Shown here in pieces: positions 1 through 64,000 of a stretch of DNA of 64,000 bases. How positions within the stretch are numbered: the stretch's first letter is position 1; each line of letters starts with the position of its first letter. The notes beneath the pieces were generated by a model that had not been told where the DNA came from, made no database searches, and saw only the letters and a list, made by a program, of their open reading frames with translations. The position numbers were made by a program, and so were the translations under genes. The stretch spans positions 682,001-746,000 of the forward strand of contig NZ_CP094468.1 in assembly GCF_023347275.1 (NCBI RefSeq), read 5' to 3'. The DNA comes from Faecalibacterium sp. I3-3-89 (lineage in GTDB: Bacteria > Bacillota > Clostridia > Oscillospirales > Ruminococcaceae).

Positions 1-1126
1 CGTCCAGACCCCAGCCGATGTCATCGTGGCAGCGCAGATAGTTCACGAACCAGCAGTTGTCCGGCAGGGCGTGGAGGGCATCCAGCTGGGCTTTCAGCAG
101 TCGGGTGTCCCGGCTGGCAAGGGCGCCCCACAGGTTGACCATGGTGGATACGTTGTAGAGCATATGGCATTCCGGCTTTTCCGGGGTGCCGAAGTAGGCG
201 GCAAGCTCCTTGGGAGCCATGACCACCTCGCCCTTGAGCACGACAGCGGGGCAGACGCATTCCAGCACCATGCGGAGCATCCGCACGATGGTGTGTACCT
301 GCGGCAGGTTGCGGCAGGTGGTGCCCAGCTGCTTCCAGATGTAGGGCACGGCATCAATGCGGAACACTTCCACACCGAGATTTGCAAGGTGCAGAATGCT
401 CTTGGTCATGTCCACGAACACCGCCGGGTTTCCGTAGTTCAGATCCCACTGATAGTCGTGGAAGGTGGTCAGCACCCACTTGTGCAACTCCTCACACCAT
501 GTAAAGTTGCCGGGCGCGGTGTTGGGGAACACCTGCGGCACCGTCTGCTCGTACTGGTCGGGGATGGTGCGGTCGTCATAGAGATGGTAATAGGCCTGAA
601 ACCACGGGTCGCCCGCCTTTGCCGCTATCGCCCAGCGGTGGGTGCTGGCGGTGTGGTTCATGACAAAATCCAGACACAGGCTGATGCCTGCCTTGCGCAG
701 TTCACGGGTCAGGTTTTCCAGATCTTTGTTGGTGCCAAGGGCCGGGTCTACGGTGTCGAAGTCCTCCACCGCATAGCCGCCATCGTTGTGAGGGTGGGGC
801 ATCTGCAGCAGGGGCATCAGGTGCAGATAAGTCAGCTTCTGCGCCTTGAGGTAGGGCAGCTTCTTTGCCAGTTCTTTCAGATTTCCGGCAAAGAGGTCGG
901 TGTACATGGTCATGCCGAACATATTGCCCCGCTTGTACCACTCCGGGTCGGCAGAGCGTGCCTTGTCCAGTGCTTTCAGCTCAGCGCTGCGGGCGTTGTA
1001 GGCTTCTGCCATCTCCCGCTCCAGAACCTCCAGCCCTTCCCGGTTGTGGTACAGCTCCATGAACAGCCATTCCAGCTCGTCCTTGTGCTTGGCAAACCGA
1101 GACTCAAATTCCTGTTTTGCTGCCAT
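1..1126 (-). CDS. Amylosucrase (GH13_4), C-terminal part beyond window edge
   Basis: Predicted to transfer the glucose of sucrose onto an alpha-1,4-glucan and release fructose; no signal peptide, so cytoplasmic. 375 codons are present and the frame runs off the left edge. Visible GH13 motifs are LDFVMNHTAS, FRIDAVPYIWKQ (nucleophile Asp), LKGEVV (acid/base Glu) and RCHDDIGW (transition-state Asp). The AVPYIWKQLGT context fits amylosucrase better than sucrose phosphorylase, which is the main alternative. The ATG at 1126 follows a GGAGGG site lying inside the end of the fructokinase gene 3 nt upstream, so the two are cotranscribed and the released fructose can be phosphorylated directly. Confidence 0.88.
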   Translation of the reverse strand, partial: MAAKQEFESRFAKHKDELEWLFMELYHNREGLEVLEREMAEAYNARSAELKALDKARSADPEWYKRGNMFGMTMYTDLFAGNLKELAKKLPYLKAQKLTYLHLMPLLQMPHPHNDGGYAVEDFDTVDPALGTNKDLENLTRELRKAGISLCLDFVMNHTASTHRWAIAAKAGDPWFQAYYHLYDDRTIPDQYEQTVPQVFPNTAPGNFTWCEELHKWVLTTFHDYQWDLNYGNPAVFVDMTKSILHLANLGVEVFRIDAVPYIWKQLGTTCRNLPQVHTIVRMLRMVLECVCPAVVLKGEVVMAPKELAAYFGTPEKPECHMLYNVSTMVNLWGALASRDTRLLKAQLDALHALPDNCWFVNYLRCHDDIGWGLD

Positions 1127-1129
1127 GGT

Positions 1130-2062
1130 TCAGCCCTCCACTTCTGCAAGGGTGGGCATAGCGGGGATGGCACCATGCCGGCTGGTGGTGATGCTGGCGG
1201 CCTTGTTGGCAAAGGCCAGAATGCTTTCCAGCTTGTCCACCGTCAGGGTGTCCAGCTCCTCCTTGCAGAGCTTGGACAGAGCAGCTCCAAAGAAGGTATC
1301 GCCTGCGCCGTTGGTGTCGCCCACCTTGCAGGGAACGCCAGCCACATGGCCGGTCTTGTCTCCAAAGCGGTAGAATACGCCGTTTGCACCCAAGGTGACA
1401 AAAATCAGCCGGATGCCGTTCTGTGCCAGTTGTGCTGTGCCGCTTTCGCAGTCGGTGGTGCCGGTGAGCAGGGGCAGCTCTTCATCGGACACTTTCAGAA
1501 TATCCACCAGCGGCAGGGGTGCTTTCATCTGGGCAATGGCCTCCTCTTTGTTCTTCCAGAGGTTGGCGCGGTAGTTGGGGTCGTAGGTGATGGTAGCACC
1601 CAGCTTTTTAGCACGGGCAGCAGCGTCCAGCGTGGCAGTGCGGGAGGGGTCAGCGGTCAGGCTGACAGAACCGAAGTGGACGATTTTGGCAGCTTTCAGA
1701 GCCTCGTCCGAAATATCCTCTTTGCACAGCATCACGTCAGCGTTGGCACTGCGGTAGAAGCTGAAATCCCGCTCGCCGGTGGCATCCACCGAGACCACCG
1801 CCATGGTGGTGGGGTGGTCTGCATCCACCGCCATGCCGGAAACATCCACCTTGTTTTCCGCCAGAACCTCTTTCAGGTAGCGGCCAAAGGCATCTGCACC
1901 CACCTTGCCAATAAAGGCAGTCTGTGCGCCCAGTTTAGAAGCAGCCACAGCCAGATTTGCCGGGGCACCGCCGGGGTTTGCGGCAAACTGAGGAATGCCG
2001 CGCGCATCCTTGCCGGTCTGGGTCAGGTCGATCAAAACTTCACCAATCGTTACAATGTCCAT
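1130..2062 (-). CDS. Fructokinase, PfkB/ribokinase family
   Basis: 310-residue PfkB-family sugar kinase, predicted to make fructose 6-phosphate from fructose and ATP in the cytoplasm. The N-terminal PfkB signature GGAPANLAVAASKLGA is at about residues 32-47, and the C-terminal signature GDTNGAGDTFFGAAL carries the catalytic Asp. The ATG at 2062 is chosen over an upstream in-frame start because it has AAGGAG eight bases before it and the protein then begins MDIVTIGEVLIDL, as in the family. It sits directly upstream of amylosucrase, which supports fructose as substrate. Another hexose or nucleoside substrate cannot be excluded from sequence alone. Confidence 0.88.
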   Translation of the reverse strand: MDIVTIGEVLIDLTQTGKDARGIPQFAANPGGAPANLAVAASKLGAQTAFIGKVGADAFGRYLKEVLAENKVDVSGMAVDADHPTTMAVVSVDATGERDFSFYRSANADVMLCKEDISDEALKAAKIVHFGSVSLTADPSRTATLDAAARAKKLGATITYDPNYRANLWKNKEEAIAQMKAPLPLVDILKVSDEELPLLTGTTDCESGTAQLAQNGIRLIFVTLGANGVFYRFGDKTGHVAGVPCKVGDTNGAGDTFFGAALSKLCKEELDTLTVDKLESILAFANKAASITTSRHGAIPAMPTLAEVEG

Positions 2063-2098
2063 GATAATTCTCCTTATTCTTGGTGTGAAACCCAACGA

Positions 2099-2716
2099 TC
2101 ACCGTTGGAACAGATAATGAATGTAAGCGGCTGCACGCTCCGGGTGCGGTGCATTCTGCACCACCCCAAGATAGACCCTGCCAGAAAAACCTGCCTGCCT
2201 GACAAACGGCGTATCCGAAATATCCAGCACGGTCCCACCGGCGTTCAGACCCGACAGGGCATGGAAAGACGGATCCAGCGTTCGCAGATCGAGAAAATAA
2301 TCATCTGCCAACAGTCGGTCCCGTGCATATTCGTCCATCAGAACAACATCTAACCGCTGGGCACTGACTGCACCCAGCAGCTTCATCTCCGAAGCATATA
2401 CATACTGCTCCTCTGCGCGTTCGCTCTCGCTGAGCAGCAAGCCGGACAGCAGATTGACCTGTTGCTTTTTGGTCAGACCTTGCGCCTCGGCAAAGCCGGT
2501 GGTAAGCTGTTCCGTCAGATCAGACCCGGCAGTGATATTTACCAGACCAAGGTAAAGCACATCCTCTTTTTTCGTCACATGGCGGTAGGCTGCATAGCCA
2601 AGGATATAGACGACGATGAGCACGATCGCAATGGGCAGCTTGTAATATGCCCAGATGTGCTCCCACTTTTTGTACCCATGGAGGGAGCGGAGCGTATCCC
2701 GGTCAGTTTTTGTCAT
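2099..2716 (-). CDS. Single-pass membrane protein of unknown function next to DUF624 gene
   Basis: 205 residues: a short charged cytoplasmic N terminus (GYKKWEHIWAYYK), one transmembrane helix around residues 24-43 (LPIAIVLIVVYILGYAAY), then a soluble domain of about 155 residues that should lie outside the membrane. No catalytic motif is recognised. The ATG at 2716 has GAGGA upstream and overlaps the end of the DUF624 gene by 14 bases, so the two are translationally coupled. The outer domain loosely resembles an ABC solute-binding fold (a DISDTPF-like segment), but this is a weak impression. Its place in the LacI/sucrose locus suggests a role in sugar uptake or sensing. Confidence 0.6.
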   Translation of the reverse strand: MTKTDRDTLRSLHGYKKWEHIWAYYKLPIAIVLIVVYILGYAAYRHVTKKEDVLYLGLVNITAGSDLTEQLTTGFAEAQGLTKKQQVNLLSGLLLSESERAEEQYVYASEMKLLGAVSAQRLDVVLMDEYARDRLLADDYFLDLRTLDPSFHALSGLNAGGTVLDISDTPFVRQAGFSGRVYLGVVQNAPHPERAAAYIHYLFQR

Positions 2717-3353
2717 GGTCGTATTCCTCGTGTACTGCGTCAGGGTCTCCACCGATCAGATAGAGGATCCGAAGCATCAGAAAGGAGCAGATCATGGCGC
2801 AGAAGCCCATGCCCAGCAGGAATGCAGGCGTGAACACAAACACGATGACGTACCCCATAATGCCATAGATCGCCGCCATCAGCAGGGTACAAAACAAATA
2901 CCGGACACCCACGAGAAACGCTGTTTTCAGAATGCCGAAGGTGGTGTTTTCAAAGCGTGCCAGCAGGGGAAAGGTATACAGCAGAACGATGCCGTACAGA
3001 ACTGCCGCACCAATAAGCACTGCAGTGAGCAGCGTCCAGAAAATGTTTTCGCTCCACATTCGGCGCAGCACAAAGCCATCCGCAGCCAGAAAACTGCCGA
3101 CTGCCAGCAGGATAAGCCAGAGTTTTGTGGCAGGCTTAAAATTTTCCCGGAACGCCTTAAAAAACATCCGGGTCAGACCATCGTCCCGATCTTCCGCCAT
3201 TTTGAGCGTGACGTAGAACAGTGCGGTCGTAGAAGCCCCTATGGTAACGATGGGCAGGCTGCACACGAGCCATAAGATGTTCAGGTAAGCACTGTAAGTC
3301 AATTTCGTCAGCACAGAAAACAGCGGCTTGTCCGTATTGCACAGGTCACGCAT
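2703..3353 (-). CDS. DUF624 (YesL-like) integral membrane protein
   Basis: 216 residues with five to six hydrophobic segments (for example NILWLVCSLPIVTIGAS, LWLILLAVGSFLAADGF, FWTLLTAVLIGAAVLYGIVL). The layout matches the DUF624/YesL family, which is commonly encoded beside LplB/YtcP-type carbohydrate ABC transporters in Firmicutes; the biochemical role is unknown. The ATG at 3353 is preferred over a TTG at 3374 because AAAGGAG lies seven bases upstream. It follows the LacI gene closely and overlaps the downstream membrane protein, so it probably belongs to the lacI-DUF624-kinase-amylosucrase operon. Confidence 0.8.
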   Translation of the reverse strand: MRDLCNTDKPLFSVLTKLTYSAYLNILWLVCSLPIVTIGASTTALFYVTLKMAEDRDDGLTRMFFKAFRENFKPATKLWLILLAVGSFLAADGFVLRRMWSENIFWTLLTAVLIGAAVLYGIVLLYTFPLLARFENTTFGILKTAFLVGVRYLFCTLLMAAIYGIMGYVIVFVFTPAFLLGMGFCAMICSFLMLRILYLIGGDPDAVHEEYDHDKN

Positions 3354-3370
3354 GGGGGTTCTCCTTTCGC

Positions 3371-4426
3371 TCAATCTCCTGTGGATTCGCGCAGGATCAG
3401 GTTGGTTTCCGTATAGACGGTGCGATAGTTCAGCGATGGCTCTTCGATGCGGGTCATAAGCAGATTGGCAGCGGTGTAGCCCATGATCTGTTCATGGATA
3501 TGGATCGAAGTCAGACGGGGGACAAAGTAGGAAGCCTCCTGACTGTCATCGAAGCCGCAGACCCAGATATCATCGGGAACCGAATACCCCAGCTCATTCA
3601 ATGCCTTGACCAGATCCATGGCAACAAAGTCATTGGCGCAGACAAAGGCATCCGGCATCGTTTTGAACCGACGTATGGTTTCGTACAGGGATGCCGGATA
3701 GTTCTGCTGTCCAGATGGCATCGCACAGGTGCTCAGGCCTTCTGTCAGACCAAAGTGCTCCATTGCATCCTTATAAGCCATATAACGCTCAAAGAAGGAC
3801 TGACAGTGGTTTTTATCCCCCGCAAAGCTGATGCGTTTTTTGCCGCGCTGGACCATGTGGGCCACTGCATGCTGGATCTCAATGCGGTTTTCCATATAAA
3901 GGCGGTCAGCTTTAAGAGGAGGACGCATATCCATCACAGGGGTGTCTACAAACAGCAGCGGAACATCCAGATCGCACAGCATCTGTGCGTAGTCATAGTC
4001 GAATACTTCAAAGCAGATGATGCCGGCTGTGCGCTGGATGTTGAGAGAGGATGGAAGTTTTTTCTCTTTCAGCTCTATGGGAGAAATGCGATGGATGGTC
4101 ATGCCGCTGTGAAGATGGTCGATTTCCGCCTGGAAACGATCCAGCATCATGGAGGAAAAGTGAGAGCTGCTCAGAAACTGGGTCGTCAGCATGGCGATCT
4201 CCCGTTTGTCACTCGGCAGAATGAAAGGCTCTGCTGCTTTTGCAGCGTTTTCCTGAAACAGCGGCAGATAGGCAAACTGCTTATAGCCCATTTCGGCGGC
4301 TTTGCGCAGGATCTTCTCCCGTGTGGCATCTGCCAGCACACCGGTGTTGTTGATGGCCTTTGAAACTGTGTTGCGGGAAAGCTGCAGTTCGTCGGCAATA
4401 TCCTGAATGGTGACTTTGGTTGCCAT
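3371..4426 (-). CDS. LacI-family transcriptional regulator of the sucrose/fructan locus
   Basis: 351 residues. Residues 5-25 form the LacI helix-turn-helix (TIQDIADELQLSRNTVSKAI), followed by the hinge region and a periplasmic-binding-protein-like effector domain with typical segments (PDAFVCANDFVAMDLVKAL, DDIWVCGFDDSQEA). It is divergent from the permease operon, and palindromes of type GTGCA-N2-TGCAC lie in its own promoter and near the permease promoter. Autoregulation and control of the transporter are therefore likely. The effector is probably sucrose, fructose or a phosphorylated derivative, inferred from neighbours only. AAAGAGG lies ahead of the ATG. Confidence 0.9.
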   Translation of the reverse strand: MATKVTIQDIADELQLSRNTVSKAINNTGVLADATREKILRKAAEMGYKQFAYLPLFQENAAKAAEPFILPSDKREIAMLTTQFLSSSHFSSMMLDRFQAEIDHLHSGMTIHRISPIELKEKKLPSSLNIQRTAGIICFEVFDYDYAQMLCDLDVPLLFVDTPVMDMRPPLKADRLYMENRIEIQHAVAHMVQRGKKRISFAGDKNHCQSFFERYMAYKDAMEHFGLTEGLSTCAMPSGQQNYPASLYETIRRFKTMPDAFVCANDFVAMDLVKALNELGYSVPDDIWVCGFDDSQEASYFVPRLTSIHIHEQIMGYTAANLLMTRIEEPSLNYRTVYTETNLILRESTGD

Positions 4427-4510
4427 AAGTCAACCTCTTTCCTTATAATATAGGGGCAGATATCCTTTTATAGATAAAGTCTGGTGACGGTTCGTATTCT
4501 TTATGACTCC

Positions 4511-4539
4511 AGTATAGTGCAAATGCACAAATTAGTCAA
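4511..4539 (-). promoter_or_regulatory. Sigma-A promoter of the LacI operon
   Basis: On the minus strand, -35 TTGACT (4539-4534) and -10 TATACT (4516-4511) are separated by exactly 17 bases, giving a start near 4504 and a leader of about 78 nt to the LacI ATG. Confidence 0.75.
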
Positions 4540-4574
4540 ATGTAAAAATGCAAATCATCATTTTGCATATTTAC
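4517..4574. promoter_or_regulatory. Operator-like palindromes in the lacI promoter
   Basis: GTGCAAATGCAC (4517-4528) has perfect 5-bp arms and fills most of the -35/-10 spacer of the lacI promoter. A second inverted repeat joins GTAAAAATGCAAA (4542-4554) with TTTGCATATTTAC (4562-4574), with one mismatch. Both share the TGCAAA/TTTGCA core, as expected for sites bound by the adjacent LacI protein. Confidence 0.6.
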
Positions 4575-4639
4575 GCACTTTCGAATTTGTGCACCTGTAC
4601 GAATGCACAGTATTTCTTTATGTATCCCATGAATTATCA

Positions 4640-4668
4640 TTGACATTCGCTTGTTTGCGTGGTATAAA
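4640..4668 (+). promoter_or_regulatory. Consensus sigma-A promoter of the sugar ABC transporter operon
   Basis: TTGACA (4640-4645), a 17-base spacer and TATAAA (4663-4668) predict a start near 4675, about 107 nt upstream of the first permease ATG. Confidence 0.8.
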
Positions 4669-4680
4669 TGAATTAGAGAA

Positions 4681-4738
4681 TTTTACATTTGCACAATCGA
4701 AATGAAAAAACGTAAAATTCAAAGGTGCAAATGTAAAA
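4681..4738. promoter_or_regulatory. Inverted repeat just downstream of the transporter promoter, candidate operator
   Basis: TTTTACATTTGCAC (4681-4694) and its exact complement GTGCAAATGTAAAA (4725-4738) are separated by 30 bases. The arms contain the same GTGCAAATG core as the palindrome in the lacI promoter and start a few bases after the predicted transcription start. They could be two looped operators, a roadblock site or an mRNA hairpin. Confidence 0.65.
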
Positions 4739-4781
4739 CACTGATCAAGCGGCAAACAAATCAAAAGGAGGAGAATGATTC

Positions 4782-5729
4782 ATGAAAGCAAAGACAGCCT
4801 CGCCGGAAACGGCTGTGTTGACGGCAGAACGCAAGCTGCACAACACATGGGTCTACATCAAACGGCATTGGCAGCTTTACCTGTTGTTCCTGCTGCCTGC
4901 CGTGGTGCTGACGCTGGTGTTCAAGTACGCTCCCATGGGCGGTGTGCTGATCGCATTCCAGAAGTACAATCCCTTCAGGGGCATCTGGGGCAGCGAGTGG
5001 GTAGGCTTCAAAAACTTTACCCGCTTCATGTCCTCGCCGGACTTCCAGCGCTATCTGATCAACACCCTGAAGCTGAGCGTCTACGGTCTGCTGTGGGGCT
5101 TCCCGATCCCTATCCTGCTGGCATTCCTGCTCAACCGTATCGAGAGCAAGAAGATCAAGCAGAAGGTGCAGCTGGTGCTGTATATGCCCAACTTCATCTC
5201 GGTCATCGTGCTGTGCGGTATCGTCCGGGTGCTGCTGAGTGTCACTGGTCCGGTGAACGGCCTGCTTCACACCAGCATCAACTTCATGACGCTGCCGGAA
5301 GCGTTCCGCCCCATCTACATCATCAGCGGCATCTGGCAGGGTGCCGGCTGGGCATCCATCATGTACACCGCATCCCTTTCTAACGCCAGCAAAGATCTGA
5401 AGGAAGCTGCGATGATCGACGGCGCAAACCTGATCCAGCAGATTATGACGGTGGAGTGGCCCGCCATTAAGGATATGGTCGTTATTCAGTTTATCCTGCA
5501 GGCAGGCAACATCATGAGCATCGGCTTTGAAAAAGCCTATGCCCTGCAAACTGACCTGAACCTGAACACGGCCGAGATCATTGCAACGTATGTTTATAAA
5601 AAGGGCCTGTTGGACGGCGATTACAGCTTTTCCACGGCAGTCGGTCTGTTCAACACCGTTGTCAATGTCATCCTGCTGATCGCAGTGAACAAGGTCGTTG
5701 CCAAAATGAACGATGGCAAGGGCTTGTAA
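4782..5729 (+). CDS. Carbohydrate ABC transporter permease, LplB/YtcP type (first)
   Basis: 315-residue inner-membrane permease with about six transmembrane helices (LYLLFLLPAVVLTLVF near residues 32-47, YLINTLKLSVYGLLWGFPIPILLAFLL, and others) and the cytoplasmic EAA loop KEAAMIDGANLIQQIMTVEWP that contacts an ATPase. The PMGGVLIAFQKYNPFRG segment is typical of LplB-like permeases. AAAGGAGGAG precedes the ATG. No ATPase gene is in the operon, so it presumably shares a multitask MsmX-like ATPase encoded elsewhere. The GH32 gene downstream suggests sucrose or fructo-oligosaccharide as cargo. Confidence 0.9.
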   Translation: MKAKTASPETAVLTAERKLHNTWVYIKRHWQLYLLFLLPAVVLTLVFKYAPMGGVLIAFQKYNPFRGIWGSEWVGFKNFTRFMSSPDFQRYLINTLKLSVYGLLWGFPIPILLAFLLNRIESKKIKQKVQLVLYMPNFISVIVLCGIVRVLLSVTGPVNGLLHTSINFMTLPEAFRPIYIISGIWQGAGWASIMYTASLSNASKDLKEAAMIDGANLIQQIMTVEWPAIKDMVVIQFILQAGNIMSIGFEKAYALQTDLNLNTAEIIATYVYKKGLLDGDYSFSTAVGLFNTVVNVILLIAVNKVVAKMNDGKGL

Positions 5730-5742
5730 GGAGGGGTTTACC

Positions 5743-6648
5743 ATGGCAAAACAGAAAAAATCAAAAATGGCCCTCTACACCAGACAAGATAAGATCATCC
5801 TGTACTGCGGCTACGCACTTCTGGGCGTGTTCCTGCTGGCGATCATCATTCCGATGATCTACATCGTCATCGCGTCCTTTATGGATCCGGTCACTCTGCA
5901 AAACAAGGGCATCTCCTTTGATTTCAGCAAGTGGAGTCTGGATGCTTACCAGCGTGTCGTTTCGGACAAGCAGATCTGGGTCGGCTTCAAGAACGCAGTA
6001 CTTTACTCGATCATCTTCACCATCATCTCGGTAGCTGTGACGATGCTTGCCGCTTATCCCATGTCGCTGCCGGACTTCAAGGGCAAAAATATCTTCAACA
6101 CCTTGTTTGTGATCACGATGTTTTTCAGCGGCGGTCTGATCCCCACCTACCTGCTCATCAACAATCTGGGTCTGCTGGATTCCATGTGGGCGGTCATTCT
6201 GCCGGGAGCATTCAGCGTGTGGAACATGATCATTGCCCGTACCTATTATCAAGGCATCCCGCGTGAGCTGCGTGAAGCTGCGGATGTGGATGGAGCCAGC
6301 GAGATGCTTTACTTCTTCAAGATCCTGCTGCCCGTCTGTATGCCGGTGGTGGCAGTTCTGGCTCTGTGGCAGTTCGTGGCAATGTGGAACAGCTACTTTG
6401 ACGCCATGATCTACCTGAACAGCGCATCGAAGCAGCCGTTGCAGCTGGTGCTGCGTTCCATCCTGATCCAGAGCCAGCCGGAATCCGGTATGATCGCAGA
6501 TATCCAAAGTACTGCCGAACGTGCGAAGATGGCAGAGCTGCTCAAATATGCAACCATTATTATTTCCAGTCTGCCGCTGCTGGTGATGTATCCCTTCTTC
6601 CAGAAGTATTTTGATGCCGGCATCATGGCTGGTTCCATTAAAGGCTGA
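5743..6648 (+). CDS. Carbohydrate ABC transporter permease, YtcP type (second)
   Basis: 301-residue partner permease of the MalG/YtcP class with about six transmembrane helices (IILYCGYALLGVFLLAIIIPMIY at the N terminus) and an EAA loop RELREAADVDGASEMLYFFKI. The start at 5743 (MAKQKKSKM) is chosen because AAGGAGGGG lies ahead of it, overlapping the stop of the first permease; an earlier in-frame start would overlap that gene. Expected to form the heterodimeric membrane channel with the preceding permease. Cargo is inferred from the neighbouring sucrase gene. Confidence 0.9.
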   Translation: MAKQKKSKMALYTRQDKIILYCGYALLGVFLLAIIIPMIYIVIASFMDPVTLQNKGISFDFSKWSLDAYQRVVSDKQIWVGFKNAVLYSIIFTIISVAVTMLAAYPMSLPDFKGKNIFNTLFVITMFFSGGLIPTYLLINNLGLLDSMWAVILPGAFSVWNMIIARTYYQGIPRELREAADVDGASEMLYFFKILLPVCMPVVAVLALWQFVAMWNSYFDAMIYLNSASKQPLQLVLRSILIQSQPESGMIADIQSTAERAKMAELLKYATIIISSLPLLVMYPFFQKYFDAGIMAGSIKG

Positions 6649-6724
6649 GGATATTCCAGAATTTTATGAGCCGGTACGCTCATCTGTCACACGAAAAAAG
6701 AAACATGAAAAAGGAGAAAATACC

Positions 6725-8398
6725 ATGAAAAAGCTGATCTCTCGCCGCAACTTCCTCAAGGTCTGCGCTCTGGCGGGCTCTGCCGCTGCTCTGTCTGCCT
6801 GTGGCGGCGGCAAATCCAACGGCGGCAACAATTCTGCTGCCGCAGCTGTGGACGTAACCGGTGCCGTTACATTTCCGCTGTCCGAAAAGGTCACCTTTAC
6901 CGGTATGACCAGCTTCCCTGTGGGCAGCGAACCCGAGCCGAACAACCGCACCATCTTCAAGCGTCTGGAAGAGCAGACCAATGTGCACATCGACTGGACC
7001 GCCATCCAGTCCGACCAGTGGAGCGATAAGATCACCCTGAATATGTCCAACCCCAACACCCTGACGGATTTTGTTTTTACTGCTGATTTTACCGACAGCA
7101 ATCTGCTGCGCTACGCAGATCAGGGTGTCATCCTCAATCTGGAAGACTATATTGACAACAATATGCCGAATCTCCAGAAGGTCTTTGAGCAGTACCCGGA
7201 GTACCGCACCATGTGCACCGACAGCGAGGGCCACATCTGGGCACTGCCCTGGATCGAGCAGCTCGGCGCAGAAAAGACCGCCATCCAGACCATTGGCAAC
7301 ATGAGCTTCATCAATACCAAGTGGCTGAACTTCCTCGGTCTGTCGATGCCCACCACAGTGGACGAGTTTGAACAGGTGCTGATGGCATTCCGTGATAACG
7401 CCGCTTCTATCAAGGCAGAGTATGGCATTGACGGCGACATCATCCCCATGTCCTGCATCGTCAACAACGGCGATCAGGATCCCAGCATCCTCATCAATGG
7501 CTTTGGCGAAGGCTACGGCGATGCAGACAAAGACCGCCATATCGCCGTTACCAACGACCGGAAAGTCATCTGTGCCGCCACCCAGCAGGGCTACCGTGAT
7601 GGTCTGGACTGGCTGCACAAGCTGTATGCCGAGAAGCTCATTGACCCGGAGTGCTTCACGCAGGAGTGGTCCACCTATGTTTCCAAGGGCAAGGCTGGCC
7701 GCTATGGTGTCTGCTTCAGCTGGGATGTTGCCAACATTGACAACCTGACCGACTGGGAGCCGCTGCCTGCCCTGACCGCCGATACCCGCAATATCACCCC
7801 GCAGAACGGCTCTTTCACCAGCGGCTTTGCCCGCGGCAGATGCGTTGTCACCGCAAAGGCAACTAACCCCGCATTGGTTTGCGCATGGCTGGATCAGATG
7901 TACGCTCCCCTCCAGTCTCCGCAGAACAACTGGGGTACTTACGGCGATGCGGAAGGCTTTAATATTTTTGAACTGTCCACCAACGATAAGGGCGAGCCCA
8001 TGCTGAAGCACGCTCCTCTGGGCGATGCTTCTCCCGTGGAAGTCCGTGAAGCGCAGTGTGTCAGTGGGCCTCTGGCGGTTCTGGATGATTACTATGGTGT
8101 ATACGTTACCTGCCCGGACGATGCACAGTACCGTCTGGACTGGATCAAGGAGATCTACACCCCGGATATGAACAACGATTATGTCTATCCCAATGTCTTT
8201 ATGAGCAACGAGGACACCGAGCAGGTCTCTAACCTGCAGGCAGATCTGCAGACCTACATGAATACGCAGAAGGCGGACTGGATCATGAACGGCACTACGG
8301 ATGCAGAGTGGAACGAATATCTGAGCAAGCTGGAAGCCTACGGCCTGTCCGACTATCTGGGCATTATGCAGAAATATCTGGATGCTTACTACGCATAA
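6725..8398 (+). CDS. Sugar ABC transporter solute-binding lipoprotein
   Basis: 557 residues. The N terminus MKKLISRRNFLKVCALAGSA has an SRRNFLK twin-arginine-like motif followed by lipobox LSAC, so the protein is probably lipid-anchored on the outer face of the membrane and may be exported by Tat. The large size and the segments around TLTDFVFTADF and IWALPWIEQLG fit the LplA-type extracellular solute-binding family that pairs with LplB/YtcP permeases. AAAGGAG stands ahead of the ATG. The protein should capture the oligosaccharide delivered to the permeases; specificity cannot be read from sequence. Confidence 0.9.
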   Translation: MKKLISRRNFLKVCALAGSAAALSACGGGKSNGGNNSAAAAVDVTGAVTFPLSEKVTFTGMTSFPVGSEPEPNNRTIFKRLEEQTNVHIDWTAIQSDQWSDKITLNMSNPNTLTDFVFTADFTDSNLLRYADQGVILNLEDYIDNNMPNLQKVFEQYPEYRTMCTDSEGHIWALPWIEQLGAEKTAIQTIGNMSFINTKWLNFLGLSMPTTVDEFEQVLMAFRDNAASIKAEYGIDGDIIPMSCIVNNGDQDPSILINGFGEGYGDADKDRHIAVTNDRKVICAATQQGYRDGLDWLHKLYAEKLIDPECFTQEWSTYVSKGKAGRYGVCFSWDVANIDNLTDWEPLPALTADTRNITPQNGSFTSGFARGRCVVTAKATNPALVCAWLDQMYAPLQSPQNNWGTYGDAEGFNIFELSTNDKGEPMLKHAPLGDASPVEVREAQCVSGPLAVLDDYYGVYVTCPDDAQYRLDWIKEIYTPDMNNDYVYPNVFMSNEDTEQVSNLQADLQTYMNTQKADWIMNGTTDAEWNEYLSKLEAYGLSDYLGIMQKYLDAYYA

Positions 8399-8422
8399 GA
8401 ATTCTTTCCTTTGGAGGATTCC

Positions 8423-9898
8423 ATGAACGATTTGACTTTACAAAAAGCCCGTGCCTACGAGGCCGAGCACGGCGCAGCCATTTCCCCGGCGGAACGCCCT
8501 GCCTACCACCTGACCCCCTATGTGGGCTGGCTGAACGACCCCAACGGCTTCTCCTACTATAAGGGGCAGTACCATCAGTTCTATCAGTACAATCCCTACG
8601 ATGTGCGGTGGGCGCCCATGCACTGGGGTCACGCCGTCAGCACCGACCTGCTGCACTGGGAGTATCTGCCCTGTGCGCTTGCCCCGGATTCCCCGGCGGA
8701 CAACGGCCCCGGCTGCTTCTCCGGCTCTGCCACCGAGATGGACGATGGCAAGCAGCTGCTGATGTACACCAGCGTGGTGGCAGAAAAGCAGCCCAATGGG
8801 GAGATGCGGGACATCCAGACCCAGAGCATTGCCATCGGTGATGGTCTCGACTACCAAAAGCCTGCCTGCAACCCCGTCCTGACCCAGAAAGACCTGCCGG
8901 AAGGCTTCAGCAAGTTCGACTTCCGGGACCCCAAGATCTGGCGTGAGGCCGACGGCACCTACTCCGCCGTCACTGTCTGCCTCGCCGATGACGGCAGCGG
9001 CGCAGCAGCACTGTTCCAGAGCAAGGACGGCTTCGACTGGCACTTTGTCACGGTGCTGGAACGCTGCAACAATCAGTACGGCAAAATGTGGGAGTGCCCG
9101 GACTTCTTCCCGCTGGACGGCAAGCAGATTTTGATGCTCGGCCCCATGGAGATGCTGCCCAAGGGCGAGTTCCACAACGGCCACAACGTGATTGCCTTCA
9201 TCGGCAGCTACGACGAAGCCAGCCACACCTTCACCAAGGAAAACGTGCAGCTGATGGACGGCGGCATCGACTTCTACGCCACTCAGACCACCCTTGCCCC
9301 GGATGGCCGCCGCATCATGACCGCATGGCTGCAGACATGGTCGGACACCGAGGATAAGCCCCGGGGCTGCAAGTGGTTCGGGCAGACCATCTGCCCGCGC
9401 GAACTGCACATCAAGGATGGGCGCATTATTCAGACCCCGGTGCGGGAGCTGGATGCCGTCCACGGTAAGCGCACGCTGCATGAGAATGTGACCGTGCAGA
9501 GCGAAACCGCTTTGGAGGGCATCAAGGGCCGTGTGGCCGACCTGACCGTCACGGTGCAGCCCGGCGAATACCGCTCCTTCACCCTGAAGCTGGCCGCCGA
9601 TGCAGACCATCACACCAGCCTGACCTACGACCCCTACACCTCCGAGCTGACGCTGGATCGCAGCTATGCCGGTTCCCGTGCCGACATCGTGCACCGCCGC
9701 AGCTGCAAGGTCCGCAGCCAGAACGGTGCGCTCAAACTCCGTATCCTGCTGGACAAAAACAGCATCGAAGTTTTTGTCAACGACGGCGAGCAGACCATGA
9801 CCGCATGGATCTACACGCCCCAGTCTGCCGACGGCATCACCTTTGCTGCCGATGGCAAAGCAACTGTTACGGCAGAACAGTTTGAGCTGAATCTGTAA
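8423..9898 (+). CDS. sacA: GH32 sucrose-6-phosphate hydrolase / beta-fructofuranosidase
   Basis: 491 residues, no signal peptide, hence intracellular. GH32 catalytic motifs are intact: WLNDPNG with nucleophile Asp39, FRDPKIW (transition-state stabiliser) and WECPDFF (acid/base Glu), followed by the C-terminal beta-sandwich containing NSIEVFVNDGEQTMTAW. The ATG at 8423 is preceded by TTGGAGGATTCC. It is the last gene of the transporter operon, 24 bases after the binding protein, and is followed by a strong terminator. Uptake by ABC transporter rather than PTS means unphosphorylated sucrose or short fructans are the likely substrate, whatever the family name. Confidence 0.92.
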   Translation: MNDLTLQKARAYEAEHGAAISPAERPAYHLTPYVGWLNDPNGFSYYKGQYHQFYQYNPYDVRWAPMHWGHAVSTDLLHWEYLPCALAPDSPADNGPGCFSGSATEMDDGKQLLMYTSVVAEKQPNGEMRDIQTQSIAIGDGLDYQKPACNPVLTQKDLPEGFSKFDFRDPKIWREADGTYSAVTVCLADDGSGAAALFQSKDGFDWHFVTVLERCNNQYGKMWECPDFFPLDGKQILMLGPMEMLPKGEFHNGHNVIAFIGSYDEASHTFTKENVQLMDGGIDFYATQTTLAPDGRRIMTAWLQTWSDTEDKPRGCKWFGQTICPRELHIKDGRIIQTPVRELDAVHGKRTLHENVTVQSETALEGIKGRVADLTVTVQPGEYRSFTLKLAADADHHTSLTYDPYTSELTLDRSYAGSRADIVHRRSCKVRSQNGALKLRILLDKNSIEVFVNDGEQTMTAWIYTPQSADGITFAADGKATVTAEQFELNL

Positions 9899-9930
9899 CC
9901 TGATATTCCCTTCATTTCTCCTTCATCAAT

Positions 9931-9977
9931 ACAGCCCCGTTCTGGATTCCTTCACCAGAACGGGGCTGTGCTTTTTG
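9931..9977 (+). terminator. Intrinsic terminator after the GH32 gene
   Basis: 15-bp perfect arms (9931-9945 and 9955-9969, starting ACAGCCCCGTTC) are followed by GCTTTTTG. Confidence 0.9.
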
Positions 9978-10033
9978 TATCGGTTCTATGCGCTCTGTTT
10001 TGATGACGGAGCTTTTTGTTGGGGCGATTCAGC

Positions 10034-12295
10034 TCACTTGCCCAGATGCCATATGTCGCGGTCATACTCGGCGATGGTGCGGTCGGAGGAGAACATCCCC
10101 GCTTTGGCAATGTTCACCAGACACTTGCGCCGCCAGCCCATGGGGTCGCAGGCGTAATCGCTGAGGGCCTGCCCCTTCCGCACGACGTAGGCGTTGAAGT
10201 CCGGCAGGGTCTGGAACCAGTCCTTGTGGATCAGCTCGTCGTGGAGGCGGGTCAGGTTTTCGGCGTGACCGGCAGCCAGCATCTCGGGGCCGGTCAGGAA
10301 GTCGATGGCCCGGCGGATGTTGGCATCGCCCTCCACCCACTGGGCCGGGTCGTAATCGCCCACGGCATAGCGGTGGATGACCTGATCGGAGGTCTGGCCG
10401 AAGATATAGATGTTTTCATCGCCCACCTGCTGGCTGATCTCCACGTTGGCACCGTCCATGGTGCCCAGCGTCAGCGCACCGTTCAGCATGAACTTCATGT
10501 TGCCGGTGCCGGAGGCCTCCTTGGAGGCAAGGCTGATCTGCTCGGACAGGTCACAGGCCGGGATGAGCTTTTCGGCGGCGGTGACGTTGTAATTCTCCAC
10601 AAAGACCACCTGCAGCCACTTGGACACCTCCGGGTCGGCGGCGATGACCTTGGAAAGGGTCAGCAGGGCGTGGATGATGTCCTTGGCAATGGTGTAGGCC
10701 GGAGCGGCTTTGGCTCCGAAGATGCTCACCAGCGGGACAGCAGGCAGGTGCCCGGCCTTGATCTCGTAGTACTGGTGGATGAGGTACAGCAGGTTCAGCT
10801 GCTGACGCTTGTACTCATGCAGGCGCTTGGACTGAATATCAAACAGGGCAGAGGAGTTCACCTGCACCTTCTGGGTGCGCAGCAGCCAGTCCGCCAGAGC
10901 TTCCTTGTTGGCCTTCTTCACGGCGGTCAGCTCGCCGAGCACGGTCTCGTCGTCGGCAAAGGCCAGCAACTTTTCCAGTTCAGCTGCGTCCTTGCGGAAA
11001 CCGGAGCCGATGCGCTGTTCCAGCACAGCGGTCAGGCGGGGGTCGCATTCCAGCAGCCAGCGGCGGAAGGTGATGCCGTTGGTCTTGTTGTTGAACTTTT
11101 CCGGGTACAGCTCGTAGAAGCTGTGCAGCTCGGAATTTTTCAGGATCTCGGTGTGGAGCGCCGCCACGCCGTTGGTGGAGTGGGTGAAATGGATGTCCAT
11201 GTGGGCCATATGCACCCGGTCGTCCTTGTCGATGATGGCAAGGCTCTCGTCCTTGGTGCGGGTGCGGGCCAGAGCATCCAGCTTTTCGATAATGGGCATC
11301 AGCTGGGGCACAACGGCATCCAGATAGGCGCGGGGCCACTTTTCCAGCGCCTCGGCCAGAATGGTGTGGTTGGTGTAGGCGCAGGTCTTGGTGACGATCG
11401 CCACGGCCTCCTCAAACTCGATGCCCTTCTCGCCCAGCAGCCGGATCAGCTCCGGGATGACCATGCTGGGATGGGTGTCGTTGATCTGGATGGCGGCGTA
11501 GTCGGCCAGATCATGATAGCTGCAGCCCCGGGCGGCGCACTCGGCCAGAATGAGCTGGGCACCGGCGGAGACCATCAGGTACTGCTGGTACACCCGCAGA
11601 CGGCGGCCTGCCTCGTCGGAGTCGTCCGGGTAGAGGAAGAGGGTCAGGTTCTTGTCGATGGCGGTCTTGTCGAACGCGATGCCGTCGTGGACGATGCTCT
11701 CGTCGATGGTGTCCAGATCGAACAGGTTCAGGGTGTTGGTGCGGCCCTCGTAGCCGGTGACGGCCAGCTTGTACAGCCGGGCAGTGTACTCTTTGCCCGC
11801 CAGCTCCACCGGATAGGTGACGTCGGTCTTTTCGGCCCAGCTGTGGGCGGTCAGCCACGGGTCGGGCTTTTCGTTCTGGACGCCGTCCTCAAAGGACTGG
11901 TGGAACAGGCCGAAGTGATACCGCAGGCCCACGCCGTCGCCGGGCAGGCCCAGCGTTGCGAGCGAGTCCAGAAAACAGGCCGCCAGACGGCCCAGACCGC
12001 CGTTGCCCAGAGAAGGTTCCGGCTCCACCTCTTCGATGTCCGACAGGCGCTTTCCGGCAGCAGCCAGTGCATCGCGGGCTTCCTCGTACAGCCCCAGATT
12101 GATGAGGTTGTTGGACAGCAGCTTGCCGATGAGAAATTCGGCACTGATATAGTACAGCTTGCGGCCGGTGACGGGCTGCACACGGTCTGCGCTCTTCTGC
12201 CGGACAAGCTCCAGCAGAGCGAGGTACAGCTCCTGATCCGTGCAGTCGGCCAGCGGCTTGCCCGTGAGATTCTGTAAGGTCTCGGTGAAGTTCAT
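10034..12295 (-). CDS. glgP: Glycogen/maltodextrin phosphorylase (GT35)
   Basis: 753 residues; phosphorolysis of alpha-1,4-glucans to glucose 1-phosphate with pyridoxal phosphate. The PLP-lysine region is intact ([16 protein letters not shown]), as are [16 protein letters not shown] near residues 100-115 and the [15 protein letters not shown] segment. The ATG at 12295 is chosen because AAAGGAGGATCC precedes it; the frame continues upstream without family similarity. Length is short for the family, as in bacterial maltodextrin phosphorylases. It lies beside the malQ remnant, its usual functional partner, and could use glucans made by the amylosucrase at the window start. Confidence 0.93.
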
Positions 12296-12456
12296 AAATG
12301 GATCCTCCTTTGCTACGGAAAACAGGTTTGACATCTGCAATTCAAGATATACCACATAAAACGATCAAAATCTTGCCTTAAAAGTGCAGACTATGGTACA
12401 ATTTCGTTTTTACGCCCGGCACCCTCCACGCCCTGCGGCAGACGGAGGGACAGTCC

Positions 12457-13056
12457 ATGGAATACGAGAATCTTATTTTTGAGCTGGAGCTTCTGGGTGG
12501 TGCGGAGGACCTTTGCGCCGAGAAATATCTGCTTCCGCTCCAGAGCGGGCGGCTGTCGCTGCCTGCCCGTCTGACCCCAAACGATTTGTGTTATCTTCAG
12601 GCTGCCGCCTGTCTGCGGGAGGTGGAGGAGGCCAACCGCTCGAAGCTCCCCGGCTATGAACTGCTGGTCAAGGGGGCGCTGCTGCGCTTTTTGGCCCTGC
12701 TCATTGCACAGGGAAAACAGCAGCTCCCCGCAGAGACCGCCGACACCCAGCGGCTGAAAGCCGTCCTGCAATGGCTCTCGGCCCATTATGCCGAGGCGCT
12801 TCGGGTCGCCGATGCTGCCGGGGTCTGCTCCTTCAGCGCCAGCCACTTCATGCGATGGTTCCGGCAGATGACGGGGCAGAGCTTCATCGCCTTTCTGAAC
12901 GAATACCGCCTGAACGCCGCCGCCGAAGCGCTCCAGACTACGGATGAGACCATCCTGACCATCGCCTCCCGGTGCGGGTTTGAAACTCTCTCCTATTTCA
13001 ACCGGGCCTTCAAGGCACACTTCGGCATGACGCCGCGGGAATACCGGAAAAAATAG
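12457..13056 (+). CDS. AraC-family regulator, short form lacking most of the N-terminal cupin
   Basis: 199 residues. The C-terminal ~100 residues are a complete AraC double helix-turn-helix (VADAAGVCSFSASHFMRWFR ... ILTIASRCGFETLSYFNRAF ... FGMTPREYRKK). The preceding ~95 residues resemble the linker after an AraC cupin. The cupin itself is nearly absent: in frame upstream of the ATG only FTPGTLHALRQ-like codons remain (12409-12456) before a stop at 12379. An RBS-like GGAGGG stands ahead of the ATG, so a shortened protein may still be made. Either a truncated gene or a ligand-blind regulator; it faces away from glgP and reads toward the malQ remnant. Confidence 0.7.
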   Translation: MEYENLIFELELLGGAEDLCAEKYLLPLQSGRLSLPARLTPNDLCYLQAAACLREVEEANRSKLPGYELLVKGALLRFLALLIAQGKQQLPAETADTQRLKAVLQWLSAHYAEALRVADAAGVCSFSASHFMRWFRQMTGQSFIAFLNEYRLNAAAEALQTTDETILTIASRCGFETLSYFNRAFKAHFGMTPREYRKK

Positions 13057-13072
13057 GAGAGGGCAGCATCCT

Positions 13073-13170
13073 TGCCCTCTCAACTTCGCTGCGCTCAGCA
13101 GCTCTCCCAAAGGGAGAGCCTCTGGCGAAACCAGAAACTTTGCAGGAAATGCCAAGGCCTCTCCCTTTGG
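13073..13170. repeat. Intergenic repeat copy R1, fused to the malQ remnant
   Basis: Contains the pattern CAGCTCTCCC-N3-GGGAGAGCCTCTGGCG and later GCCAAGGCCTCTCC, shared with the copy at 37301-37400 and, on the other strand, with 57579-57712. The right end stops abruptly where malQ coding sequence begins (about 13171). Confidence 0.75.
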
Positions 13171-13973
13171 ACAAGGAGAATCTCCCCACAGCAGTGGCGG
13201 GTGTCCCCCCGGATGGCTTTTCGCCCACCGGCCAGCTCTGGGGCAACCCGCTCTACCGCTGGGAAGCGCACCGCGAGACCGGCTACCAGTGGTGGATCAC
13301 CCGCTTGTGGTACTGCTTCGAGCTGTACGACGTGGTTCGCATCGACCACTTCCGCGGCTTCGACGAGTATTTCTCCATCCCCTACGGCAGCGAGACCGCC
13401 GCGCCGGGCCACTGGGAGAAAGGCCCCGGTATCGAGCTGTTCCGCGCTGTGGAGCAGGCACTGGGCAAGCGGAACATCATCGCGGAAGACCTTGGCTACA
13501 TGAGCGACACCGTGCGTCAGCTGGTGCGGGACAGCGGCTTCCCCGGCATGAAGGTGCTGGAATTTGCTTTTGACTCCCGGGATACCGGCAGTGCCAGCGA
13601 CTATCTGCCCCACAACTACTCTGTGAACAGTGTGGCCTATACCGGAACCCACGACAACGAAACGCTGGTATCGTGGTACAAGACCATCACTGCCGCCGAG
13701 CGTACCATGGTGCGGGACTATCTGTACGACTACGCCACCCAAGAGGAGCAGCTCTATAAAAGCATGATCGCACTGATCCTGCGCAGCGCAGCGGCGACCT
13801 GCATCATCCCCATGCAGGACTGGCTGGGGCTGGACAACTCCGCCCGCATCAATCAGCCCTCCACCGTGGGCCAGAACTGGTGCTGGCGGCTGAAAAAGAC
13901 CCAGCTGACCAAGAAGCTCCAAAAGGAGATCGGCCAGATGACCACCCGCTACGGGCGGAAGAACTGGGCCTGA
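13140..13973 (+). pseudogene. malQ: 4-alpha-glucanotransferase, 5' half deleted
   Basis: From DKENLPTAVAGVPPDGF onward this is the C-terminal half of a GH77 amylomaltase (about 270 of roughly 500 residues). All three catalytic acids remain: VRIDHFRGF, IIAEDLG and GTHDNET, and the C terminus (INQPSTVGQNWCWRL) is normal. The N-terminal half of the barrel is missing and the first nine codons of the open frame come from repeat R1. No convincing ribosome binding site is seen. A functional protein is therefore unlikely unless a second intact copy exists elsewhere. Deletion probably occurred at the repeat. Confidence 0.85.
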
Positions 13974-14009
13974 CCGCAAATGCGGCCCATAACTGCATAA
14001 GCATGACAA

Positions 14010-14052
14010 CGCCCCCGCTTCGGATGTTCTCCGAGGCGGGGGCGCTTTTTCG
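14010..14052 (+). terminator. Intrinsic terminator after the malQ remnant
   Basis: GC-rich arms CGCCCCCGCTTCGG and CCGAGGCGGGGGCG with a 7-base loop, followed by CTTTTTCG. Confidence 0.85.
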
Positions 14053-14059
14053 TATGGGG

Positions 14060-14166
14060 TCATTCTACCGATGCAAGAATAGAACGCATTTCTTCTGTTA
14101 TGTGCTGGAGGTCTGTGCAGAGCTGTGCGATTTCCAAGGCGGGCACAGATGGATTACGCAAGCCAC
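14060..14166 (-). pseudogene. Possible C-terminal gene fragment at the edge of the mobile element
   Basis: On the minus strand a 35-codon open stretch, bounded upstream by a TAG, ends with coding-like sequence (PALEIAQLCTDLQHITEEMR, then a short tail and TGA at 14060). It has no start codon with an RBS and no recognised family. It may be the 3' end of a gene destroyed by insertion of the neighbouring element. Support is weak. Confidence 0.3.
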
Positions 14167-14172
14167 GCTGCT

Positions 14173-14197
14173 AAAAACAGCCCACTGGGCTGTTTTT
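14173..14197. terminator. Short hairpin with T-run, left flank of the mobile element
   Basis: AAAAACAGCCCA and TGGGCTGTTTTT form a symmetric stem that could terminate transcription in either direction. The rest of 14198-14270 shows only a tRNA T-arm-like string (TTCGAATCCCCCCGCC, 14229-14244) and no gene. Confidence 0.6.
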
Positions 14198-14270
14198 GCG
14201 CTGTCTTCTGCGACAGCGCCGCAGCTGTTCGAATCCCCCCGCCAGTGTGAGTCTGACATTTATGCAAAAG

Positions 14271-14306
14271 AAAACCGCCAGTGTATTTCTACACCAGCGG
14301 TTTTTT
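14271..14306 (-). terminator. Intrinsic terminator of the recombinase operon
   Basis: AAAACCGCCAGTGTA pairs with TACACCAGCGGTTTT across a 4-6 base loop, with T-runs on both strands. It starts immediately after the recombinase stop codon region. Confidence 0.75.
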
Positions 14307-15784
14307 CATGGAGCGAAGCAACCTAAATCCGAACCATTGCCCTCTGGGGCATCTTTGGCAGCAATCTCATCGAACGTGATGGTTTTTGTGCCGTCTTTGT
14401 AGTTGAATGTAATCAAAACTTTTTCATCATAGAGATAAACAGCATTCACGAACGTATTGATAAGCGTTTCCCGGTGGCTTTTCACGTTCGGGTCGAGTTT
14501 GCGGAAGTTGGTGAGCCAAAATTTCACAAAATCTGCGCTGACTTTCGGTTTCGCCAGCTTTTCTTCCGCGATGCGGATTTCCAACTCTTTCTGCTGAGCC
14601 TCCAACTTTTCCAAGCGTCCTTTGGTCGAGCTGGTCAGTACACCTGCCTGAATCGCATTTAACAGATTCTCGATGCCGTTCTCTATATCCTTCATCTGCT
14701 TTTCCAGCAGGGGCAGCACCGTGTTCTCCTGTTCCTGAAGAATCATCACCGCATCCACGATGGACTGGATACTGTCATCGTCACGAATCATCTTCATGGT
14801 TTCGTTGACTACCAGATCTTCCAGCCACTCTTTGCGGACGGTCTTTTTCTTGCAGGTCTTGGTGCGCTTGGCATTAGCACATTTATAATAATGGTGGACG
14901 TTCTTATTTCGACTCGTTCCGCACTCGCCGAACATCATCGCTCCACACATTCCACAGAACAGCTTGGTCGTCAGCAAATAATCGTCCTCCGCTTTGTGCC
15001 GAGCCGGAGCGCGGCGGTTCTTGGCGATTTTATCCTGTACACTGTCGAACAGTTCTTTCTCAATGATAACCGGGATGCTGTCCGGCATCACAATGTCCTT
15101 AAAACGGTTCTCGCCGATATAACGGCGGTTTGTCAGCAAGGTCTGAATACTGTTATAGGTGAACTTCTGATTGCGGTTGGTGGTCACGCCACTGTCGTTC
15201 AGCCAGTTCATCAGCTCTTTCATGGTTGCACCATCGTTGTAACGCTGAAAGACTTCTACCACAAAGGGAGCTTTCAAAGGGTCAATCTGGAAGAACTTTT
15301 CCTCGTCTACCGTATAGCCAATGGGAATCGTGCCGCCGTTGTACTTACCCTTCAGAACATTCTCGGTCATGCCGCGCACGACCTTTTCAGAAAGTTCTGC
15401 GGAATAGTACTCAGCCATGCCGGTGAGCATACTTTTGACCATAATACCTGCTGGGCCTTCTGAAATCGGCTCGGTGGCCGATACCAACTTGACGTGGTTC
15501 CGCTCCAACTGATACTCGTAGTGTGCCGAATCATAGCGGTTTCGGGCAAAGCGGTCAAGTTTCCAGACCAGCACAATGTCAAACAGCCGCTTTTCGCTGT
15601 CCTTTATCATCTGCTGGAACTCCGGACGATTGTCAGTTTTAGCGGAAAGGGCGCGGTCGATGTAGTGCTTGACGATGGTGATGCCGTTCTTTTCCGCATA
15701 GGCCGTGCATTCACGAATTTGGCCTTCAATGGATTCTTCGCGTTGGTTGTCGCTGGAATAGCGAGCATAAATCACGGCGGTCAT
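14306..15784 (-). CDS. Large serine recombinase (site-specific integrase)
   Basis: 492 residues. The resolvase catalytic domain starts VIYARYSSDNQREESI with nucleophile Ser10 and continues to the conserved LVWKLDRFARNR. A recombinase domain (residues ~160-260), a zinc-ribbon (CGMCGAMM ... C ... C, ~residues 282-316) and a coiled-coil-rich C-terminal region follow, the layout of large serine integrases that insert and excise mobile elements. It is 13 bases downstream of the toxin gene and has AAAGGGG before its ATG, so it is in one operon with the toxin-antitoxin pair. Likely the integrase of the element extending to about 25.2 kb. Confidence 0.92.
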   Translation of the reverse strand: MTAVIYARYSSDNQREESIEGQIRECTAYAEKNGITIVKHYIDRALSAKTDNRPEFQQMIKDSEKRLFDIVLVWKLDRFARNRYDSAHYEYQLERNHVKLVSATEPISEGPAGIMVKSMLTGMAEYYSAELSEKVVRGMTENVLKGKYNGGTIPIGYTVDEEKFFQIDPLKAPFVVEVFQRYNDGATMKELMNWLNDSGVTTNRNQKFTYNSIQTLLTNRRYIGENRFKDIVMPDSIPVIIEKELFDSVQDKIAKNRRAPARHKAEDDYLLTTKLFCGMCGAMMFGECGTSRNKNVHHYYKCANAKRTKTCKKKTVRKEWLEDLVVNETMKMIRDDDSIQSIVDAVMILQEQENTVLPLLEKQMKDIENGIENLLNAIQAGVLTSSTKGRLEKLEAQQKELEIRIAEEKLAKPKVSADFVKFWLTNFRKLDPNVKSHRETLINTFVNAVYLYDEKVLITFNYKDGTKTITFDEIAAKDAPEGNGSDLGCFAP

Positions 15785-15797
15785 GCAAACACCCCTT

Positions 15798-16118
15798 TCA
15801 CTTCATTCTCCGCAGGCGGCGGACAAGGTCGGATGCACTGTACAGCACACGCGCCACCGACACAGCATCCTCGCCCACAATGTAGAACACCGAGTAGTTG
15901 TCCACCAGCATCTGCCGCAGCCCTTGGGTGCGCTCCGGCTCGCTTTCCACCAGCGCGCAGCGTTCCGGCAGGATGTTCAGCGATTGGATAGCTTCTGCAA
16001 TGCGGTTATACTGCCCCATGGCCGTGTCAGACTCCAGCAGACGGTCAGCAATGTAGCTGTAAATCTGCTCCATATCACTGAGGGCTGCATGGGAAATTTT
16101 TACGTCATACTGCTTCAT
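15798..16118 (-). CDS. RelE/ParE-type toxin
   Basis: 106 residues with the ParE/RelE layout: KISHAALSDMEQIYSYIADRL at the N terminus, a central RCALVESEPERTQGLRQM segment and the C-terminal NYSVFYIVGEDAVSVARVLYS strands. In this superfamily toxins either cleave ribosome-bound mRNA or poison gyrase; the plasmid-stabilisation-like sequence does not separate the two. Its ATG overlaps the antitoxin stop by four bases (ATGA). It probably stabilises the mobile element. Confidence 0.88.
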   Translation of the reverse strand: MKQYDVKISHAALSDMEQIYSYIADRLLESDTAMGQYNRIAEAIQSLNILPERCALVESEPERTQGLRQMLVDNYSVFYIVGEDAVSVARVLYSASDLVRRLRRMK

Positions 16119-16420
16119 CTGTGCTGTTCCCTGAACTGTGCGAATGCGCTTGCGGCATCCACGGTATCACCGTTCTGAATTTCCTTAATGCCTACCTGCA
16201 GGGCTGCATGAAGCTGATCATCGGTCATGGTGTCAGCATTCAGAGCCGCAGGAGCCTTCGGCAAAGACAGCGAGAAGGGGATGCCGCCAGTCAGGGTGAT
16301 CTGGCGCAGGTACATATCAATGGCGGTTGCCATCGGGATGCCAAGCTGTTTCAGTACATCCTCGGCTTGCTGTTTGACGCTGGGGCTGACCCGGACGTTC
16401 AGCATCATCGATTTTTCCAT
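16115..16420 (-). CDS. RelB/DinJ-family antitoxin
   Basis: 101 residues. The N-terminal MLNVRVSPSVKQQAEDVLKQ and GIPMATAIDMYLRQ form a RelB/DinJ ribbon-helix-helix that dimerises and binds its own operator; the C-terminal part should wrap the toxin. The ATG at 16420 is preferred to an in-frame GTG at 16429 because GAGGTG then sits at normal spacing. It is the first gene of the antitoxin-toxin-recombinase operon, and autorepression by the antitoxin-toxin complex is expected from the family. Confidence 0.88.
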   Translation of the reverse strand: MEKSMMLNVRVSPSVKQQAEDVLKQLGIPMATAIDMYLRQITLTGGIPFSLSLPKAPAALNADTMTDDQLHAALQVGIKEIQNGDTVDAASAFAQFREQHR

Positions 16421-16438
16421 AGTTATCACCTCGAATCC

Positions 16439-16467
16439 ATTGTAATGCTTTTCGCTTTACAAGTCAA
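16439..16467 (-). promoter_or_regulatory. Promoter of the antitoxin-toxin-recombinase operon
   Basis: Minus strand: TTGACT (16467-16462), 17 bases, TACAAT (16444-16439). The predicted start is about 12 nt from the antitoxin ATG, so the leader is very short. The AT-rich stretch 16470-16680 beyond it holds no gene. Confidence 0.7.
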
Positions 16468-16687
16468 CTGAGTGTGCAGCCTCAATCAAAGTTCTCTTAG
16501 TTGCACAATATTTCTTGTGATATATTGGTTAAAGTGCCAAACATTTTCAAGTTGCTATTTTATTTGCAACAAATAAAATATAATTGTCGTATAATTATTA
16601 AATTAACCATATTAGTCCAGCGAGTTAAAACAAATTGGAGTTCTGAAGTTTCGTAGAAGCTAATTATGCTTTAAAGGAGAATCAACT

Positions 16688-17005
16688 ATGAGAACAATGT
16701 TGCTGAAAGAACTAGTGTCCCATGATGTCCTAGAGTTTTGTTATGACATTAGGCATCTCCAAAACTGGAATGCGGATTCTATTTTTGTGTCCGATGATGA
16801 TTTTTATTGTTTGAATCCTTATCTGGAACAAGTTATTCCTGATTTTTCCTATTATGCATCGCAGAAAATAACAACGGAACAATGGGAACAGATTGAAAAG
16901 CTTGCATTGGAAGATGGAAAATTTCGGGATTTTTTCCAAAAAATAAAAGAATGGAAAAGCAAAGATCCTGAAGGAAGTAATAGTTTTTGGATTCATGGAG
17001 TGTAG
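16688..17005 (+). CDS. Hypothetical acidic protein in AT-rich DNA
   Basis: 105 residues, not recognised. It is soluble, acidic and rich in aromatic residues (FCYDIRHLQNWNADS, SNSFWIHGV at the C terminus), with no signal or transmembrane helix. AAAGGAGAATCAACT precedes the ATG. Base composition is far more AT-rich than the flanking chromosome, pointing to recent transfer as cargo of the mobile element. Small acidic proteins of this kind are often immunity or anti-phage accessory proteins, but nothing here proves that. It is followed by two hairpins that would isolate it transcriptionally. Confidence 0.65.
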   Translation: MRTMLLKELVSHDVLEFCYDIRHLQNWNADSIFVSDDDFYCLNPYLEQVIPDFSYYASQKITTEQWEQIEKLALEDGKFRDFFQKIKEWKSKDPEGSNSFWIHGV

Positions 17006-17060
17006 AAAGCCACTATAAAACTTGAGGTGTATCAATATCAACTGAGTGCTCATAAAAAGT

Positions 17061-17114
17061 AAAGCCCCGGATCCAGTTCGAGCATAGATTGCTCTAGATG
17101 GTTCCGGGGTTTAC
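17061..17114 (+). terminator. Terminator-like hairpin after the hypothetical gene
   Basis: AAAGCCCCGGA (17061) pairs with TCCGGGGTTT (17103) around an inner GAGCATAGATTGCTC stem, ending in TTTACA. The T-run is short. Confidence 0.55.
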
Positions 17115-17161
17115 ACACCAATTTTTTAGAGACTTTTTACGGAATCAACTTTTATTCTTGT

Positions 17162-17214
17162 AAACCATCAGCTATTCGACCAAAGTCACCATAAGACGGA
17201 TAGCTGATGGTTTT
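17162..17214. terminator. Bidirectional hairpin between convergent genes
   Basis: AAACCATCAGCTAT and ATAGCTGATGGTTTT form a 14-bp stem separated by about 23 bases. No gene is visible in 17115-17297. Confidence 0.55.
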
Positions 17215-17297
17215 CAACATTTACCGACGGTTTCATTAAAAATAAGGGCAATTGCTTGATTTTTATGGCTATAATTTTCTGATACTATGTTCAACCA

Positions 17298-17510
17298 TTA
17301 TTTATCATTCCAACCTTTTAAGATAGCCCAAAGATTCATGAGAAGGCCGATACCACCTAAAGTACATAGAATGCATCCTCCAATTACTGTAAGCGTAATG
17401 GATTGATTAAATCTGTACCTCAGAATATCAGCATCAGCACAAAGAACAAATACTATACCAACTAAAAAGACTATCGCAGAAAAAGTCACCGTAAAAAAAT
17501 TTTTCATCAT
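17298..17510 (-). CDS. Small two-helix membrane protein
   Basis: 70 residues with two hydrophobic helices (VTFSAIVFLVGIVFVLC and LTVIGGCILCTLGGIGLLM) joined by a short polar loop. Function unknown. Its start overlaps the stop of the upstream gene (ATGA at 17507-17510), which indicates translational coupling and a joint role. AT-rich like its neighbours. Confidence 0.6.
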   Translation of the reverse strand: MMKNFFTVTFSAIVFLVGIVFVLCADADILRYRFNQSITLTVIGGCILCTLGGIGLLMNLWAILKGWNDK

Positions 17511-17998
17511 CCCATCAAATGATCCAAACTATATAGCAGATATTTAGAAGGCACATCCGCCTGACCAGTTTTGCTTGCCACTGTTTTTCCCGTTTGAATA
17601 TCGACTTGTCTTTGCGTCCATGTGCAAGTTCTCGCATAAAACTGTACTCGATATTCTCTACTATTGTATGCACTGGTCTCCGGAGGACCTGCAAACTTCT
17701 GAGTTGTTTCATATCTTGCCGTTACGGATTTTTTTAGTTCAGCGGTTATTTCAAATGGAGTTCCGACTTTAAGAGACGTTCCAATTGTCTGTTCAAATGC
17801 TCTGGTCAAAGTTGTCGTTTGCCCCTTTGCTACTGAGATAACAAAATAGTTCTGGGCTTCCCATTCGGTTCCGTAAGAATATGAGGTTGGATAATTATAT
17901 CGCCCTAATCGCTCCGATGAGCCTTGGAGAGCATCTTTATCATCAGAGGACGCATATCCCACATCATAAATTATAATAGTATCACCATACACCTCCAT
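17507..17998 (-). CDS. Hypothetical protein, 163 residues
   Basis: Not recognised. No signal peptide or membrane helix; the sequence is rich in Thr, Tyr and Ser and looks beta-rich (YFVISVAKGQTTTLTRAFEQ; EYRVQFYARTCTWTQRQVDI). The middle portion (SLKVGTPFEITAELKKSVTA) has the character of a beta-sheet binding or pore-like domain, which is only an impression. The GGGAG ribosome binding site lies inside a small hairpin (GCTCC-N5-GGAGC, about 18004-18018). Probably cotranscribed with the two-helix membrane protein. Confidence 0.55.
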   Translation of the reverse strand: MEVYGDTIIIYDVGYASSDDKDALQGSSERLGRYNYPTSYSYGTEWEAQNYFVISVAKGQTTTLTRAFEQTIGTSLKVGTPFEITAELKKSVTARYETTQKFAGPPETSAYNSREYRVQFYARTCTWTQRQVDIQTGKTVASKTGQADVPSKYLLYSLDHLMG

Positions 17999-18113
17999 TT
18001 TTTTGCTCCCAATAGGAGCTTTTGTTTAGTCAACGTAATTCGCCTTATGTTTGTGACAGCTTTTTTGAAAAAATCTCTGCTTTTCGTTATGTTTGTACGC
18101 TTATACAAAAAAT

Positions 18114-18151
18114 CTCCATGTTATTTGTTGATTCTAACAAATAACATGGAG
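18114..18151 (-). terminator. Strong intrinsic terminator after the anti-sigma gene
   Basis: 16-bp perfect arms (18114-18129, 18136-18151; CTCCATGTTATTTGTT and complement) with a 6-base loop, followed on the minus strand by ATTTTTTG. Confidence 0.88.
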
Positions 18152-18158
18152 GCTCATA

Positions 18159-18848
18159 TTAAAAAATGTTTTCAGCGATTCTCGCAATCTCATCTTGTGA
18201 GATGTTTCCCATAATCGTGTTTGAAATGCCTCTCTGCTCCCAGCTTAAAATATATACTGTATCGCCGTTCTTTTCTACGCTCGTTCCCAAAGTTGCGTCT
18301 GCGTCTCCAACTTTTACGTTCTCATAAGTTGTATGCTCATTGTCAAACGAGGACTGTTGCCCCGGCTGTATAATGGAGCATCGAACAGTATATCCTTTAC
18401 CGCTTCCTTTTGACGAGTAAACGTGCAAAAAGTTTTCTGCGCTTTCAAATTCCTGCTCACAATCTCGTTCAAAGCCATCCGGCACATAATAATCGCTGTA
18501 TCCATTCGGAAGCTGTTCCAATGGTTCTCCATCCACTTGATACGTCAGCTGCATCTCAATGGGCAGAAATTTTTGAATCATCGTATAGACTGTCTTGCGG
18601 AAGTCTGCGCTTACTGCAAGCGCACCGAGAGTTAAAATTACCAGCGTCAGGGCTGCAACAAGCACCCGTTTCAGCATAGGGCGGCGTTTATGCAATGCCG
18701 CTTGCAGGCGAGCATCCCATCGGGAAGTATCCGGGTAGCGTTCCTTAAGCTGGGCCGGACTTGGCAGCTCATCCAGCTCTTTTTGTGCATCTGCACGGAG
18801 TGCCATCATCAATGCAGCGTCAAAAGAAACTTCTGTCCGCTCACTCAT
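18159..18848 (-). CDS. Putative membrane-anchored anti-sigma factor, DUF4367-like
   Basis: 229 residues: an N-terminal cytoplasmic region of about 58 residues, one transmembrane helix (VLVAALTLVILTLGALAVSA, ~residues 62-81), then an extracellular domain of about 145 residues resembling DUF4367 (LPNGYSDYYVPDGFE; YTVRCSIIQPGQQ; DTVYILSWEQRG). Its start overlaps the ECF sigma gene by eight bases. This two-gene arrangement with one membrane span is typical of an anti-sigma factor holding its sigma partner at the membrane until an external signal arrives. The signal is unknown. Confidence 0.75.
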   Translation of the reverse strand: MSERTEVSFDAALMMALRADAQKELDELPSPAQLKERYPDTSRWDARLQAALHKRRPMLKRVLVAALTLVILTLGALAVSADFRKTVYTMIQKFLPIEMQLTYQVDGEPLEQLPNGYSDYYVPDGFERDCEQEFESAENFLHVYSSKGSGKGYTVRCSIIQPGQQSSFDNEHTTYENVKVGDADATLGTSVEKNGDTVYILSWEQRGISNTIMGNISQDEIARIAENIF

Positions 18849-19371
18849 GGCTGTTTAGCTCCTTCCACAATAGTTTTCTTCCACGGAAAAGCCGCATCCG
18901 AACCACTTCATCCGTCAGTCCAAGCGATTCGGCAATCTCCCGGTTGGTGTAGCCCATTGCCAAAAGGCGAAGCGGATCACGGTACATCGGTTTCATCTGG
19001 CTGATCAGTTCTGTCAGGTGTTGGATGTTATCGGTGCTGACTACTGCATCGTCCGGCACCGGGGCATCGTCTGGTGCGGCCGGGACTTCTTCCAGCGGTT
19101 CTTCTCGCTGCTTGCGAAGCATATCGTATGCACGGCTTCTACTACAACTAACGAGATAAGCGGCGAGTTCGTGACAGTTTTCTCGATGAATTTTAGAAAA
19201 ATTTTTGGCAACGTACAAAAACACTTCTTGCAGTACGTCTTCTGCCAGATACGAATCGCCCATAATTTTGTAAGCGGTATGGTAGACCAGCCGTTTGTAG
19301 GTATTATATACATCTATAAATTGTTCTTCGCTGCTCCGGTCATCCAGAACTGCCAGATACATTGCCAGCAT
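18841..19371 (-). CDS. ECF-type RNA polymerase sigma factor
   Basis: 176 residues. Region 2 lies at about residues 20-85 (YKRLVYHTAYKIMGDSYLAE, DVLQEVFLYVAKN), an acidic linker follows, and region 4 is at about residues 120-170 (YRDPLRLLAMGYTNREIAES, LGLTDEVVRMRLFRGRK). It directs RNA polymerase to a small regulon, probably including its own operon. It overlaps the downstream membrane gene predicted to be its anti-sigma factor. A near-perfect 31-bp palindrome sits 25 bases upstream of the ATG. Whether this pair is element cargo or part of the transfer control is not visible. Confidence 0.85.
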   Translation of the reverse strand: MLAMYLAVLDDRSSEEQFIDVYNTYKRLVYHTAYKIMGDSYLAEDVLQEVFLYVAKNFSKIHRENCHELAAYLVSCSRSRAYDMLRKQREEPLEEVPAAPDDAPVPDDAVVSTDNIQHLTELISQMKPMYRDPLRLLAMGYTNREIAESLGLTDEVVRMRLFRGRKLLWKELNSHE

Positions 19372-19395
19372 TTTCGCTCACATCCCTCTTATCGG

Positions 19396-19426
19396 GAGGA
19401 ATTATGTCAATTTGACACAATTCCTC
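19396..19426. repeat. 31-bp near-perfect palindrome upstream of the ECF sigma gene
   Basis: GAGGAATTATGTCAA (19396-19410), one central base, then TTGACACAATTCCTC (19412-19426): 15-bp arms with a single mismatch. No T-run follows, so an operator is more likely than a terminator. Confidence 0.7.
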
Positions 19427-19435
19427 TCTGCCCAT

Positions 19436-20101
19436 TCAGATAAACCACCACGGCAGTTCCAGCCACAGGTTATCCATGGCCTGTTCCTCGGTCTTTTTGG
19501 CACGGCCTTTCGTCAGGTGAAAGTATATCGCCGTGCCGATCAGCGGATGTTCCTCGCCATCAGTAAAGCCATAGCGGTACAGCAGATAGGTCTGCTCTCG
19601 CTGGGTCAGCCGTTTCAGGCCATCGTACAGCTCCCGGCGCGATTCCTGCTCCTCCATAATGCTCTGCGGCTGCATGGCGTAGGGGTCGGCTATGGCTTCA
19701 ATGCGCCGCAGCTGCTCTTCTCCCGGCAGAACATCGTCCAGCGAAACGCGCTGGTAGCAGACGCCGTCCTTGTCCTCCGTTACCATCCGCTGTTCAAAAG
19801 CGGCAAAGGCATCCCGCACCATGTCCATCATGGCGTTGCGGATGGCCGGAGCTGCGTAGGTCAGGAACTTCATGCCGCGCGCTGCATCGAACTTCGGCAC
19901 GACCTTCCACAAGCCCAGATTGCCCGCCTGTTTCAGATCGTCCGTGTCAAGGTTCAGGCCAGACTGTGCCAGATTCATGCTGCGGAAAAGGTCATTTGCC
20001 ACCTTGCCAATAAAGGACTTGTTGTTGTCAATCAAGCTGTCCAACGCGGCAGCATCGCCTTTCTGTGCCAGCGCACAAAGCCGTTCATTCGTCTGCTTCA
20101 T
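19436..20101 (-). CDS. Sigma-70-like factor of the mobile element
   Basis: 221 residues. An N-terminal segment (NERLCALAQKGDAAALDSLI) leads into a sigma region 2-like part (LDTDDLKQAGNLGLWKVVPK, FDAARGMKFLTYAAPAIRNA) and a C-terminal region 4-like part (LYDGLKRLTQREQTYLLYRY). The ATG at 20101 is chosen because the upstream frame overlaps the XRE gene; the 17-base overlap that remains implies coupling. Such sigma-like proteins are common in Firmicute conjugative and mobilizable elements and probably control transfer or excision genes. Confidence 0.78.
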   Translation of the reverse strand: MKQTNERLCALAQKGDAAALDSLIDNNKSFIGKVANDLFRSMNLAQSGLNLDTDDLKQAGNLGLWKVVPKFDAARGMKFLTYAAPAIRNAMMDMVRDAFAAFEQRMVTEDKDGVCYQRVSLDDVLPGEEQLRRIEAIADPYAMQPQSIMEEQESRRELYDGLKRLTQREQTYLLYRYGFTDGEEHPLIGTAIYFHLTKGRAKKTEEQAMDNLWLELPWWFI

Positions 20102-20915
20102 GGGCGTTTTCCTGCTCTGCGGCAGACTGCAAGATTCCCAACAGACCGCTTCGCAGCTGTTCCAGTGCTTCCGGCGTGGCTCCTTCCATGCCCGAAACAC
20201 TGTCCAACATTGCATCTGTCAACTGCTCTGCCGTAATCGTTGGGTGCTGCACATCCTGCCCTTTGGTCAATTCGGTGAACATCTTCTCTGCCACTTTCTT
20301 GCTCATGGCTTCCTGTTCGGCGTAATGGCTCCCGATGTCCTTTTTGATTTCCTTGACCGTTGCCATGAAGTACATCTCAATGTCATCAAGGTCACCTTGG
20401 TATACTGGCTTTCTCCGAAGGCTGATGTCCTTTGCGGCTTTGGCTGCTTCCGGGGTCTTGACCCTTGTACGCAGCAGGGTGCTCAATGTCGTGAGCATGG
20501 CGTTCTGTGCTGCGATGCCGGAAGCAAAGGTATCATCAAAATACTGCGATATGCGGTAAGTAAGCTCTGCGAAGCGAGCGTTTTCCAACAGCAGGTTGAC
20601 CACCTCTGTATTGACACGTCCTGTGTAGAGGTTCTTTGCGGCTTCTACGGACAAGCCTAACTCGGCAATGTCGTAGTTCTTGCGGTCGGGAATGTTGGTT
20701 TCTCCCAGCAGAAAATCCGTGGACACGTTGAACAGCCTTGCAATTTTCAGCACCTGCTCATGGGTCAGGGTTCCCTTTGCACCGCTGATAAAGCGGCTGA
20801 TGGTGCTCTTGGAGCAGCCGAGTTCCTTGGCAAGTTCTGGTTGGCTGATGTTGTGCTCTTTCATCAAGTCCGCAAGACGGATGTTGGATGGTGCGGGCAG
20901 ATATTCCTGTGCCAT
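20085..20915 (-). CDS. XRE-family helix-turn-helix regulator of the element
   Basis: 276 residues. A Cro/C1 helix-turn-helix lies at residues ~12-70 (IRLADLMKEHNISQPELAKE, LGCSKSTISRFISGAKG, VSTDFLLGET). The long alpha-helical C-terminal part is of unknown function and may sense a signal or bind partners. It is divergent from the primase-mobilization genes, with its own consensus-like promoter, so it is the likely repressor of that module. GGAGG precedes the ATG. The downstream sigma-like gene overlaps its end. Confidence 0.83.
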   Translation of the reverse strand: MAQEYLPAPSNIRLADLMKEHNISQPELAKELGCSKSTISRFISGAKGTLTHEQVLKIARLFNVSTDFLLGETNIPDRKNYDIAELGLSVEAAKNLYTGRVNTEVVNLLLENARFAELTYRISQYFDDTFASGIAAQNAMLTTLSTLLRTRVKTPEAAKAAKDISLRRKPVYQGDLDDIEMYFMATVKEIKKDIGSHYAEQEAMSKKVAEKMFTELTKGQDVQHPTITAEQLTDAMLDSVSGMEGATPEALEQLRSGLLGILQSAAEQENAHEADE

Positions 20916-20947
20916 GTGGTCGGCCCTCCTTTTTGAGCTTTTTCCTC

Positions 20948-20976
20948 ATTATAATACGCTCTGCCGTTTTGTTCAA
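20948..20976 (-). promoter_or_regulatory. Promoter of the XRE regulator
   Basis: Minus strand: TTGAAC (20976-20971), 17 bases, TATAAT (20953-20948). ATTATAAT is self-complementary, so a plus-strand -10 is also possible here. Confidence 0.7.
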
Positions 20977-20993
20977 TATACGGTTACCTCTCT

Positions 20994-21040
20994 GCCCTCG
21001 CTGTTGCAGTCCTGCAACCAGTGAGGGCATTTTTCTTTTT
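20994..21040 (+). terminator. Strong plus-strand terminator ahead of the primase gene
   Basis: GCCCTCGCTGTTGCAG pairs with CTGCAACCAGTGAGGGC (one bulge), followed by ATTTTTCTTTTT. No gene lies upstream on the plus strand, so it would end a short leader or small RNA. Confidence 0.7.
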
Positions 21041-21110
21041 CCGTTGCAGTTCTGCCGCTTTTTCGCCTTTTCTGCAAAATTTTCCGTATATTCAGGCAGG
21101 AAGCAAAAAA

Positions 21111-21142
21111 CACCAGAGTTCCCACGCTAGGGACTCTGGTGC
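21111..21142. repeat. Hairpin in the leader of the CHC2 primase gene
   Basis: CACCAGAGTTCCC and GGGACTCTGGTG form a 12-bp stem with a 6-base loop, ending 15 bases before the AAAGGAGG site. It has no T-run. Confidence 0.6.
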
Positions 21143-21169
21143 AACGCACGAAACAAAGGAGGAATGCCC

Positions 21170-21865
21170 TTGAGCCTGTATCAAACTGTCAAGTCCGCCA
21201 TCACCGTTCGGCAGGTGGGAGAGATGTACGGCATGGAGCCCGACCGCCATGGCATGGTGTGCTGTCCGTTCCACTCCGACAACCACCCCAGCATGAAGCT
21301 GAACGACACCTATTATTATTGCTTTGGCTGTGGAGCCAATGGAGATGCCATCGACCTCACCGCCAAGCTGTTCGACCTGAACCCCCGGCAAGCCGCCGAG
21401 AAGCTGATAAATGACTTCGCGTTTGCGAAGCAATGCAGTCCCCAGTGGGGACTGCAAGTGACAGAGCGGTCTTGCGTCAGCAAGATGGAGGGGCCCTGCC
21501 CCGACAAGCTCTGGCTTGACCCGGACAAGCCGCCCGCCAATGCCATCGCCCTGCTGCCGCCCAAGCGTGACCTGACGGACGAGCAGTGGGCAGACATCGC
21601 CTACTGCCTGCGGGTATTGACCGATTATCTCGACCTGCTGCACGACTGGCGAGAGTGTTACAAGCCTACTAGCCCGGAAGAACCGCTGGACGAGCGGTTC
21701 GTGGAAGCCCTCCACACGACCGAGACCATCGAGCACCTGACGGACTGCGTTGCTTTTGGGACGCCCCAGCAGAAGGCCGCTGCCGCCGCACAACTGCTGT
21801 CCGGGTCGTACCTGCTGATGCTGGAAGAGCGCACCGACCGCCTTGCTCTGGCAAAGTGCGCCTAA
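21170..21865 (+). CDS. CHC2 zinc-finger primase-like protein
   Basis: 231 residues from a TTG start (ATG at 21164 lies too close to the AAAGGAGG site). A DnaG-type CHC2 zinc finger occupies residues ~28-60: CCPFHSDNHPSMKL, then YYYCFGCGANGDAIDL; it would recognise DNA during primer synthesis. The remaining ~170 residues have no visible TOPRIM catalytic core, so this is a primase accessory or template-binding protein, not a full primase. It precedes the P4-type primase-helicase by 73 bases, and the two probably replicate the element after excision. Confidence 0.85.
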   Translation: MSLYQTVKSAITVRQVGEMYGMEPDRHGMVCCPFHSDNHPSMKLNDTYYYCFGCGANGDAIDLTAKLFDLNPRQAAEKLINDFAFAKQCSPQWGLQVTERSCVSKMEGPCPDKLWLDPDKPPANAIALLPPKRDLTDEQWADIAYCLRVLTDYLDLLHDWRECYKPTSPEEPLDERFVEALHTTETIEHLTDCVAFGTPQQKAAAAAQLLSGSYLLMLEERTDRLALAKCA

Positions 21866-21938
21866 TAATTTATTCACCCGAAGTGGTGGGTCTCACCGTG
21901 AGACCAACCACTTCACTTTTCTAAAGGAGAACCACCCT

Positions 21939-23255
21939 ATGAAGAAAAACATTTCCCGCAACCCCTTATGGCCGGACTGGTACAACGGCAAGAAGATCGA
22001 TGAAGTCCAGTTTGGCCGTGCCTTTCTGGAGCAGTGGCCGTTGAAATGCGTCAACGGAACGCTGTACACGCTGGACGGCCCGGTGGAGGACGAAAGTGAG
22101 ATCAAGCAGCGCATCTTGGAGAACATCGAGGAATATGTCACCTCCGGCCTGTCCAAAAAGGTCACCAACATTCTGGAGACCATCAAGCTGCTGGCCTTTT
22201 CCGACCCGTTCCCCATCGAGCAGGACTGCATCCACCTCCAGAACGGCGTGTACCATCTGCCGGACGGCACCTTTCAGGAAAGCCGCCTGTTTTGCCAGAA
22301 CCGCCTGCCGGTGAAGTACGATCCCAAAGCACCCACCCCTGACCGCTGGCTGACCTTCCTGCACGAACTGCTGGACGATGCCGACATCCCCACCTTGCAG
22401 GAATATCTGGGCTACTGCCTCATCCCCAGTACCAAGGGGCAGAAGATGATGCTCATCGTTGGCAAGGGCGGCGAGGGCAAGTCCCGCATCGGGCTGGTGC
22501 TCAAGCGACTCATGGGAGATGCCGCCAGCAATGGCAGCGTCCAGAAAGTCGAGAACAACCGTTTTGCCCGTGCCGATCTGGAACGCCGCCTGCTGATGAT
22601 CGACGATGATATGGACATGAACGCCCTGCCCAAGACGAATTATATCAAGACCATCGTGACTGCCGAAGCCAAGTTGGACTTGGAGCGCAAGGGTGTCCAG
22701 AGCTACCAGCGTGACATCTACGCCCGGTTCCTCTGCTTCGGCAACGGTGCGCTGACCTCGCTGTACGACCATTCGGACGGCTTCTTTCGCCGCCAGCTCA
22801 TCCTGACCACCAAGGACAAGCCTGCCGACCGCACGGATGACCCCTTCCTTGTGGAGAAGATGTGCGCCGAGTTGGAGGGCATCCTGCTCTGGTGTCTGGA
22901 AGGGCTGCACCGGTTGGTGCAGAACGATTTCCGCTTCACGGTCAGCGAACGAGCCGCCGCCAACGTGGACACCATCAAGCGCAGCAGCAACAATGTCATC
23001 GACTTCATGGAGTCCGAGGGCTACTTCCGCTTCAAGGCGGACTACTCCATCAGCTCCAAGGAGTTCTACGACATTTATAAACAGTGGTGCGAAGACAACG
23101 CCTGCCACAGCGTATCGGCCATCCGTTTCAGCGCCGAACTGCGCCAGAATGACCGCCGCTATAACCTTGAAGCCACCAACAACATCTACCTGCCCGGTGG
23201 CCGCAGGGTGCGGGGTTTCGTGGGCATTGAGCCGCTTGTCCACCCCTGCCCGTAA
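21939..23255 (+). CDS. P4-family phage/plasmid primase-helicase (D5/DUF5906 type)
   Basis: 438 residues. A D5_N-like N-terminal half is followed by an SF3-type helicase core: Walker A GKGGEGKS at residues 175-182, Walker B LLMIDDDMD, and a sensor segment FLCFGNGAL. A winged-helix-like C-terminal part follows (FYDIYKQWCEDNACHSVSAI). The start at 21939 has AAAGGAG upstream; the frame before it is non-coding. The role is probably opening and unwinding of the element's replication origin, presumably the GTAC-rich array directly downstream. Confidence 0.9.
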   Translation: MKKNISRNPLWPDWYNGKKIDEVQFGRAFLEQWPLKCVNGTLYTLDGPVEDESEIKQRILENIEEYVTSGLSKKVTNILETIKLLAFSDPFPIEQDCIHLQNGVYHLPDGTFQESRLFCQNRLPVKYDPKAPTPDRWLTFLHELLDDADIPTLQEYLGYCLIPSTKGQKMMLIVGKGGEGKSRIGLVLKRLMGDAASNGSVQKVENNRFARADLERRLLMIDDDMDMNALPKTNYIKTIVTAEAKLDLERKGVQSYQRDIYARFLCFGNGALTSLYDHSDGFFRRQLILTTKDKPADRTDDPFLVEKMCAELEGILLWCLEGLHRLVQNDFRFTVSERAAANVDTIKRSSNNVIDFMESEGYFRFKADYSISSKEFYDIYKQWCEDNACHSVSAIRFSAELRQNDRRYNLEATNNIYLPGGRRVRGFVGIEPLVHPCP

Positions 23256-23283
23256 AAAGTGCATTTTTTTACGGAAGAAGTTC

Positions 23284-23432
23284 GTACAACCTGTACGGTC
23301 TGTACTTGTACGCACCTGTACGGAAAATTCAAGTAAATTAAAACGTGCTATCGTTTATATTTCAAATTTCCGTACGCCGTACAGACCGTACGGGTTATTT
23401 GAAGTCCGTACGCAATTTTTTCAGATGCGTAC
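23284..23432. repeat. GTAC-rich iteron-like array, candidate replication origin
   Basis: Ten GTAC tetramers occur in 149 bases (23284, 23293, 23302, 23308, 23318, 23372, 23379, 23388, 23408, 23429), most in CGTACGG or TGTACGG contexts. GTACGGTCTGTAC (23293-23305) and GTACAGACCGTAC (23379-23391) are exact inverted copies flanking an AT-rich stretch (23325-23370). Repeats around AT-rich DNA right after a replication gene suggest an origin. Confidence 0.7.
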
Positions 23433-23440
23433 GGAGCAAT

Positions 23441-23463
23441 CAAGTTCGCATTGTGCGAACTTG
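23441..23463. repeat. 23-bp perfect interrupted palindrome between origin array and oriT
   Basis: CAAGTTCGCA, TTG, TGCGAACTTG: 10-bp perfect arms. Possibly a binding site for an element regulator. Confidence 0.7.
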
Positions 23464-23513
23464 ATCGTAGCTCTCCCGCAGGAGACGTTCCCCCTCGGAG
23501 AGTCCTCGAAGAG

Positions 23514-23569
23514 CCCACTACACTTTGCAGCCCATAGGGATGAAAGTGTTATAGTGGGTTATTACACTT
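23514..23569 (+). other. Origin of transfer (oriT), pMV158/MobV type
   Basis: AAGTGTTATA (23544-23553), loop GTGGGT (23554-23559), TATTACACTT (23560-23569) has the same layout as the pMV158 oriT hairpin, whose loop is GTGTGT and is nicked at G/T. By analogy the nick falls between 23558 and 23559. The alternative hairpin of that oriT is present too: CCCACTACACTTT (23514-23526) pairs with AAAGTGT-TAT-AGTGGG (23543-23558). The relaxase gene begins 62 bases downstream. Confidence 0.8.
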
Positions 23570-23631
23570 CCGAAGAAGTGCATCTCCGTTCCCCGTTACC
23601 TCCCGATGAACCCCGAAAGGAGGGATGCCCT

Positions 23632-24897
23632 TTGGCAAGAAATGATGGTATTGACCGCACAAGTGTCCGAAACCTCGCCGTTTCGGATAAGGCCGTTGGT
23701 AACACCCAGCAGCACAACGAGCGCGAAAAGGACAGCTATCGGAACCCCGATATTATCCCCCAGCGCGCTGCATGGAACGTCCACTTCAAAAAGCCAACCG
23801 CCAGCTACACCGACCTATTCGCCCAACTGGAAGCCGCCGGAACCATCTCCACGCGCGGCTTGAAGCCGGATGCCACCCATTACTGCGAGCTTGTCTTTGA
23901 TGTCAACTCGGCCTACTTTGACAACCACGGCGGCTACGAGTTCGCCAAGCAGTTCTATGAGGATGCCTACCAAGCTGCCGTTCAAATCGTGGGCGGTGAG
24001 CAGTATATCCTCTCGGCAGTCATGCACGCCGATGAGATCAACCGTGCCATGACCGAAGCATTAGGCCGTGAAGTCTACCACTATCATCTCCATGTGGTCT
24101 ATGTGCCTGTGGTGGAAAAGCAGATCCTCTGGTCGAAACGCTGCAAGGACAAGGCACTGGTCGGCACCGTCAAGGAGACTGTCATGCAGGTCAGCCGGAG
24201 CAAGAAGTGGGCATCCAAACCTCTGCTGGACGATGCCGGAAAGCCTGCGCTGCAAAAGAACGGCAAGCCAGTCCTGAAGAAGTCGTACAGCGTCTTGCAG
24301 GACAACTTCTTCAATTTTATGCGCGCTGCCGGGTACACCGATATAGAGCGCGGTGAACGCGGCAGCACTGAAGAACACCTGACCGTCACCCAGTTCAAAG
24401 TCCAGCGGGAGCAGGAGCGTCTGGACAGCCTGACTGCCCAGATTGACCAGAAAGAGCAGCACCTCACCCAAACCAACAAAACCCTCTCCAAGACCGAAAA
24501 GGAACTTGCCGCTGTGCAGAAAAAGGCCACGCTCACGAAAGAAGCCCTCATTCATGCGCGCGATCTGGATTATATCGGCAAGCGCACCATTCTCGGTAAC
24601 TACTCGCTGACCGAAGAAGAATTTTCCAAGCTGAAAAAGCAAGCCGACCACGGCTATATGATGGACGTGGAGAACCGCCGCTTGAAAGAAGAACTTTCCA
24701 CCGCCAAGAAGGAGGCCGTTCGTTGGAGCAACAAGTACCACGACCTGTGGTACGACGTGAAACCCTATCTGGATGCTCTCCACCGTGCGCCCGAACTGGT
24801 GCGCGGCTTTCTGGAAAAGATTCTTGCCCCCAAGCAGGAGCGCACCATGAATGTGCCGCAGCGAAACCGCAAGCGTGGGCAGGATATGGAACTTTGA
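23632..24897 (+). CDS. MobV-family (Pre/Mob) relaxase
   Basis: 421 residues from a TTG start with AAAGGAGG at proper spacing. MobV motif I is HNERE at residues 28-32; the metal-binding motif is split into HADE (132-135) and HYHLHVVYVP (150-159). The C-terminal ~190 residues are charged coiled coil (VQREQERLDSLTAQIDQKEQ onward). It should nick oriT just upstream and lead the strand into a recipient using transfer machinery of a co-resident conjugative element, since none is encoded here. The spacing between HADE and HYHLH is longer than in MobM-type proteins (known pattern HxDExxPHxH). Confidence 0.88.
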   Translation: MARNDGIDRTSVRNLAVSDKAVGNTQQHNEREKDSYRNPDIIPQRAAWNVHFKKPTASYTDLFAQLEAAGTISTRGLKPDATHYCELVFDVNSAYFDNHGGYEFAKQFYEDAYQAAVQIVGGEQYILSAVMHADEINRAMTEALGREVYHYHLHVVYVPVVEKQILWSKRCKDKALVGTVKETVMQVSRSKKWASKPLLDDAGKPALQKNGKPVLKKSYSVLQDNFFNFMRAAGYTDIERGERGSTEEHLTVTQFKVQREQERLDSLTAQIDQKEQHLTQTNKTLSKTEKELAAVQKKATLTKEALIHARDLDYIGKRTILGNYSLTEEEFSKLKKQADHGYMMDVENRRLKEELSTAKKEAVRWSNKYHDLWYDVKPYLDALHRAPELVRGFLEKILAPKQERTMNVPQRNRKRGQDMEL

Positions 24898-24914
24898 TTT
24901 TCGGAGGATACCAT

Positions 24915-25091
24915 TTGAACAAAAAGAAGAAGTCGAACAAATCCGGCTACCCGGATGAAGCAATCAAGACCCTTGCGCGTTGCTTTTATCCCTCCATGGT
25001 TGAGTTTTTCAACAGCGAGGAAGGCCAGCGTGAATATGAGGAATGGCTGAAAGAGCAGGAAGTTCTACAAGCCTTGCCTGTTGCAGCATAA
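24915..25091 (+). CDS. Small basic-to-acidic hypothetical protein at the element's right end
   Basis: 58 residues from a TTG start with CGGAGGA upstream. The Lys-rich N terminus (MNKKKKSNKSG) is followed by an acidic helical part (EEGQREYEEWLKEQEVLQAL). No family is recognised. It lies 17 bases after the relaxase and is probably cotranscribed; it may help relaxase or DNA processing. It is the third TTG-initiated gene in this module. Confidence 0.65.
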   Translation: MNKKKKSNKSGYPDEAIKTLARCFYPSMVEFFNSEEGQREYEEWLKEQEVLQALPVAA

Positions 25092-25092
25092 A

Positions 25093-25131
25093 AACAGCAG
25101 GACGCTCCCAGTAAAGGGAACGCCCTGCCTT
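25093..25131 (+). terminator. Hairpin ending the mobilization operon
   Basis: GCAGGACGCTCCC pairs with GGGAACGCCCTGC; the T-run is poor (CTTATA). Confidence 0.6.
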
Positions 25132-25149
25132 ATATAGATGTATCTCACC

Positions 25150-25184
25150 GAGGTGTGTCCAGTTGGGCACACCTCTTATTTTTT
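25150..25184 (+). terminator. Second, stronger terminator
   Basis: GAGGTGTGTCC, loop AGTT, GGGCACACCTC, then TTATTTTTTTG. It also faces the convergent gene that ends at 25190. Confidence 0.8.
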
Positions 25185-25189
25185 TGCCC

Positions 25190-25441
25190 TTAATCTTCTA
25201 ACCCATGGCTCCCGGCTGCATTTTTCAAATATTCCTCTGGGTCACCGTTCAGAATCAAATCGGCATAGCTCAGCGGGTCATTGTAGATAAGGTAGTCCAA
25301 TTCCGTCTGCTGTGCCATAGTCACATTCAGTGCATCCTCGACCCCGGTGCAGCCGATGGAAATTTTTCTCCCATCTTGGAGAGTCAACTCCACACACCCG
25401 GTATCCATGTTAAACTTGCAGGCTCTTTCATCGTACTTCAT
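25190..25441 (-). CDS. DUF6061-like small protein
   Basis: 83 residues: KYDERACKFNMDTGCVELTL, GRKISIGCTGVEDALN, LDYLIYNDPLSYADLILNGD. The pattern (a short beta-rich start, then TELDYLIYNDPL) matches a small conserved clostridial family I know as DUF6061; function unknown. The ATG at 25441 is chosen because GGAGG lies eight bases upstream; an in-frame TTG at 25456 would place the site inside the gene. It lies between the mobile element and tRNA-Tyr and could belong to either. Confidence 0.7.
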   Translation of the reverse strand: MKYDERACKFNMDTGCVELTLQDGRKISIGCTGVEDALNVTMAQQTELDYLIYNDPLSYADLILNGDPEEYLKNAAGSHGLED

Positions 25442-25543
25442 AATCGCATCCTCCAATTCTCGTTATCGGCTTACGGTCTATGACAAGGCATCAGAGTTTT
25501 GCGCCGTCCACAGGAGCCTTCATTGTTGTACCCGAAGAAAACG

Positions 25544-25587
25544 AAAAATCCGAACCCTTCTCCAATCGGAAACAGGTTCGGATTTTT
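25544..25587 (-). terminator. Terminator of tRNA-Tyr
   Basis: 13-bp perfect arms AAAAATCCGAACC (25544-25556) and GGTTCGGATTTTT (25575-25587), lying seven bases after the tRNA 3' end on the minus strand. Confidence 0.85.
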
Positions 25588-25593
25588 CTTGTT

Positions 25594-25678
25594 TGGTGGG
25601 CGCGGGTGGATTCGAACCACCGAAGCTGAAAGCAGCAGATTTACAGTCTGTCCCCATTGGCCACTCGGGAACACGCCC
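25594..25678 (-). tRNA. tRNA-Tyr (GTA anticodon)
   Basis: 85 nt with encoded CCA. Acceptor GGGCGTG pairs with CGCGCCC, the anticodon loop reads ACTGTAAAT, a long variable arm is present (class II) and the T arm is GGTTCGAATCC. Confidence 0.97.
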
Positions 25679-25713
25679 TTATACAGTTTTTTGCAGTCGA
25701 AGACTGCCTGTAT

Positions 25714-25742
25714 ATATTACCACTCGGGAGCGTGTTTGTCAA
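25714..25742 (-). promoter_or_regulatory. Promoter of tRNA-Tyr
   Basis: Minus strand: TTGACA (25742-25737), 17 bases, TAATAT (25719-25714). Confidence 0.75.
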
Positions 25743-25791
25743 CTGCTTTTTACAGCTTTTTCGGGAAAATCCGGATGCTGGACGGCATGGT

Positions 25792-27147
25792 TCAGTCGCG
25801 GGGACGGCCGTAGCGGTGGATCTTCTTGGAGGGGCGGCGGTCATGCTGGGCGTTGAGGAAGAGCCACGCGACATAGACGATGGCGCAGAGGGCGCTGACG
25901 CAGAGCACGACCCTGAGGTAGAGACTGCCGAAGAACTCCCGCAGCTTCGAGAGGGAGTAGAGCAGGCTGCTCTGGCTCACGTCCTGCCCGGCGATGAGGT
26001 TGACCATGCCGATGGTCTCGCCGGCCAGCTTCAGCTCCACCGTTCCGATGATGTCGCCCTGCTGAATGGGGGCGCAGACGTAGTCGGGCAGATGGAAATA
26101 CTTCTGGGTCACGGTGCCGTCGCCCGAGGAGGGCAGGAGGGTCATCATGCTGTTGTCGGGGTAGAGCTTGAGGGTGTCGGTGTCGGAGGAATATTTGACG
26201 GGGATCTCGGCCAGTGCGAGGTCGGTGTCCAACGCGGGCTGGATGGAAAAGCTCTGGAACACCCAGTCGATAAGCCGGGTCGTCTCGTAGAGGGCCGGGC
26301 GGCGGTTGGCATAGCCGTAGGCGTCGCAGGTGTCAGGGCTTTGCATGATGCAGAAGATATAGGTCGAGCCGTTCTGATTGGCCCACGAAACATAGCTCTG
26401 GTCGCCGTGGTCGTTTTTGTAGGCCATCACGTCGCACATACCGCCCTGCATGGCCTTTCGGTAGAAGCTGCCGCCGCTGGTCTTGTTGAGCGCTACATTC
26501 TGGCTCAGGAGGACGAAGCTCTTGGCGTGCTTTTCCTTGGCGGGCATGGTGAAGGTGGGGGCGGACGAGATCTCCACGAAGGCATCAAAGCTCATCAGAT
26601 ACCGCAGGATAAGGTACATATCCACGGCTGTGGTCACATTGCCGCTGTCGAGGCCGCAGGCGTCCGTCCATGTGCTGCCGGTGGTGCCGATGCGCTGGGA
26701 GAGGGCATTCATCTGGCTCACCCAGCCGGCGAGGTCACCGCCCGAGAGGCTGTAGGCGAGGCCCATGGCGGCTTCGTTAGCGTTCCGCGTCACCATCGCA
26801 TAGACGGCCTCCCGGTAGGTGAAGGTCTCGTTGGAGCGCATATCGGCGTTGTCGCTGTTGTGGACGTAGTCCGAGATGGCAAAGGGCATCTGGAAGGTAT
26901 TGTCGAGCTGGTCGGCATAGTTTGTCAGCAGCAGTGCGATGGTCATATATTTGGTCAGCCCCCCGGCGGGCACCTGACGGGAGCTGTCCTTGTCGTAGAC
27001 GATGATGTTGGTGTCTGTATTGACGACATAGGCGCTTCTGGCCTGCACCTCATAGAAGAGGCTGGGGTCGAAGAGGGCTGAGGCCGGTGCACACAGGCAG
27101 CTCAACAGCAAAACAAGGCTGAGAAACAGGGTAACGATACGTTTCAT
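25792..27147 (-). CDS. S11 peptidase (DacF-like) homolog with degenerate active site
   Basis: 451 residues: signal peptide (FLSLVLLLSCLCAPASA, residues 8-24), an S11 D-Ala-D-Ala carboxypeptidase-like domain, and a C-terminal membrane helix (LRVVLCVSALCAIVYVAWLF) followed by a basic tail. The family SxxK motif should be at residues 63-66, but reads GLTK in PAGGLTKYMT, so the catalytic Ser is absent. The KTG motif is also not recognisable (RKAMQGGMCD instead). The fold-level pattern is otherwise kept (NEAAMGLAYSLSGG, DLAGWVSQMN). It is predicted to bind or scaffold peptidoglycan rather than cleave it. GAGGA precedes the ATG. Confidence 0.82.
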   Translation of the reverse strand: MKRIVTLFLSLVLLLSCLCAPASALFDPSLFYEVQARSAYVVNTDTNIIVYDKDSSRQVPAGGLTKYMTIALLLTNYADQLDNTFQMPFAISDYVHNSDNADMRSNETFTYREAVYAMVTRNANEAAMGLAYSLSGGDLAGWVSQMNALSQRIGTTGSTWTDACGLDSGNVTTAVDMYLILRYLMSFDAFVEISSAPTFTMPAKEKHAKSFVLLSQNVALNKTSGGSFYRKAMQGGMCDVMAYKNDHGDQSYVSWANQNGSTYIFCIMQSPDTCDAYGYANRRPALYETTRLIDWVFQSFSIQPALDTDLALAEIPVKYSSDTDTLKLYPDNSMMTLLPSSGDGTVTQKYFHLPDYVCAPIQQGDIIGTVELKLAGETIGMVNLIAGQDVSQSSLLYSLSKLREFFGSLYLRVVLCVSALCAIVYVAWLFLNAQHDRRPSKKIHRYGRPRD

Positions 27148-27324
27148 GTGGACATTTTCCTCAAAAAGCGATAATATATTATAGTATCGGACAAAAAGCA
27201 TGGTCCGTTCACACAGAGCAGAAACAAGGCTCGCCAGAGGGGCCTTATACTTTATAATAACAGGTTTGATGGGGCGTGACAAGGCTTTTGGGTCGATTTC
27301 ACACTCCGCACAGGGAGGCAGAGA

Positions 27325-28026
27325 ATGGTATATCTTACGGGCGACACCCACGGCGAGCTGGACCGTTTCAAAGAAAGAGAACTGCGCCGGGCAGGCAAGG
27401 GCGACATCGTCATCGTGCTGGGCGATTTCGGCTTCGTGTGGGACGGCAGCAAGGCCGAGCAGAAGAAGCTGGACTGGCTGCGCAGACGGCCTTACACCCT
27501 CCTTTTCCTCGACGGAAGCCACGAGAACTACGACCTGCTGGAGCAGTATCCCACCGAGGAAAAATTCGGCGGGCTGGTGCAGCCGCTGGGCGGGGAGCTG
27601 TACCATGTCTGCCGGGGCAGCGTTTTGGAGCTGGAAGGGAAGAAATACCTCTGCTTCGGCGGTGCGGAAAGCCCGGACAAGGAAGAACGGGAGACCCACG
27701 TCAACTGGTGGCCGCAGGAGATGCCCTCGGACGAGGAATACGCCCGCTGCGAAGCTGCGCTGGAAGCAAACGGCTGGCAGGTAGATTATGTGCTGACCCA
27801 CGACGCGCCAAGCAAGTTTCTGGATTTCAGCGTGCTGGCTGTGGGCGAGAGCAACCGGCTGCACCTCTTCCTCGACAAGGTCGTGATGAAGACGACCTAC
27901 GAAAAGTGGTTCTTCGGCTGCTATCACCGGGACGTGCAGCTCTCCACCAAGAGCCGCTGCCTCTTCTGCGATGTGGTGAGCATCGGGGAGAAGAAAAAGT
28001 GGTGGCAGAAAAAGAGCAGACATTGA
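27325..28026 (+). CDS. Calcineurin-like metallophosphoesterase
   Basis: 233 residues with the full metal-binding set: GDTHG (Asp, His) at the N terminus, GDFGFVWDG (Asp), GSHEN (Asn/His), THDAPS (His) and GCYHRD (His). Cytoplasmic, no signal. Substrate unknown; related proteins hydrolyse phosphodiesters or protein phosphates. AGGGAGG stands ahead of the ATG at 27325. It is transcribed divergently from the S11 homolog and ends in its own terminator. The 177-bp gap between the two carries TATAAT-like boxes but nothing else visible. Confidence 0.85.
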   Translation: MVYLTGDTHGELDRFKERELRRAGKGDIVIVLGDFGFVWDGSKAEQKKLDWLRRRPYTLLFLDGSHENYDLLEQYPTEEKFGGLVQPLGGELYHVCRGSVLELEGKKYLCFGGAESPDKEERETHVNWWPQEMPSDEEYARCEAALEANGWQVDYVLTHDAPSKFLDFSVLAVGESNRLHLFLDKVVMKTTYEKWFFGCYHRDVQLSTKSRCLFCDVVSIGEKKKWWQKKSRH

Positions 28027-28033
28027 ACCAGAA

Positions 28034-28069
28034 GGCCTCCGCAGTTTGACGCTGCGGGGGCCTTTTTTG
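28034..28069 (+). terminator. Terminator after the metallophosphoesterase
   Basis: AGGCCTCCGCAG and CTGCGGGGGCCT with a 7-base loop, followed by TTTTTGC. Confidence 0.85.
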
Positions 28070-28076
28070 CTGCTCC

Positions 28077-30137
28077 TCAGTTCATGGCCCCGGCCTGATC
28101 GAACATCTGCTCGACCTGACGGGCCAGCAGGGCGTGCTCAGGGCGCTCGAGGAGTGGGTCTGCGGCCAGCAGGGCCGCGGCCTCGCTCTGGGCGGCGTGG
28201 AGGGTGCGGGTGTCGTTCATGAGGTCGGCGACCTGTAAGGTCGGCAGGCCATGCTGGCGGCTCCCGAAGAAGTCGCCGGGGCCGCGGGTCTCGAGGTCGT
28301 ACTGGGCCACAGCGAAGCCGTCGGAGGTGGAGCAGAGGAAGCGGAGCCGCTTCTGCACCGACTCGGAGGCGTTGTCGCTGACGAGGAAGCACCAGCTCTC
28401 CGCCGCGCCCCGGCCCACCCGTCCGCGCAGCTGGTGGAGGGCGCTCAGACCGTACCGCTCGGCATTCTCGATGACCATGACCGTGGCGTTTGGCACATCC
28501 ACACCCACCTCGATGACGGTGGTGGAGACGAGGGCATCCAACCGCCCGGCCTTGAAATCCTCCATGACCTCGGCTTTTTCCTTCGGCTTGAGCCTGCCGT
28601 GCATCAGACCCACCCGGCGGTCGGGCAGCAGGGCCTTGGCGATGTCCTCGTAGTAGCTCTTGACGGCGTTAAGGCCGCTGCCGCCCGCGTCCTCGATGGC
28701 GGGGCAGACGATATACACCTGACGCCCGGCACCGATCTCCCGGTCGAGGAAGCCGTAGAGGTCGGCCCGCTTCTTGCCGGTGATGCAGCGGGTCTTGACC
28801 GGCTTGCGGCCCGGCGGCAGCTCGTCGAGGATGGAGATGTCGAGGTCGCCGTACATCAGAAGCCCCAGTGTCCGGGGAATGGGGGTGGCGCTCATGACCA
28901 GCAGGTGGGGGTTCGCGGCCTTTTCGGCCAGCAGGCCCCGCTGACGGACGCCGAAGCGGTGCTGCTCGTCCACGACGGCAAGCCCCAGCCGGGCGAAGCT
29001 CACGCCCTCGCTGAGGATGGCGTGGGTGCCCACGATGAGGTCGGCTTCGTCGTCCCGGATGGCGGCGAGGGTGGTGCGGCGCGGGGCAGCCTTCATCCCG
29101 CCTGTGAGCAGGGCCACCCGCATCCCGAAGGGGGCAAGCAGGCGGTTCAGGTTCTCGGCGTGCTGGCTGGCCAGGATTTCGGTGGGCGCCAGAAGCGCTG
29201 CCTGATACCCGGCCCGGATGCAGGCCCAGATGGCCGCAGCGGCCACCAGCGTCTTTCCGCTGCCCACGTCGCCCTGCAGGAGCCGGTTCATGGAGGTCTC
29301 ACCCGCCATATCGGTCAGGATCTCTTCCACGGCCCGCCGCTGTGCGCCGGTGGGAGAAAAGGGGAGAGCGTCCCAGAAGGGGGAGACGTCGGCCTTTTGC
29401 ATGGGCGCGCCGGTGGAGGCTGCGCCGTGGGTCTTCATCCGCCCGATGCCCAGCTGCAAGACCAGCAGTTCTTCGTAGATGAGCCGCCGCCGCGCCGCGA
29501 AGGCCTCCTCCTCAGAGGCAGGGCAGTGGATGGCCCGGACGGCGTCGGCCTTGGGGAGCAGGCGGTATTTTTTCAGCATCCCGGGGGGCAGGGGGTCGGG
29601 CAGAAGCTCGACGTGAGGGAGGAGCTGGCGCACACATTTGGCGATGGCGCTGCTGGTCAGCCCTTCGGTCTGTGGGTAGACGGCCTCGAAGGGGGAGGAG
29701 GCCACCTGTGCGTCGGTGCGCACCTGCGGGTTGACCATCTGGCGGCGGAGCATCCCGCCGGTCACGATGCCCTGAAAATAATATTCCTGTCCCAGCTCCA
29801 GCTTCTGGACCGCATAGGGATTGTTGAACCATGTGACCTCGAGGCTGGACACATCATCCCCGGCGGTGATGCGCTCCATCCGCCGCCCGCCCGGGAGGAT
29901 GCGCCCGCCGGGCTTTGCGAATACCTCGGCCTTCACGACACACTCGGTGTCGCTGGGAGCTTCGGCGATGGAATAGGGCTTCGAGAAATCCAGATACCGG
30001 CGGGGATAGTGGCAGAGCAGGTCGCTGAGGGTCAGGATGCCCAGCTTCTCGAACCGCTCGGCGGTCTTAGGGCCGACGCCCTTGAGGTAGCGCACCGGAG
30101 TGTCCGGGGTGAGGGTGGTGTGAGACTCGGCAGGCAT
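28077..30137 (-). CDS. recG: ATP-dependent DNA helicase RecG
   Basis: 686 residues, the usual length. The N-terminal wedge/OB region starts with a helix-hairpin-helix-like VRYLKGVGPKTAERFEKLGI. Helicase motifs are Walker A GDVGSGKT, DEQHRFG, MSATPIPRT and motif VI LHQLRGRVGRG. It remodels stalled replication forks and Holliday junctions. The C-terminal TRGPGDFFGSRQHGLP is typical of RecG. GGAGG lies upstream of the ATG. Monocistronic in appearance, between two terminators. Confidence 0.97.
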   Translation of the reverse strand: MPAESHTTLTPDTPVRYLKGVGPKTAERFEKLGILTLSDLLCHYPRRYLDFSKPYSIAEAPSDTECVVKAEVFAKPGGRILPGGRRMERITAGDDVSSLEVTWFNNPYAVQKLELGQEYYFQGIVTGGMLRRQMVNPQVRTDAQVASSPFEAVYPQTEGLTSSAIAKCVRQLLPHVELLPDPLPPGMLKKYRLLPKADAVRAIHCPASEEEAFAARRRLIYEELLVLQLGIGRMKTHGAASTGAPMQKADVSPFWDALPFSPTGAQRRAVEEILTDMAGETSMNRLLQGDVGSGKTLVAAAAIWACIRAGYQAALLAPTEILASQHAENLNRLLAPFGMRVALLTGGMKAAPRRTTLAAIRDDEADLIVGTHAILSEGVSFARLGLAVVDEQHRFGVRQRGLLAEKAANPHLLVMSATPIPRTLGLLMYGDLDISILDELPPGRKPVKTRCITGKKRADLYGFLDREIGAGRQVYIVCPAIEDAGGSGLNAVKSYYEDIAKALLPDRRVGLMHGRLKPKEKAEVMEDFKAGRLDALVSTTVIEVGVDVPNATVMVIENAERYGLSALHQLRGRVGRGAAESWCFLVSDNASESVQKRLRFLCSTSDGFAVAQYDLETRGPGDFFGSRQHGLPTLQVADLMNDTRTLHAAQSEAAALLAADPLLERPEHALLARQVEQMFDQAGAMN

Positions 30138-30193
30138 GGCGCGGCCTCCTTTCCGGAAAGTGATGATATGTCCATTGTATCACGGCGGAGGGC

Positions 30194-30224
30194 AAAAGAA
30201 AAGCGCCCCGCCGGAGCGGGGCGC
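30194..30224 (-). terminator. Terminator after the FUSC-type gene
   Basis: GCGCCCCGC, CGGA loop, GCGGGGCGC; the minus strand continues TTTTCTTTT. Confidence 0.85.
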
Positions 30225-30232
30225 GAAGATGT

Positions 30233-30784
30233 TCAGACCTTGCTGCCCATTCGGAACAGACCTTTGAGTCCCTCCCAGAAGGCCACGACCCGGGCGCGGG
30301 GGAGGAAGTAGTTGACCAGCAGCGCCATGATGACGCCGATAGCGGTGTCGAGGATGCGATTGAGCGCGTAGCTCACATAGCTCTCGATGGGGGTGCTGAA
30401 CAGCACGATGCAGAGCACCACGCCGCCGGGCTGGACGCCGCCCGGCCAGAAATACTGGCACAGCAGGATGAGGATGACGGTGGCAGCGCCCAGCAGCACC
30501 GCCAGAAAAACGGTGTGGCCGCCCTGCGGATAGAACAGCAGATACACCCAGAACACACCGATGGACAGCAGGCCTCCGATGAGGGTGCCGAACAGTCGGT
30601 TGCCGCCGTTCTGGATGGAATCCCGCATATCGACGCCCATGCCGAAGATGACGCCGATGCAGGCAAAGGCCGGGTTGCGGCCAATGAGACAGTAGACGAT
30701 GGCCACCAGCATGGCACTGACGGCAGTTTTGATGGTGCGCCAGCCCACATGGAGCTGGAAATCCTTGCGCGGGAACTCTGGCAT
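30233..30784 (-). CDS. FUSC/aromatic-acid-exporter-like (ArAE) membrane protein
   Basis: 183 residues with about five transmembrane helices: GWRTIKTAVSAMLVAIVYCL, FACIGVIFGMGVDMRDS, GTLIGGLLSIGVFWVYLLFY, LAVLLGAATVILILLCQYF and ALNRILDTAIGVIMALLVNY. The RTIKTAVSAML start and NRLFGTLIGG motif match the FUSC/ArAE_1 family. The cytoplasmic domain of longer members is absent. Transport substrate unknown. The ATG at 30784 has GAGGAGG upstream. Confidence 0.8.
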   Translation of the reverse strand: MPEFPRKDFQLHVGWRTIKTAVSAMLVAIVYCLIGRNPAFACIGVIFGMGVDMRDSIQNGGNRLFGTLIGGLLSIGVFWVYLLFYPQGGHTVFLAVLLGAATVILILLCQYFWPGGVQPGGVVLCIVLFSTPIESYVSYALNRILDTAIGVIMALLVNYFLPRARVVAFWEGLKGLFRMGSKV

Positions 30785-30911
30785 GAGTCTGTATCCTCCT
30801 CTATTGATGCAGTTCTTAGCCGTTTTTTTGCGGACACGCCTAGCATAGCACAGAGCGAAGAGGGGGGACAAGACTTTTTGCGTAAGTAGATTATTTAACG
30901 AGAGCGGAAAA

Positions 30912-30947
30912 CAAAAAATCCCGGATGCCTCAGCACCCGGGAATCTT
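30912..30947 (-). terminator. Terminator of the five-tRNA operon
   Basis: Minus strand: TTCCCGGGTGC, TGAG, GCATCCGGGA, then TTTTTTG, just after tRNA-Cys. Confidence 0.88.
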
Positions 30948-30948
30948 T

Positions 30949-31023
30949 TGGAGGTGACGACCAGATTTGAACTGGTGGATGAGGGTTTTGCAGACCCTTG
31001 CCTTACCACTTGGCCACGTCACC
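30949..31023 (-). tRNA. tRNA-Cys (GCA)
   Basis: 75 nt with CCA; acceptor GGTGACG/CGTCACC, anticodon loop TCTGCAAA, T arm GTTCAAATC. Last gene of the cluster. Confidence 0.97.
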
Positions 31024-31052
31024 ATATTTGGAGCAACTGTTGCTGCTCCTTA

Positions 31053-31128
31053 TGGAGCGGCCGACGAGGCTCGAACTCGCTACCTCCACCTTGGCAAGGT
31101 GGCGCTCTACCAGATGAGCTACGGCCGC
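31053..31128 (-). tRNA. tRNA-Gly (GCC), copy 2
   Basis: 76 nt with CCA; acceptor GCGGCCG/CGGCCGC, anticodon loop CTTGCCAAG. Identical to the copy at 31320-31395. Confidence 0.97.
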
Positions 31129-31213
31129 ATATTCGGTGCATTTACCCCTGCACCCATCATTTAATGATGCCCTGAAATAAATTCAAAGTAGGTAGAAGCT
31201 TTCGCTTCAAATG

Positions 31214-31290
31214 TGGCGACCCGGATCGGGCTCGAACCGACGACCCCCAGCGTGACAGGCTGGTGCTCTAACCAACTGAGCTACCGGGCC
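31214..31290 (-). tRNA. tRNA-Asp (GTC)
   Basis: 77 nt with CCA; acceptor GGCCCGG/CCGGGTC, anticodon loop CTGTCACG, T arm GGTTCGAGCC. An 85-bp spacer separates it from tRNA-Gly copy 2. Confidence 0.97.
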
Positions 31291-31319
31291 ATACCGGAGC
31301 AACTGCTGCTGCTCCATAA

Positions 31320-31395
31320 TGGAGCGGCCGACGAGGCTCGAACTCGCTACCTCCACCTTGGCAAGGTGGCGCTCTACCAGATGAGCTACGGCCGC
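31320..31395 (-). tRNA. tRNA-Gly (GCC), copy 1
   Basis: 76 nt with CCA, same sequence as 31053-31128. The spacer downstream of each Gly copy carries a nearly identical GGAGCAACTG...GCTGCTCC hairpin, so gene and spacer were duplicated together. Confidence 0.97.
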
Positions 31396-31424
31396 ATATT
31401 GGAAACCCTGCTGGGTTTCCTGAC

Positions 31425-31500
31425 TGGTGCCTCCGATCGGAATCGAACCAATGACACGGGGATTTTCAGTCCCCTGCTCTACCGACTGAGCTACAGAGGC
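31425..31500 (-). tRNA. tRNA-Phe (GAA)
   Basis: 76 nt with CCA; acceptor GCCTCTG/CGGAGGC, anticodon loop CTGAAAAT. First gene of the cluster. A GGAAACCC-TGCT-GGGTTTCC hairpin (31401-31420) separates it from tRNA-Gly and may guide processing. Confidence 0.97.
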
Positions 31501-31516
31501 GCACCGGACGATGATT

Positions 31517-31544
31517 ATTATACCTGAAATTTCGATTTTGTAAA
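31517..31544 (-). promoter_or_regulatory. Promoter of the tRNA cluster
   Basis: Minus strand: TTTACA (31544-31539), 16 bases, TATAAT (31522-31517), about 17 nt ahead of tRNA-Phe. Confidence 0.75.
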
Positions 31545-31675
31545 GGGGTAAATGCAAATTTTTTTGAGAATTTTTGAATTTTCTTTATTTTTGCCGTGCC
31601 ATCGACCAAAATAAGACAGACTTTTTCGGCGGTTTTGGGAGGGTAGGAGGAAAGGAGCAGAATGAGAAAGAAGAA

Positions 31676-31704
31676 TTGACATTGGCAACAACCTATGGTT
31701 TAAT
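31676..31704 (+). promoter_or_regulatory. Promoter of the topoisomerase operon
   Basis: TTGACA (31676-31681), 17 bases, TTTAAT (31699-31704); start near 31711, about 109 nt upstream of the first ATG. The rest of 31545-31819 shows no gene. Confidence 0.7.
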
Positions 31705-31819
31705 GAAAAGGAATGACAAAAATCGCTTTTTTCCCGACAAGGGGAGATATATACCTATATATAGCAAAAGCGTTTGAGACGGCCCCGCAGCAGACCATTC
31801 CGGGGCCGGGAGGAGCAGC

Positions 31820-33811
31820 ATGGCAAAAAAACAGGAATATGGCAACGAAAGCATTACCTCGCTGAAGGGCGCGGACCGTGTGCGCAAGCGCCCGGCCGTC
31901 ATCTTTGGTTCGGACGGCGTGGAGGGCTGCGCACACTCCATCTTCGAGATCGTTTCGAACTCCATCGACGAGGCCCGCGACGGCCACGGCGACACCATCA
32001 ACGTCACCCGCTGCAAGGATGGCAGCGTCATCGTCGAGGACTTTGGCCGCGGTATGCCCGTGGACTGGAACAAGGGCGAAGAGCGCTACAACTGGGAGCT
32101 GCTTTTCTGCGAGATGTACGCAGGCGGCAAGTACGGCGAGGGGGAGGATAACTACGAATTCAGCCTTGGCCTGAACGGTCTGGGCCTCTGCGCCACCCAG
32201 TACGCCTCGGCGTGGATGACCGCCGACATCTACCGCGACGGCTTCCACTATCATCTCGACTTCCAGAAGGGCGAGAATGTGGGTGGCCTGCACAAAGAGC
32301 CGTTCAAGGGACGCCGCACCGGCAGCATCATCCACTGGAAGCCGGACGACGAGGTCTTTACCGACATCGACGTGCCCGGCAGCTACTACAAGGATGTTCT
32401 CCGCCGTCAGGCCGTCGTCAACGCGGGCCTGACCCTCAACTTCACCGATGAGAAGGAGAAAGACCCGGCCACCGGCAAGCCGTGGAAGGAGAGCTGGTGC
32501 TACGAGCACGGCATCGCCGACTACGTCGCTGAGACGGCGGGCGAAGACAGCCTGACCCCGGTGTTCAGCTGCGAGAGCGAGGCCACCGGCCGCGACCGGG
32601 ACGACCAGCCCGAATATAAGGTGAAGATGAGCGCGGCGTTCTGCTTCTCCAACAAGGTGCAGATGTTGGAGTATTACCACAACTCGTCCTGGCTCGAGCA
32701 CGGCGGCAGTCCGGAGCACGCCGTCCGCACGGCCTTTGTCTACCAGATCAACAAGTATCTCAAGGACAAGAACCTCTATAAGAAGGGCGAGAGCGCCATC
32801 AGCTTTCAGGATGTGCAGGACTGTCTGGTCTACGTCTCGTCCAGCTTCTCCACCCGCACCAGCTACGAGAACCAGACCAAGAAGGCCATCACCAACAAGT
32901 TCGTCTCGCAGGCCATGACCGACTTCCTCAAGCACTATCTGGAGGTCTACTTCCTCGAAAAGCCCGACGAGGCCCAGAAGATCTGCCAGCAGGTGCTGGT
33001 CAACAAGCAGAGCCGTGAGCACGCCGAAAAGACGCGCCAGAGCATCAAAAAGACCCTCACGACCCAGATCGATCTCGCCAACCGGGTGCAGAAGTTCGTG
33101 GACTGCCGCACCAAGGACGCTTCCCGCCGGGAGCTGTATATCGTGGAGGGCGACTCGGCTATGGGCGCGGTCAAGACCAGCCGCGACAGCGAATATCAGG
33201 CCATCATGCCCATCCGGGGCAAGATCCTGAACTGCCTCAAGGCCGATTATGCCCGCATCTTCAAGTCGGACGTCATCGTGGATCTCATCAAGGTCATGGG
33301 CTGCGGCGTCGAGCTGGGCGGCAAGCACAATAAGGAGCTGGCCACCTTCAACCTCGACAACCTCCGCTTCAACAAGATCGTCATCTGTACCGATGCCGAT
33401 GTGGACGGCTACCAGATCCGCACGCTGGTGCTCACCATGCTCTACCGGCTGACCCCCACCCTCATCAACGAGGGCTATGTCTATATCGCAGAGTCGCCGC
33501 TGTACGAGATCACGACAAAAGACCGTACCTATTTTGCCTACACCGAGCCGGAGAAGGCCACCTTCCTCGAGGAGATCGGCGACAAGAAATACACCATCCA
33601 GCGCTCGAAAGGTCTGGGCGAGAACGACCCCGAGATGATGTGGCTGACCACCATGAATCCCGAGAGCCGCCGCCTCATCAAGGTGATGCCCACCGACGTG
33701 GAGCGCACCGCGCAGGTGTTCGACATCCTGCTGGGCGACAACCTCGCCGGACGCAAGGAGCATATCGCCCAGCACGGCGCGGAGTATCTGGATGATCTGG
33801 ATGTGTCTTAA
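31820..33811 (+). CDS. parE: Type IIA topoisomerase subunit B (ParE/GyrB-like ATPase)
   Basis: 663 residues. GHKL ATPase motifs: EIVSNSIDEARDG (Asn/Glu), DFGRGMP and LGLNGLG (in place of the usual GGLHGVG). TOPRIM metal-binding segments are ELYIVEGDSAMG (canonical EGDSAGG has a second Gly here replaced by Met) and CTDADVDGYQIRTL; QRSKGLGEN precedes the end. With the A subunit 12 bases downstream it forms an ATP-driven DNA strand-passage enzyme, more likely topoisomerase IV than gyrase, although sequence alone does not settle this. The substitutions in otherwise invariant motifs suggest a divergent paralogue. Confidence 0.88.
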   Translation: MAKKQEYGNESITSLKGADRVRKRPAVIFGSDGVEGCAHSIFEIVSNSIDEARDGHGDTINVTRCKDGSVIVEDFGRGMPVDWNKGEERYNWELLFCEMYAGGKYGEGEDNYEFSLGLNGLGLCATQYASAWMTADIYRDGFHYHLDFQKGENVGGLHKEPFKGRRTGSIIHWKPDDEVFTDIDVPGSYYKDVLRRQAVVNAGLTLNFTDEKEKDPATGKPWKESWCYEHGIADYVAETAGEDSLTPVFSCESEATGRDRDDQPEYKVKMSAAFCFSNKVQMLEYYHNSSWLEHGGSPEHAVRTAFVYQINKYLKDKNLYKKGESAISFQDVQDCLVYVSSSFSTRTSYENQTKKAITNKFVSQAMTDFLKHYLEVYFLEKPDEAQKICQQVLVNKQSREHAEKTRQSIKKTLTTQIDLANRVQKFVDCRTKDASRRELYIVEGDSAMGAVKTSRDSEYQAIMPIRGKILNCLKADYARIFKSDVIVDLIKVMGCGVELGGKHNKELATFNLDNLRFNKIVICTDADVDGYQIRTLVLTMLYRLTPTLINEGYVYIAESPLYEITTKDRTYFAYTEPEKATFLEEIGDKKYTIQRSKGLGENDPEMMWLTTMNPESRRLIKVMPTDVERTAQVFDILLGDNLAGRKEHIAQHGAEYLDDLDVS

Positions 33812-33823
33812 AGAGGATAGAAA

Positions 33824-36073
33824 ATGGCAAAGAAATCAAGCAAAAAGACCCTGAAGCCTGTCCGCCCCCAGCTGGGCGAGGGCGTCGAAATACTGAACGC
33901 TGGCAGCGTGCTGGAAGACCCCATCACCCGCACGCTGGAAACGAACTATATGCCCTACGCTATGAGTGTCATCGTCAGCCGCGCCCTGCCGGAGATCGAC
34001 GGTTTCAAGCCCGCCCACCGCAAGCTGCTGTATACGATGTATGAGATGGGCCTCATCAAGGGTGCCCGCACCAAGTCGGCCAATATCGTGGGCAGCACCA
34101 TGCACCTCAACCCCCACGGCGACGCCGCCATCTACGACACGATGGTGCGCATGGGCCGGGGCAACGAGAGCCTGCTGGTGCCCTTCGTGGACAGCAAGGG
34201 CAACTTCGGCAAGGCCTACAGCCGGGATATGTCCTGCGCCGCAGCCCGCTACACCGAAGCCAAGCTGGAAAGCGTCTGCGAAGAGCTGTTCCGGGACATC
34301 GACAAGGAGACGGTGGACTTCGTGCCCAACTACGACGGCACCACCACCGAGCCGACCCTGCTGCCCGTGACCTTCCCCACCATTCTGGCCAACAATACGC
34401 TGGGCATCGCCGTCGGCATGGCCTGCAACATCTGCTCCTTCAATCTGGCGGAGCTGTGCAACACCACCATCGCCCTCATGAAGGATGCCGGCCACGACAT
34501 CGCCACCACCATGCCCGCCCCGGATTTCGTGGGCGGCGGTCAGATCTTATACGACGAAGCCCAGATGCGGGACATCTTCGAGAATGGCCGGGGCAGCGTG
34601 AAGGTACGCGCCCGCTACGCCGCTGTGCCGGGCGAAAATATGATCGAGATCACCCAGATCCCGCCCACCACCACGGTGGAAGCCATCATGGACAAGATCG
34701 CCGAGCTGGTCAAGACGGGCAAGGTCAAGGAGATCAGCGATATGCGCGACGAGACCGACCTGAACGGCCTCAAGCTCACCCTCGACCTCAAGCGGGGCGT
34801 GGACGCGGACAAGCTGATGGCCAAGCTCTTCAAGGCCACCCCGCTGGAAGACAGCTTCAGCTGCAACTTCAACATCCTCGTCTCGGGCCAGCCCCGGGTC
34901 ATGGGCGTGCGGGAGATCTTGCAGGAGTGGACGGCCTTCCGGATGGAGTGCGTCCGCCGCCGCACCTACTACGACCTCCACGGCAAGGAAAAGCGCCTCC
35001 ACCTGCTCAAGGGTCTGGCGGCGATTTTGATGGACATCGACAAGGCCATCCACATCATCCGCACCACGGAGGAGGAGACGGAGGTCGTGCCCAACCTGAT
35101 GATCGGCTTTGGCATCGACGAAGTACAGGCCGACTATGTGGCGGAGATCAAGCTGCGCCATCTCAACCGGGAATATATCCTCAAGCGCACCGGCGAGATC
35201 GAGCAGCTGGAAGCCGACATCGCCGACCTGAACGACATCCTCGCAAAGCCCGCCCGCATCCGCAGGATCATCATCAAGGAGCTGGGCGACGTGGCAAAGA
35301 AGTACGGCCAGCCCCGCCGCAGCGAGATCCTGTACGACCTGCCCGAGGAAGAGGGCGGCGCCGAAGAAGAGGCCGTGCCGGATTATCCCGTCACCGTCTT
35401 CTTCACCCGCGAGGGCTACCTGAAGAAGATCCCGCCCCAGAGCCTCCGCACAGCCGGTGCCCACAAGCTCAAGGAGGGCGACGAGATCATCCGGCAGGTA
35501 GAGACGCGGAACAATGTGGAAGCGCTTTTCTTCACCGACCGGCAGCAGGTGTACAAGGTGCGTCTGGCGGAGCTGGAAGACGGCAAGGTGGCCCAGATGG
35601 GCATTTATCTGCCGGGCCGGCTGGGCATGGACGAGGGCGAAGCCATCCTCTCGATGGTCATCACCTCCGACTACAGCGGGCAGATGCTCTTCTTCTTTGC
35701 CAGCGGCAAGTGCGCGAAGATCCCGCTCAGCTCCTACGCCACCAAACAGAACCGCCGCAAGCTGCTGAAAGCCTACTGCGATAAGGAGCCGCTGGCGGCG
35801 ATGCTCTTCCTCCCGGAGGAGACGGAGCTTGCCATCCGCACCAGTGCGGGCCGGATGCTGCTGGTCAGCACGGCGCAGATCGCCGCCAAGGCCACCCGCG
35901 ACAGTCAGGGCGTGGCGGTCGTGACCCTGAAAAAGAACCAGACCATCGCCTCCGTCGTCCCGGCGGATACGCTGGAGCTGGCCAACCCCCACCGTTACCG
36001 CGTCCGCAGCCTGCCTGCGACCGGTGCGCTCATCCGGGCGGAGGATGAAGGGGAGCAGATGACGCTGCTGTGA
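33824..36073 (+). CDS. parC: Type IIA topoisomerase subunit A (ParC/GyrA-like)
   Basis: 749 residues. The cleavage domain contains YAMSVIVSRALPEIDGFKPA, the quinolone-region counterpart STMHLNPHGDAAIYDTMVRM and the catalytic Tyr in AAARYTEAKL. A coiled-coil gate region follows (residues ~370-490), then a C-terminal beta-pinwheel from about residue 520 (PVTVFFTREGYLKKI). The gyrase-type GyrA box (QRRGGKG-like) is not visible, which favours a decatenating topoisomerase IV-like enzyme. AGAGGATAG precedes the ATG. Cotranscribed with the B subunit. Confidence 0.88.
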   Translation: MAKKSSKKTLKPVRPQLGEGVEILNAGSVLEDPITRTLETNYMPYAMSVIVSRALPEIDGFKPAHRKLLYTMYEMGLIKGARTKSANIVGSTMHLNPHGDAAIYDTMVRMGRGNESLLVPFVDSKGNFGKAYSRDMSCAAARYTEAKLESVCEELFRDIDKETVDFVPNYDGTTTEPTLLPVTFPTILANNTLGIAVGMACNICSFNLAELCNTTIALMKDAGHDIATTMPAPDFVGGGQILYDEAQMRDIFENGRGSVKVRARYAAVPGENMIEITQIPPTTTVEAIMDKIAELVKTGKVKEISDMRDETDLNGLKLTLDLKRGVDADKLMAKLFKATPLEDSFSCNFNILVSGQPRVMGVREILQEWTAFRMECVRRRTYYDLHGKEKRLHLLKGLAAILMDIDKAIHIIRTTEEETEVVPNLMIGFGIDEVQADYVAEIKLRHLNREYILKRTGEIEQLEADIADLNDILAKPARIRRIIIKELGDVAKKYGQPRRSEILYDLPEEEGGAEEEAVPDYPVTVFFTREGYLKKIPPQSLRTAGAHKLKEGDEIIRQVETRNNVEALFFTDRQQVYKVRLAELEDGKVAQMGIYLPGRLGMDEGEAILSMVITSDYSGQMLFFFASGKCAKIPLSSYATKQNRRKLLKAYCDKEPLAAMLFLPEETELAIRTSAGRMLLVSTAQIAAKATRDSQGVAVVTLKKNQTIASVVPADTLELANPHRYRVRSLPATGALIRAEDEGEQMTLL

Positions 36074-36098
36074 TTTTATAATTTATAAGATGAACGGG

Positions 36099-36697
36099 TG
36101 CGCGCGCTTGTGGCGCGGGTTAAATCGCTCTTACGGTGGGGCTTAGTTCTCTTTTGCGTGCCAAAAGAGAACCAGAAAAGCACCCGCTACTTTCGAGGCG
36201 CGGGAGGCACGAGAAAGGGGCTGCTCGCCCCTTTCAGACCCCGAAGGAGAGGTCGAAACGGAAAAAAGCTAGCCGCTGCGCTAAACGCTTTTTTCTCGTT
36301 TCTCCGACTTGCTGCTTCGCAGCTGGTGTTACGCCCTTGCAGGGCGTGAAGTTCAGCAGAGACGTGAAATCTTCGGCGGAGCCGTAAATGGGAGAAGCAC
36401 AAAAAAATGCGTTTAGCGAAGCGGCTAGCATTTTTGGGCTTCGACTTCCTCTTTGGAATTGTTAAGGGCGAGCAGCCCTTAACTCGTTGCGGGGAGAGTG
36501 GAGTCCAGAGGTAGGGAGGGGGGAGTCGAAACACCCCTCCCTGCCTCTGGCCCGCGCGGAGCGCAAGCCGCTTGACCAAAAGAAAAAACTTAATCCGCGC
36601 TACCAGCGCGAGAACCATTTCTGGTTCTCTTTTGGCACGCAAAAGAGAACATTAGCCTTAACGAAAAAGCGCTCTGCCCCGCGCCACCAGCGCGAGA
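36099..36697. repeat. ~600-bp imperfect palindrome (MITE-like element) between parC and rlmH
   Basis: The 28-bp end arms at 36147-36174 and 36622-36649 are perfectly inverted (core CTTTTGCGTGCCAAAAG). Further pairs are nested: GGCGCGGG (36112) with CCCGCGCC (36678), and the arm at 36263-36295 with 36400-36436 (core GCGTTTAGCG-AGCGGCTAGC). The centre is near ACGCCCTTGCAGGGCGT (36331-36347). The right half carries ~110 bp extra, including its own GAGTCGAAACAC-type hairpin (36525-36560). No convincing gene lies inside. Confidence 0.85.
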
Positions 36698-36726
36698 TAC
36701 CACACAATAAAAGAGGAACAATAACA

Positions 36727-37212
36727 ATGCAGAACATCGACTTGATTTGCGTCGGCAAGCTCAACGCGAAGTATTTCGCCGAGGGCGTGGCCGAATACCA
36801 GAAGCGTCTGGCGGCGTTCGCGTCTTTCCGCATCGTCGAGCTGCCGGAGGAGAAGATCGAAGAGAAAAATGCCTCCGACGCTGTGGTGAAAAAAGCGCTG
36901 GACAAGGAGGGCAAAGCCATCCTCGCCAGCGCCCGCAAGGGCGCGGCCATCGTGGCCATGTGCATCGAGGGAAAGCAAATCTCCTCCGATGAGCTGGCGC
37001 AGTTCCTCGCCGACCGTGCAAACAGCGGGGCGGGGGATGTGGCTTTCGTCATCGGCTCATCCCACGGCCTCTCGGAGGAGGTCAAGCGTGCGGCGGCGCT
37101 CAAGTTCAGCATGGGCCGCATCACGATGCCCCATCAGCTGGCCCGCCTCGTCCTCACGGAACAGATCTACCGCGCCTGCACCATCAACGCGGGGATGAAG
37201 TATCATAAATAA
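36727..37212 (+). CDS. rlmH: 23S rRNA pseudouridine-1915 N3-methyltransferase RlmH
   Basis: 161 residues, the family length. SPOUT-fold motifs are clear: FVIGSSHGLSEEVK (SAM-binding knot) and the C-terminal HQLARLVLTEQIYRACTI with INAGMKYHK at the end. It methylates Psi1915 in helix 69 of 23S rRNA. The ATG at 36727 has AAAGAGGAACAATAAC upstream and lies 30 bases after the palindromic element, so its promoter may lie within or beyond that repeat. Confidence 0.96.
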   Translation: MQNIDLICVGKLNAKYFAEGVAEYQKRLAAFASFRIVELPEEKIEEKNASDAVVKKALDKEGKAILASARKGAAIVAMCIEGKQISSDELAQFLADRANSGAGDVAFVIGSSHGLSEEVKRAAALKFSMGRITMPHQLARLVLTEQIYRACTINAGMKYHK

Positions 37213-37220
37213 GAATGGTG

Positions 37221-37262
37221 CGCAAAGGGCGCTGTCCGGGAACGGGCGGCGTCCTTTTTGCG
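37221..37262 (+). terminator. Terminator after rlmH
   Basis: CGCAAAGGGCGCTGTCCG pairs imperfectly with CGGGCGGCGTCCTTTTTGCG; the T-run lies at the end of the second arm. Confidence 0.7.
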
Positions 37263-37300
37263 TGGAGAGAGTGTGGAAAAGGGTAGGCTTTCTGTTGTCC

Positions 37301-37400
37301 AACCTCTCAGTCTCACTTCGTTCGACAGCTCCCCTTGTAGGGGAGCCTCTGGCGAAGAGGCAAAGCTTCATGGAATGCCAAGGCCTCCCCTCGATAGGAG
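37301..37400. repeat. Intergenic repeat copy R2
   Basis: Starts AACCTCTCAGTCTC and contains GACAGCTCCCCTTGTAGGGG, GCCTCTGGCGAAGAGGCAAA and GCCAAGGCCTCCCC. This matches the reverse complement of the 57579-57712 copy but lacks its last ~35 bases. Confidence 0.8.
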
Positions 37401-37495
37401 CGGTTGTATTTCGCTGTCCCTTTCTGTGAATTTGTGGAAAATGCACGGTTTGGATAGAGATAATTTGTAAATGTGATAAAAATGCGAAAAAGATA

Positions 37496-37528
37496 TTGAC
37501 AAATCTATTCGGGGGGGGGGGGTATAAT
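37496..37528 (+). promoter_or_regulatory. Promoter with a 12-G tract in a 21-bp spacer, candidate phase-variable switch
   Basis: TTGACA (37496-37501) and TATAAT (37523-37528) are both perfect consensus but 21 bases apart. The last 12 spacer bases are an uninterrupted G run (37511-37522). Loss of four G would restore the optimal 17-base spacing. The lipoprotein gene starts 75 bases downstream. Confidence 0.75.
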
Positions 37529-37602
37529 GAGGCCACAGGCCGACAGCCGGAAATGGATGGCCTGCCTGTATAATTTATTTTTACTTATGGAGGCAAAAAA
37601 TC

Positions 37603-38166
37603 ATGAAAATGGCAAAGAAACTTCTGGCCCTCGTCCTGACCGGCGTCATGGCAATGTCCATGCTGACCGGCTGCGCAAGCATCTCTTCTCGTCAGGTCGC
37701 TGACGAGCTGGAGGGTATGCTGAAGGCCGCTAACCCCAAGGCTACCGTCAAGGCTGTCGATGACGATCTGGCAAAAAAGGCAGTCGATGCTGCTAAGACC
37801 ACTGACGGCAAGCTCAAGGCTGAGGCTACTCTGAAGGCTGACGTCAAGACTGCACTGAGCAAGGATAACAACGATAAGTACGTCTGGTACGACTGCTTTG
37901 AGACCAAGGATCTGAAGAAGGGTGATAAGGCTCAGAAGATCGCCAAGAAGATGATGCTCGTGATGCCCATTGCCACAACGATCAACACCGGTGCCGCTGT
38001 CAACTACAGTGACGTCAAGGTCGATGGCAAGAGCGGCACTGCCATCGAGGCTGGCAACGAGTTTAAGCTGAGCATGAAGGAGTTCACCATCGGCAGCGGC
38101 AAGGATGCAAAGGATTACGTCATGGTCGTTGTCACCTGCAAGGCTCAGGTCAAGTCTGCTTCCTGA
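37603..38166 (+). CDS. Surface lipoprotein of unknown function, behind the poly-G promoter
   Basis: 187 residues: lipoprotein signal peptide (KLLALVLTGVMAMSML) with lipobox LTGC at Cys23 or nearby, then a small Lys/Asp/Ala-rich soluble domain (KATVKAVDDDLAKKAVDAAK; ETKDLKKGDKAQKIAKKMML; KDYVMVVVTCKAQVKS). No family recognised. GGAGG is nine bases from the ATG at 37603. Monocistronic: it has its own promoter and a strong terminator. Surface exposure plus the G-tract promoter suggest ON/OFF switching of a cell-surface antigen or binding protein. Confidence 0.85.
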   Translation: MKMAKKLLALVLTGVMAMSMLTGCASISSRQVADELEGMLKAANPKATVKAVDDDLAKKAVDAAKTTDGKLKAEATLKADVKTALSKDNNDKYVWYDCFETKDLKKGDKAQKIAKKMMLVMPIATTINTGAAVNYSDVKVDGKSGTAIEAGNEFKLSMKEFTIGSGKDAKDYVMVVVTCKAQVKSAS

Positions 38167-38207
38167 TTCTTCCAACTAAGCAATTCCCTATTTCTTCGAT
38201 AAAAAAT

Positions 38208-38251
38208 GGCACCAAGGCCCGGAGTGGAGACACCCCGGGCCTTGGTGTTTT
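38208..38251 (+). terminator. Terminator after the lipoprotein gene
   Basis: GCACCAAGGCCCGG and CCGGGCCTTGGTG with a ~12-base loop, then TTTTCAG. Confidence 0.88.
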
Positions 38252-38287
38252 CAGGGAAGGAACGCGGAAGAACAACGCGGTTTGGCC

Positions 38288-38316
38288 TTTACAATCCCCC
38301 CAAAACATGATAAAGT
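38288..38316 (+). promoter_or_regulatory. Probable promoter of glyQS
   Basis: TTTACA (38288-38293), 17 bases, TAAAGT (38311-38316). The leader 38324-38429 contains a GCCCGGCTGCGGGG-type hairpin but no T-box motif. Confidence 0.45.
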
Positions 38317-38429
38317 AAAGATAATGTGCTTTCGACAGGAAAGGCACGCCCGGCTGCGGGGAAAGCGGCCGGGAGAATACTACAACACGACACGGCAAAC
38401 CAGCCGCGGACGGAAAGGATGTACTTACA

Positions 38430-39851
38430 ATGGAACAGAGCGAAAAGACCCTTGATATGATCGTCAATCTCTGCAAGAACCGTGGTTATGTGTTCCCCGG
38501 CTCTGAGATCTACGGCGGTCTGGCCAATAGCTGGGACTACGGCCCTCTGGGCGTCGAGTTCAAGAACAACGTCAAGAAGGCATGGCTGAAGAAGTTCGTG
38601 CAGGAAAGCCCCTACAACGTCGGCCTCGATGCCGCCATCATCATGAACCCCCAGACTTGGGTGACGACCGGCCACGTTTCCAGCTTCTCTGACCCCCTGC
38701 TGGACTGCCGCGCCTGCAAGGCCCGCCACCGCGCCGATAAGCTCATCGGCGAGGAGCACCCCGAGGTCAACGTCGATGCCATGAGCTTCGACGAGATGGA
38801 CACTTTCATCGCCGAGCACGAGGACATCGTCTGCCCCGTCTGCGGCAAGCATGACTTCACCCCCATCCGTAAGTTCAACCTGATGTTCAAGACCGCCATC
38901 GGCGTCACCGAGGACAGCTCTTCGACCTGCTATCTCCGCCCCGAGACCGCACAGGGCATCTTCGTCAACTTTGCCAACATCCAGCGCACCACCCGCCGCA
39001 AGCTGCCCTTCGGCGTGTGTCAGGTGGGCAAGGCTTTCCGCAACGAGATCACCCCGGGCAACTTCACCTTCCGCACCCGCGAGTTCGAGCAGATGGAGTG
39101 CGAGTTCTTCTGCAAGCCCGGCACCGACCTTGAGTGGTTCAGCTACTGGAAGGACTACTGCGAGAACTGGCTGCTGAGCCTTGGCATCAAGAAGGAGCAT
39201 CTGCGCCTGCGTGACCACGAGCCTGCCGAGCTGGCCTTCTACAGCCGCGCTACCACTGACATCGAGTACGCCTTCCCGTTCACCGATTGGGGCGAGCTGT
39301 GGGGCATCGCAGACCGCACCAACTACGACCTGACCCGCCATCAGGAGGCCTCCGGCAAGAGCCTCGAGTATTTCGACAGCGAGACCAATGAGCACTACAT
39401 CCCCTACGTCATCGAGCCGTCTCTGGGCTGTGACCGTGTGGCTCTGGCCTTCCTGTGCGAGGCCTACGACGAGGAGCACCTGACCGACAGCAAGGGCAAG
39501 GAGGACATCCGCACCGTTCTGCACCTGCATCCGGCTCTGGCTCCCTACAAGTGCGCCGTCCTGCCCCTGAGCAAGAAGCTGGGCGACAAGGCCATGGAGA
39601 TCCGCAACGAGCTGAGCAAGTACTTCATGGTGGACTACGACGACACCGGCTCCATCGGCAAGCGCTACCGCCGCGAGGATGAGATCGGCACCCCGTACTG
39701 CATCACCGTGGACTTCGACACCGTGGGCGACGAGGCCAAGGGCATCGCAGCCGACAACTGCGTCACCGTCCGCGACCGCGACACCATGGAGCAGGTGCGT
39801 ATGCCCATCTCCGAGCTGAAGAGCTACATCGAGAGCAAGATCGAGTTCTGA
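38430..39851 (+). CDS. glyQS: Glycyl-tRNA synthetase, dimeric (alpha2) type
   Basis: 473 residues. Class II core: motif 1 region [20 protein letters not shown], motif 2 [20 protein letters not shown] (FRNE), motif 3 [10 protein letters not shown]. The zinc-like pair CRAC ... CPVCGK lies near residues 91-140. A C-terminal anticodon-binding domain follows ([17 protein letters not shown]). This is the eukaryote/archaea-like homodimeric form also found in many Firmicutes. GGAAAGGATG precedes the ATG. It charges tRNA-Gly, two copies of which are encoded at 31 kb. Confidence 0.96.
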
Positions 39852-39858
39852 TAAAAAA

Positions 39859-39917
39859 CTTACTTTCGTGAGTAAAAACACAGCCCCGCCGTTGCATTTT
39901 CGGCGGGGCTGTTTTTT
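39859..39917 (+). terminator. Tandem terminators after glyQS
   Basis: A small TTACT-TTCG-TGAGTAA hairpin (39860-39875) is followed by ACAGCCCCGCCG ... CGGCGGGGCTGT (39880-39891, 39901-39912) and TTTTTTAA. Confidence 0.88.
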
Positions 39918-39982
39918 AATACAACGAAAGAAAGTGCTGTCTGGCAAACGGTCAGTACCTTTCCGGCAAGTCAATCACAAAG

Positions 39983-40022
39983 AATGACCGCACGAGTTTG
40001 GTAGGCACGGCGGTCATTTTTT
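39983..40022 (+). terminator. Terminator copy upstream of the type I TA-like locus
   Basis: AATGACCGC (39983-39991) and GCGGTCATT (40010-40018) then TTTT. The same arms form the toxin terminator at 40262-40304, so it insulates or was duplicated with the locus. Confidence 0.7.
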
Positions 40023-40023
40023 G

Positions 40024-40052
40024 TTGAAAAACTACGGAATGTCTGTTATACT
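40024..40052 (+). promoter_or_regulatory. Promoter of the 32-residue toxin-like gene
   Basis: TTGAAA (40024-40029), 17 bases, TATACT (40047-40052). Predicted start ~40059, right at the GAGAGTGCTGCCC arm, leaving a 110-nt structured 5' leader. Confidence 0.7.
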
Positions 40053-40168
40053 TAAAATATGAGAGTGCTGCCCACATACGGCAGGCGGTCTTGCAGCTCT
40101 TTGGCACGGTGTCAGGGAGCCTGCATTGCTGCACCCCTGACGCTTCACTGCGAAAGGGGGGATGGACC

Positions 40169-40267
40169 ATGACGCTTTTGGAGACTTTAGCTCTGCTGAC
40201 GCTGATTGCAACGGTCGGCTTTGGAATGTTCGACATCGCTTGGAAAATCTTCGGCAACAAAAAATGA
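40169..40267 (+). CDS. Small hydrophobic peptide, type I toxin-like (Fst/holin-like)
   Basis: 32 residues: a short start (MTLLET), one hydrophobic helix (LALLTLIATVGFGMFDIAW) and a basic end (KIFGNKK). This is the general form of membrane-acting type I toxins and of the small putative holin-like toxins of Firmicutes. AAAGGGGGG stands seven bases ahead of the ATG, and the stop codon lies inside the terminator stem. An antisense RNA gene converges on its 3' end. Toxicity is inferred from architecture and not shown by sequence. Confidence 0.65.
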   Translation: MTLLETLALLTLIATVGFGMFDIAWKIFGNKK

Positions 40268-40353
40268 CCGCCCCCAGTCTCGCAAACTGAGCGGTCATTT
40301 TTGTGACTAGCCAAAGAGCGAAGACCGTTTGCCGGGCAACACTCTCTTTTTGT
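40259..40353 (-). ncRNA. Predicted antisense RNA of the first type I TA-like locus
   Basis: Minus-strand promoter TTGCCT (40388-40383), 17 bases, TATACT (40365-40360) predicts a start near 40353. The transcript would end at the shared terminator, about 95 nt long. It begins GAGAGTGTTGCCC, closely matching the 5' end of the toxin mRNA (GAGAGTGCTGCCC). Confidence 0.6.
40262..40304. terminator. Bidirectional terminator shared by toxin mRNA and antisense RNA
   Basis: AAAAATGACCGC and GCGGTCATTTTT arms give T-runs on both strands, so convergent transcripts would overlap by about 40 nt. Confidence 0.8.
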
Positions 40354-40491
40354 ATCTATAGTATAGCACGATAACGTGAAAAAGGCAATGGATCTCCTGA
40401 AATTTCAAATATGGACAACTCCCCTGTAAATGGGTTATACTGTTAAGCAGAAAATGCACCGCCGTGTTCTGCACGGCAGAAAGGAATCTTT

Positions 40492-41733
40492 GTGGAAAAC
40501 TTTGACATTCTTCTGAAAAAATATGCCGATTTCATCGTCCGGGTGGGCGTGAACCCTCAGCCGGGCCAGACCCTCATCATCAACTGCTGCCTCGAGGCCG
40601 CTCCGCTGGCCCGTCTGTGTGTGCGCAGCGCCTACGAGGCCGGTGCCCGTGACGTGCTGGTGAACTGGAGCGACAACGACGTCTCCCGCAGCCGGATGGA
40701 GCTGGGCAGCGAGGAGGCCCTGAGCGATTTCAAGTCGTGGCAGCTGCGCCGCTACCTCGACTACGCCGAGAGCGAGGGCAGCGTCTGCGTCCTCCACATC
40801 CATGCCGACGACCCCGAGGTCTACGCCGGTCTGGACGGTGCGAAGATCAGCCGGGTGAACGCCGGTCAGCGCAAGTTCATGGCCCCGTGGCGGGAGTACA
40901 CCATGAACGACCGCGTCCAGTGGTCCATCGCCGCCATGCCCAGCGCCCCGTGGGCCAAGAAGATGTTCCCGGAGCTGGACGAGGCTGCCGCCGTCGAGAA
41001 GCTCTGGAAGCTCATCTTCGACGTCTGCCGGGTGACGAACGGCGACCCGGTCAACGAGTGGAAGGCCCATCTCGACCGTCTGACCGACCTGAAAAACAAG
41101 ATGAACGCCCTCGACCTCGAGAGCGTCCACTTCGAGAGCGCCAACGGCACCGACCTGACCGTGGGCATCGCCGATAAGGCCACTTGGGAGAGCGCCGCCA
41201 GCGTCAGCGAGAAGGGCGTGGTCTTCCTGCCCAACATCCCCACCGAGGAGGTCTTCACCGCACCCCACAAGGACAAGGTGGACGGCATCGTCTACGGCAC
41301 CAAGCCCTACGTCTTCAATGGCCAGCTCATCAAGGGCTTCCATGTTACCTTCAAGGATGGCCGGGTCGTGGAGCACGGGGCTGAGGAGGGCGCAGAGCTG
41401 CTGGGCCAGCTGTTGGACACCGACGAGGGCGCACGCAGCATCGGCGAGGTGGCGCTGGTGCCTGCCTCCAGCCCCATCAACCGCAGCGGCGCGCTGTTCT
41501 ACAGCACCCTTTTCGACGAGAACGCTGCCTGCCACATCGCCTTCGGTGCCAGCTACCCCGGCACCACCGAGAACGGCACCCGCCTGTCGAAGGACGAGCT
41601 GCTGGCCCGGGGCATGAACCAGTCCACCATCCACGAGGATGTCATGGTCGGCGCGGAGGACAGCCATATCACCGGCAAATGCCGCGACGGCCGCACCGTG
41701 GAACTCTTCCGCGACGGCGTCTGGGTGCTGTGA
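40492..41733 (+). CDS. M29-family (thermophilic/AmpS-type) aminopeptidase
   Basis: 413 residues from a GTG start with AAAGGA upstream. Family features: N-terminal YADFIVRVGVNPQPGQTLII, a central GTDLTVGIADKATW segment, and the C-terminal metal-binding part with NIPTEEVFTAPHKDKVDGIV (Glu) plus ALFYSTLFDENAACHIAFG (Glu, His) and HEDVMVG (His, Asp). It releases N-terminal amino acids from peptides in the cytoplasm using a co-catalytic metal pair. Single gene; no partner visible. Confidence 0.92.
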   Translation: MENFDILLKKYADFIVRVGVNPQPGQTLIINCCLEAAPLARLCVRSAYEAGARDVLVNWSDNDVSRSRMELGSEEALSDFKSWQLRRYLDYAESEGSVCVLHIHADDPEVYAGLDGAKISRVNAGQRKFMAPWREYTMNDRVQWSIAAMPSAPWAKKMFPELDEAAAVEKLWKLIFDVCRVTNGDPVNEWKAHLDRLTDLKNKMNALDLESVHFESANGTDLTVGIADKATWESAASVSEKGVVFLPNIPTEEVFTAPHKDKVDGIVYGTKPYVFNGQLIKGFHVTFKDGRVVEHGAEEGAELLGQLLDTDEGARSIGEVALVPASSPINRSGALFYSTLFDENAACHIAFGASYPGTTENGTRLSKDELLARGMNQSTIHEDVMVGAEDSHITGKCRDGRTVELFRDGVWVL

Positions 41734-41757
41734 GAAGAGGATTTTTCACGAAAAAGC

Positions 41758-41786
41758 TTGCATAATTCGCAAGAGTATGCTATATT
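41758..41786 (+). promoter_or_regulatory. Promoter of the rimP-nusA-infB operon
   Basis: TTGCAT (41758-41763), 17 bases, TATATT (41781-41786), start near 41793. Confidence 0.65.
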
Positions 41787-41813
41787 CTAGTAGTACGCTA
41801 TAGTTTTATTGGA

Positions 41814-41840
41814 AAGTGGGCCGCAAGGTCCGCTTTTCTT
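41814..41840 (+). promoter_or_regulatory. rimP leader hairpin
   Basis: AAAGTGGGCC-GCAAG-GTCCGCTTTTCTT forms an imperfect stem with a U-tract just ahead of rimP, resembling the attenuator hairpins known upstream of rimP in Firmicutes. NusA, encoded in this operon, could act on it. Confidence 0.5.
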
Positions 41841-41859
41841 GTTTGTTTGGAGGTTTTTT

Positions 41860-42345
41860 ATGGCGAAGCAGTCTGGCGGCAATACCGCCCAGAGAGTCGA
41901 AGCGCTTGTCCGCCCCACCGTGGAGGGCATGGGCCTGCGCCTGTGGGATGTGGTCTTTGAGAAGGAAGGGCCGGACTGGTATCTTCGCGTGCTCATCGAC
42001 AAGGACGGCACCATGGACACCGACACCTGTGCGGAAGTGTCCCACGCGCTGGACCCCATCCTTGATGAGGCAGACCCCATCGACCAGAGCTATTATCTCG
42101 AGGTGGGCAGCCCCGGCCTTGGCCGTAAGCTGACCCGCCCGGAGCACTATGAGGCGCTCAAGGGCGAAAAGATCGGCGTCAAGCTCATCCGCCCTAACGC
42201 CGACGGCGTGCGCGAGTTTGCCGGCATCCTCAAAGGCCGTGAGGGCAGCACCGTCACGGTCGAGACCGAGAACGGCCCGGTGAGCTTTGAGGTGAGCGCT
42301 GCATCCAGCGTCCATCTCTGTGATGATGAACACCTGTTTGACTGA
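41860..42345 (+). CDS. rimP: Ribosome maturation factor RimP
   Basis: 161 residues. The N-terminal alpha/beta domain contains RVLIDKDGTMDTDTCAEVSH and YLEVGSPGLGRKLTRPEHYE; the C-terminal Sm-like domain follows (FAGILKGREGSTVTVETENG). Needed for 30S subunit maturation. The ATG at 41860 has TTGGAGG upstream; the longer open frame starts inside the leader. First gene of the classic rimP-nusA-rnpM-ylxQ-infB-rbfA operon. A short GCTCTCCC-GGGG-GGAGAGC hairpin (42353-42371), similar to the R1 repeat core, separates it from nusA. Confidence 0.95.
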   Translation: MAKQSGGNTAQRVEALVRPTVEGMGLRLWDVVFEKEGPDWYLRVLIDKDGTMDTDTCAEVSHALDPILDEADPIDQSYYLEVGSPGLGRKLTRPEHYEALKGEKIGVKLIRPNADGVREFAGILKGREGSTVTVETENGPVSFEVSAASSVHLCDDEHLFD

Positions 42346-42419
42346 AAACAGCTCTCCCGGGGGGAGAGCCAAAGAGGAACCGAGAGAAGATACAATATAA
42401 ACTAGGAGGAACCCGAAAA

Positions 42420-43541
42420 ATGGCAGCAGCGAACAACGAATTTTTTGAAGCTCTCTCCATGCTGGAGCACGAGCGCGGCATTACGGCAGAGTACCTGATC
42501 GACAAGATCAAGGCTGCTATCATCATTGCCGTGAAGAAGAACTATGAGGTCGAGGACGACCACGTCATGGTCGAGATCGACCCCGAGACCGGCAAGTTCA
42601 ACGTCGCCCTCATTCAGGACGTCGTGGCCGACGAGGACTGGTACGACGAGCACAGCGAGATCGGCATCACCGAGGCACAGCACATCCGCAAGAGCTATCA
42701 GGTGGGCGACCGGGTCGTGACCCCCCTCAAGACCAAGGACTTCGGCCGCATCGCCGCCCAGACCGCAAAGCACGTCATCCGTCAGGGCATCCGCGAGGCC
42801 GAGCGCAGCCAGCAGCTGAGCGAGATCCAGTCCCGCGCCCACGACATCGTGCAGGCCACCGTCACCCGCGTTGACCCCGAGAAGGGCATCGTTGCTCTCG
42901 ATCTGGGCAAGGGCGGCGAGGCCATCCTGCCCCGCAACGAGCAGGTGCCCGGCGAGGTGTATACCGAGGGACAGATGCTGCAGGTCTACATCGTGGATGT
43001 GGTGGCCAGCGAGCGCGGCCCCCGCGTCATGATCAGCCGCACCCACCCCGGCCTCGTCAAGCGTCTGTTCGAGCTGGAGGTGCCCGAGATCTATGACGGC
43101 ACCGTCGAGGTCAAGGCCATCAGCCGCGAGGCCGGTGCCCGCACCAAGATGGCCGTCTGGTCCAAGGACCCCAACGTCAACCCCGTCTCCGCCTGCATCG
43201 GCCCCCACGGCGACCGTGTGGCCGCTGTGGTCGAGAAGCTGGGCGGCGAGAAGATCGACATCGTGAAGTGGAGCGAGGATGTCTCCGAGTTCATCTCCGC
43301 TGCCCTCAGCCCCGCCAAGGTGGTCAAGGTCGAGCTTCTGCCCGGCGAGACCCGCTCCTGCCGCGTGACCGTGCCCGACCAGCAGCTGAGCCTTGCCATC
43401 GGCAATAAGGGCCAGAACGCCCGTCTGTGCGCCCGCCTGACCGGCTACAACATCGACATCCGCCCCGAGAGCGGCTACTACGGCGAGGAAGAGCCGAAGG
43501 CTGCCGAGGCGGAGAAGACCGAAGACACCGCCGCAGAATAA
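42420..43541 (+). CDS. nusA: Transcription termination/antitermination factor NusA
   Basis: 373 residues: N-terminal RNA polymerase-binding domain (EALSMLEHERGITAEYLIDK), S1 domain near residues 135-200 (GEAILPRNEQVPGEVYTEGQ), and two KH domains (VSACIGPHGDRVAAVVEKLG; LAIGNKGQNARLCARLTGY). The acidic C-terminal repeats of proteobacterial NusA are absent, as usual in Firmicutes; the tail is Glu/Ala-rich. AGGAGG precedes the ATG. It modulates pausing and termination and may act on the operon leader. Confidence 0.97.
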   Translation: MAAANNEFFEALSMLEHERGITAEYLIDKIKAAIIIAVKKNYEVEDDHVMVEIDPETGKFNVALIQDVVADEDWYDEHSEIGITEAQHIRKSYQVGDRVVTPLKTKDFGRIAAQTAKHVIRQGIREAERSQQLSEIQSRAHDIVQATVTRVDPEKGIVALDLGKGGEAILPRNEQVPGEVYTEGQMLQVYIVDVVASERGPRVMISRTHPGLVKRLFELEVPEIYDGTVEVKAISREAGARTKMAVWSKDPNVNPVSACIGPHGDRVAAVVEKLGGEKIDIVKWSEDVSEFISAALSPAKVVKVELLPGETRSCRVTVPDQQLSLAIGNKGQNARLCARLTGYNIDIRPESGYYGEEEPKAAEAEKTEDTAAE

Positions 43542-43574
43542 GCGCAGAACACCTGCCGAAGGAGGGAAAACCGG

Positions 43575-43880
43575 ATGGCACAAAAAAAGATCCCTGCCCG
43601 CCAGTGCATCGGCTGCATGACCAGCCGCCCCAAGAAGGAGCTGGTGCGTGTGGTGCGCGCACCCAGCGGAGAGATCAGCATCGACCCCGTGGGCAAGAAG
43701 CCCGGCCGCGGTGCTTACCTCTGCCCGGATGCCGCCTGCCTTGCAAAGGCAAAGAAGAAGAAGGCGCTGGAACGCTGCTTTGAGCAGCCGGTCCCCGCCG
43801 AGGTATACGATGCACTGGCCCAGCAGCTGGCCGGTGTGGAAGTGGAAAAGGAGGCTGACCGCGATGGCAAAGAAGCATAA
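43575..43880 (+). CDS. rnpM: RnpM (YlxR), RNase P modulator
   Basis: 101 residues with the YlxR fold signature: PARQCIGCMTSRPKKELVRV near the start and KKPGRGAYLCPDAACLAKAK. YlxR proteins bind RNA and have been reported to modulate RNase P. GAAGGAGG precedes the ATG. The end overlaps the ylxQ start by 17 bases. Confidence 0.92.
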   Translation: MAQKKIPARQCIGCMTSRPKKELVRVVRAPSGEISIDPVGKKPGRGAYLCPDAACLAKAKKKKALERCFEQPVPAEVYDALAQQLAGVEVEKEADRDGKEA

Positions 43881-44241
43881 CGCCCCCGAAAAACCGGCCC
43901 TCGAGCCGAAGGAGGCCCTGTTTCAGGCCGTGAGCCTCTGCCGCAAGGCGGGCGCACTGACCATGGGCTTCGATGCAGTGGAGGAGGCCGTCGTCAAGGG
44001 CAAGGCGTGGCTGGTCATGACCGCGTCGGACGCCAGCGCCAAGACCGTGCAGCGGCTCAACTACGCTGTGGGCGATATGGTGGACGTCATCCCCATGCCG
44101 CTGACACAGGATAAGCTGGCTGACATCAGCCGCAAACCGGTGGCCGTGTATGCTGTCACCGACCGCAACCTCGCCAAGCTCTGCTTTGACCGGCTGACGG
44201 CGTGCGGAGCGATTCAAAATGAGGAGGATATGAGCGAATGA
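43864..44241 (+). CDS. L7Ae/L30e-family ribosomal-like protein YlxQ
   Basis: 125 residues: LFQAVSLCRKAGALTMGFDA, KAWLVMTASDASAKTVQRL and PVAVYAVTDRNLAKLCF match the L7Ae/YlxQ RNA-binding fold. The exact role in Firmicutes is unclear; it probably binds kink-turn-like RNA. The start at 43864 lies inside the rnpM end and follows an AAGGAGG site; its stop overlaps the infB start (ATGA). Confidence 0.88.
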   Translation: MAKKHNAPEKPALEPKEALFQAVSLCRKAGALTMGFDAVEEAVVKGKAWLVMTASDASAKTVQRLNYAVGDMVDVIPMPLTQDKLADISRKPVAVYAVTDRNLAKLCFDRLTACGAIQNEEDMSE

Positions 44242-46685
44242 CCGTAAAATATAAAGTGAGCGATTTTGCAAAGGACCTGAGCATCTCTGCCAAGAAGGTC
44301 CTCGATGAACTGAACGCCATGGGCAGCACCGGCAAGAAGAACAGCTCCACTCTGGAGGAGAACGAGCTGAACTTCCTGCTGGAGAAGTTCAGCAAGGACA
44401 ACAGCGTCAAGAACCTCGATGAGTTCCTGAACAGCGCCAAGGCCCCCAAGGCCGAGGCAAAGCCTGCCGAGAAGAAGGCAGAGCCGAAGGCGGAGAAGAA
44501 GCCGGAGGCCAAGAGCGAGAAAAAGCCCGAGCCTGCAAAGGCTGAGGCAAAGCCCGCCGCCAAGCACGACAACGGCAAGAAGCCCGAGCAGCACAAGAAG
44601 CGGGAGGAGAAGACCGTCTCCCTGCGGGATCTGGCCCGTGAGACCGGCGCAAAGGCTACCGCTGCCCCTGCACAGTCCGTCTCCGTCCGCCGCGAGGACA
44701 ATCAGGTGACGGTGGACACCCGCACTGTCGATATGAACGTGGACCGCTTCGATGCCCGCTACGACGATCTGGCCTCCACCAAGAACACCGAAAACCGCCG
44801 CAAGCCCACCCCGCAGGGCAACAAGCAGAAGTTCACCCAGCGCGGCCAGCGCCAGCGCCAGCAGTTCCAGAAGGGCAAGCGCGAGACCGAGTTCGAGCGT
44901 CTGCAGCGCATCCAGCTGGAAAAGGCCCGCAACGCACAGCTGAAGGTCCTTATCCCCGATGAAATCACCGTCGGCGAGCTGGCCGCCCGCCTGAAGCAGC
45001 AGGCAGGCAAGGTCATCGCCAAGTTCATGCAGATGGGCGAGATGCACGCCATCAACGACGTCATCGACTTCGATACCGCTTCTCTGCTGGCCGAGGAGTT
45101 CCACGCCAAGGTCGAGAAGGAAGTCCACGTCACCATCGAAGAGCGCCTGTTCACGCAGGAGGAGGACGCACAGGAAGACCTCGTCACCCGTCCCCCGGTC
45201 GTCTGCGTCATGGGCCACGTTGACCACGGCAAGACCAGTATCCTCGACGCCATCCGCAAGACCAACGTCACCGCAGGCGAGGCCGGCGGCATCACGCAGG
45301 CCATCGGCGCCTATCAGGTCAAGGTCAACGACAGCCTCATCACCTTCCTCGATACCCCGGGCCATGAGGCATTCACCTCCATGCGTGCCCGCGGCGCCAA
45401 CATGACCGACATCGCCGTTCTGGTCGTTGCTGCCGATGACGGCATCATGCCCCAGACCGTCGAGTCCATCAACCACGCCAAGGCTGCCAACGTCAAGCTC
45501 ATCGTGGCCATGAACAAGATGGATAAGCCCACCGCCAACCCCGAGCGTGTGATGGAAGGCCTGACCAAGTACGGCATCATCACCGAGGACTGGGGCGGCG
45601 ACGTGGCCTGCATCCCCGTCTCTGCCCTGACCGGCATGGGCATCAACGACCTGCTGGAGCGCATCGCGCTGGAGGCCGAGGTCATGGAGCTGAAGGCCAA
45701 CCCCAACCGCCGCGCCAAGGGTGCTGTCGTCGAGGCCCGTCTGGATAAGGGTCAGGGTCCCATCGCTACCATTCTGGTGCAGAACGGCACCCTCCACTCC
45801 GGCGATGTCATCATCGCCGGTACCGCTGTGGGCCGCGTGCGCACCATGCGCAGCGACAAGGGTGTGCTGCTGAACGACGCAGGCCCCTCCACCCCCGTGG
45901 AGATCACCGGTCTGACCGCTGTGCCGGAGGCCGGCGACCTGTTCGAGGCCGTCGAGGACGAGCGTCTGGCTCGTGAGCTGGCCGAGCAGCGTGTTGCCGC
46001 CGCCAAGGAGAAGCAGTTCTCCTCCTTCCAGAAGGTCACGCTGGATAACCTGTTCAGCCAGATGGCACAGAACGACATGAAGGAGCTGGCCATCGTCGTC
46101 AAGGCGGATGTGCAGGGTTCCGCCGAGGCCGTCAAGCAGAGCCTCGAGAAGATCTCCAACGAGGAGGTCCGCGTCCGCGTCATCCACGCCGGTGTCGGTG
46201 CCATCAGCAAGTCCGACGTCGATCTGGCCGACGCCTCCAACGCTATCATCATCGGCTTCAACGTCCGCCCCGACAATGTGGCGAAGGAAGAGGCTGCGGC
46301 CACCAAGGTCGAGATGCGGATGTACCGCGTCATCTACGACGCCATCAACGACGTCACCGACGCTATGAAGGGTATGCTGGCTCCCAAGTTCCGCGAGGTG
46401 TCTCTGGGCGAGCTGCAGGTCCGTCAGGTCTACAAGATCAGCAACGTCGGCACCGTCGCAGGCTGCCGCGTCACCAGCGGCAAGATCACCCGCGACAGCA
46501 AGGTGCGCGTCGTCCGTGACGGCATCGTCATCACCGAGGACGAGATCGCATCGCTGAAGCGCTTTAAGGACGACGCCAAGGAAGTGGCCGAGGGTTACGA
46601 GTGCGGCGTCACTCTGGCAAAGTTTGCCGACGTCAAGGAAGGCGACGTCTACGAGGCCTTCAAGATGGAAGAATACCGCGACTAA
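44238..46685 (+). CDS. infB: Translation initiation factor IF-2
   Basis: 815 residues. A short IF2_N domain ([20 protein letters not shown]) is followed by a low-complexity Lys/Glu/Ala/Pro linker (residues ~70-210). The G domain carries [12 protein letters not shown] (G1), DTPGHEAF (G3), NKMDK (G4) and a SALTG G5 region. Domains II-IV with the fMet-tRNA-binding C-terminal part complete the protein ([20 protein letters not shown]). The GTPase places fMet-tRNA on the 30S subunit. The start overlaps ylxQ by four bases. Confidence 0.97.
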
Positions 46686-46697
46686 GAGTTGAAGGTA

Positions 46698-46737
46698 CTG
46701 TTATCACCGCCCATCGGGCGGTGATAACAGACTTTTT
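46698..46737 (+). terminator. Terminator-like hairpin between infB and rbfA
   Basis: 15-bp perfect arms (46698-46712, 46716-46730; CTGTTATCACCGCCC and complement), 3-base loop, then ACTTTTTAG. Only 20 bases separate it from the rbfA ATG. Confidence 0.85.
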
Positions 46738-46749
46738 AGAGGAGAAACT

Positions 46750-47136
46750 ATGTCTCAGAAAAATATGGGCCGTCTGGCGCAGGACATGAAGCGTGAGCTG
46801 ATCGCCATCATCGGACGGCTGAAGGACCCGCGGCTGGAGGGCGGTCTGCTGACCGTCACCCGGCTGGATGTGACGCCGGATCTGGACGTGGCAAAGGTCT
46901 ATGTGAGCGTGATGGGCCGCGAGGACGGCCCCAAGCCTGCCATCGAGGCCCTGAACCGCGCCGCAGGCCATGTGCGCACCGAAGTGAGTAAAAAGATGCA
47001 CATCCGCAAGGCACCCCGCTTCATCTTTGTGGAGGACGACGGTGCCGCCTATGCAGCCCACATCAACGAGCTGCTCCGCACGCTGAATGTGAATGGCGAT
47101 GCCGAGGAGACTCAGCCCGCCGAGACCGAGGAATAA
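46750..47136 (+). CDS. rbfA: Ribosome-binding factor A
   Basis: 128 residues, typical KH-like RbfA: RLAQDMKRELIAIIGRLKDP at the N terminus, VTRLDVTPDLDVAKVYVSVM in the middle, and KKMHIRKAPRFIFVEDDGAA. It binds 16S rRNA during late 30S maturation and cold adaptation. AGAGGAG precedes the ATG. It follows the infB hairpin, so its expression depends on read-through or an unseen promoter. Confidence 0.94.
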   Translation: MSQKNMGRLAQDMKRELIAIIGRLKDPRLEGGLLTVTRLDVTPDLDVAKVYVSVMGREDGPKPAIEALNRAAGHVRTEVSKKMHIRKAPRFIFVEDDGAAYAAHINELLRTLNVNGDAEETQPAETEE

Positions 47137-47167
47137 ATCCAGCGCTGCGGAAAGGATGATCCATCGA

Positions 47168-48151
47168 ATGACAGAACAGCTCAATGTGCAGCAGATGGCC
47201 CAGCGCCTCTGTGCTGCGGACAACATTTTGATCCTGTGTCATAAAAACCCGGACGGCGACACCATCGGCTGCGGCAGCGCCCTCTGCCACGCGCTCAAGG
47301 CGCTGGGCAAGACGGCGGCTGTCCTCTGCTCCGATGCAGTGCCCTCCCGCTACAGCTTTACCGCGCCGGTGATGTTCCGGGGCGGCTTCGAGCCGAAGAC
47401 CGTCGTGGCCGTGGACGTTGCCAGCGTGCAGCTCTTCGGCGAAAACAACGGCGTGCCCCAGTATACCCGCCACATCGATCTCTGCATCGACCACCACGCG
47501 GGCAACAGCGGCTATGCGGACTTCACCCTGCTGGACGGCAGCGCGGCCGCAGCGGCAGAGCTTTTGTATGAGGTCATCAGCGAGATGGGCGTGGAGATCA
47601 CCCCCCTCATCGCCAACTGCCTTTACACCGGCCTTGCCACCGACACCGGCTGCTTCCGCTTCTCGTCCACCACGGCCAACACCCACCTTGTGGCGGCGAA
47701 GCTCATTCTGGCGGGCGCGCAGCTGGAAGAGCTGAACACTCTGCTCTTTGACACCAAGCCCCGGGAGCGGATGGAGGCCGAGCGCATCGCCCGCAACCAT
47801 CTGGAATATCATCTGGACGACCGCTGCGCCCTGATGTACCTTACCCGCGACGAGATCGAGCAGAGCGGCGTGGACCCTGCGGATCTGGAGGAGCTGACCA
47901 GCCTGCCCATCAGCATCGAGGGCGTCAAAGTGGGGCTACTGCTCCGCCAGCAGCCCGGCGGCAGCTACCGCATCAGCGTGCGCACCGCCAAGGGCGTGGA
48001 CGCCTGCGCCATCGCGCGGCGTCTGGGCGGCGGCGGCCACACCCGCGCGGCGGGCTGTGAGCTGCTGGGCAACCTCGACAACGCCAAGAACGCCATTCTG
48101 GCCGAAGTGCAGGCGGAGCTTGACCGCCCCGAGATGCAGGAGGAAGGCTGA
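47168..48151 (+). CDS. nrnA: DHH-family nanoRNase/pAp phosphatase NrnA
   Basis: 327 residues. DHH metal-binding motifs: CHKNPDGDTIGCGS, VAVDVAS, CIDHHAGN and ATDTGCFR; the DHHA1 substrate motif GGGGHTRAAG is near the C terminus. It degrades 2-5-nt RNA and dephosphorylates pAp. The ATG at 47168 (MTEQLNVQQ) is chosen; an ATG at 47156 lies too near the AAAGG site. Its stop overlaps the truB start (TGATG). Usual neighbour of rbfA and truB in Firmicutes. Confidence 0.92.
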   Translation: MTEQLNVQQMAQRLCAADNILILCHKNPDGDTIGCGSALCHALKALGKTAAVLCSDAVPSRYSFTAPVMFRGGFEPKTVVAVDVASVQLFGENNGVPQYTRHIDLCIDHHAGNSGYADFTLLDGSAAAAAELLYEVISEMGVEITPLIANCLYTGLATDTGCFRFSSTTANTHLVAAKLILAGAQLEELNTLLFDTKPRERMEAERIARNHLEYHLDDRCALMYLTRDEIEQSGVDPADLEELTSLPISIEGVKVGLLLRQQPGGSYRISVRTAKGVDACAIARRLGGGGHTRAAGCELLGNLDNAKNAILAEVQAELDRPEMQEEG

Positions 48152-49044
48152 TGCAGGGCATCCTGATCGTAGATAAGCCGATGGACTGGACCAGCTTCGA
48201 CGTCATCGCCAAGCTGCGCGGTATCCTCGGTACCCGCAAGCTGGGCCACAGCGGCACCCTCGACCCCATGGCCACCGGCGTTCTGCCGGTGTTCTGCGGC
48301 GGGGCCAGCAAGGCTGTGGACCTTCAGCTCGACCACACCAAGACCTACTGCGCCCGGCTGAAGCTGGGGCTGCGCACCGACACCGGCGACATCACCGGCA
48401 CCGTGCTGGAAACGGCCCCGGTGACGGCGGGGGAGGCCGAGCTGCTGGCGGTGCTGCCCCGGTTCCTCGGCCCGCAGATGCAGACGCCGCCCATGTATTC
48501 GGCGGTCAAGCTCAACGGCCAGCCCCTCTATAAGCTGGCCCGCGAGGGCGTGACCGTGGAGCGGAAGGCCCGCCCCATCGAGATACTGGACATCCGGTAC
48601 GGCGGCAGCCCGGCGGAGAACGAATACGTCCTCACGGTCCGCTGCTCCAAGGGCACCTATATCCGTACCCTGCTGGAGGACATCGCTGCGGCGATGGGCC
48701 AGAAGGGCACCATGAGCGCTCTGCGCCGGACGACGGCAGGCGTCTACACCGAGGCCGACGCCCACACGCTGGAAGAGATCCAGGCCGCGAAGGACGCAGG
48801 CCCCGAGGCGCTGCAGGCGCTGATGCTGCCGGTGGAGAGCGTGTTCGAGTCTCTGCCCCTGCTGGTGGTGGAGCCGAGGGTGGAGCAGCATCTTTACAAT
48901 GGCTGCCCCACCAGCCGCTACCCGGCGGCAGATGGCCGCTACCGCGTGCGCAGCGCCGGGGGACAGTTCCTCGGGCTTGCAAAGATCACCGGCGGCGTGC
49001 TCAAGGTCGAAAAACTCTTCGTAGAGAGAAACGAAAAGGACTAA
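48151..49044 (+). CDS. truB: tRNA pseudouridine-55 synthase TruB
   Basis: 297 residues. The catalytic Asp is in GHSGTLDPMATGVLPVFCGG; KPMDWTSFDVIAKLR precedes it, and KGTYIRTLLEDIAAAMG is the second conserved region. A short PUA-like C-terminal part is present. It converts U55 of tRNA to pseudouridine in the T loop. The start overlaps the nrnA stop, so expression is coupled; ribF starts 6 bases after the stop. Confidence 0.95.
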   Translation: MQGILIVDKPMDWTSFDVIAKLRGILGTRKLGHSGTLDPMATGVLPVFCGGASKAVDLQLDHTKTYCARLKLGLRTDTGDITGTVLETAPVTAGEAELLAVLPRFLGPQMQTPPMYSAVKLNGQPLYKLAREGVTVERKARPIEILDIRYGGSPAENEYVLTVRCSKGTYIRTLLEDIAAAMGQKGTMSALRRTTAGVYTEADAHTLEEIQAAKDAGPEALQALMLPVESVFESLPLLVVEPRVEQHLYNGCPTSRYPAADGRYRVRSAGGQFLGLAKITGGVLKVEKLFVERNEKD

Positions 49045-49050
49045 ACATTC

Positions 49051-49968
49051 ATGCAGATCTATTCGCAGCTTGCGCCGCTTGCGCTGGGCGGTGCCCACGG
49101 CTCTGCTGTGGCAATGGGCTTTTTTGACGGCATCCACATCGGCCACCGGGCTGTCATCGGCAGCGCGGTGGAGTGGGCCAAAGCCCATGGCGCGGCCCCG
49201 GTGGTCTTCACCTTCCGCCTGCCCGCCGAGAACAAGATGAAGGGCAAGCGGCTGCTCTCCACCGAGGACAAGCACGCCCTCATCGCCAGCCTCGGCGTCG
49301 AGCACTACCTCTGCCCCGATTTCGAGGAGATCAAGGCCATGACGCCCGAGCAGTTCGTGCTGGGCATCATCCGGGACTGCAACGCCCGGGCGCTGTTCTG
49401 CGGCGAGAACTTCACCTTTGGTGCCAAGGCGGCGGGCACGCCGGAGCTGCTGCGTCAGCTCTGCGCACCGCTGGGCGTGGAGGTGATCGTCCTGCCGATG
49501 GCGCAGTTCGAGGAGAAACCGGTCTCCTCCACCCGCATCCGCACTGCTCTGGAGGGCGGCGACATCCCGGCGGCCAACGCCATGCTGGGGATGCCCTACG
49601 CCATCCGCTTCACGGTGCACCACGGGGCGGGCCTTGGCCGGACGCTGGGGGTGCCCACCATCAACCAGATCTATCCGCAGGGCTTCCAGCTGCCCCGGTA
49701 CGGCATCTATATCACCCGCACCAAGATCGGAGAGCACTGGTATCCTTCGGCCACTGGTCTCGGCACCCGGCCCACCGTCAACAGCGACGAGAGCAAGGTG
49801 ACCTGTGAGACCTTCATCCCGGGCTTTACCGGCGACCTTTACGGCACCGACCCGGTGGTGGAGTTCCACGCCTACCTCAGCCCCAGCAAAAAGTTCGACA
49901 CGCTGGATGAGCTGCGGGGCTGCATCGACCACGCAGCGAAGCGCGCACAGGAATACTTTGCGGAGTGA
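49051..49968 (+). CDS. ribF: Bifunctional riboflavin kinase/FAD synthetase RibF
   Basis: 305 residues. The N-terminal FMN adenylyltransferase domain carries GFFDGIHIGH (HxGH nucleotide-binding motif) and SSTRIR; the C-terminal riboflavin kinase domain has GRTLGVPTINQIYPQG and GLGTRPTV. It makes FMN and FAD. Last gene of the rimP-ribF block; a hairpin with a modest T-run follows. Confidence 0.95.
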   Translation: MQIYSQLAPLALGGAHGSAVAMGFFDGIHIGHRAVIGSAVEWAKAHGAAPVVFTFRLPAENKMKGKRLLSTEDKHALIASLGVEHYLCPDFEEIKAMTPEQFVLGIIRDCNARALFCGENFTFGAKAAGTPELLRQLCAPLGVEVIVLPMAQFEEKPVSSTRIRTALEGGDIPAANAMLGMPYAIRFTVHHGAGLGRTLGVPTINQIYPQGFQLPRYGIYITRTKIGEHWYPSATGLGTRPTVNSDESKVTCETFIPGFTGDLYGTDPVVEFHAYLSPSKKFDTLDELRGCIDHAAKRAQEYFAE

Positions 49969-49997
49969 CGGCACCGTCCGCTGAACAAAAAGAAAGA

Positions 49998-50039
49998 AGC
50001 ACCCTGCTGATGCGCTTGCATCGGCGGGGTGCTTTCTGC
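49998..50039 (+). terminator. Terminator after ribF
   Basis: GAAGCACCCTGCTGATGC, GCTT, GCATCGGCGGGGTGCTTTCT. It lies between convergent genes and may serve both. Confidence 0.7.
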
Positions 50040-50043
50040 TTGG

Positions 50044-51594
50044 TCAAAAGTAGAAGCCCGAAAGGTAAAGGTGCTCCACGGTCTCTTTTTCGGCGTCGGA
50101 GAGGGAGGCGTCTGCGGCCATGGCGGCGCGGATGCTCTCCCGGGTGTCGGGGTAGGCAGAGAGGGAGGAAAAGCACGCAGTGCTGTCCGCGTCGAGCCGG
50201 AGGACGGTGCGGCTCTGGGGCGTCCATTCCGCCCAGCCCGGGGTGCCGCTGGTCATGAAATCGGCGAGGGACTGCTTCAGGCGGGAGGAGAGGGCCTGTG
50301 CACCCTCGGAGGAGAGGTCGGCGCAGCGGGAGAAGCTGCTCTCGCCCGACAAAAGGGCCAGCAGGATGCCGTGGAAGGAGCCGAGGCCCGGGAGGACGGT
50401 GCGGCTGTCGGCCCCGCCGTAGTCGATGAGGCCCAGCCAGACCGGTGCGCTGCCGCCCAGCGCCTCGGCGAGGGCCTCGGTGCTGCTCCACCGGCAGAGG
50501 GCCGAGCCGTACCGGACGGCGTAGGCCCGGGCCGGGCCGGAGGCGGGCCGCAGGTCGTCCCGGACGAGGCCGCTGAACTCAGTAGCGCTGCTCAGGAGCA
50601 GGAGGGGGACGGCGCTCCGGGCATCCCGGGGGAGCAGCGCCTCGTCGGCATAGAGGATGGAGGGCGCACCGAGGGCCGCGATGCGGGCCGGTTCGAGGCC
50701 GCAGAGCCACTCCCGGACGTCAGCCCCCGGCGTCAGCAGCCATCCGGCGGCGGAAGCCGGGTCGGCAAACAGGCCGTCCTCCACGGCCAGCGGCGCGAAG
50801 CGCTCGGCCAGCTGACGGGCCGAAGCGTCCGGGTCGGCCAGAGACCAGCCGCCCGAGAGCGCAATGGCCCTCTGGAAACGGCCCCGGGAGAGGGGGCTGG
50901 CCGCGAGGGCAGCCGCCATCCGTCCGCCGTCGGAAAAGCCGCAGAGGGTGATGCTGGCCCCATCGCCGCCGAAGTGGTGGATGTTCTCCTTCACCCAGTC
51001 CAGCGCCCGGAGGATGTCCAGCAGGGCAAAGTTCCCGGCGGTGTCTGAACCGGCGGTGAGGGCGGGCAGGCAGTTCCAGCCGAACAGCCCCAGCCGGTAA
51101 CTGAGGGCCACGAAGACGCAGCCGGTGTCCCGCACAAGTGCGCTGCCGGGCAGCTCCTGCGGCGAGCCGGAGAAAGCGCTGCCATGGAGATAGACGAGGA
51201 CGGGCCGCTTTTTTGCCTCCGGCACGGAATAGATGTCCAGCGTCAGACAGTCCTCGGTGCCGAGGGGGAAGCTGGTGTGCTGATACGCTGCCGGGGCGGG
51301 GGCGGTGCAGTCCCGCACTGTCCGCCAGCGGGCAGGCTCTCGGGGGGATGTCCAGCGGTCCTCGCCTGTGGGTGCGGCCCCGTAGGGGATGCCGTACCAG
51401 CAGAGGGTGCCATCCTCCCGCGCCCTGCCCCGCACCGGGCCATACTGAGTCGGGCGGAGGGGCGTGACGGGGGAGAACAGGCCGTTTTCGGATGGGGAAG
51501 GAGCGGCATCGGCCGGGCAGAGCGGGCAGGCCAGCGCCGCTGCGGCGGCTGCGCTCCCTTTCAGGAAGCTGCGGCGGGAAAATTCACATAACAT
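50044..51594 (-). CDS. Type-B carboxylesterase, Tat-exported
   Basis: 516 residues. SRRSFLKG near the N terminus followed by an Ala-rich hydrophobic stretch ending LACPLC gives a twin-arginine signal that could also be a lipoprotein signal. Family features: YGPVRGRAREDGTLCWYGIP, EDCLTLDIYS, oxyanion-type YLHGSAFSGS, nucleophile Ser in CGFSDGG and the His region GSFHGILLAL. The ATG at 51594 is preferred to 51609 because GAGG is then well placed. It sits alone, against the direction of the flanking translation genes. It may hydrolyse dietary esters outside the cell; substrate unknown. Confidence 0.85.
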   Translation of the reverse strand: MLCEFSRRSFLKGSAAAAAALACPLCPADAAPSPSENGLFSPVTPLRPTQYGPVRGRAREDGTLCWYGIPYGAAPTGEDRWTSPREPARWRTVRDCTAPAPAAYQHTSFPLGTEDCLTLDIYSVPEAKKRPVLVYLHGSAFSGSPQELPGSALVRDTGCVFVALSYRLGLFGWNCLPALTAGSDTAGNFALLDILRALDWVKENIHHFGGDGASITLCGFSDGGRMAAALAASPLSRGRFQRAIALSGGWSLADPDASARQLAERFAPLAVEDGLFADPASAAGWLLTPGADVREWLCGLEPARIAALGAPSILYADEALLPRDARSAVPLLLLSSATEFSGLVRDDLRPASGPARAYAVRYGSALCRWSSTEALAEALGGSAPVWLGLIDYGGADSRTVLPGLGSFHGILLALLSGESSFSRCADLSSEGAQALSSRLKQSLADFMTSGTPGWAEWTPQSRTVLRLDADSTACFSSLSAYPDTRESIRAAMAADASLSDAEKETVEHLYLSGFYF

Positions 51595-51686
51595 ATAGAG
51601 ATACCTCATTCTGATAACAGACAGATTATACCATGACTCGACAGAAAAACAATATCCTCATTTTTGCACATCTGTAAAAATTTTTC

Positions 51687-51715
51687 TTGCTTTTTACGGT
51701 CGTTTCTGTTATACT
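51687..51715 (+). promoter_or_regulatory. Promoter of rpsO
   Basis: TTGCTT (51687-51692), 17 bases, TATACT (51710-51715). The ~100-nt leader 51722-51821 has GC-rich stem potential (TACGGGGCTGGGA ... CCGGGAGTACCG), possibly for S15 feedback. Confidence 0.65.
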
Positions 51716-51821
51716 AGCACTGTTACCGCGATACGGGGCTGGGAGTATGCCCATCCGGGAGTACCGTTTTCCCGCTGCTGTGCCGTCGGCAAATAAAATT
51801 TTATAAAGAGGTACTGTTACT

Positions 51822-52076
51822 ATGAACAAGCAGGAAGTTATGGCCAAAGTCGCTCTGACCGAGAAGGATACTGGCTCCCCCGAGGTTCAGGTCGCTCTGC
51901 TGACCGCTCACATCAACGAGCTGAACGAGCATCTGAAGAAGAACCCGAACGATCACCACAGCCGCCGTGGTCTGATGAAGATGGTTGGCCGCCGCCGCAA
52001 TCTGCTGGCCTACCTCCAGAAGAAGGACATCGAGCGTTACCGTGCTCTGATCGCAACTCTGGGTCTGCGTAAGTAA
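51822..52076 (+). CDS. rpsO: 30S ribosomal protein S15
   Basis: 84 residues; the S15 signature is [17 protein letters not shown] ([20 protein letters not shown]), followed by [20 protein letters not shown] and the end [13 protein letters not shown]. Slightly shorter than the 89-residue E. coli protein. AAAGAGG is upstream. It has its own promoter and terminator; pnp follows, as in many bacteria. Confidence 0.97.
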
Positions 52077-52084
52077 TAGAAAAC

Positions 52085-52128
52085 AGAGGGCAGGTACCGC
52101 AATGTGGTGCCTGCCCTTTGCTCTTTTT
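52085..52128 (+). terminator. Terminator after rpsO
   Basis: AGGGCAGGTACCGC, AATG, TGGTGCCTGCCCT, then TTGCTCTTTTTTG. The remaining gap to pnp (52129-52294) contains a CTGCTGCG...GCAGCAG hairpin and no gene. Confidence 0.88.
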
Positions 52129-52294
52129 TGTTGGATTTTCCCTTGTATCCCAAGCTCTGGAACAAATAGGCCGCTGCTGCGTGTTGCAGCAGTAAATCGA
52201 GCGCCTGTGCCTTGGTACGGACGCTGGATTTATTGCTATGATGCGCGGCGGGCAGCCTTTTGGAATATCAAACGGACATAAGGAGGCAAACCAA

Positions 52295-54439
52295 ATGGCA
52301 ATCGAATTTGGTTCCCGCAAAGAAAACTTTGACAACTTCAAAGTTTACGAGACTACGCTGGCAGGCCGCCCCTTCAAGGTGGAAATGGGCAAGATGTGCG
52401 GCTTGTCCAACGCAAGCGCCCTCATCCGCTACGGCGAGACCTGCGTGATGTGCAACGTGGTCATGAGCCCTAAGCCCCGCGAAGGCGTCGATTTCTTCCC
52501 CTTGAATGTGGAGTACGAGGAAAAGCTCTACGCCGCAGGCCGCATCCCCGGCAGCTTCATGCGCCGTGAGGGCCGCCCCGGCGAGCGCGCCATCCTGACC
52601 AGCCGCGTCGTGGACCGCCCCATGCGCCCCCTGTTCCCCAAGGAGATGCGCAACGACGTCTGCATCACCATGACGGTCATGAGCCTTGACCCCGATTGCA
52701 GCCCCGAGATCGCCGGCATGATCGGCGCTTCGCTGGTCACTGCCGTGTCGGAGATCCCCTGGAACGGCCCCATCGGCGGCGTGCAGGTGGGTCTGGTGGA
52801 CGGCGAGATCGTCCTGAACCCCACGCAGGAGCAGCGCAGAAAGAGCGACCTCGCCCTGACCGTTGCCGCCACCATGGACAAGATCGTCATGATCGAGGCC
52901 GGTGCCAACGAGGTGGATGAGGACACCATGCTGGACGCCATCAAGGCCGCTCATGTGGAGATCAAGAAGGTCATCGGGTTCATCAACAGCATCGTGGCCG
53001 AGCGCGGCAAGCCGAAGATCGATTTTCAGGTCGTGGGCCTCGATATGGATATGTTCCATGCCATCAAGGAGAAGTATCTGGACGACTTCAAGGCCGCCAT
53101 GGACACCGACGACAAGAATGTGCGTGACGCCGCCCTGCTGCCCATCATGGACAAGATCGCCGAGGAGTACCCCGACCTGACCGACGCCGACCTCGACCTC
53201 GTCAGCTACAAGATGCAGAAGTACGTCGTCCGCCGCTGGCTGCTGGATGAGGGCAAGCGTGTGGATGGCCGCGGCATCAACGAGATCCGTCCGCTGGCCG
53301 CAGAGGTCGGCATCCTGCCCCGCGTGCATGGCTCCGGTATGTTCACCCGCGGCCAGACACAGGTGCTCACCACCTGCACCCTCGGCGGCACCAAGGACAA
53401 CCAGCTCATGGATGACCTGACCGACGAGCAGACCAAGCGGTACATCCACCACTACAACTTCCCGCCGTACTCCGTCGGCGAGGCCCGCGCACCCCGCAGC
53501 CCCGGCCGCCGCGAGATCGGCCACGGCGCACTGGCCGAGCGCGCTCTCGTGCCCGTGCTGCCCTCTCTGGAGGAGTTCCCCTACACCATCCGCTGCGTGT
53601 CTGAGGTCCTGTCCTCCAACGGCTCTACCTCGCAGGCTTCCATCTGCGGCTCGACGCTGGCCCTGATGGACGCAGGCGTGCCCATCAAGGCTCCGGTCGC
53701 CGGCATCTCCTGCGGCCTCATCACCGAGGGCGACCGCTGGATGACCATGCTGGACATTCAGGGCGTCGAGGACTTCCACGGCGACATGGACTTCAAGGTG
53801 GGCGGCACCCGCAAGGGCATCACCGCCATCCAGATGGACATCAAGATCGACGGCCTGACCTACGACATCATCGCCGAGGCTTTCGAGAAGTGCCGCAAGG
53901 GCCGTCTGTACATCCTCGATGAGATCATCAAGCCGGTCATCGCCGAGCCTCGCCATGAGCTGAGCCGCTGGGCACCCAAGATGTTCAGCATGATGATCCC
54001 CACCGATAAGATCAAGGATGTCATCGGCAAGGGCGGCAAGGTCATTCAGGACATCTGCGCCACCTGCAACTGCAAGATCGATGTGCAGGAGGACGGCCAT
54101 GTCTTCGTCTCTGCGGTGGATCAGGAGGATGCAAAGCGTGCCATCTTTACCATCAGGACCATCGTGGAGGACCCCGAGATCGGTGCCATCTACAAGGGCA
54201 AAGTCACCCGTCTGATGAACTTCGGCGCCTTCGTCGAGATCGCTCCGGGCAAGGAGGGCCTCGTCCACATCTCCAAGCTGGACACCAAGCGGGTCGAGCG
54301 GGTGGAGGATGTGGTCGCCGTGGGCGATGCCATCGTCGTCAAGGTGACGGACATCGACCAGCAGGGCCGCATCAACCTGAGCCGCCGCGATGCCATTCTG
54401 GCTCTGGAAGCCAAGAAGGCACAGCAGGAGCAGGGCTAA
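52295..54439 (+). CDS. pnp: Polynucleotide phosphorylase
   Basis: 714 residues. Two RNase PH domains (first: GSFMRREGRPGERAILTSRV; second with the catalytic part RSPGRREIGHGALAERAL) are joined by a helical linker. A KH domain (PTDKIKDVIGKGGKVIQDIC) and an S1 domain (YKGKVTRLMNFGAFVEIAPG) follow. It degrades RNA 3'-5' phosphorolytically and belongs to the degradosome. The ATG at 52295 has AAGGAGG upstream; the frame before it is leader. Confidence 0.97.
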   Translation: MAIEFGSRKENFDNFKVYETTLAGRPFKVEMGKMCGLSNASALIRYGETCVMCNVVMSPKPREGVDFFPLNVEYEEKLYAAGRIPGSFMRREGRPGERAILTSRVVDRPMRPLFPKEMRNDVCITMTVMSLDPDCSPEIAGMIGASLVTAVSEIPWNGPIGGVQVGLVDGEIVLNPTQEQRRKSDLALTVAATMDKIVMIEAGANEVDEDTMLDAIKAAHVEIKKVIGFINSIVAERGKPKIDFQVVGLDMDMFHAIKEKYLDDFKAAMDTDDKNVRDAALLPIMDKIAEEYPDLTDADLDLVSYKMQKYVVRRWLLDEGKRVDGRGINEIRPLAAEVGILPRVHGSGMFTRGQTQVLTTCTLGGTKDNQLMDDLTDEQTKRYIHHYNFPPYSVGEARAPRSPGRREIGHGALAERALVPVLPSLEEFPYTIRCVSEVLSSNGSTSQASICGSTLALMDAGVPIKAPVAGISCGLITEGDRWMTMLDIQGVEDFHGDMDFKVGGTRKGITAIQMDIKIDGLTYDIIAEAFEKCRKGRLYILDEIIKPVIAEPRHELSRWAPKMFSMMIPTDKIKDVIGKGGKVIQDICATCNCKIDVQEDGHVFVSAVDQEDAKRAIFTIRTIVEDPEIGAIYKGKVTRLMNFGAFVEIAPGKEGLVHISKLDTKRVERVEDVVAVGDAIVVKVTDIDQQGRINLSRRDAILALEAKKAQQEQG

Positions 54440-54449
54440 ATCACGTTTT

Positions 54450-54488
54450 CCAAAATGCCTCCGCGCACCTCGCGCGGGGGCATTTTTG
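54450..54488 (+). terminator. Terminator after pnp
   Basis: CAAAATGCCTCCGCGC pairs with GCGCGGGGGCATTTTTG around CACCTC. Confidence 0.85.
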
Positions 54489-54540
54489 TCTGCCGGGCGA
54501 AAAAATTTTAGTTCCCTACCAGAAAAGTTTGTTGTAAGGG

Positions 54541-54569
54541 TTGACAAATCCTGTCAAGGCGAGTACAAT
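54541..54569 (+). promoter_or_regulatory. Promoter of the methionine T-box/metQNI operon
   Basis: TTGACA (54541-54546), 17 bases, TACAAT (54564-54569). Confidence 0.8.
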
Positions 54570-54575
54570 AAACGC

Positions 54576-54882
54576 AATATCACAAAAATGGCTGTGAAGA
54601 GAAGAGTAAGCTTTCGCATGAGCCTTACCAGAAAGCCCGGAGGATGGAAAAGGGCAGGAGACAGGGAGCTGAAAATGGTCTCGGAGCTGCGCGGACGACG
54701 AGCAAGAGCATTAGTCCGCGACGGGTGCGCCCGTTAAAGCGTCCGGCTGTAAGCAGAAAGAGTTTCTGCCGCAGTTTTGAGGCAGCGTCCGTGAGGATGC
54801 TGCGAACCAAGGTGGTACCACGGAAGTTTCAGGCCTCCGTCCTTGTGCAGCGCAGAGCTGACAGGGACGGAGGCTTTTTTCG
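54576..54882 (+). promoter_or_regulatory. T-box leader RNA upstream of metQNI
   Basis: The diagnostic T-box sequence AAGGTGGTACCACGGAAG is at 54809-54826, followed by the terminator GCCTCCGTC ... GACGGAGGC with TTTTTT (54832-54880). Stem I and the specifier region lie at ~54590-54780. An ATG at 54675-54677 in GCTGAAAATGGTCTC is a candidate Met specifier, consistent with the methionine transporter downstream, but the fold was not computed. Uncharged tRNA-Met would favour the antiterminator and read-through. Confidence 0.9.
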
Positions 54883-54959
54883 AGCTTCCGTCCAGAGCTG
54901 GCGCGGACTGTGCCGCGCCGCCGTACATTTTATCCAAACAATAGAGAGGGAACAAAACT

Positions 54960-55880
54960 ATGATTACTCGTCGTGATTTTCTGAAAGTTACTGGTGTTGC
55001 AGCCGCTGCTGCTGCCCTGACCGCCTGCGGCGGCTCTTCCTCCACCGCAAGCTCTGCTGCTTCCGGCGCTGCTTCTTCTGAGGCTGCTTCCGCTGCTGCA
55101 AAGCTGGACAAGATCAAGGTCGCTGTCCCCAACGACACCACCAACGAGGCCCGCGCCCTGACCCTGCTGGAGAAGAACGGCTTCTTCAAGCTGAAGGCAG
55201 ACGCCGGTCTGACCGCCACCAAGAACGACATCGAGGAGAACCCCCTGAATGTCACCGTCGATGAGGTCGAGGCTGCTCAGGTGCCCAACGTCCTGCAGGA
55301 CGAGGACTACGCGGTCATCAACTCCAACTACGCCATCTCCGCTGGTCTGGACCCCATGACCGACGCTCTGGCCATGGAGGACGGCTCCTCTGCTTACGTC
55401 AACGTGCTGGTCTGCAAGGAGGGCAACGAGAACGAGCCGAAGATCAAGGCGCTGGTGGCTGCTCTGCAGAGCCAGCAGGTCAAGGACTTCATGGATGAAA
55501 ACTACAAGGGTGCTGTCGTCTCCGTCGTCGAGAACCCCACTGACGGCTACGATCCCTCCATCGACTATGACGCACTGAACGGCGAGACCGTCAGCTGCGC
55601 CGCTACCCCCGCTCCCCACTGCGAGGTGCTGGAGGTCTGCAAGGACATTCTGGCCGCCAAGGGCATCACGCTGGACATTCAGGAGTACGACGACTATGTG
55701 ATCCCCAACACCATCGTCGAGGACGGCCAGTGCGACACCAACTACTTCCAGCATCAGCCGTATCTGGACAACTTCAATGAGGAAAAGGGCACCCATCTGG
55801 TGACGGTCGCCGGCATCCACGTCGAGCCGATGGGCATCTACGGCGGCAAGCAGGACAGCCTTGCCCCCATCGAGGGTTAA
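54960..55880 (+). CDS. metQ: Methionine ABC transporter substrate-binding lipoprotein MetQ
   Basis: 306 residues: TRRDFLK plus Ala-rich helix and lipobox LTAC, a Ser/Ala linker, then a NlpA/MetQ domain (KIKVAVPNDTTNEARALTLL; QVPNVLQDEDYAVINSNYAI; CDTNYFQHQPYLDNFNEEKG). It binds methionine outside the membrane. GAGAGGGAAC precedes the ATG. First gene after the T-box leader, followed by metN and metI. Confidence 0.95.
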   Translation: MITRRDFLKVTGVAAAAAALTACGGSSSTASSAASGAASSEAASAAAKLDKIKVAVPNDTTNEARALTLLEKNGFFKLKADAGLTATKNDIEENPLNVTVDEVEAAQVPNVLQDEDYAVINSNYAISAGLDPMTDALAMEDGSSAYVNVLVCKEGNENEPKIKALVAALQSQQVKDFMDENYKGAVVSVVENPTDGYDPSIDYDALNGETVSCAATPAPHCEVLEVCKDILAAKGITLDIQEYDDYVIPNTIVEDGQCDTNYFQHQPYLDNFNEEKGTHLVTVAGIHVEPMGIYGGKQDSLAPIEG

Positions 55881-55901
55881 GACCCTACTAAGGAGTAAAC
55901 T

Positions 55902-56915
55902 GTGATCGAGATCAAACACCTTTCCAAGACTTTCCAGATGAAGGACGGCGCGGTGAATGCGCTGAAGGACATCGACCTGACCATCCCCGATGGCTCCATC
56001 TACGGCATCATTGGTATGTCGGGCGCGGGCAAATCCACGCTGGTGCGCTGCATCAACCTGCTGGAACGCCCCACCGAGGGCAGCGTCGTCATCGACGGCA
56101 CCGCGATGGAGACCCTGTCTCCCGCCGCCCTGCGGGAGCGCCGCCGGGACATCACCATGATCTTCCAGCAGTTCAATCTGCTGATGCAGCGCAGCTGCCT
56201 GAAGAACATCTGCTTCCCGATGGAGCTGGCGGGCGTGAAGAAAGCCGACGCCGAAAAGCGCGCAAAAGAGCTGCTGGAAATGGTGGGCCTGCCCGATAAG
56301 GCCAACGCCTACCCCGCCCAGCTCTCCGGTGGCCAGAAGCAGCGCATCGCCATTGCCCGTGCGCTGGCCACCGACCCCAAAGTCCTGCTCTGCGATGAGG
56401 CCACCAGTGCGCTGGACCCCAATACGACCCACGCCATCCTGACCCTCATCAAGGACATCAACAAAAAGCTGGGCATCACGGTGGTGGTCATTACCCACCA
56501 GATGAGCGTCGTGGAAGAGATCTGCGACCGGGTCGCCATTCTGGACGGCGGCGTGGTCGTGGAGCAGGGAGAGGTGCGCGAGATCTTCGCAAATCCCAAG
56601 ACGGCTGCGGCCAAGCGCCTTGTCGCCCCCAACGGCGGCAGCGCGGCCCGCGACCTCTCGAGCTTTGCGCCCGATGACCACGTCGTGCGTGTGACCTTTA
56701 ACGGCTCGTCCGCCGCAAAGCCGCTGGTGGCGAGTCTCGCAGCGGAGAAGGGCATCCTTGTGTCGGTACTCAGCGCCGACACCCGCGACCTGAGCGGCCA
56801 GTGCTATGGCTCGATGCTGCTCAAGCTTCCCCGCGATACCGAACAGGCAAAGCAGGCTGTGTGCTATATGCGCAGCCAGAATGGTGTGACCGTTGAGGAG
56901 GTGACCGGAGAATGA
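55902..56915 (+). CDS. metN: Methionine ABC transporter ATPase MetN
   Basis: 337 residues from a GTG start with AAGGAG upstream. Walker A is GMSGAGKST (38-46), then the Q-loop region MIFQQFNLL, ABC signature LSGGQKQRIA, Walker B VLLCDEATSALD and the H-loop VITHQ. The C-terminal ~80 residues form an NIL-type regulatory domain that senses intracellular methionine (HVVRVTFNGSSAAKPLVASL). Its stop overlaps the metI start. Confidence 0.96.
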   Translation: MIEIKHLSKTFQMKDGAVNALKDIDLTIPDGSIYGIIGMSGAGKSTLVRCINLLERPTEGSVVIDGTAMETLSPAALRERRRDITMIFQQFNLLMQRSCLKNICFPMELAGVKKADAEKRAKELLEMVGLPDKANAYPAQLSGGQKQRIAIARALATDPKVLLCDEATSALDPNTTHAILTLIKDINKKLGITVVVITHQMSVVEEICDRVAILDGGVVVEQGEVREIFANPKTAAAKRLVAPNGGSAARDLSSFAPDDHVVRVTFNGSSAAKPLVASLAAEKGILVSVLSADTRDLSGQCYGSMLLKLPRDTEQAKQAVCYMRSQNGVTVEEVTGE

Positions 56916-57568
56916 GCTTTGCAGATTATGGCTTCGCCATCTGGGAGACGTTCTATGTGACCGTCCTCTCCACGGCATTTTCTCTGGTGCTGGGCCTGCC
57001 GCTGGGCGTTCTGCTGGTGGCGGGCGACAAGGACGGCGTGCTGCCCCTGCCGGGCTGGCTGATGCACATCCTGAACATCGTCATCAACATCCTGCGCAGC
57101 GTGCCCTTCCTCATCCTGATGATCTGCGTTTTCCCGCTGACCCGCGCCATCGTGGGCACCACCGTCGGCACCAAGGCCACCATCGTTCCGCTGGTGGTCG
57201 CGGCCTTCCCCTTTGTGGCCCGCCTCGTGGAGACGAGCCTGCGCGAGCTGGACGAGGGCGTCGTGGAAGCAGCCCAGAGCATGGGCGCGACCCCCTTCCA
57301 GATCATCACCAAGGTCATGATCCCTGAGTGCCTGCCCGGCCTCATCTCCAGCATGACCACTGCCCTGACCACCATCCTCGGCTACTCGGCCATGTCCGGC
57401 GTCATCGGCGGCGGCGGTCTGGGCAAGATCGCCCTGTCCTACGGCTACTACCGCTATCAGACCAACATCATGATCGTCTGCGTCGTGCTGCTGGTGCTCA
57501 TGGTGCAGGTGTTCCAGACCGTCGGCACCTTCTGGGCGACCAAGAGCGATAAGCGGCTGAGAAAGTAA
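56912..57568 (+). CDS. metI: Methionine ABC transporter permease MetI
   Basis: 218 residues with five transmembrane helices (WETFYVTVLSTAFSLVLGLP; ILNIVINILRSVPFLILMIC; and others) and the EAA-like loop DEGVVEAAQSMGATPFQIIT. The end LLVLMVQVFQTVGTFWATKS is typical of MetI. It forms the membrane channel with MetN. Starts by ATGA overlap with metN. A repeat copy follows. Confidence 0.96.
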   Translation: MSFADYGFAIWETFYVTVLSTAFSLVLGLPLGVLLVAGDKDGVLPLPGWLMHILNIVINILRSVPFLILMICVFPLTRAIVGTTVGTKATIVPLVVAAFPFVARLVETSLRELDEGVVEAAQSMGATPFQIITKVMIPECLPGLISSMTTALTTILGYSAMSGVIGGGGLGKIALSYGYYRYQTNIMIVCVVLLVLMVQVFQTVGTFWATKSDKRLRK

Positions 57569-57578
57569 GTGGTCGCTC

Positions 57579-57712
57579 AACCTCTCCGTCACGGCTGTCG
57601 CCGTGCCACCTCCCCTAACGAGGGGAGGCTTTGGCATAGCGGAAAGCTTTCCCTCTTCGCCAGAAGCTCCCCTACAAGGGGAGCTGTCGAGCAAATGCGA
57701 GACTGAGAGGTT
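57579..57712. repeat. Intergenic repeat R3, complete MITE-like copy
   Basis: 134 bp with inverted ends AACCTCTCCGTC and GACTGAGAGGTT. Inner hairpins are ACCTCCCCTAACGAGGGGAGG and AGCTCCCCTACAAGGGGAGC. Its reverse complement matches R2 (37301-37400) and, more loosely, R1 (13073-13170). Confidence 0.82.
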
Positions 57713-57790
57713 GGATGGAAGGACGGCCTGACCGTAGGTTGTAAACTTAGAGGTCTCGGCTTCCAGCAGGGAACAAAATTTAACGAACCG

Positions 57791-57825
57791 ATTCCCCGCC
57801 GGAGGCCTGCCCTCTGGCGGGGAAT
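57791..57825 (+). promoter_or_regulatory. GC-rich hairpin upstream of metY
   Basis: ATTCCCCGCC and GGCGGGGAAT with a 15-base loop, then AATTGTGC. No T-run, so possibly a leader element; no T-box or S-box motif was seen. The rest of 57713-57864 holds nothing recognisable. Confidence 0.45.
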
Positions 57826-57864
57826 TGTGCTATACAGACAAACCCAGTAAAGGAGTATGTTGCA

Positions 57865-59139
57865 ATGAACCGTGATACCATCTGCGTGCAGGGCGGCTAC
57901 ACCCCCGGCAACGGCGAACCCCGCCAGATCCCCATCATCCAGTCCACCACCTTCAAGTACGCCACCAGCGAGGACATGGGCAAACTGTTCGACCTCGAAG
58001 CCGACGGCTACTTCTACTCCCGCCTGCAGAACCCCACCTGTGATCTGGTGGCGAAAAAGATCTGCGAGCTGGAGGGCGGCACCGCCGCCATGCTGACGTC
58101 CAGCGGTCAGGCCGCAAACTTCTTCGCACTGTTCAACCTCTGCGAGGCAGGCGACCACATCGTGGCGTCCAGCACCATCTACGGCGGCACCTTCAACCTC
58201 ATCTCCGTCACCATGAAGAAGATGGGCATTACCGCCACCTTTGTGGACCCGCTGTGCAGCGAGGAGGAGCTGGACGCTGCCTTCCAGCCCAACACCAAGG
58301 TCGTGTTCGGCGAGACCATCGCAAACCCTGCCCTCACTGTGCTGGACATTGAGAAGTTCGCCAAGGCCGCCCACGCCCACGGCGTACCCCTCATCGTGGA
58401 CAACACCTTCCCCACGCCGGTCAACTGCCGCCCCTTCGAGTGGGGGGCTGACATCGTGACCCACTCGACCACCAAATATATGGACGGCCATGGTGCGGTG
58501 CTGGGCGGTGCCATCGTGGACGGCGGAAAGTTCGACTGGATGGCCCACGCCGACAAGTTCCCCGGACTGTGCACCCCCGACGAGAGCTATCACGGCATCA
58601 CCTACGCCGAGCGCTTTGGCAAGGAGGGGGCATTCATCACCAAGGCCACCGCACAGCTGATGCGGGACTTCGGCTCGATGCAGTCCCCCATGAACGCCTA
58701 TATGCTGAACCTCGGCCTTGAGAGCCTCCACGTCCGGATGCAGCGCCACTGCGAGAACGGCATGGCCGTCGCAAAGTTCCTCGAGGCCCACCCGAAGGTG
58801 GCCTACGTCAACTACTGCGGCCTCGAGAGCAGCCCCTACCATGCACTGGCCCGGAAGTATCTGCCGAGCGGCAGCTGCGGCGTCGTCTCCTTCGGTCTGG
58901 CCGGAGGCCGCGAGGCGGCCAGCACCTTCATGAAGGAGCTGAAGCTTGCCGCCATCGAGACCCATGTGGCCGATGCCCGTACCTGCTGCCTCAACCCGGC
59001 CTCCAGCACCCATCGCCAGATGAACGACGAGCAGCTGGCCGCTGCCGGTGTGCCTGCCGAGCTGGTGCGGATGAGCTGCGGACTGGAAAGCAGCGAGGAC
59101 CTCATCGCAGATATTGCACAGGCACTCGATAAAATCTAA
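57865..59139 (+). CDS. metY: O-acetylhomoserine sulfhydrylase (aminocarboxypropyltransferase)
   Basis: 424 residues, Cys/Met-metabolism PLP enzyme. PLP Lys204 lies in THSTTKYMDGHG; YSRLQNPTCDLVAKKICELE and LTSSGQAANFFALFNL are N-terminal hallmarks, and the long spacing plus AHADKFPGLCTPDESYHGIT-type insertion is characteristic of MetY over MetB. It makes homocysteine from O-acetylhomoserine and sulfide. AAGGAG precedes the ATG. metA, which makes the O-acetylhomoserine, follows 12 bases later. Confidence 0.94.
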   Translation: MNRDTICVQGGYTPGNGEPRQIPIIQSTTFKYATSEDMGKLFDLEADGYFYSRLQNPTCDLVAKKICELEGGTAAMLTSSGQAANFFALFNLCEAGDHIVASSTIYGGTFNLISVTMKKMGITATFVDPLCSEEELDAAFQPNTKVVFGETIANPALTVLDIEKFAKAAHAHGVPLIVDNTFPTPVNCRPFEWGADIVTHSTTKYMDGHGAVLGGAIVDGGKFDWMAHADKFPGLCTPDESYHGITYAERFGKEGAFITKATAQLMRDFGSMQSPMNAYMLNLGLESLHVRMQRHCENGMAVAKFLEAHPKVAYVNYCGLESSPYHALARKYLPSGSCGVVSFGLAGGREAASTFMKELKLAAIETHVADARTCCLNPASSTHRQMNDEQLAAAGVPAELVRMSCGLESSEDLIADIAQALDKI

Positions 59140-59151
59140 GGAGAAATCGCT

Positions 59152-60090
59152 ATGCCCCTGATCATCCCCAAGACCCTTCCCGCCTATGACGCCCTCTACG
59201 AGGAAAATGTTTTCGTCATGCACCGGGAACGGGCGCTCTCCCAGCACATCCGCCCGCTGGAGATCCTCATCCTGAACCTCATGCCGACGAAAATTGCGAC
59301 TGAGACGCAGATCGCCCGCCTGCTGGCCAATACGCCTCTTCAGGTGCACATGACCCTGCTGCAGACGGCCAGCCACGCGGCGACCCATGTCTCGGCGGCC
59401 CACCTCGAGACGTTCTACAAGACCTTCGACGAGGTGAAGAATAACCGCTACGACGGCATGATCATCACCGGCGCACCGGTGGAGAAGATCGACTTCGAGC
59501 AGGTGGACTACTGGCCGGAGCTGTGCGAGATCATGGACTTCAGCGAGACGAATGTCTACTCCACCCTCCACGTCTGCTGGGGTGCGCAGGCGGGGCTTTA
59601 TTACCACTACGGCATCCGCAAGCAGCTGCTGGACGAGAAGATGTTCGGCGTCTTCGAGCACAGGGTCACACGCCCCTCGAACCCGCTGGTGCGGGGCTTC
59701 GACGAGGTGTTCTACGCCCCCCACAGCCGCCACACCGGCATCTCCCGCGAGGATGTGCTGAACTGCAAGGCCCTGCGCATCCTCGCCGAGAGCGACGAGG
59801 CAGGCCCCTTCCTGATGAGCACCGAGAATGGCCGGCAGATCTTCGTCACCGGCCATCCGGAGTACGACAAGTACACCCTCGACGCCGAGTACAAGCGGGA
59901 TGTGGCCAAGGACCTGCCCATCGCTGTGCCGAAGAACTACTACCCAGAGGACGACCCCGCCCAGCCGCCCCTCTTCCGCTGGCGCGCTCACGCACATCTG
60001 CTGTATGAGAACTGGCTGAACTACTACGTCTACCAGAATACGCCCTACGATCTGGGAGCCATCAAGCGGGTGGAGCACGGGGAAGAATAA
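59152..60090 (+). CDS. metA: Homoserine O-acetyltransferase MetA
   Basis: 312 residues. Nucleophile Cys142 is in [10 protein letters not shown]. Residue 111 is Glu ([15 protein letters not shown]), the residue that marks acetyl-CoA rather than succinyl-CoA specificity in this family, and it fits the sulfhydrylase next door. Other conserved parts: [29 protein letters not shown] and FVTGHPEYD (His/Glu of the active site). AAGGAG stands ahead of the ATG. Forms the metYA operon. Confidence 0.96.
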
Positions 60091-60098
60091 ACAAAGAA

Positions 60099-60135
60099 CG
60101 CCCTCTCCGCACGAAACGAGGAGGGCATTTTTGTA
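60099..60135 (+). terminator. Terminator after metA
   Basis: CGCCCTCTCC and GAGGAGGGC around CGCACGAAAC, then ATTTTTG. Confidence 0.78.
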
Positions 60136-60147
60136 AGGAGAATTTGT

Positions 60148-61200
60148 ATGGGAATCGAATCAGAATGGAAAAACCGGGGCATCCGGGTGGGCAAGCTGCC
60201 CTGCGGCCCGCTGGACAAGATCAGTGACGTGCCGGGCGTCACGGTGGGCCACTGCACGCTGTCGGACGGCGAGGTCCAGACCGGCGTCACCGCCCTGCTG
60301 CCCCATCCGGGGGATATTTTCCACGATAAGGTGATGGCGGCCAGCCACGTCATCAACGGTTTCGGCAAGACCACCGGCCTTGTCCAGATCGAGGAGCTGG
60401 GCACGCTGGAGACGCCCATCCTCTTCACCAACACCCTCAGCGTGGGCACGGTGGAGACGGCGCTGGTGAAGTATATGCTGGACCGGAACCCCGACATCTG
60501 CGAGACCACCGGCAGCGTCAACCCGGTGGTCTGCGAGTGCAACGACAGCGGCCTGAACGACATCCGGGGCCTCCATGTCACCGAGGAAAATGTGTGGGCC
60601 GCGCTGGCCGACTGCCGCGCCGACTTCGCCGAGGGTGCGGTGGGCGCAGGCCGGGGAATGCGCTGCCATGGCCTGAAGGGTGGCATCGGCTCGGCCTCCC
60701 GCGTGGTGGAGCTGGACGGGAAGCCCTACACCATCGGTGCGCTGGTGCTCTCCAACCACGCCGTCTTCGACGACCTCGTAGTGGCGGGCACCCCCATCCA
60801 GACCCTGCTGGACGCCAGCATCCCGCCCCACGAGGACAAAGGCTCTATTATCACGGTGCTGGCGACGGACATCCCCCTCAGTGAGCGCCAGCTGCGGCGG
60901 CTCTGCCACCGGGCGCTGGTGGGCCTGTCCCGCACCGGCTCCTTCTGCGGAAACGGTTCGGGCGAGATCGTCATCGCCTTCACCACCGCGAACCGGGTGC
61001 CCCATGACTCGGAAAAGGCCATCCTGCCAATGGGCATGGTCCACGACGACGCCATCAACCCCCTGTTCCGGGCCGTGGCCGAGTGCGTGGAGGAGAGCGT
61101 CCTGAGCAGTCTGCTCCACGCGGAGACCGTTACCGGCCATCATGGCCGGACGGTCAAGTGCTTGAGTGATCTGCTGAAATATAGCAATTCAACTTTTTAA
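60148..61200 (+). CDS. P1/S58-family (DmpA-like) self-processing aminopeptidase
   Basis: 350 residues. The N-terminal nucleophile fold is recognised from KISDVPGVTVGHCTLSDGEV, CNDSGLNDIRGLHV, GAVGAGRGMRCHGLKGGIGS and the C-terminal GSIITVLATDIPLSERQLRR plus SRTGSFCGNGSGEIVIAFTT. In DmpA autoproteolysis before a Gly-Ser pair exposes the nucleophile Ser; here the pair is Gly232-Ser233. It would release N-terminal residues, often D-amino acids or beta-peptides in this family; substrate unknown. AAGGAG precedes the ATG. Confidence 0.9.
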   Translation: MGIESEWKNRGIRVGKLPCGPLDKISDVPGVTVGHCTLSDGEVQTGVTALLPHPGDIFHDKVMAASHVINGFGKTTGLVQIEELGTLETPILFTNTLSVGTVETALVKYMLDRNPDICETTGSVNPVVCECNDSGLNDIRGLHVTEENVWAALADCRADFAEGAVGAGRGMRCHGLKGGIGSASRVVELDGKPYTIGALVLSNHAVFDDLVVAGTPIQTLLDASIPPHEDKGSIITVLATDIPLSERQLRRLCHRALVGLSRTGSFCGNGSGEIVIAFTTANRVPHDSEKAILPMGMVHDDAINPLFRAVAECVEESVLSSLLHAETVTGHHGRTVKCLSDLLKYSNSTF

Positions 61201-61282
61201 TGCAGCAGCAACAGCGTTGAATTGCATATCGCAAATATGCTGTTTTCATGTCGCACTAATTTCTTGCCTTGCGATAAAATCG

Positions 61283-61318
61283 AAGCCGCGGGATGCTTTA
61301 TGCATCCTGCGGCTTTTG
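61283..61318 (+). terminator. Terminator after the DmpA-like gene
   Basis: AAGCCGCGGGATGC, TTTA, TGCATCCTGCGGCTT, then TTGTG. Confidence 0.8.
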
Positions 61319-61321
61319 TGA

Positions 61322-61350
61322 TTGCAGATTGTCGAAAACTGTGTTATACT
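61322..61350 (+). promoter_or_regulatory. Promoter of the 19-residue peptide gene
   Basis: TTGCAG (61322-61327), 17 bases, TATACT (61345-61350); start near 61357. Confidence 0.65.
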
Positions 61351-61427
61351 AATTTTGCTGCTTTGGCGGCAAGGCACTGCACATACGGCAGGCGGTTGGC
61401 CTACACTTCCCGAAAGGGGGTGAGGCA

Positions 61428-61487
61428 ATGCGGATTACTTTCCATATTGGTGAGTTTACTATCACCATTATCGTGAAAAAACGCTGA
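61428..61487 (+). CDS. 19-residue peptide of a second type I TA-like locus
   Basis: MRITFHIGEFTITIIVKKR: an alternating polar/hydrophobic, beta-strand-like peptide with a basic end. GAAAGGGGGTGAGG precedes the ATG, matching the CGAAAGGGGG ahead of the 32-residue peptide at 40 kb. The 5' leader shares CACATACGGCAGGCGGT with that locus, and a strong antisense promoter converges on the gene. Too short for family assignment. It could be a toxin, a leader peptide or a signalling peptide. Confidence 0.55.
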   Translation: MRITFHIGEFTITIIVKKR

Positions 61488-61570
61488 ACCGCCACCTCGG
61501 CAAAGGCGACGGTTCAATAGAGCTTAAAACCTTAGACTAGAGGCTAACCGCTTGTCGCAGTGCCTTTTCT
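61474..61570 (-). ncRNA. Predicted antisense RNA of the second type I TA-like locus
   Basis: Minus-strand promoter is full consensus: TTGACA (61605-61600), 17 bases, TATACT (61582-61577), start near 61570. The transcript would end at GAACCGTCGCC ... GGTGGCGGTTC (stem with G-U pairs) followed by TTTTTT, about 97 nt, overlapping the peptide's last codons. Confidence 0.65.
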
Positions 61571-61616
61571 ATTTTTAGTATAGTTTGTTTTACGCGAATT
61601 GTCAAGCACGGGGAAG

Positions 61617-62195
61617 TTATTTCCGCCGTGCTTTTTTCTTCCGGACGCTGTAGCCGAAGGTGCCCAGCTTTTTGCCCAGTGCCAGATATTCGCCGTGGCT
61701 GTAGACGATGAGCCTGGCCTTGTCGAGGCAGAGCTTGCCATTTTCGTCCAGCAGGCTTTCGTCCACGTCGCAGGCGGCGACTTCAGCGAGGAAGAGGTCG
61801 TGGCTGCCCAGCGGGATGACCTGCGTCACCCGGCATTCCAGATTGACGGGGCTTTCGGCGAGGATGGGGCAGTCCGTCAGCACCGAGCCGGGGGCGGCAT
61901 GGAGGCCGCAGGCCGCGAATTTATCGAAGTCCCGGCCGCTCCTGACGCCGCACCAGTCCACCGACTTCACCAGTGCCTCGGTGGGCAGGTTGATGGCGAA
62001 CTGTCCGCTCTCCTTGATGAGATGGTGGCTGTACCGCTCGGGGCGGACGCTGATGGACACCATGCTGGGCTGGGTGCAGATGGTGCCCGTCCAGCCGATG
62101 GTGATGAGGTTGGGCTTGTCCAGCCCGCCGCAGGAGACCAGCACCGGCGGCTCCGGGTTCAGCAGGGTGCTGCCCCGCCAGCTCTGTTTGTTCAT
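61617..62195 (-). CDS. Flavin reductase-like FMN-binding protein
   Basis: 192 residues with the flavin_reduct split-barrel signature: LISIGWTGTICTQPSMVSIS-like start (NLITIGWTGTICTQPSMVSI), RPERYSHHLIKESGQFAINL and CRVTQVIPLGSHDLFLAEV. It probably binds FMN and reduces it or another acceptor using NAD(P)H; partner unknown. The ATG at 62195 overlaps the glycosyltransferase stop (ATGA) and has AAAGGAAG upstream. The basic tail (SVRKKKARRK) is noteworthy. Confidence 0.87.
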   Translation of the reverse strand: MNKQSWRGSTLLNPEPPVLVSCGGLDKPNLITIGWTGTICTQPSMVSISVRPERYSHHLIKESGQFAINLPTEALVKSVDWCGVRSGRDFDKFAACGLHAAPGSVLTDCPILAESPVNLECRVTQVIPLGSHDLFLAEVAACDVDESLLDENGKLCLDKARLIVYSHGEYLALGKKLGTFGYSVRKKKARRK

Positions 62196-63172
62196 CCGTG
62201 ATACTTCCTTTCGTAGGGTGCCCATGTCCGCTCGCTGATGATGTAGCGGGGGCGGGCCTTGGTTTCCATGTAGATCTTGCCGACGTATTCGCCGATGACG
62301 CCCAGACAGACCAGCTGGACGCCGCCCATGAAGCAGACGATGCAGATGGTGGAGGCCCAGCCGGCCACGACGCTGCCCCTGACCGCCTGCACGATGGCCC
62401 AGAGGACGCCGATGAAGCTGATGAGGCTGACCACGATGCCCGCCCCGGTGATGAGGCGGATGGGCTTGTTCGACAGGCTGGTGATGCCGTCGAAGGCGAG
62501 GGCCAGCATCTTGCGCAGCGGGTAGTGGCTCTCACCGGCCAGACGCTCGTGGCGCTCGTAATAGACGGTGTCGCTGGGGTAGCCCACCAGCGGCACCATG
62601 CCCCGCAGGAAGATGTTCACCTCGCGGTAGTCGGCAAAGCTTTCCAGCACACGGGTGCTGATGAGGCGGTAGTCGGCATGGTTGAAGACGATGTCGGCCC
62701 CCAGCGCGTTCATCACATGGTAGAAGCCCTCGGCGGTGAACCGCTTGAAGAAGGTGTCGGTGTCCCGGCGGCTGCGCACGCCATAGACCACCTCGGCCCC
62801 GGCGAGATACTTCTTGACCATCTCGTCCATGGCGTTGATGTCGTCCTGACCGTCGCAGTCGATGGAGATGGTAATGTCGCAGCTGCCGCTGTGGAGCGCC
62901 TCCATCAGCCCGGCCAGCACGGCGTTCTGGTGGCCGCGGTTGCGGCTCTGGGAGATGCCGATGAAGTGCTCGTCCTCAGCGGAAAATCTCTGGATGAGGG
63001 ACCATGTGGCGTCGCGGGAGCCGTCGTTGACAAAGAGCACCCGGCTCTTCTCGCTGACAAGGCCCGCTGTGGCAAGGTCGTTGATCTTTTTCAGGAACAG
63101 GGGGGCCGTGATGGGCAGCACCTGCTCCTCGTTGTAGCAGGGGATGACGATCCATAGGATAGGTTTGGACAT
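62192..63172 (-). CDS. GT2 glycosyltransferase, GtrB/DPM1-like
   Basis: 326 residues. GT-A domain with VIPCYNEEQVLP, VNDGSRDATW and the metal-binding SIDCDGQDD; RSRRDTDTFFKRFTAEGFYH and RLISTRVLESF are typical of the undecaprenyl-phosphate glucosyl- or mannosyltransferase group. Two C-terminal transmembrane helices follow (ITGAGIVVSLISFIGVLWAI; STICIVCFMGGVQLVCLGVI). It probably loads a sugar onto a lipid carrier for surface glycan modification. AAAGGAG precedes the ATG; the Crp-like gene lies 14 bases upstream. Confidence 0.92.
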   Translation of the reverse strand: MSKPILWIVIPCYNEEQVLPITAPLFLKKINDLATAGLVSEKSRVLFVNDGSRDATWSLIQRFSAEDEHFIGISQSRNRGHQNAVLAGLMEALHSGSCDITISIDCDGQDDINAMDEMVKKYLAGAEVVYGVRSRRDTDTFFKRFTAEGFYHVMNALGADIVFNHADYRLISTRVLESFADYREVNIFLRGMVPLVGYPSDTVYYERHERLAGESHYPLRKMLALAFDGITSLSNKPIRLITGAGIVVSLISFIGVLWAIVQAVRGSVVAGWASTICIVCFMGGVQLVCLGVIGEYVGKIYMETKARPRYIISERTWAPYERKYHG

Positions 63173-63186
63173 GATGAAGTTCTCCT

Positions 63187-63873
63187 TTATAAAACCATCC
63201 GCCGCAGCGCTTCCGGCTCCAGCAGCTTGAAGCTGCTCCGATAAGTCTCCAGCAGGCCGTCCCGCTGCATGAGGCTCAGCTCCCGGGAGAGGGCGCTGCG
63301 GTCGCAGTTGAGGTAATCGGCCAACTGGATGCGGGAGTAGGGGATGGTGAAGGTAAGGCTGTGGTGCACCTCCGCCTCGCTGAGGAGGTAGGCGCACACC
63401 TTGGCCCGCAGGCTCTTGAGCAGCAGCAGGTCCACCCGGCGGGAGAGGAGGAAATATTTGTCGCTGATGGTGCGCACGAGATTTTGTAAGACCCGCTGGC
63501 GGGCCGGGTCGGCCCCGGGCAGCAGGAGCTTTTCGTAGGGCATCAGCAGCACCTCACAGGGGGCGGAGGCCATCACCGTCACCGGGCTGGAAAGGCTCGA
63601 GCCGCCCAGCACGTCGCCGAATACGCCGCCCGGCCCCATCTGGCTGATGGGCAGACGCGCCCCGCTGGCGGCAGGGTGATAGGCTTCGATGGTGCCCGAG
63701 AGCACCACGCCCACCCGGCGGTTGGTCTGCCCGGCCAGCACGAGGGTCTCGCCCCGGCTGTAGGTGCGCAATACGGCTCCCACGTTGCCCAGCAGGACCC
63801 GGAGCGATTCGGCCTCCAGCCCGGCGAACAGAGAGGTGGATTGTAACAGCGGAAGATAGTTTTCCATACCCAT
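63187..63873 (-). CDS. Crp/Fnr-family transcriptional regulator
   Basis: 228 residues. The N-terminal cyclic-nucleotide-binding-like domain spans residues ~8-120 (TYSRGETLVLAGQTNRRVGV, MGPGGVFGDVLGGSSLSSPV); a long helix and a C-terminal winged helix-turn-helix follow (YSRIQLADYLNCDRSALSRE, LSLMQRDGLLETY). No Fnr-type Cys cluster is seen, so an iron-sulfur centre is unlikely; the ligand is unknown. The ribosome binding site is weak, and ATGs at 63873 and 63867 are both possible. It begins the crp-GT2-flavin reductase operon. Confidence 0.85.
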   Translation of the reverse strand: MGMENYLPLLQSTSLFAGLEAESLRVLLGNVGAVLRTYSRGETLVLAGQTNRRVGVVLSGTIEAYHPAASGARLPISQMGPGGVFGDVLGGSSLSSPVTVMASAPCEVLLMPYEKLLLPGADPARQRVLQNLVRTISDKYFLLSRRVDLLLLKSLRAKVCAYLLSEAEVHHSLTFTIPYSRIQLADYLNCDRSALSRELSLMQRDGLLETYRSSFKLLEPEALRRMVL

Positions 63874-64000
63874 TCCGTGAGGTTTTCCCCGGGCCCTCAC
63901 CGCCCTTCTGCGATTCCGTTGCATACGCAACGGTATTTTTTCTTTTATTATAGTAAACTTGGGGGCGTAAAGCAAATGGTTTTTGCAAATTTTCTGCGGG

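Follow-up and report, generated by a model that had tools for sequence, protein, structure and literature searches.

A probable chromosomal type I toxin-antitoxin module for a predicted beta-hairpin peptide in Faecalibacterium

Layout of the locus

The window, the whole 64,000-nucleotide stretch of the Faecalibacterium sp. I3-3-89 chromosome that we analysed, carries a compact module at 61322-61640, between two convergent long reading frames. At its left end we read by eye a + strand promoter (61322-61350; TTGCAG-17-TATACT, with a TG upstream of the -10), whose TTG and TA..T are kept across 13 aligned loci of the genus. The sense promoter proposed in the initial annotation is thus present, and it is weak: its -35 fits at 3 of 6 positions, and the best scripted score was 8/12, with an 18-nt spacer. 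Downstream lies a leader arm (61371-61402, + strand) with the segments AAGGCACTGC (61371-61380) and CGGTTGGCCT (61393-61402), followed by a hairpin (61404-61422, + strand; CACTTCCC-GAAA-GGGGGTG), supported by folds and by C-G/T-A covariation at the SD position, that takes in much of the Shine-Dalgarno sequence (SD) GGGGGTGAG (61416-61424, + strand). The frame MRITFHIGEFTITIIVKKR, 19 codons plus stop, occupies 61428-61487 of the same strand. Further on, a 3' arm (61541-61566, + strand) with the segments AGGCTAACCG (61541-61550) and GCAGTGCCTT (61557-61566) pairs with the leader over ~25 bp to form a panhandle; the terminal GGCC of the leader arm has the flank of the SD as an alternative partner. 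The arm segments and the frame all lie where they had been placed at the outset, and the complementarity proposed between 61371-61402 and 61541-61566 was borne out.

On the - strand, we found a promoter at 61577-61605 (TTGACA-17-TATACT) that is kept in relatives; described at first as a full consensus, it matches at 11 of 12 positions. With a terminator hairpin of 15 pairs (61484-61517, - strand; T-run towards 61474), it predicts an antisense RNA of ~96 nt (61475-61570, - strand), whose 5' end, the complement of the 3' arm, copies the leader. The likely sense terminator (61604-61640, + strand), a hairpin (61604-61633) with a T-run, lies over the antisense -35, and a hairpin was present at this position in 35 of 83 family loci versus 39 of 349 control windows. 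The elements assigned to a locus ending at 61605 stand, but the sense RNA likely ends further out, because this hairpin overlaps the antisense -35. As judged from promoter and terminator, the antisense gene overlaps the mRNA, as in type I systems: its predicted transcript (61570-61475) covers the 3' part of the mRNA and leaves the SD (61416-61424) uncovered. For the sense RNA the computed fold reaches -91.5 kcal/mol, with z -6.2, and for the antisense RNA z is -3.75; in each case none of 200 shuffles was as good. A single promoter-like site occurred in 900 bases, versus 0.6 expected by chance, so that a lone site of this kind is weak evidence and the relatives decide.

The locus has no Rfam match at the gathering score, and the sub-threshold hits to L20_leader (24.7 of 58.7 bits) and rli61 (20.8 of 50) were taken as chance. 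A leader peptide of a downstream gene was also rejected: the long frame that follows (61617-62225) runs on the opposite strand, its end falling within the sense terminator. Immediately upstream of the module lies a dispersed repeat of ~100 bp (61180-61279), which is present once in the window; no fewer than nine further copies, at 96-98%, are in the same genome and others in the genus. Elsewhere in the window, a T-box leader (54585-54847) reached the Rfam gathering score with 97.9 bits.

Conservation and predicted fold of the peptide

Among 43 distinct cores of the MRIT type, pS was 0.691 and pN 0.108, a ratio of 0.156 against 1.47 and 2.56 in the shifted frames, and among 29 distinct cores of the MPIT type pN/pS was 0.400, against 1.03 and 2.10; both ratios are biased towards conservation, because the cores were chosen by motif. 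Column permutations of subsamples of 25 reached the observed pN/pS in 0 of 200 trials in either type. Without the peptide filter, 31 frames of 25 codons, including two Hol_Tox-like ones, gave a ratio of 0.251, and 28 frames of 27 codons gave 0.458. By this comparison of sequences, the frame is under purifying selection that is specific to it, and an accidental frame was rejected. Neutral drift of the peptide, named in the initial annotation as an outcome that would speak against it, is excluded, because the frame is conserved and the other two same-strand frames lie at 1.0-2.6. The locus thus combines a short conserved frame with a ribosome site, as is looked for in type I toxin-antitoxin systems.

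The same result bears on the idea that the locus is a regulatory RNA pair in which the frame is incidental and the peptide has no function. Both RNAs are indeed strongly structured, and the C-terminal NRHSAK/NRHPGR of relatives is encoded within the antisense terminator stem. Purifying selection, however, is specific to the frame, and a peptide profile by itself finds loci with altered leaders, as described below; we consider a functionless frame highly improbable.

The hydrophobic moment was larger at 160-180 degrees than near 100 in 64 of 64 distinct cores. AlphaFold2, given a 37-residue relative with 36 relatives, placed strands at residues 3-9 and 12-18, with a block pLDDT of 87-88 over residues 1-20 and 61 beyond, and a pTM of 0.32; the 32-residue peptide of another locus, described below, folded alone as one helix (3-31; mean pLDDT 89). 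The beta-family peptide is therefore a predicted beta-hairpin, modelled on a relative and not on the 19-residue peptide, and the early impression of a beta-strand-like peptide agrees with this model. Membrane-associated type I toxins are described in PMC8309996 as having an alpha-helical transmembrane domain; by prediction, the hairpin of the relative and the beta-period moment of all cores depart from that pattern.

Scans of Pfam, NCBIfam, PHROGs and PADLOC yielded sub-threshold hits at best, and in part none, for the family peptides (two peptides each in PADLOC and PHROGs). On the same kind of leader, locus L036 carries a peptide that resembles Hol_Tox (PF16935; E 3.8e-4), its 20.7 bits falling short of the cut-off of 23.3, whereas the beta peptides do not match that family; nor did the helical Faecalibacterium peptides tested. 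Five peptide fragments did not occur in the open-licence PMC literature searched, and it is possible that the peptides are listed in a database of toxins or small proteins or described in a subscription paper. The same literature yielded no description of the family of modules, and Faecalibacterium, Ruminococc-, Oscillospir- and Lachnospir- are absent from the main text of PMC6563280.

Distribution, toxin exchange and relics

The genome of the window also holds another copy, which encodes MPITLTFHVFGLTFTIRIKK and shares 74% identity across 223 bp. DNA matches were found in 11 of the 31 genomes of the genus, with 13 complete loci in 10 genomes (the window's own counted); antisense-only loci (L017, L021 and L022) occurred in two genomes, one of which holds nothing else. 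A family-level DNA search matched at least 16 of 396 genomes, in 9 of 126 genera, a lower bound given that two candidates were scored per genome, and a count that takes in leader-only and antisense-only matches and the helical locus L036. In the window's genome we also observed an antisense-promoter-like stretch, with a strong hairpin and T-run alongside, at ~1430-1560 of L003 (C1:2729771).

A scan blind to the peptide, with the pattern CGGCAGGCGGTN5-30GAAAGGNGGTG, gave at least 119 stretches from genome contigs and 11 from viral contigs, and the usable set comprised 120 non-duplicate matches among those listed, each with 300 nt or more to its right. Among the matches listed, an antisense promoter scored at least 9/12 in 100 of 120 and at least 11/12 in 86 of 120; the corresponding figures for control windows of the same loci were 67 of 1980 (3.4%) and 16 of 1980. 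When products were classed by motif after the scan, the antisense promoter was in place, again among the matches listed, at 79 of 81 loci of the beta peptide family (75 stretches), 8 of 9 of a Selenomonadaceae type ending in TAA, both loci with Hol_Tox-like products (2/2), 10 of 14 other short frames, 1 of 5 matches with no frame and 0 of 9 long frames. Because 79 of 81 family loci have the antisense promoter against 3.4% of background windows, the module is not a product of chance. The promoter was missing from its place at L153, which looks recombined, and at L115, which has one further away. Beta-family records include assemblies of Gemmiger, Oscillibacter, Evtepia, Agathobaculum, Subdoligranulum, Angelakisella and Lachnospiraceae. 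Modules stand in tandem, two or three in series, at L133, L052, L113, L092 and L029/L042.

Six of the 11 viral (IMG/VR) contigs were inspected. L172 has an integrase in its neighbourhood, L170 an endolysin, the Hol_Tox-like locus L169 a tail sheath and L171 a sigma-factor-like protein; the surroundings of L164 and L166 gave no telling gene. A tblastn search with one family peptide gave no match in phages and a single plasmid record with four places. This 860-kb plasmid record of Vescimonas fastidiosa (NZ_AP023416.1) carries gyrA and has its peptide matches at 309267-309341 and three other places; no annotated feature lies beneath the best match in a gene table that is incomplete.

We also ran a scan blind to the leader, in which a peptide profile (E <= 0.01) was set against 398 genomes of the same phylum and gave 21 matches, two of them inside the window's genome. 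Four matches (L208, L213, L214 and L215) were left out, since they cover the profile in part, have no antisense promoter and are probably chance. The remaining 15 loci, whose leaders deviate from the scan pattern, come from genomes of the same phylum and a different class; of these 15, which the peptide profile alone detected, 14 have an antisense promoter, at 11-12/12 in 13 of them, though the 15 are not independent, because three genomes of a single genus account for 14 of them and one genome for ten. L224 has an antisense promoter of 11/12, but no ATG at the start position of its relatives, and L212 has lost its leader beside an apparent recombinase end (by eye) and keeps a 9/12 antisense promoter remnant. 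In a sample of 391 genomes of the window's own class, the profile matched in 15 genomes, and no complete locus was found beyond the window's own genome. The other 14 matches comprise 12 that lie within long frames and match the profile in part, the relic L195, which has a truncated toxin and an antisense promoter of 12/12, and L200, a 31-residue frame without an antisense promoter.

The initial annotation held that the same RNA control serves an unrelated peptide, and our data agree. The leader pattern detected several unrelated short peptides that share one layout, antisense promoter included. The first locus of the same design to which it referred does exist, at ~40024-40370: it encodes a 32-residue helical peptide, MTLLETLALLTLIATVGFGMFDIAWKIFGNKK, and has its own 5'-3' panhandle, which folds at -128 kcal/mol. 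Moreover, the antisense promoter end of the present locus has matches beside helical-looking peptides at eight or more sites in further genomes of the genus. All eight that we fetched carry the antisense promoter with a short upstream frame, and together they encode five distinct peptides, helical-looking by eye. One of these, of 45 residues, has 196 database relatives, the best 120 of which carry no Pfam domain or telling name.

The toxin frame can also be lost. At a syntenic site, L022 is shorter by ~194 bp than L016 and L020, and at another, ~200 bp of other DNA in L017/L021 replaces ~210 bp of L012; these loci have lost the frame along with its leader and sense promoter but retain the antisense gene. 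In at least three relatives, the intergenic site of the module measures 66-103 bp with a short hairpin, versus ~450-480 bp. Antisense genes with promoter and terminator and no complete toxin frame are found at L017, L021, L022, L038, L043, L044 and L195 (L038, L043 and L044 by eye); such genes could possibly serve as stand-alone antitoxins.

These observations also bear on a further alternative, in which the antisense RNA controls a peptide that does not poison its own cell but acts, for instance, as a secreted antimicrobial or as a signal. The peptides are short, cationic and amphipathic, as this would have it. Against it, the same layout carries a Hol_Tox-like peptide, antisense relics without a toxin fit a frame that is harmful, and no gene for processing and no export signal came to notice in passing beside the window locus; we regard such a role as unlikely.

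RNA pairing and a proposed mechanism

Covariation was assessed in 41 sequences, reduced from 75, on a predicted mRNA structure of 36 pairs. We found that 94.4% of cells were standard and that 157 were compensatory, the latter spread over 18 of the 36 pairs and including changes in 9 of 9 outer panhandle pairs; when partners were slid by 1-3 columns, 32-51% of cells were standard, with 7-17 compensatory cells in 4-8 pairs. The test is favourable to the structure, which was itself obtained from these sequences. Since the antisense RNA always complements the 3' arm, it imposes no covariation on the leader, and the covariation thus speaks for pairing within the mRNA. Across 85 loci, cognate panhandle arms paired at -46.0 kcal/mol versus -37.4 for foreign arms, and the cognate was best or tied in 20 of 85. 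The SD stem extends into the leader, and comparison of 74 loci shows that its cognate halves beat halves swapped among the same SD type (1 of 2000 permutations as good); each locus gains little (0.68 kcal/mol), and 47 of the 74 lie above their own mean. The antisense promoter scored higher than the sense promoter at 68 of 84 loci, equal at 14 and lower at 2; the sets of 84 and 85 loci still contain two Hol_Tox-like peptides.

Computed folds, like the covariation, give a primary transcript that hides its SD. At the window locus, SD openness was 0.15 in the full-length RNA and 0.00 with the 3' arm blocked, trimmed or not yet made, and the GGCC at the leader end swapped the 3' arm for the SD flank once the arm was unavailable. 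Over the family (74 loci), mean openness was 0.180 at full length versus 0.137, greater in the full length at 45 of 74 loci and smaller at 15; the computed effect of such a switch is thus small.

The main rival to our interpretation reverses this logic. It takes the panhandle as a lock, as in Hok or AapA, with translation activated by 3' trimming. Long-distance 5'-3' pairing and SD-masking hairpins, which AapA/IsoA (Helicobacter) and Hok/Sok share with the window locus, mark untranslatable toxin mRNAs in the account of PMC6733600, and the panhandle here is very stable. In those systems, however, it is the far 3' arm that masks the SD, whereas at the window locus the 3' arm pairs with the leader, a local hairpin masks the SD, and no pairing of the panhandle with the SD was found; their toxins also differ from the beta-family peptide. 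In addition, computed SD openness is lower in the trimmed and nascent RNA, and trimming would take away much of the antisense target. We hold a lock of this kind possible but doubtful.

The layout corresponds to that of BsrG/SR4 and TxpA/RatA of Bacillus subtilis, in which, as predicted here, the antisense RNA covers the toxin mRNA at its 3' end and leaves the SD and start site uncovered. In BsrG/SR4, where the antisense RNA pairs at a distance from the SD, the stem at the ribosome binding site grows from 4 to 8 upon pairing, according to PMC4147584, and this resembles the lengthening of the SD stem that we computed for the window locus. The locus differs from both systems in that its antisense 5' end copies the leader, and from TxpA and BsrG in its peptide of 19-30 residues, a predicted beta-hairpin, set apart by Pfam and NCBIfam scans (none above cut-off) rather than by direct comparison. 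The par locus of pAD1 (Fst, RNA I/RNA II) likewise has converging RNAs with repeats in both (PMC4147584), but the par repeats let RNA II pair at the start site of RNA I, whereas here the leader and the antisense 5' end are like copies that cannot pair with one another.

We conclude that this chromosomal locus is probably a type I toxin-antitoxin module in which the two RNAs overlap at their 3' ends, with a toxin of a new, predicted beta-hairpin class. In the mechanism that we propose, the + strand would give a short mRNA that is translated into an amphipathic, lysine-ended peptide, probably toxic to its own cell, and the stronger opposite promoter would yield the antisense RNA. Because the SD lies inside a hairpin, the mRNA is expected to stay silent while it is nascent. 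Two partners are open to the leader: the 3' arm, giving the panhandle and a short SD stem, or the bases just past the SD, giving a long SD stem. Antisense RNA bound to the 3' arm would free the leader and so lengthen the SD stem, and the duplex of the two RNAs may be an RNase III substrate that leads to decay.

More broadly, and with only modest confidence, we lean towards a large class of type I toxins built on a beta-hairpin in place of a transmembrane helix, spread across several families of gut Clostridia and with altered-leader loci outside that class of bacteria; towards unrelated toxins that are exchangeable on one RNA chassis; and towards a leader that acts as a three-way switch among the 3' arm, the SD flank and a competing copy of itself in the antisense RNA. 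A conserved beta-hairpin class, if true, would break the alpha-helical rule and offer a new toxic mode, and toxin exchange on one chassis would mean that RNA control can outlast the toxin. Genes of this kind can be missed by annotation because they are so short, and such modules may go unseen in common gut bacteria.
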